In this document: in pieces, positions 1-12,081 of the stretch
Position numbering within the stretch: the first letter of the stretch is position 1
How the letters are laid out: the number at the start of each line of letters is the position of its first letter
Assembly (NCBI GenBank): GCA_937974415.1
Contig: CALJXB010000258.1
Coordinates: 1-12,081, forward strand
Direction: 5' to 3'
From: an uncultured Kiloniellales bacterium
GTDB lineage: Bacteria > Pseudomonadota > Alphaproteobacteria > Kiloniellales > JAKSDN01
Length of the DNA: 12,081 bases
The notes under the pieces: model-generated
What the model was told of the DNA's origin: nothing
What the model saw: only the letters and a program-made list of their open reading frames with translations
Databases searched by the model: none
Made by a program: the position numbers and the translations under genes

Positions 1-2
1 AG

Positions 3-362
3 GCGACCCAGCGCAACGAGTGCCAGTACTGCGTGGTCCAGCACGAGCGGGTCTCCGAGATGCTGGGCATGGAGGCGGACAAGATCGCAGACTTGGAGGG
101 CGAGCGGTACAAGAGCAGTCCCCACTTCAGCGACGGCGAGCGTGCCCTCATCGACCTCACGGTCCAGATCGGCGAGGACGCGAACCGCATTCCCAAGGAG
201 CTCTGGGAGCGGGTGCACGCCCACTGGAGCGAGCCCCAGATCGTCGAGGCGGTCTTCACCATCACCACCTACATCATGGTCTCCAAGTTCGGCGACGCCC
301 TCGGCATCGAGCTCGAGCCCATGTTCGATGGCGTGAAGCCGATCCTCACCGTGCGTCACTGA
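3..362 (+). CDS. Carboxymuconolactone decarboxylase (AhpD-like) family protein, 5' partial
   Basis: The gene is cut by the left edge; its open frame runs from base 3 to the TGA at 360-362. The visible start of the frame reads ATQRNECQYCVVQHE. This contains the C-x-x-C-x-x-x-H signature (C7, C10, H14 of the visible part) of AhpD-like CMD proteins, where the cysteine pair and histidine form a thiol redox or peroxidase centre. The rest is helical and ends with the typical QIVEAVFTITTYIMVSKFGD segment. The family is usually 150-200 residues, so roughly the first third is missing. GTG at 33 is an internal valine, not a start, because it lies inside the motif. The substrate cannot be read from sequence; a general antioxidant or hydroperoxide role is family knowledge. 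The 3' end overlaps the convergent DUF1194 gene by 17 bp, and a decayed copy of this 3' end lies at 4347-4410. Confidence 0.88.
   Translation, partial: ATQRNECQYCVVQHERVSEMLGMEADKIADLEGERYKSSPHFSDGERALIDLTVQIGEDANRIPKELWERVHAHWSEPQIVEAVFTITTYIMVSKFGDALGIELEPMFDGVKPILTVRH
346..362. other. 17-bp tail-to-tail overlap of CMD and DUF1194 genes
   Basis: The TGA of the CMD gene (360-362, plus) and the TGA of the DUF1194 gene (348-346, minus) enclose 17 bases coding on both strands: LTVRH-stop one way, SDAR-stop the other. No intrinsic terminator is visible between the two genes. Confidence 0.85.
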
Positions 363-1101
363 GGGCGGCGCTCGGCGGCGTGGTCGCCACGGTGAAGCCG
401 GAGATTTCCTGCAGCAGCTTGTCGCGCATGGCCTCGGCGAAGTCCTCGTAGGACCCAGCGGTCAGGACGAAGGCGCCTGGACCGCCGATCAGGTGAGCGG
501 CGTAGTAGAGGCCCAGTTCCGGCTTTTCGTTGAGGATGGCGAGGCCGTTGATGGTGACGCCCCGTTCGACCGCCCGGTCCCGTTCCCGGCGCGGGCTGAG
601 GCCGGTGAAGCCGTCGCCCGAGACGTCGATCACCTTGCGCCGGCCCTCGAAGCGGTTAGCCTCGATCTCGGCGAGAGCGGTGCGCACGGCGCCGCCCAGG
701 CTGGTGCCGCCGGTCAGGAGGCGCGCGGAGGACGCCACGGCGGCGGCGAGGCGGTCGATGTCCTGGCCGCCGGCGGCCCCCGTGATCCGCGTCCACTCGA
801 CGGCCAGGCGCTGCATGCGGCCGCCGGACCACTGCAGGACGGCAACGGCGAGGCCCGGCTCGCCCAGGTCGGCGATGGCCTTGCGGACCGCCGGGTCCCG
901 GAAAGCCAGGGCGATGCCCCGGCGCTGCAGGTCGAACTCCTCGGCGCTGACGCTGGACGAGCTGTCGAGCGCCAGGACCAGCTCCAGGGCCACCGGCTCG
1001 CCCTCCTGGGCCAGGGCCAAGCCGAGGCCGACGATCAGGCCGGCGGCGGCCAGGAGGCTCCCGAGCGGCCCGGCCTTCGGCGGTTTGGGCGGCGGCGGCA
1101 T
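346..1101 (-). CDS. Secreted DUF1194 protein with von Willebrand A-like fold
   Basis: This 251-residue protein starts with a proline/lysine-rich N-terminus and a hydrophobic segment (about residues 13-31) ending in ALAQ, which looks like a signal peptide or anchor. It continues directly into a VWA-like domain. The metal-ion site (MIDAS) is visible: DSSSS at 46-50, GGTS around 131-134 and DVSGDG at 159-164. The C-terminal GGPGAFVLTAGSYEDFAEAM block (about 206-225) is characteristic of DUF1194. Members are exported and of unknown function; metal-dependent protein binding is the family inference. ATG at 1101 is preceded by AGGA (minus strand, 1109-1112) with a 7-nt gap, supporting this start. 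The gene converges on the CMD gene with overlapping stops. A fragment of the same C-terminus is duplicated and frameshifted near 4411-4525. Confidence 0.87.
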   Translation of the reverse strand: MPPPPKPPKAGPLGSLLAAAGLIVGLGLALAQEGEPVALELVLALDSSSSVSAEEFDLQRRGIALAFRDPAVRKAIADLGEPGLAVAVLQWSGGRMQRLAVEWTRITGAAGGQDIDRLAAAVASSARLLTGGTSLGGAVRTALAEIEANRFEGRRKVIDVSGDGFTGLSPRRERDRAVERGVTINGLAILNEKPELGLYYAAHLIGGPGAFVLTAGSYEDFAEAMRDKLLQEISGFTVATTPPSAALSDAR

Positions 1102-1114
1102 GGCGGAATCCTAG

Positions 1115-1140
1115 GCCGGCGGGTTCGCGAGGGCCAGCGC
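1115..1140. repeat. GC-rich GCCGGCGGG...GCCAGCG unit, copy 1
   Basis: GCCGGCGGG then GGGCCAGCGCTGGCGAT, related to the units at about 4517 and 6377. It lies just upstream of the DUF1194 start. Confidence 0.45.
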
Positions 1141-1202
1141 TGGCGATCAGATCCCTTCCTGCACTGCCAAGACTGGCCCGGCATTCGCGCCGGAGCCCCG
1201 GC

Positions 1203-1246
1203 ATGCCCCCGTATTTGGGTGTGTGCCCGCCAGAGCTACGGGGCAT
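1203..1246. other. Composite inverted repeat (hairpin) upstream of rhlE
   Basis: ATGCCCCCGTA (1203-1213) pairs with TACGGGGCAT (1237-1246) with one bulged C. Within the loop, GGG (1217-1219) can pair with CCC (1226-1228). An A-run follows on the plus strand, so neither strand gives the hairpin-then-U pattern of an intrinsic terminator. It sits just upstream of the putative helicase promoter and may be an operator or structured DNA/RNA; its function is unknown. Confidence 0.5.
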
Positions 1247-1261
1247 AAAAAACTGATTTAC

Positions 1262-1291
1262 TTGACAAATCGGGCAAGGGGGTCCATCTAA
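1262..1291 (+). promoter_or_regulatory. Candidate sigma-70 promoter of rhlE
   Basis: A perfect -35 hexamer TTGACA lies at 1262-1267. The -10 at the proper distance is poor (CATCTA 1285-1290, or ATCTAA one base on). It is placed in the only AT-richer part of the gap and faces the helicase. Support is the -35 only. Confidence 0.35.
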
Positions 1292-1453
1292 CCGCAGTAC
1301 ATTGTCTCGCGATTGCGCGAAGCGCCACTCTTCTGCGGCGCCATTTCCCGGGAACAATCATCAAGAATCAGCCCGCTCCGGCCGCGCCCGGGGCAGGGCG
1401 AAACGCCAGGGCCGGGCCGCGTCGAGAACGCCATCCCGCGCTAACTGGCGCAT

Positions 1454-1458
1454 AAGGA
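1454..1458 (+). promoter_or_regulatory. Ribosome binding site deciding the TTG start of rhlE
   Basis: AAGGA at 1454-1458 lies 10 nt before the TTG at 1469. No in-frame ATG or GTG gives the expected N-terminus, and the first residues from TTG ([11 protein letters not shown]) align with the start of RhlE-type helicases. The TTG is therefore taken as the start. Confidence 0.6.
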
Positions 1459-1468
1459 TACAACCACC

Positions 1469-2755
1469 TTGACCATTATCAGTTTCTCGGACCTCGGCTT
1501 GGCCGATCCGATCCAGCTTGCGTTGAACGCCAGAAACCATGTCGTCCCGACGCCGATCCAGGCGCGGGCCATCCCCGAACTGCTCGCCGGCCGGGATATG
1601 CTGGGCATCGCCCAGACCGGCACCGGCAAGACCGCGGCCTTCGCGCTGCCCATTCTCCACCAGCTTTCCAGAAAACGCGGACACAACGGACGGTGCAGCC
1701 CGCGCGCCTTGATCCTGGCGCCGACCCGCGAACTCGCGATCCAGATCGGCGACGAGTTCCGCGCCTACGGCAAGCATCTGCATCTGCGCCAGACGGTGAT
1801 CGTCGGCGGCGTCAGCCAGAAGCCGCAGGTTGACGCCTTGCGCCGCGGCGTCGAAATAGTCGTCGCCACGCCCGGACGCCTGCTCGACCTCCTGGGCCAG
1901 GGGCGACTCGGGCTCGAGGCGGTCGAGTTCTTCGTCCTCGACGAGGCCGACCGGATGCTCGACATGGGCTTCGTGCGCGACGTCCGGAAGATCATCTCGG
2001 CCTTGCCCAAGACCCGCCAGTCGCTGCTGTTTTCCGCCACCATGCCGAACGAAGTCGCACGCCTCTCGAGCGAGATCCTGGCTGACCCGGTCCGCGTCGA
2101 GGTGACGCCTCAGGCCACGCCGATCGAGCGCCTCGAGCAAAAAATCTACCACGTGGACGCTGCCGGCAAGCGCGCCTTACTCGCCAAAATATTGAACGAC
2201 TCGGCACTATCGCGGGTGATCGTGTTCACCCGCACCAAGCACCGCGCCAACCGCGTCGCCGATCACCTCGCCAAGAACGGCGTGGCCGCCGAGGCGATCC
2301 ATGGCAACAAGTCCCAGGGCGCCCGCCAGCGCGCCCTAAACCAGTTCCGCGCCGGCGGCGCACGGGTCCTGGTGGCGACCGATATCGCGGCGCGTGGCAT
2401 CGATGTCGACGGCGTCACCCATGTCATCAACTTTGAGCTGCCCAACGAGTCGGAAAGCTATATCCATCGCATCGGACGCACGGCGCGCGCCGGCGCCGGC
2501 GGGGTGGCGATTTCGTTCTGCGACCCGAGTGAGCGCGCCTACCTGAGCGGCATCGAACGCCTGATCCGGCGCCGGCTGACGGTGATCGGAGACGAGCCCG
2601 CCGTGGCGGCTGTGGCAGCGGCGCCCAACGGGTGCGGCAAGGCCAAGAAGGCCGGTGGTCAGCCCTGGCGCAAGCGCTACCGGCCCCACGCAAAGGTCGA
2701 AATCGCCAACGACCAGCGCCCATCCCGGTCGCGGCGGCGCAGGCGGGCTGCTTGA
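1469..2755 (+). CDS. rhlE: DEAD-box ATP-dependent RNA helicase, RhlE type
   Basis: This 428-residue protein has the complete set of helicase motifs: Q motif (F6 ... PTPIQ 27-31), motif I AQTGTGKT 48-55, Ia PTRELA 85-90, Ib TPGR 134-137, DEAD 158-161, SAT 189-191, [10 protein letters not shown] 303-312 and HRIGRTAR 333-340. The last 40 residues are a basic, arginine-rich tail (RSRRRRRAA end) as in RhlE-family proteins, likely for RNA binding. It unwinds short RNA duplexes in ribosome assembly or RNA decay in the cytoplasm; that role is family knowledge. Its TTG start, long leader and own terminator suggest a separately controlled, monocistronic gene. Some relatives are cold-induced, which the sequence alone does not show. 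The family is certain; the symbol rests on overall resemblance to RhlE rather than to DeaD, SrmB or RhlB. Confidence 0.93.
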
Positions 2756-2793
2756 TCGGGCCGAACCGCCACCACGGTTTCATCACAGTGAGG

Positions 2794-2818
2794 CGGCGGT
2801 CCAATGGGCCGCCGTTTT
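2794..2818 (+). terminator. Intrinsic terminator of rhlE
   Basis: A 9-bp stem (2794-2802 with 2806-2814, one U-G pair) closes a 3-nt AAT loop and is followed directly by TTTT (2815-2818). It begins 38 bp after the helicase stop codon. Confidence 0.85.
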
Positions 2819-3140
2819 CCGTGTCCTGCTCGCATATCCTGAAAGGGACCGCACCGTGTACATCACCACGGCTGACCCATAACCTCCGCCCTCGCGGGTC
2901 AAGCTGACGATTTCCGCAAGACTGCAAACATCAATCCGGAATGTCCGCAATTCAGGCAAGACCAGACGTTCGGACTCACCCCTCACAATGTCCAGACATA
3001 GCCATTTTCGGACATCACGATGCGGTTTGCGATGAGCCGCGAGGCCGTTCAATGGTCATGAGGAGACCCGGCGACGGCTCCTCGTTCTCCGATGATAATC
3101 GCCACCGATTCCAGCGCTAACTGATACGGTGCATCTATAT
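2819..3140. other. Gene-free stretch with a decayed dispersed repeat
   Basis: Together with the adjoining terminators this makes a 427-bp gap (2756-3182). No gene is supported. It contains TGACCC/GGGTCA arms (about 2872-2901) and a segment at 2923-2952 resembling 4176-4203. It also has the 7-bp inverted repeat ATGTCCG (2941-2947)/CGGACAT (3009-3015), with another ATGTCC at 2988-2993. Base composition drops towards the cytochrome gene. It looks like old repeat debris rather than a leader. Confidence 0.45.
2923..2952. repeat. Diverged direct repeat, copy A
   Basis: TGCAAACATCAATCCGGAAT and the following bases match 4176-4199 at 19 of 24 positions, and both copies continue into CAATT after a 2-base gap. 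The two copies have the same orientation and bracket the low-GC cytochrome gene. Confidence 0.5.
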
Positions 3141-3143
3141 GAA

Positions 3144-3167
3144 CGGGGGCCAATTACTTGGCCCCCG
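3144..3167. terminator. Strong hairpin at the 3' end of the cytochrome gene, probable terminator
   Basis: A 10-bp perfect stem (3144-3153 with 3158-3167, GC core) has a TTAC loop. Flanking ATAT/ATAT (3137-3140 and 3171-3174) can extend the pairing across mismatches. It lies 15 bp beyond the cytochrome stop codon on the minus strand. The U-tract on either side is weak, so termination may be inefficient or Rho-assisted. Confidence 0.6.
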
Positions 3168-3182
3168 GTGATATGTAACCCC

Positions 3183-3980
3183 TTATTTCGCTGGCAGGGT
3201 TTGGGTGTAGCTCAGCAAATCAACTTGGTCCTGGATCGGAAAGCTCATCATCGCCGGCATTTCAACGCCCGGATGACCGGCTCTAATCTTATGCAGCACC
3301 TCCCAGGGATTCGCTTGGGCCTCGGTTCCAACAAAACCCGGGTCGTCCTCATCACCCCAGTTGAGCGCACGGCCGTCAAACCCGTGGCAGGCAGCGCAAA
3401 CATTTTGGAACATTGGCTTGCCGCGCTCCGTGTCACCTTTCACCGTTTTGTCCGCGTTGATATATTGGCTCGCATCGATCTGTCCATTGCTCACGAAATT
3501 CGCGACACGCCACATGGCATCCTCGGGGATCATGTCGTGCGTTAACCCATGCGTGTCGTTCATGATGATCTTCTGAATCTCCGCCGGGTCTTTACCGGCG
3601 AAAGCACGAACGCCTTTGATCCCAGTTTTGTAAGAGCCCTTGGCGTAGGCCCCGTCTTTGCCCGCATAGTCCCAGCCGTGGCACGACTTGCAGCGCCAGG
3701 TGACCTTTCCCTTCTTCTTGGTGTTCGATGCAGGCCAAGCTGGATGGGTTCCTTCGGGCTCTTCGGCGTCCAGTGAGCTAATCCAGTTGTCATATAGTCT
3801 GGCACCACTGGCAAGCGTCCAGGCATCACTTGGATCGGCCGGAACGCCATAGATGTAGTCTCTATGATATTCCTCGTCTCTCTCCGAAGCAGGCGTCATC
3901 ACAGGCGCTGACACTACAACAAAAGCCCCAAGACACAGGACCTTTACTAGCCCTCTGAGCTGTAGGCTGTTCCGTGACAT
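3183..3980 (-). CDS. Periplasmic diheme c-type cytochrome
   Basis: The protein has 265 residues. A Sec signal peptide (hydrophobic 11-27, cleavage probably near TPAS, about 29-32) is followed by two class-I-like cytochrome domains, each with one covalent heme site: CKSCH 97-101 and CAACH 195-199. Likely distal ligands are M150 (HDMIPE) in domain 1 and M241 or M244/M245 (EMPAMM) in domain 2. It should carry electrons in the periplasm; the partner enzyme is not in the window. Diheme architecture resembles cytochromes of sulfur- and iron-oxidising bacteria, but I cannot assign it to TsdA or any named enzyme. A strong AAAAGGAGG ribosome site (minus, 3987-3995) 6 nt before ATG fixes the start. GC in hand-counted samples is about 52-53 percent against about 75 percent in a sample of the ligase gene, suggesting recent acquisition. 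It has its own anaerobic-type promoter. Confidence 0.9.
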   Translation of the reverse strand: MSRNSLQLRGLVKVLCLGAFVVVSAPVMTPASERDEEYHRDYIYGVPADPSDAWTLASGARLYDNWISSLDAEEPEGTHPAWPASNTKKKGKVTWRCKSCHGWDYAGKDGAYAKGSYKTGIKGVRAFAGKDPAEIQKIIMNDTHGLTHDMIPEDAMWRVANFVSNGQIDASQYINADKTVKGDTERGKPMFQNVCAACHGFDGRALNWGDEDDPGFVGTEAQANPWEVLHKIRAGHPGVEMPAMMSFPIQDQVDLLSYTQTLPAK

Positions 3981-4007
3981 TGCATGCCTCCTTTTAGGAT
4001 GACGCTA

Positions 4008-4049
4008 ATGTTAGAGGCCATTTTGCTTGGGATCTTTGACCTAGATCAG
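4008..4049 (-). promoter_or_regulatory. FNR/FixK-type activator site and -10 element of the cytochrome gene
   Basis: On the minus strand CTGATCTAGGTCAA (4049-4036) fits the TTGAY-N4-RTCAA consensus except at its first base. A -10 hexamer TAACAT (4013-4008) lies 22 nt further on. This is exactly the spacing of a class II FNR/CRP-family promoter (box centred at -41.5) and predicts a start near 4001 with an approximately 20-nt leader including the strong ribosome site. Confidence 0.62.
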
Positions 4050-4175
4050 TCGTTGACAATTCTCGCCGAATGGCAGATTGGGGTCATCTTTTGCCCTTCC
4101 AGGCTCACCGCTCGAACGTCCGTTCCTGGGCGGTAAACGGACCTGGCTCGGAGAAACGTCGGCTTCCCGTAATAT

Positions 4176-4203
4176 TGCAAACATTGAGCTGGAATGCCCA
4201 ATT
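4176..4203. repeat. Diverged direct repeat, copy B
   Basis: This is the counterpart of 2923-2952 (19 of 24 identical in the ungapped part, starting TGCAAACAT and sharing GGAATG). It lies on the far side of the cytochrome gene in the same orientation. Confidence 0.5.
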
Positions 4204-4346
4204 GCGATATTTCAGGCTACGGGATTGCGGGATTGCGGACGGCTCGGGATGTTTGGGAGCCGCCATGTTCAGTCATTGGTGAGTGCTCGCGCCAGCTTAG
4301 AGTATTCCCCCTCTAGGTCGTTATTCTCCCGGGCGAAGGAGCGAAG

Positions 4347-4410
4347 CCCAGATCGTCGAAGCCCTATTCGTCACCGCGACCTACAACATGGTCTCGAAGT
4401 TCGGCGACGC
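4347..4410 (+). pseudogene. Remnant of a CMD-family gene (second copy of 235-298)
   Basis: An ungapped 64-base match to 235-298 (53 identical by hand count) encodes QIVEALFVTATYNMVSKFGD, the C-terminal helix of the CMD family. It has no N-terminus, no CxxC centre, no start codon and no proper end. The frame runs straight into the antisense of the DUF1194 remnant because about 81 bp corresponding to 299-379 are missing. Confidence 0.82.
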
Positions 4411-4525
4411 AGTGGCGACCGTAAATCCGGAGAACGCTCGGAGCAACTTGTCGCATGGCTTGGGCGAAGTCCTCGTAGGACTCGGCGGTCAGGACGAAGC
4501 CGAGGCCCCCGAGCAGGCCGGCGGG
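4411..4525 (-). pseudogene. Remnant of a DUF1194 gene (second copy of about 380-490)
   Basis: Read on the minus strand it gives GFVLTAESYEDFAQAM, matching the C-terminal block of the intact DUF1194 protein. A 2-base deletion (GTCGCATGG against GTCGCGCATGG) then shifts the frame, and KLLRAFSGFTVAT continues in another frame where the intact gene has KLLQEISGFTVAT. A 19-base run is identical (4463-4481 with 436-454). The N-terminal three quarters of the gene, including the MIDAS motif, are absent. The sequence resumes with the GCCGGCGGG unit that in the intact copy lies just upstream of the gene, pointing to one large internal deletion. Confidence 0.8.
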
Positions 4526-4550
4526 CACCCGGGAGCCAGCGTCCTGGCGT
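4517..4550. repeat. GC-rich GCCGGCGGG...GCCAGCG unit, copy 2
   Basis: GCCGGCGGG, 9 bases, then GCCAGCG followed by CCTGGCG. The same arrangement occurs at about 1115-1140 and 6377-6411. It follows the DUF1194 remnant here as it follows the intact gene at 1115. Confidence 0.5.
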
Positions 4551-4608
4551 CTGGATGACCCATAACTCTGGGCCGCAGCGGCGCAGCAAAAATGTCGGGA
4601 TCCGGAAA

Positions 4609-4622
4609 TTGACCTAGCGCAA
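4609..4622 (+). promoter_or_regulatory. FNR/CRP-family-like box upstream of the peptide ligase
   Basis: TTGACCTAGCGCAA has a TTGA-N6-GCAA arrangement and shares its first nine bases (TTGACCTAG) with the cytochrome box at 4036-4049. The -10 at class II spacing (4645-4650, CACAGA) is poor, so use of this site for the ligase is uncertain. Confidence 0.35.
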
Positions 4623-4708
4623 GGCAGATCCCGCAGCGATCCGCCACAGATGGTCGTGCGCTGGGCGGCCCGCGGTTGATATATCCCTCTCACCGACGCA
4701 GGATTCTG

Positions 4709-6313
4709 ATGTCCGACAGCACCTGGCGAAGCGGCCACGTGGTTCCTGTGTCAGTTATGGGAAAGCAAATGGGGAATGCTGCCGCCATACCCATGCCGAG
4801 CCCGGGCTCGCCCGAGGAGCGGGAGGCCTTCCGTCACCTGCAGTCGCGCCTGCCCGACCTCTTTCGCCGGGTCTTTCCGGACCCAAAGGCGCCGCGCACC
4901 GTGCTCATCTGCCCCAGCTTCAGCCTCGACCAGGAGGTGATGTCGAAAATCACCGGGGTCGCCCACTACGAGGAGCGGTTCCTCTGCCTGCTCTTGCTGC
5001 TGCGCTGGCCACGGACCCGCGTGATCTATGTCACGAGTGCGCCCGTATCCGAATCGATCATCGACTATTATCTGCATCTGCTGCCCGACGTGCCCACCCG
5101 GCACGCGCGCCGCAGGCTGACCCTCTTGTGTTGTCACGACCAGTCATCGCAACCCCTGACGGCCAAGATCCTCCGGCAGCCGAGCTTCCTGGCCCAACTG
5201 AGCGAGGCGATCGGAGAGCGAAGCCGGGCCCATATGACCTGCTTCAATGTGACCGGTCTCGAACGGAGCCTGGCGGTGCGCTTGGGCGTTCCGATCTACG
5301 GCTGCGATCCGGACCTTCATCACCTCGGCTTCAAGAGCGATTCGCGCAAGCTGTTCAGAGATGTCGGCGTGCCTCTGCCCGACGGGTTCGAAGACCTGGC
5401 CGATGCGCCGGCGGTGGCCGACGCCCTGGCGGAGCTCAAGGCGCGCAATCCGGAACTGCGCCGCGCCGTGGTGAAACTCAACGAAGGCTTCTCGGGCGAG
5501 GGCAATGCCGTTTTTGCCTTTCAAGGCGCCCCCGAGAAACAGGGTCTCTCGGTTTGGACGCGCGACCGTTTGCCCGATTTGGCGTTCGAGGCGCGCGACA
5601 TGACTTGGGATGCCTACAGCGCCAAGATCCAGGATATGGGCGCCATCGTCGAGGCCTACATCGAGGGCGACGACAAGCGCTCGCCCTCGGCCCAGTTCCG
5701 AATCGACCCGCTAGGCCAGTTGGAAGCGATCTCGACCCACGACCAGATCATGGGCGGCAAGTCGGATCAGATCTTTCTCGGCTGCCGCTTTCCGGCCGAC
5801 GAGAGCTATCGCCTGGAGGTTCAGGCCGAAGGCCTCAAGGCCGCAGAGGCTCTGCGCCAAAAAGGTGTTCTGGGTCGTTTCGGCGTGGACTTCATTTCGG
5901 TCCGCGACGGCGGCCGCTGGCGCCATTACGCCATCGAAGTGAACCTTCGCAAGGGCGGCACGACCCACCCCTTTCTCATGCTCCAGTTCTTGACCGACGG
6001 GAGCTACGACCCGGCCACCGGCCTCTATCACACGCCCGCAGGTCAGCCGCGCTACTACTACGCCTCGGATAACCTGGAAGACCCGAACTACCGAGGCCTC
6101 ACACCCGACGATCTCATCGACATCGCGGTCCTCAACGACTTGCACCTCCACGGAGCGATGCAGCAAGGCGTGGTGTTCCATCTCTTGGGCGCGCTCTGCG
6201 AGTTTGGAAAGCTAGGTGTCGTCTGTGTTGCCGACACTCCGGACCGCGCTCGAGCGCTTTACGAGCAGACCATCGCGGTCCTCGACCGCGAGTCCACCCG
6301 ATCTTCCGCCTGA
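4709..6313 (+). CDS. PGM1-related ATP-grasp peptide ligase
   Basis: The protein has 534 residues from ATG 4709, chosen because AGGA (4700-4703) precedes it by 5 nt. An upstream in-frame TTG at 4676 lacks a ribosome site. Order of parts: a pre-ATP-grasp region (about 60-205, beginning RTVLICPSFSLDQE and ending VPIYGCDPDL), then an ATP-grasp domain with FKSDSRKLF 208-216, AVVKLNEGFSGEGNAVF 253-269 (K256 nucleotide contact), EAYIEG 315-320, GVDF 392-395 and AIEVNLRKGGTTHPF 408-422 (E410 and N412 as Mg ligands). A C-terminal PGM1_C-like domain follows (about 433-528, GVVFHLLGALCEFGKLGVVC). Family knowledge: such enzymes join a carboxylate to an amine via an acyl-phosphate, as the pheganomycin ligase PGM1 does; animal IQCH proteins carry the same module. 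No precursor peptide or transporter lies beside it, so the substrate is unknown. Its GC is high, like the chromosome. Confidence 0.85.
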   Translation: MSDSTWRSGHVVPVSVMGKQMGNAAAIPMPSPGSPEEREAFRHLQSRLPDLFRRVFPDPKAPRTVLICPSFSLDQEVMSKITGVAHYEERFLCLLLLLRWPRTRVIYVTSAPVSESIIDYYLHLLPDVPTRHARRRLTLLCCHDQSSQPLTAKILRQPSFLAQLSEAIGERSRAHMTCFNVTGLERSLAVRLGVPIYGCDPDLHHLGFKSDSRKLFRDVGVPLPDGFEDLADAPAVADALAELKARNPELRRAVVKLNEGFSGEGNAVFAFQGAPEKQGLSVWTRDRLPDLAFEARDMTWDAYSAKIQDMGAIVEAYIEGDDKRSPSAQFRIDPLGQLEAISTHDQIMGGKSDQIFLGCRFPADESYRLEVQAEGLKAAEALRQKGVLGRFGVDFISVRDGGRWRHYAIEVNLRKGGTTHPFLMLQFLTDGSYDPATGLYHTPAGQPRYYYASDNLEDPNYRGLTPDDLIDIAVLNDLHLHGAMQQGVVFHLLGALCEFGKLGVVCVADTPDRARALYEQTIAVLDRESTRSSA

Positions 6314-6370
6314 ACCCAAACTCACGCCGCCTCGATGAGACCGAAGGACGGTGACGGCGAGGCCTTGCTC

Positions 6371-6411
6371 GCTTGTGCCGGCGGGCGCCCGGGGGCCAGC
6401 GCAAGCCGGCG
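6371..6411. repeat. GC-rich GCCGGCGGG...GCCAGCG unit, copy 3, with hairpin potential
   Basis: GCCGGCGGGCGCCCGGGGGCCAGCG is the fullest form of the unit seen at 1115 and 4517. GCTTGTGC (6371-6378) can pair with GCGCAAGC (6399-6406), closing an 8-bp stem with one G-U. It lies in the 178-bp gap after the ligase. No U-run follows, so it is not a classic terminator, though it may stop transcription. Confidence 0.5.
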
Positions 6412-6491
6412 ATTCCTTGACTGGAAGCGTGCTCGCCGGGCCACTTTCGGCTAAACTGGCCCTGGCGGCGGATTTTTTCGCCGTCCGTTAG

Positions 6492-7775
6492 GTGACCAGT
6501 GGACTTTCAACTGTGAGATATATCGGTCGGTCGTTTCGTTTCAGCGCCCTTCTTATCGTGACGGTGTGCTTGACGGCCGTGGTGCCGCACGCGGCCTCGG
6601 CCTCGGTCTGCGCGCCGCCAAAGGAGGCGGCCAAGGCCAGTCTGGAACTCCTTCCGGGCGACCTGCGCTACGTGCACGAGCTGGACACGGAGGGGATTCG
6701 AGGCGTCGTCAACGGCCTGCGGGGCTACGTGGCCGGCCCCTGGCACGTTCCGCTCGGCCTCACGGTGGCCGAGCCGGGCCTGCGCTACGAGACCAGGTTC
6801 TATTATTGGAAGGCCCAGAGCGGCGGCCATTGCGTCGCCTTGGCGAAGGCCAAGTTTTCCGTCGGCTACGACGACATGACGGTCTACATCAGCCGTGACT
6901 ATCCCGAGGGCAGCTGCGAGTACGACGTCATCCTGGCGCACGAAGAGGAGCACGTGCGCCTCAACCGGGAGGTCCTCAAGGCCTACGAGCGCAAGTTCAA
7001 GCAGGCGATCGCCCGGGTGCTGACGGGCAAGAAGACGATCTTCGCCCATCAGAGGGGCGCCGCCCGCGCCGCCTACGTCAAGGAGCTCGAGCGGCAGCTA
7101 AATCCGGTGGTGGCCGAGATGGCGACCGCCCGCAACCGCAAGAACGGCGCCATCGATACCCAGGACAGCTATCGCAGGCTCATGGTCCAGTGCACCAACT
7201 GGCACGGCGGCGATCCGGCGGCTTCGGGCGCGACCGGGCCTGTCGAAGCGGCCGCAGCGCCTCCGTCGGACGAGCTCGCCGGCGAAGCCGCACAGACGGG
7301 TGCAGGCGAACACGTCGCCCTTGCCGCGCCTGAGGAGTCGGCAAACCAGGCCGCCGCGGCGGACCCCGACCCGACGGACTACGTCGGGCAGGGGCGGCAG
7401 ATGTCGGAGGCCAACGCCAAGCAGCTCGAAGCGGCGCTCGCGTCTCTCCCCTATCACTTCCCGACCCGGGCCAGGCTCCTGGGCTTTTACTTCCACAAAG
7501 GGTCGGCGACCTTCGGCCCGGCGGCCACCATCGAGGCGCGCCGCCGCCACATCCTCTGGCTGATCGAAAACCACCCGGAGGCCCCGCTTGCCGGTCTGCC
7601 CGAGGCCCTGATCGAGCCCAGCGGCAACGACCTGGCGGACGAAGAGGGTTATGGCCAGGCCAAGGCCCTATGGCTGCAGCAGGCGGAGACGAACACGGCC
7701 AACCCGACGGTGCGGGAGAATGCCGCCAAGTTCCTGCAGCACCACGACACGGCGCTGGCCGAAACCCTGCGCTAG
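6492..7775 (+). CDS. Secreted protein with HExxH zinc-protease-like motif and extra C-terminal domain
   Basis: This is a 427-residue protein. A signal peptide (basic start, hydrophobic 17-32, AASAS cleavage near 36) exports it. The first domain (about 39-235) carries YDVILAHEEEHVRLN with H150-E151-x-x-H154, the gluzincin-type zinc motif. Four cysteines (C40, C114, C142, about C233) could form disulfides. An Ala/Glu/Pro-rich linker (about 240-295) leads to a C-terminal helical domain (about 297-427, LLGFYFHKG, ARRRHILWLIENHPE, NPTVRENAAKFL). This resembles a repeat-like domain seen in unrelated secreted proteins. I cannot name the family; DUF922-like zinc proteins are a possible relation. Peptidase activity is inferred only from HExxH. 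Start GTG 6492 has a poor ribosome site; GTG 6513 is an alternative that leaves the signal peptide intact. It ends in a shared CTAG with the next gene. Confidence 0.75.
   Translation: MTSGLSTVRYIGRSFRFSALLIVTVCLTAVVPHAASASVCAPPKEAAKASLELLPGDLRYVHELDTEGIRGVVNGLRGYVAGPWHVPLGLTVAEPGLRYETRFYYWKAQSGGHCVALAKAKFSVGYDDMTVYISRDYPEGSCEYDVILAHEEEHVRLNREVLKAYERKFKQAIARVLTGKKTIFAHQRGAARAAYVKELERQLNPVVAEMATARNRKNGAIDTQDSYRRLMVQCTNWHGGDPAASGATGPVEAAAAPPSDELAGEAAQTGAGEHVALAAPEESANQAAAADPDPTDYVGQGRQMSEANAKQLEAALASLPYHFPTRARLLGFYFHKGSATFGPAATIEARRRHILWLIENHPEAPLAGLPEALIEPSGNDLADEEGYGQAKALWLQQAETNTANPTVRENAAKFLQHHDTALAETLR
7772..7775. other. Shared CTAG stop of convergent genes
   Basis: The palindrome CTAG supplies TAG to both strands: 7773-7775 ends the secreted HExxH protein and 7774-7772 ends the CoA-binding protein. 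No terminator hairpin with a U-run is seen around it. Confidence 0.85.
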
Positions 7776-8239
7776 ATCTGCTGGTTCAGCCGCGGTTTCC
7801 AGAACGGGCGGAACAGCTCGATCTTGGGGCAGCGGTTCATGACCACCTTGAGGCCGGCGTCTTCGGCCAGCCGCGCCGCAGCGTCGTCGCGCACGCCGAT
7901 CTGGGCCCACAGGACCTTGGCGCCGATCGCCACCGCCTGTTCGGCAACGCCGTAAAGCGCGTCCGGGCTGCGGAAGACCTCCACCATGTCGACCGGCCGA
8001 TCGATGTCCTCGAGCGAGGCATAGACTTTCAGGCCGCGAATCTCGTTCCCGGCTTCCCTCGGATTGACGGGAATCATGTCGTAACCCGTCTCGTGCAGGA
8101 CCCGGAGCACGCCATAGCTGAAGGCCGTCGGATCGGGGCTGGCGCCCACCATGGCGATGGTCTTCACCGATTTCAGGATCCCGGCGAGATAGTCGGACGG
8201 GTAGTCCTCGTCGTGGTTCATGTGGGCGCCGACGCTCAT
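7772..8239 (-). CDS. CoA-binding domain protein (YccU-like)
   Basis: The protein has 155 residues and a single Rossmann-like CoA_binding_2 domain. KTIAMVGASPDPTAFSYGV (26-44) is the nucleotide-binding glycine loop, followed by YDMIPVNPRE (53-62), DMVEVFRSP and KVLWAQIGV, then a terminal NRCPKIE motif. These small cytosolic proteins bind CoA or acyl-CoA in related structures; their roles are mostly unknown. ATG at 8239 overlaps the ferredoxin stop (ATGA, 8236-8239) and has GAGGGA 6-7 nt upstream. The in-frame ATG at 8221 lacks a ribosome site. It is the last gene of the methanethiol oxidase operon, so a link to CoA thioesters of the DMSP route (methylmercaptopropionyl-CoA) is tempting but purely contextual. 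Confidence 0.88.
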   Translation of the reverse strand: MSVGAHMNHDEDYPSDYLAGILKSVKTIAMVGASPDPTAFSYGVLRVLHETGYDMIPVNPREAGNEIRGLKVYASLEDIDRPVDMVEVFRSPDALYGVAEQAVAIGAKVLWAQIGVRDDAAARLAEDAGLKVVMNRCPKIELFRPFWKPRLNQQI

Positions 8240-8601
8240 GACGGGTCCCTCGGCAAGGTCGCGATGCCCGGTTTCAGCTCGTGCGGCTGAAGCGGGTCGG
8301 CGAAGGGGTTCCGGTAAAGCTTGTCATGGCTCTCGACACCTACATCGAAGGTGCAGTCGCCGAGCGGGCGGGCGACGCAGAGGAGCACGTAGCCGTTGGC
8401 CAGCTGGCGGCCATTGAGCGCCACCCCGGCGCGCTGGTCAACCTCGCCGTCGAGCAGCTTGGCCGCGCAGGAGATGCAGCCGCCATAGCGGCAGCCGTAG
8501 GGGAGCGATACCCCCGCCGCCTCCAGCGTTGCCAGGAGCGGCTTGCGTCGGTCGACCCGGTAGGCCGCGCCATCCCGGTTGGCAAGCGTAATGGTGACCA
8601 T
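8236..8601 (-). CDS. Plant-type 2Fe-2S ferredoxin
   Basis: The protein has 121 residues. The cluster ligands are visible as C37-x4-C42-x2-C45 in PYGCRYGGCISC and C75 in YVLLC, the chloroplast-type [2Fe-2S] pattern, with the domain covering about residues 2-90. A 30-residue tail (HDKLYRNPFADPLQPHELKPG) follows that ordinary ferredoxins lack. It should pass single electrons to or from an oxidoreductase in the cytoplasm. ATG 8601 lies 8 nt after the oxidase stop with GAG-rich sequence before it. GTG at 8613 (GTGA overlap with the oxidase stop) is an in-frame alternative adding four residues. The 3' end overlaps the CoA-binding gene by ATGA, so the last two genes are translationally coupled. Its place between the oxidase and CoA-binding genes suggests it serves the same pathway. 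Confidence 0.9.
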   Translation of the reverse strand: MVTITLANRDGAAYRVDRRKPLLATLEAAGVSLPYGCRYGGCISCAAKLLDGEVDQRAGVALNGRQLANGYVLLCVARPLGDCTFDVGVESHDKLYRNPFADPLQPHELKPGIATLPRDPS

Positions 8602-8609
8602 ACGGTCGC

Positions 8610-9980
8610 TCACAGCCAGATATCCGAGGTGCAGTCGCCGCCGGGGTAGCGCGTCTCGTGGCAGCGCGCCGGCCCATTGGGCTCCTTGCCGAAATCGACG
8701 AAGAAGTCTTTGTCGATTTCCATGCCGCCGGTCTCGGTGTCGCAGTTGACCATGACCATGCAGCCGCCGTTCTCGCGAATCTCGGGATAGAACTGGTTGT
8801 CCCAGGTGGAGAAGAGCGAGGTGGTGACGTAGAGCCGCTTGCCGTCGAGGGAGAGCTGGATCATCTGCGGGCCGCCGGTGATCTTGCGACCGTTGACCTC
8901 CGGCGCCTTGCCTAACAGTCCTCCCATCCAGACCTGGCCGGTGAACTTGGGCTCGTGGGGATCGGTGATGTCGTACTGGCGGATGTCGCCGTGCAGCCAG
9001 TTGCAGAAGTAGAGGAAGCGGTCGTCCATCGAGATCAGGATCACGCTGATCACCCCCGGCACCGGGATCGGCCACTCGGGATGGGGCTGGTTTTCCACGT
9101 CGACGATTTTCTCCCAGACCCATTCGCCGTCCTGCTTGAACCAGTGAATGATGTTGGCCGAGAGCGCGGCGCCGACGAAGCCGTGGTGCGAGTCGGGATC
9201 GTGATGGAAGCGCACCTCCAGCGGGATCAGCCCGTCCTCGCCCAGGTAGTGGGTCTTGACGATGGACTTCTTCTCGAAGTCCCAGAAGTGGATGCGCCGG
9301 CCGTACTTCAGGTGACCGACCTCCTCCAGGTCGAAGCCCGGCATGAAGGTGTTGGGCGCCGCCCATTCGCTGGAGACCATGACGTTGTGGCGCGGCTGGT
9401 ACCAGAAGTCGTAGTTGAAGAGCATGCCGGTGATGTCGTTCTCCCAGCGCCCGACGATCTCGAAGTTCTCGTCGAGGTGCAAGAAGCCGCCGGGGGCCTC
9501 GCCCTTGGCGTCGCCCAGCATGGAGATGATGATGTCGGAGCCCAGGCAATGCACGGTGTGGGGCGCCGAGAGGTTCGTCTTGGCCTTGATCTCGGCCCCC
9601 TCGATCACCTTGTGCAGGCGCGGGGTCTTGGGGTCGCTGGCGCAGTCCACGATATGCAGGTTGGTGCTGCGCACCCCCGGCACCACGAGATAGCGCCGCT
9701 CCTTGGTCGGGTCGTTGTGGCACGACGAGCAGGCGTTCCAGCCCATGTGGTGCAACTCGTCGCCGATGCCCGGCATCTCCAGCCGGCTGATCACTTGGCT
9801 ATAGGTCGGACTCGCGGGGTCGGCGTCAATGGTGGCGAGATAGTCCGGCTTCTGGATCCCGGTGCCGATATAAAGCGCGACCGTGTAGAGCAGCGTCTCG
9901 CGCGGCGCCTTCATGGCCTCGGCCGGCGAGGCGTAGCCCGGGCCGCAGCACTTGCTTTCGCCGTTTTCGGCCAAGATCAT
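8610..9980 (-). CDS. mtoX: Methanethiol oxidase / selenium-binding protein 56 family
   Basis: This 456-residue protein is similar throughout to human SELENBP1: CGPGYASPAEAMKAPRE (12-28), PDYLATIDADP, DELHHMGWNACSSC (74-87), HTVHC 141-145, NYDFWYQPRHN 189-199, GLIPLEVRF, FLYFCNWLHGDIRQYD, GGPQMIQLSLDGKRLYVTTS and the terminal YPGGDCTSDIWL. Family members convert methanethiol plus oxygen to formaldehyde, hydrogen sulfide and hydrogen peroxide; bacterial MtoX is a copper enzyme. The conserved histidines expected as metal ligands are present. ATG 9980 is chosen because homology begins there and AAGGAG lies just before it, though only 2 nt away. The upstream ATG 10085 would add an unrelated 35-residue leader. 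No signal peptide is visible, unlike the periplasmic Hyphomicrobium enzyme. It leads the operon with ferredoxin and CoA-binding genes and lies near a DmdA homologue. Confidence 0.93.
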   Translation of the reverse strand: MILAENGESKCCGPGYASPAEAMKAPRETLLYTVALYIGTGIQKPDYLATIDADPASPTYSQVISRLEMPGIGDELHHMGWNACSSCHNDPTKERRYLVVPGVRSTNLHIVDCASDPKTPRLHKVIEGAEIKAKTNLSAPHTVHCLGSDIIISMLGDAKGEAPGGFLHLDENFEIVGRWENDITGMLFNYDFWYQPRHNVMVSSEWAAPNTFMPGFDLEEVGHLKYGRRIHFWDFEKKSIVKTHYLGEDGLIPLEVRFHHDPDSHHGFVGAALSANIIHWFKQDGEWVWEKIVDVENQPHPEWPIPVPGVISVILISMDDRFLYFCNWLHGDIRQYDITDPHEPKFTGQVWMGGLLGKAPEVNGRKITGGPQMIQLSLDGKRLYVTTSLFSTWDNQFYPEIRENGGCMVMVNCDTETGGMEIDKDFFVDFGKEPNGPARCHETRYPGGDCTSDIWL

Positions 9981-10056
9981 TTCTCCTTCGGACGACGATG
10001 CAGAGCGATCGCCAGGCGGCGATTCTAGACGTCTCGCCTGGCCCCCTTGGATAGGG

Positions 10057-10085
10057 AATATGCCAGGTCCGCGATCCAGCTTCAA
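10057..10085 (-). promoter_or_regulatory. Sigma-70 promoter of the methanethiol oxidase operon
   Basis: On the minus strand TTGAAG (10085-10080) and CATATT (10062-10057) are separated by exactly 17 nt, each matching 4 of 6 consensus bases. This predicts a start near 10050 and a leader of about 70 nt. It lies beside the divergent LysR gene. Confidence 0.55.
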
Positions 10086-10093
10086 TCATTTGG

Positions 10094-10175
10094 ATAGTGC
10101 GTTTTTGTGCATTATTCATTTGCTTTCACTATACATATGGAAGCAAGAGATGGTCTCAAACCATTGCGCAATTGC
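10094..10175. promoter_or_regulatory. Candidate LysR operator region with several inverted repeats
   Basis: This AT-richer stretch holds ATAGTG (10094-10099) with CACTAT (10127-10132), ATGGT-CTCAA-ACCAT (10150-10164, a 15-base palindrome of T-N11-A type), TTGCGCAA (10164-10171) and GCAATTGC (10168-10175). A -10-like TATACAT (10130-10136) faces the LysR gene, with TTGTGC 19 nt upstream. Which palindrome the regulator binds cannot be decided by eye. Confidence 0.4.
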
Positions 10176-10199
10176 TCGGTCATACAGTTAGGGCTGAAG

Positions 10200-11099
10200 A
10201 TGAACCTCAGACAACTCGAAGCCTTCAAGGCAACCATGCGGGCCGGATCGATCACCGGCGCAGCCAGGGCACTTCACATTTCGCAACCGAGTGTGAGCCG
10301 GCTCATCGCCGACCTCGAACGCTCGCTTGGGTTTCCGCTCTTTCGCAAGGCCGGGCGTGGCATCGTGGCGACCGTCGAGGCCCGCCGATTCCATCAGGCC
10401 ATCGAAGCCATGTTCATCGGCATGGACCGCCTGCAGGACCTGGCCGACACCCTGCGCTCGACCGCGGGGGGTGCGGTGTCGCTGGGCATCATCCCGGCCT
10501 TTTCCCACACCATCGTTCCCGATGCCATTCGCGACTTCTGCCGGGAGCGGCCGGAGGTGCGCATCATGACGGCGATCCGCAACACGCCGGCGATCGTCGA
10601 TGCCGTGCAAATGCGCCAGTTCGACGTCGGCATCGTCGGGCGCTCGCCGCCGTACGAGGGCGTCGAGCTGCTGCACCACGTCTCGGTGCCCTACGTCTGC
10701 CTCGTTCCCTCCGGCCATCGGCTCGCGCGGCAGCGTGGGCCGTTCGATCTCGAAGAGCTCGCGGAGCGTGAAACCTTCGTCACCTTCGGCGGCGTCTACC
10801 CGGACGAGATGCTCGAGATCGACAGCGCCCTGTCCGCCCGACTCAATGAAAAGGCCAGGCTGTTCGCCGCCAACATGCCGATCGCGGCCTCGCTGGCCCG
10901 CGCCACGGGGTCGCTTGCGATCGTGGATCCCTATACGGCACGGATCGAAGAGAAGCTGGGCGGCGTCGTCAGCCGTCCGATTCGTCAGGCCTTGACCTAC
11001 CACATCGCCGTCATAGGGCCGGCCCCCGGGGCTTTGACGCTGGCCGCGAGCAAGCTTGCGGAGGTTCTGATCGCGCGCTTGGATGAGTCAGCGCGCTGA
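10200..11099 (+). CDS. LysR-family transcriptional regulator
   Basis: The protein has 299 residues, the usual family length. The N-terminal winged helix-turn-helix is plain: MNLRQLEAFKATMRAGSITG with AARALHISQPSVSRLIADLE (about 20-41) as recognition region and GFPLFRKAGRGIVAT after it. A substrate-binding domain (about 90-295) begins GAVSLGIIPAFSHTIVPDAI and contains FDVGIVGRSPP. ATG 10200 is chosen for homology and AGGG (10190-10193) 6 nt before it; the upstream ATG 10107 would add 31 unrelated residues across the promoter. It is transcribed away from the methanethiol oxidase operon, the classic layout for regulator and target, and converges on the DmdA-like gene. Its inducer may be a methylated sulfur compound or a thiol product, which is inference from position. 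Confidence 0.93.
   Translation: MNLRQLEAFKATMRAGSITGAARALHISQPSVSRLIADLERSLGFPLFRKAGRGIVATVEARRFHQAIEAMFIGMDRLQDLADTLRSTAGGAVSLGIIPAFSHTIVPDAIRDFCRERPEVRIMTAIRNTPAIVDAVQMRQFDVGIVGRSPPYEGVELLHHVSVPYVCLVPSGHRLARQRGPFDLEELAERETFVTFGGVYPDEMLEIDSALSARLNEKARLFAANMPIAASLARATGSLAIVDPYTARIEEKLGGVVSRPIRQALTYHIAVIGPAPGALTLAASKLAEVLIARLDESAR
11088..11099. other. 12-bp perfect palindrome encoding both stop regions
   Basis: TCAGCGCGCTGA is its own reverse complement. It encodes Ser-Ala-Arg-stop on both strands, ending the LysR gene (TGA 11097-11099) and the DmdA-like gene (TGA 11090-11088). Confidence 0.9.
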
Positions 11100-12081
11100 G
11101 CGTTCGAACGGCAGCGCGACAACCTCGCCGGTCCGCTTTTCCCCGTCGGTAGCGAACACGGTCACCTCCTGGCCGGGTGTCCAATAGCCTCGGTCGATCA
11201 TCGACAGACCGACGTTCTGCCGGAACCAGGGCGAATAGGCGGCCGAGGTGATACGGCCGACTTCCAGGCCGCCCGCGAGGACCGGCCAAGGCTGGCCGCA
11301 GGGCGGCGCCGGTCCGCCGTCGAACAGCACGCCGCGCATTTGCCGGCGCAGGCCCTGCTGTGCGATTCGCTGCAGCGCCTCCAGGCCGATGCACGCAACG
11401 CTGCCGTCGAGCTGGCAAAAGCGGCCGAGGCCGCACTCCAGCGGATTGTTCTCGCGGGTCATCTCGTTGCCGTAGGACAGCAGCCCCGCCTCGATTCGGT
11501 CGATCAGATTGGGGCTGCCGGGGGCGATCTCGAAGGCCTGCCCGGCCTGCCAGATCGCATCCCAGAGCTCTCCGCCCAGCGAAGGGTCGCTGAGATAGAT
11601 CTCGAAGCCGTCCTGCCTGGAATAGCCCGAGCGGGCGACGATCTGGCGCTTGCCCTTGAAATCGAAAGTATCATAGCGAAAGAAGCCGATGTGCCGCACC
11701 GCCTCGCCGAAGACTTGGGCCATGAGGCCTTCGGCCTTGGGCCCTTGGATGGCCAGCGGCGAGACGTCGGGCTCAGAGATTGCAACCTCCAGGCCTGCAC
11801 CAAGAGCCAGGCCTTTCGCCCAGAGCAGGACGTCGGAGTCGGCGATGGAGAGCCAGAAGCGGTCGTCGGCCAGCTTCAGCAGTATCGGGTCGTTGATCAT
11901 GCCGCCGGTCTCGTCGACCAACGGCACATAGAGGCACCGTCCGACCTTGGCCTGTGCGATGTCGCGCGGGGTCATCCATTGCACCAGGCGCCGGGCGTCC
12001 CGGCCGGCGATCTCGACCTGACGTTGGCAGGAGACGTCCCAGATCTGCACGTGCTCGCGCAGATGCCAGTAGTCCTCCTCC
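11088..12081 (-). CDS. dmdA: Dimethylsulfoniopropionate demethylase (DmdA-like), 5' partial
   Basis: 330 residues are visible; the frame stays open to the right edge (reading EEDYWHLREHVQIWDVSCQR). The family is about 370 residues, so roughly 40 are missing. GTG 12050 is an internal valine, not the start. It is a GcvT-fold aminomethyltransferase relative whose closest resemblance from memory is Pelagibacter DmdA: EHVQIWDVSCQRQVEI, GGMINDPILLKLADDRFWLSIADSDV, PLAIQGPKAE, VARSGYSRQDGFEIY and RIEAGLLSYGNEM line up in order. The IADSDV and GFEIY segments, which in DmdA contact tetrahydrofolate, are conserved. The reaction is methyl transfer from DMSP to tetrahydrofolate, giving methylmercaptopropionate in the cytosol. 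Other GcvT-family demethylases are possible alternatives. Its stop overlaps the LysR gene by 12 bp. Confidence 0.85.
   Translation of the reverse strand, partial: EEDYWHLREHVQIWDVSCQRQVEIAGRDARRLVQWMTPRDIAQAKVGRCLYVPLVDETGGMINDPILLKLADDRFWLSIADSDVLLWAKGLALGAGLEVAISEPDVSPLAIQGPKAEGLMAQVFGEAVRHIGFFRYDTFDFKGKRQIVARSGYSRQDGFEIYLSDPSLGGELWDAIWQAGQAFEIAPGSPNLIDRIEAGLLSYGNEMTRENNPLECGLGRFCQLDGSVACIGLEALQRIAQQGLRRQMRGVLFDGGPAPPCGQPWPVLAGGLEVGRITSAAYSPWFRQNVGLSMIDRGYWTPGQEVTVFATDGEKRTGEVVALPFERSAR

What the first reader, a model, noticed from the sequence alone, without database searches (positions are those of the whole stretch)
8236..12081. A DMSP-demethylation gene and a methanethiol oxidase operon arranged around one LysR regulator
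A DmdA-like gene and an SBP56-type methanethiol oxidase flank a LysR gene. DmdA makes methylmercaptopropionate, which the DmdBCD steps turn into methanethiol, the substrate of the oxidase. Having first-step and end-product enzymes beside a divergent regulator suggests a regulon for using DMSP carbon while removing a toxic thiol. The intermediate dmdBCD genes are not in this window and would be expected beyond the right edge or elsewhere.
Basis: partly seen in the sequence, partly recalled or inferred. Interest (0 to 1): 0.72.

Follow-up and report, generated by a model that had tools for sequence, protein, structure and literature searches.

The report
Second DmdA in sulfonium-degrading gene cluster
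A bacterium related to Kiloniella carries, beside a likely methanethiol-oxidising enzyme and a regulator, a second and distinct relative of the enzyme that demethylates the algal sulfur compound DMSP; in other genomes such relatives sit in a conserved cluster with two enzymes predicted to process hydroxy acids, which would let the cell use a different algal sulfur compound, most likely the DMSP precursor DMSHB.

Summary
The genes are real: SBP56 (8610-9980), a [2Fe-2S] ferredoxin and a CoA-binding protein form one minus-strand unit; LysR (10200-11099) is divergent from it; a DmdA-family gene (11088-12080, cut by the contig end) is convergent with LysR. The expected dmdBCD are not next to it: contig C141 of the same genome ends inside this dmdA and carries an FMN 2-hydroxy-acid dehydrogenase, a thiamine-diphosphate (TPP) enzyme and a transthyretin-like (TTR) protein. 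The block recurs: in 28 TPP loci read elsewhere the dehydrogenase is beside TPP in 25, TTR in 27, DmdA in 25. Those DmdAs, two linked to TTR only and this one form one clade (28 rows, support 100/98) with diagnostic residues. A canonical-looking dmdA-ligase-acuI locus with another DmdA is on contig C329. Genomes with the TPP enzyme carry this SBP56 more often (8/12 versus 30/283 in one family, p about 1e-5). SBP56 is outside the MtoX model (143 bits, cut-off 650) but keeps the four His ligands. Best reading: a second demethylation route for a dimethylsulfonium 2-hydroxy acid, DMSHB the lead, releasing methanethiol. The substrate is inferred, not shown.

The parts
11088..12080 (-). DmdA-family THF-dependent demethylase, subclade linked to FMN dehydrogenase/TPP enzyme/TTR-like genes; up to 60 N-terminal residues lie beyond the contig end (on contig C141 of the same genome)
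10200..11099 (+). LysR-family regulator; homologues of 292-434 bits sit in the same cluster in other genomes, in some between or beside the two arms
9981..10199 (.). 219-base intergenic region between the LysR and SBP56 genes; presumed regulatory region, no binding site shown
   Evidence: dyad not better than chance
8610..9980 (-). SBP56 / SELENBP1-like protein, predicted methanethiol oxidase; no signal peptide seen by eye; four conserved His (H77, H78, H141, H441)
8236..8601 (-). [2Fe-2S] ferredoxin (Pfam Fer2)
7772..8239 (-). CoA_binding_2 protein

Best explanation
The window, together with contig C141 that very likely adjoins it, holds a conserved gene cluster in which a second DmdA-type enzyme, an FMN 2-hydroxy-acid dehydrogenase and a thiamine-diphosphate enzyme are predicted to break down a dimethylsulfonium 2-hydroxy acid, most likely DMSHB (4-dimethylsulfonio-2-hydroxybutyrate), and the SBP56 protein would oxidise the methanethiol that results. 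Proposed order (all steps inferred): DmdA moves one S-methyl group to tetrahydrofolate, giving 4-methylthio-2-hydroxybutyrate; the FMN dehydrogenase oxidises the 2-hydroxyl to 4-methylthio-2-oxobutyrate; the TPP enzyme decarboxylates it to a methylthio-C3 aldehyde, as mandelate dehydrogenase and benzoylformate decarboxylase do for mandelate (recalled); after oxidation and CoA activation the acid enters the methylmercaptopropionyl-CoA steps (an acyl-CoA dehydrogenase and an enoyl-CoA hydratase stand directly before SBP56 in Kiloniella and Pelagibius) and releases methanethiol; SBP56 turns it into formaldehyde, sulfide and H2O2. LysR would switch both arms on. Shown by sequence: gene content, order, conservation, co-occurrence, the DmdA subclade and its residues. 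Not explained: the transthyretin-like protein and the MttB, S51 and SBP_bac_5 genes that recur nearby.
For: C141 ends inside the N-terminus of this DmdA, in frame with P0001 and one base from the window's end, and carries FMN_dh, TPP enzyme and TTR-like genes; P0001 and the matching TPP protein P0121 are each listed on 5 contigs, longest 28,812 bases. In 28 TPP loci read outside G000 (chosen by the TPP gene), FMN_dh 25, TTR 27, DmdA 25 on the same strand within 3 kb. 25 DmdAs beside TPP and TTR, 2 beside TTR only and the one here form one clade, 100/98. Val47, Lys54, Gln79 are 28/28 and Glu266 27/28 in it; the 20 rows labelled canonical (19 beside a ligase or AcuI, plus P. ubique) and 23 others have Tyr (19/19 read, 23/23), not Lys in the commonest letters, Glu (20/20, 20/23) and Asp (20/20, 23/23). 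G000 has a separate canonical-looking dmdA locus. SBP56 co-occurs with the TPP enzyme: 8/12 v 30/283; 14/22 v 14/39; 3/4 v 3/333; 3/3 v 3/55. In L260 LysR stands between the arm acyl-CoA dehydrogenase-hydratase-SBP56 remnant and the arm FMN_dh-TPP-TTR-DmdA. In Pelagibius a second TPP/TTR pair has a GlcD-like FAD dehydrogenase (Pfam match; below the GlcD cut-off) instead of FMN_dh; in L205 an Ldh_2 dehydrogenase follows DmdA. DMSHB is a major solute in its own right in Zarconia navalis (PMC11306096, passages).
Against: No assay, transcript or ligand-bound structure. Thiolase and 3-hydroxyacyl-CoA dehydrogenase genes after SBP56 in Kiloniella and Pelagibius (thiolase; the dehydrogenase by eye) are not needed for DMSHB and fit a 3-hydroxy acid such as gonyol better. 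MttB (10 of 28), S51 (9) and SBP_bac_5 (12) neighbours and the carnitine dehydrogenase with a cleavage-type enzyme in L255 point towards quaternary ammonium or amide substrates. SBP56 is within 9 kb of the TPP gene in only 3 of 28 loci, and G216 has the block without it. The TPP enzyme passes none of the cut-offs in the 25 of 51 families shown. FMN_dh is missing beside TPP in L137, L255 and L263, DmdA in L047, L137 and L263. The Trp reported as DMSP contact is Tyr here, but also Tyr in 8 of 19 ligase- or AcuI-linked DmdAs, so it does not discriminate.
Confidence: 0.35

Rival explanations
1. The cluster demethylates another algal sulfonium, gonyol or dimethylsulfonioacetate. Gonyol would pass through 3-hydroxyacyl-CoA dehydrogenase and thiolase to methylmercaptopropionyl-CoA and then methanethiol; dimethylsulfonioacetate would give methylthioacetate, then methanethiol plus glycolate or glyoxylate, which FMN_dh and the TPP enzyme would handle.
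For: Kiloniella has acyl-CoA dehydrogenase, hydratase, SBP56, ferredoxin, CoA-binding, rhodanese, thiolase (BktB-like, over the PRK09051 cut-off) and 3-hydroxyacyl-CoA dehydrogenase in a row; Pelagibius is alike (the last gene by eye). Bacteria metabolise both compounds, methanethiol release is reported, a so far unrecognised route is suggested for dimethylsulfonioacetate, and DmdA is said not to recognise it (PMC7221440, passages).
Against: Gonyol does not need FMN_dh, which is beside TPP in 25 of 28 loci. For dimethylsulfonioacetate the TPP enzyme might be expected to resemble glyoxylate carboligase, but that match is last of the 60 chains shown (85 bits; 2-hydroxyacyl-CoA lyase 198).
Confidence: 0.2
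2. The DmdA here is an ordinary DMSP demethylase; FMN_dh and the TPP enzyme deal with acetaldehyde and one-carbon by-products of the DMSP and methanethiol route.
For: Passes the NCBIfam DMSP demethylase cut-off; inside the DmdA clade with the P. ubique enzyme; model closest to 3tfh. The TPP enzyme is distantly like 2-hydroxyacyl-CoA lyase and formolase, FMN_dh like lactate oxidase and lactate dehydrogenase.
Against: Separate clade with changes at positions that are Tyr, Glu and Asp in all or nearly all of 43 other rows; G000 and G053 also carry a ligase- and AcuI-linked DmdA, so a second DMSP enzyme would be redundant; dmdBCD are not in the block.
Confidence: 0.2
3. The substrate is a quaternary ammonium or other N-methyl compound, and SBP56 co-occurs only because both belong to users of methylated compounds.
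For: MttB-family gene within 9 kb in 10 of 28 loci; carnitine 3-dehydrogenase (647 bits, cut-off 592) and a keto-acid-cleavage-type enzyme (below cut-off) beside TPP-TTR-DmdA in L255; betaine/homocysteine methyltransferase-like gene in L204, below cut-off.
Against: DmdA family placement; SBP56 stands beside the block or part of it here and in L047, L056, L057 and L082, which ties it to methanethiol.
Confidence: 0.2
4. The SBP56 unit and the DmdA block are neighbours by accident in this genome and are not co-regulated.
For: Most SBP56 loci read show no DmdA of this kind nearby; an IclR-type gene is in 25 of 85 loci; no shared LysR site found.
Against: Repeated nearness in different lineages and co-occurrence statistics.
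Confidence: 0.05

Closest known systems
DmdA, DMSP demethylase (P. ubique 3TFH; NF009133)
   Same: Same family, fold (TM 0.88/0.93) and inside the DmdA clade
   Different: Own subclade with Val47, Lys54, Gln79, Glu266; gene block with FMN_dh, TPP enzyme and TTR-like instead of ligase/AcuI
MtoX, Cu-dependent methanethiol oxidase (PMC5739008, passages)
   Same: SBP56 family; four conserved His
   Different: 143 bits against a cut-off of 650 (control L019 754 bits); no signal peptide seen by eye; neighbours ferredoxin and CoA-binding protein, not SCO1/MauG
Mandelate module (mandelate dehydrogenase + benzoylformate decarboxylase; pathway recalled)
   Same: FMN 2-hydroxy-acid dehydrogenase (mandelate dehydrogenase 6bfg 256 bits; top hit a tandem lactate oxidase chain 319 bits) beside a TPP enzyme
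   Different: TPP enzyme is nearer to acetolactate synthase and 2-hydroxyacyl-CoA lyase models, below cut-off in all families shown; coupled to a demethylase and a TTR-like protein
HIUase / transthyretin family
   Same: PF00576 match (75 bits)
   Different: Below the HIUase cut-off (70 against 87); C-terminus reads ...YSVWWS where HIUases end in YRGS (motif recalled)

Membership tests
DmdA (DMSP demethylase) | Score over NCBIfam NF009133 cut-off (410) | tested here: met
   488 bits for the truncated protein here; 580 for the Pelagibius relative
DmdA (DMSP demethylase) | Placement with the characterised P. ubique DmdA, apart from GcvT | tested here: met
   70-row clade, SH-aLRT 100, holds P. 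ubique DmdA, the 19 ligase/AcuI-linked DmdAs and the one here
DmdA (DMSP demethylase) | Residues constant or nearly so in DmdA rows outside the subclade (Tyr32, Glu63, Asp250 in P. ubique numbering) | tested here: not met
   Val (on C141), Gln and Glu (in the window)
DmdA (DMSP demethylase) | Trp reported as key for DMSP interaction (PMC7487153, passages) | tested here: inconclusive
   Tyr here, but also Tyr in 8 of 19 ligase/AcuI-linked DmdAs
DmdA (DMSP demethylase) | DMSP-dependent methyl transfer to THF | not testable with these tools
   needs an enzyme assay
DMSP demethylation gene set (dmdBCD beside dmdA) | dmdB, dmdC, dmdD adjacent | tested here: not met
   C141 carries FMN_dh, TPP, TTR; ligase, acuI and dmdC-like genes are on C329 with another dmdA
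SBP56 family (PF05694) | Pfam gathering score (34) | tested here: met
   697 bits
MtoX methanethiol oxidase | NCBIfam NF052453 cut-off (650) | tested here: not met
   143 bits; control L019 754
MtoX methanethiol oxidase | Four conserved His of the proposed Cu site | tested here: met
   H77, H78, H141, H441: 80/80 near relatives, 4/4 distant ones (one of them, L019, passes the MtoX model) and 2ECE
MtoX methanethiol oxidase | SCO1/SenC and MauG genes beside it | tested here: not met
   neighbours are ferredoxin, CoA-binding protein and LysR
Named TPP-enzyme families (acetolactate synthase, oxalyl-CoA decarboxylase, 2-hydroxyacyl-CoA lyase and others) | NCBIfam cut-off of any model | tested here: not met
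   Pelagibius relative tested: best 273 bits against 587; none passes among the 25 of 51 families shown

The most novel reading that the evidence does not exclude
Alphaproteobacteria, several of them marine, carry a dedicated, previously undescribed pathway for a sulfonium compound other than DMSP: a second DmdA specificity, a 2-hydroxy-acid dehydrogenase, a TPP enzyme and a transthyretin-like protein feed methanethiol to a non-MtoX SBP56 oxidase under one LysR regulator. Genes of this subclade that surveys count as dmdA would then report another compound.
Probability: 0.5. Interest if true: 0.8.

Novelty: new variant of a known kind. Interest (0 to 1): 0.6.

Why it matters
Bacteria release methanethiol from dimethylsulfonioacetate and metabolise gonyol by routes that a 2020 study calls unrecognised or unidentified (PMC7221440, passages), and DMSHB can exceed DMSP in a cyanobacterium (PMC11306096, passages). 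A conserved gene block with a DmdA of altered residues gives a concrete, testable candidate for such a route. It would also mean that dmdA counts in ocean surveys, taken as DMSP demethylation, can mix two activities: the two members of this subclade that I tested pass the standard DMSP demethylase model.

Tried and rejected
LysR binding site: a 27-base dyad at about 10120-10146 was found, but 170 of 1000 random sequences of similar composition have one as good; a shared ATTCAT-like word upstream of LysR genes is weak (in 6 of 15 regions). Rejected as evidence.

The Trp-to-Tyr change at the literature DMSP residue was first taken as a sign of altered specificity; it is also Tyr in 8 of 19 ligase/AcuI-linked DmdAs and Phe in the C329 copy. 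Rejected as diagnostic.

Plasmid search with the TPP enzyme found nothing at E 1e-100. Searches of the paper library for dmdA with TPP, hydroxyisourate, lactate dehydrogenase and gene cluster (0 papers with 4 of the 5 terms), for DMSHB catabolism (11 listed; 20 of 84 listed) and for SBP56 with ferredoxin and CoA-binding protein (2 listed) listed no title on this cluster. Papers looked into by passages only: PMC5739008, PMC5395565, PMC7487153, PMC7221440, PMC12366255, PMC12262181, PMC11306096; the others were seen as listings.

GcvT or sarcosine-type identity for the 11088 gene: rejected. Coordinates of the AlphaFold model are not in the box, so residues could not be placed relative to the pocket.

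Limits of the counts: 5 of 80 SBP56 loci with under 1 kb downstream were dropped; of the four loci counted there without ferredoxin, L028 and L064 do have a ferredoxin frame, so 71 is a lower bound. The 28 TPP loci were chosen by the TPP gene; of the 34 TPP hits were fetched (12 of 12 and 8 of 22); L136 and L137 come from one genome. Matches to DmdA under 200 bits (such as L048) and frames under 250 aa were left out before the trees. In one search only 4 of 9 distant SBP56 loci yielded a frame by my filter. Of 120 DmdA homologues listed (P0001 and 24 others) stand in the tree and 36 in the structure alignment. For the 58 relatives SBP56 was counted at 80% identity or more; G042 (44%) and the 32-35% matches were not. 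The Fisher samples overlap in part (G000; G165, G268, G357) and relatedness is not controlled. The label canonical rests on a ligase or AcuI gene near DmdA; the ligase model used (C329) is itself below the DmdB cut-off.
Full report
1. What is in the window. The window is contig C258 (1-12081) of a 2.89 Mb, 469-contig, 69% complete genome. Its right part holds, on the minus strand, SBP56 (8610-9980), a [2Fe-2S] ferredoxin (8236-8601) and a CoA_binding_2 protein (7772-8239) as a tight unit; LysR (10200-11099, plus) is divergent from it over a 219-base gap; a DmdA-family gene (11088-12080, minus) is convergent with LysR and runs off the contig end. Two genomes of the same order, G032 and G053, are very probably Kiloniella spongiae and Pelagibius sp. 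Alg239-R121: the lengths of G032:C13 and of G053:C2 and C15 equal those of named records and 19/51, and the match scores of the corresponding loci agree.

2. The DmdA-family protein. It passes the NCBIfam DMSP demethylase model (488 bits, cut-off 410; next best model 183), matches 3tfh, the P. ubique demethylase, with 320 bits against 125 for the best GcvT, and the AlphaFold model of the near-identical P0001 (mean pLDDT 85) is closest to 3tfh (TM 0.88/0.93, 1.8 A). In a 93-row tree it lies in a 70-row clade with P. ubique DmdA and the 19 DmdAs beside a ligase or AcuI (SH-aLRT 100).

3. What lies to the right. DmdA relatives elsewhere stand behind an FMN 2-hydroxy-acid dehydrogenase, a TPP enzyme and a transthyretin/HIUase-like protein. 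Searching the own genome with the Pelagibius TPP enzyme found one at C141:2046-3788, 80% identical. C141 is 4321 bases; it carries FMN_dh (ends 2036), TPP (2046-3788), the TTR-like gene (about 3800-4153) and then the N-terminus of DmdA, which runs to the contig end in frame, one base short of the window's first base on the minus strand, as judged from P0001. P0001 is a close but not letter-identical protein. P0001 and the matching TPP protein P0121 are each listed on 5 contigs with the longest 28,812 bases. The same genome has another DmdA (60% identical) on C329 with an acyl-CoA ligase (PRK08162 subfamily, 873 bits; DmdB model only 315 of 822), AcuI (436 of 440; TIGR02823 passed) and, 10 kb on, a 602-residue DmdC-like dehydrogenase at the contig end (PDB best 8pns 675 bits; 6ijc 631). 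The ligase matches 6ihk and 6ijb with 242-245 bits, 1ult with 262. The best DmdB-model match is on C60 (775 of 822). That 6ijc is a DmdC and 6ihk/6ijb DmdB is recalled. dmdD was not searched for.

4. How general the block is. In 58 relatives the TPP enzyme (73% or more; the rest 32% or less) is in G000, G032 and G053 only, the same three that have DmdA at 66% or more. In a class sample of 337 genomes it is in 4, each with DmdA next to it (G000 across the contig break); DmdA relatives at E 1e-90 are in 28. In one family (f30) the TPP enzyme is in 12 of 295 genomes, in another (f116) in 22 of 61; the tool does not name these families. I read 28 TPP loci outside G000: FMN_dh on the same strand within 3 kb in 25, TTR in 27, DmdA in 25; within 9 kb LysR 14, SBP_bac_5 12, MttB 10, S51 9, acyl-CoA dehydrogenase 4, CoA-binding 4, hydratase 3, SBP56 3. 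The exceptions: L047 has FMN_dh-TPP after SBP56-CoA-binding-ferredoxin but no TTR or DmdA in view; L137 and L263 have TPP-TTR without DmdA; L255 has a short-chain dehydrogenase in the place of FMN_dh. L056 and L057 have SBP56, CoA-binding, ferredoxin, TTR and DmdA close together without a TPP gene in view.

5. A subclade with its own residues. The 27 linked DmdAs (25 beside TPP and TTR, 2 beside TTR only) plus the one here form one clade in a 71-row tree (UFBoot 100, SH-aLRT 98). Positions that separate it (P0001 numbering): Val47 28/28 (Tyr 19/19 in rows labelled canonical, 23/23 in others), Lys54 28/28 (canonical Thr 15, Ala 3, Ser 1; others Thr 8, Val 5, Leu 3, Arg 3 among the commonest), Gln79 28/28 (Glu 20/20 and 20/23), Glu266 27/28 (Asp 20/20 and 23/23); P. 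ubique has Tyr32, Ala39, Glu63, Asp250 there. Val47 and Lys54 of this genome lie on C141, Gln79 and Glu266 in the window. The first two sit in one loop region of the sequence. A new Lys and a lost Tyr are what one might expect if a different substrate is bound, but this is inference; the model's coordinates could not be read.

6. The SBP56 side. SBP56 is far from the MtoX model (143 bits, cut-off 650; control 754) and shows no signal peptide by eye, but four His matching those described for the Cu site (PMC5739008, passages) are kept in it, in 80 of 80 near relatives, in 2ECE and in the 4 distant SBPs aligned, one of which (L019) passes the MtoX model. The SBP56-ferredoxin-CoA-binding unit is widespread: 75 of 75 usable loci have the CoA-binding gene, at least 71 the ferredoxin. 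An IclR-type gene (one member checked by Pfam) is in 25 of 85 loci. Among the 80 SBP56 loci a LysR as close as 290 bits is seen only in L082 and L090 (next 114 bits; many loci are cut short), both with the DmdA block in the same genome.

7. Are the two sides linked? Genomes with the TPP enzyme carry this SBP56 more often than those without: 8/12 v 30/283 (f30, about one genome per genus, p 1.3e-5), 14/22 v 14/39 (f116, p 0.03), 3/4 v 3/333 (class, p 1.3e-5; 2/3 v 3/333 without G000, p 5e-4), 3/3 v 3/55 (relatives, p 6e-4) (one-sided Fisher; samples overlap in part, relatedness and lifestyle not controlled). Gene order agrees: SBP56 stands beside the block or part of it here and in L047, L056, L057 and L082; in Kiloniella (L135) LysR is divergent from acyl-CoA dehydrogenase-hydratase-SBP56-ferredoxin-CoA-binding-rhodanese-thiolase, with the DmdA block about 9 kb away on the same contig; in L260 LysR stands between such an arm (with an SBP56 remnant) and the DmdA block. 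Against this, SBP56 is far from the block in most TPP loci (25 of 28 not within 9 kb) and missing from 4 of 12 and 8 of 22 TPP genomes of the two families, several of them incomplete.

8. What it may degrade. Constant parts are a DmdA-type demethylase (a dimethylsulfonium compound by family), a 2-hydroxy-acid dehydrogenase and a TPP enzyme. In Pelagibius a second TPP/TTR pair stands with a GlcD-like FAD dehydrogenase, a TauD-type dioxygenase and TctA and TctC transporter genes instead of FMN_dh and DmdA (the first two by Pfam, below the NCBIfam cut-offs), so a 2-hydroxy-acid step seems kept while the enzyme changes; in L205 an Ldh_2 enzyme follows DmdA. The compound with both features that I know of is DMSHB; its demethylation, oxidation and decarboxylation lead to a methylthio-C3 compound and so into the known methanethiol branch, which fits SBP56. 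In Zarconia navalis DMSP is 111- to 335-fold lower than DMSHB (PMC11306096, passages). Against it, thiolase and 3-hydroxyacyl-CoA dehydrogenase suit gonyol, and MttB, S51, SBP_bac_5 and the carnitine dehydrogenase of L255 are unexplained. Gonyol and dimethylsulfonioacetate are metabolised by bacteria through unidentified routes (PMC7221440, passages). I give DMSHB 0.35, other algal sulfonium 0.2, DMSP itself 0.2, quaternary ammonium 0.2, no link 0.05.

9. Novelty. The families are known; I saw no description of the gene block, the DmdA subclade or its link to a non-MtoX SBP56 unit in the papers listed by my searches (searches list only 20 of 1,687 and 20 of 84) or in the passages read; the library lacks most subscription journals. 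A 2025 SAR116 study predicts methanethiol oxidase (SELENBP1/mtoX) with dmdABC in that clade (PMC12262181, passages).

Noticed in passing
L024, L033, L097, L103: A second, distant DmdA-like clade (4 rows, one clade, SH-aLRT 100) stands within 6 kb of SBP56 in four named alphaproteobacterial loci without the TPP block; a separate association worth its own look.
   Followed up: partly
G053:C2 (L281 5388-9901; L137 788-5961): TPP and TTR genes with a TauD-type dioxygenase, a GlcD-like dehydrogenase and TctA/TctC transporter genes, i.e. the block with both FMN_dh and DmdA replaced.
   Followed up: partly
L260 3213-3785: Shortened SBP56 remnant (Pfam 143 bits) after the hydratase gene, in the expected place of the intact gene in Kiloniella.
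   Followed up: partly
L047: SBP56-CoA-binding-ferredoxin-FMN_dh-TPP in one row on a contig labelled Chloroflexi: gene transfer or a wrongly binned contig.
   Followed up: no
L204 5663-7854: Homocysteine S-methyltransferase-like and a second GcvT/DmdA-like gene (both below NCBIfam cut-offs) directly before FMN_dh-TPP-TTR-DmdA in a 1.6 Mb genome.
   Followed up: partly
L137 14466-16757: Molybdopterin S/N-oxide reductase (bisC family, 928 bits, cut-off 1018) downstream of the SBP56 unit in Pelagibius; a similar protein is seen by eye in L091.
   Followed up: no
window 226-475 and 4338-4502: Near-duplicate stretches (79-82% identity): ends of the weakly AhpD-like frame and of the DUF1194 gene at the left edge recur as a remnant at about 4.4 kb.
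   Followed up: partly
window 4676-6313: ATP-grasp protein with PGM1_C domain, distantly like BesA (144 of 750 bits); unrelated to the finding.
   Followed up: no
window 3183-3980: Cytochrome c-like protein (265 aa) with two CXXCH motifs by eye, no assigned partner.
   Followed up: no
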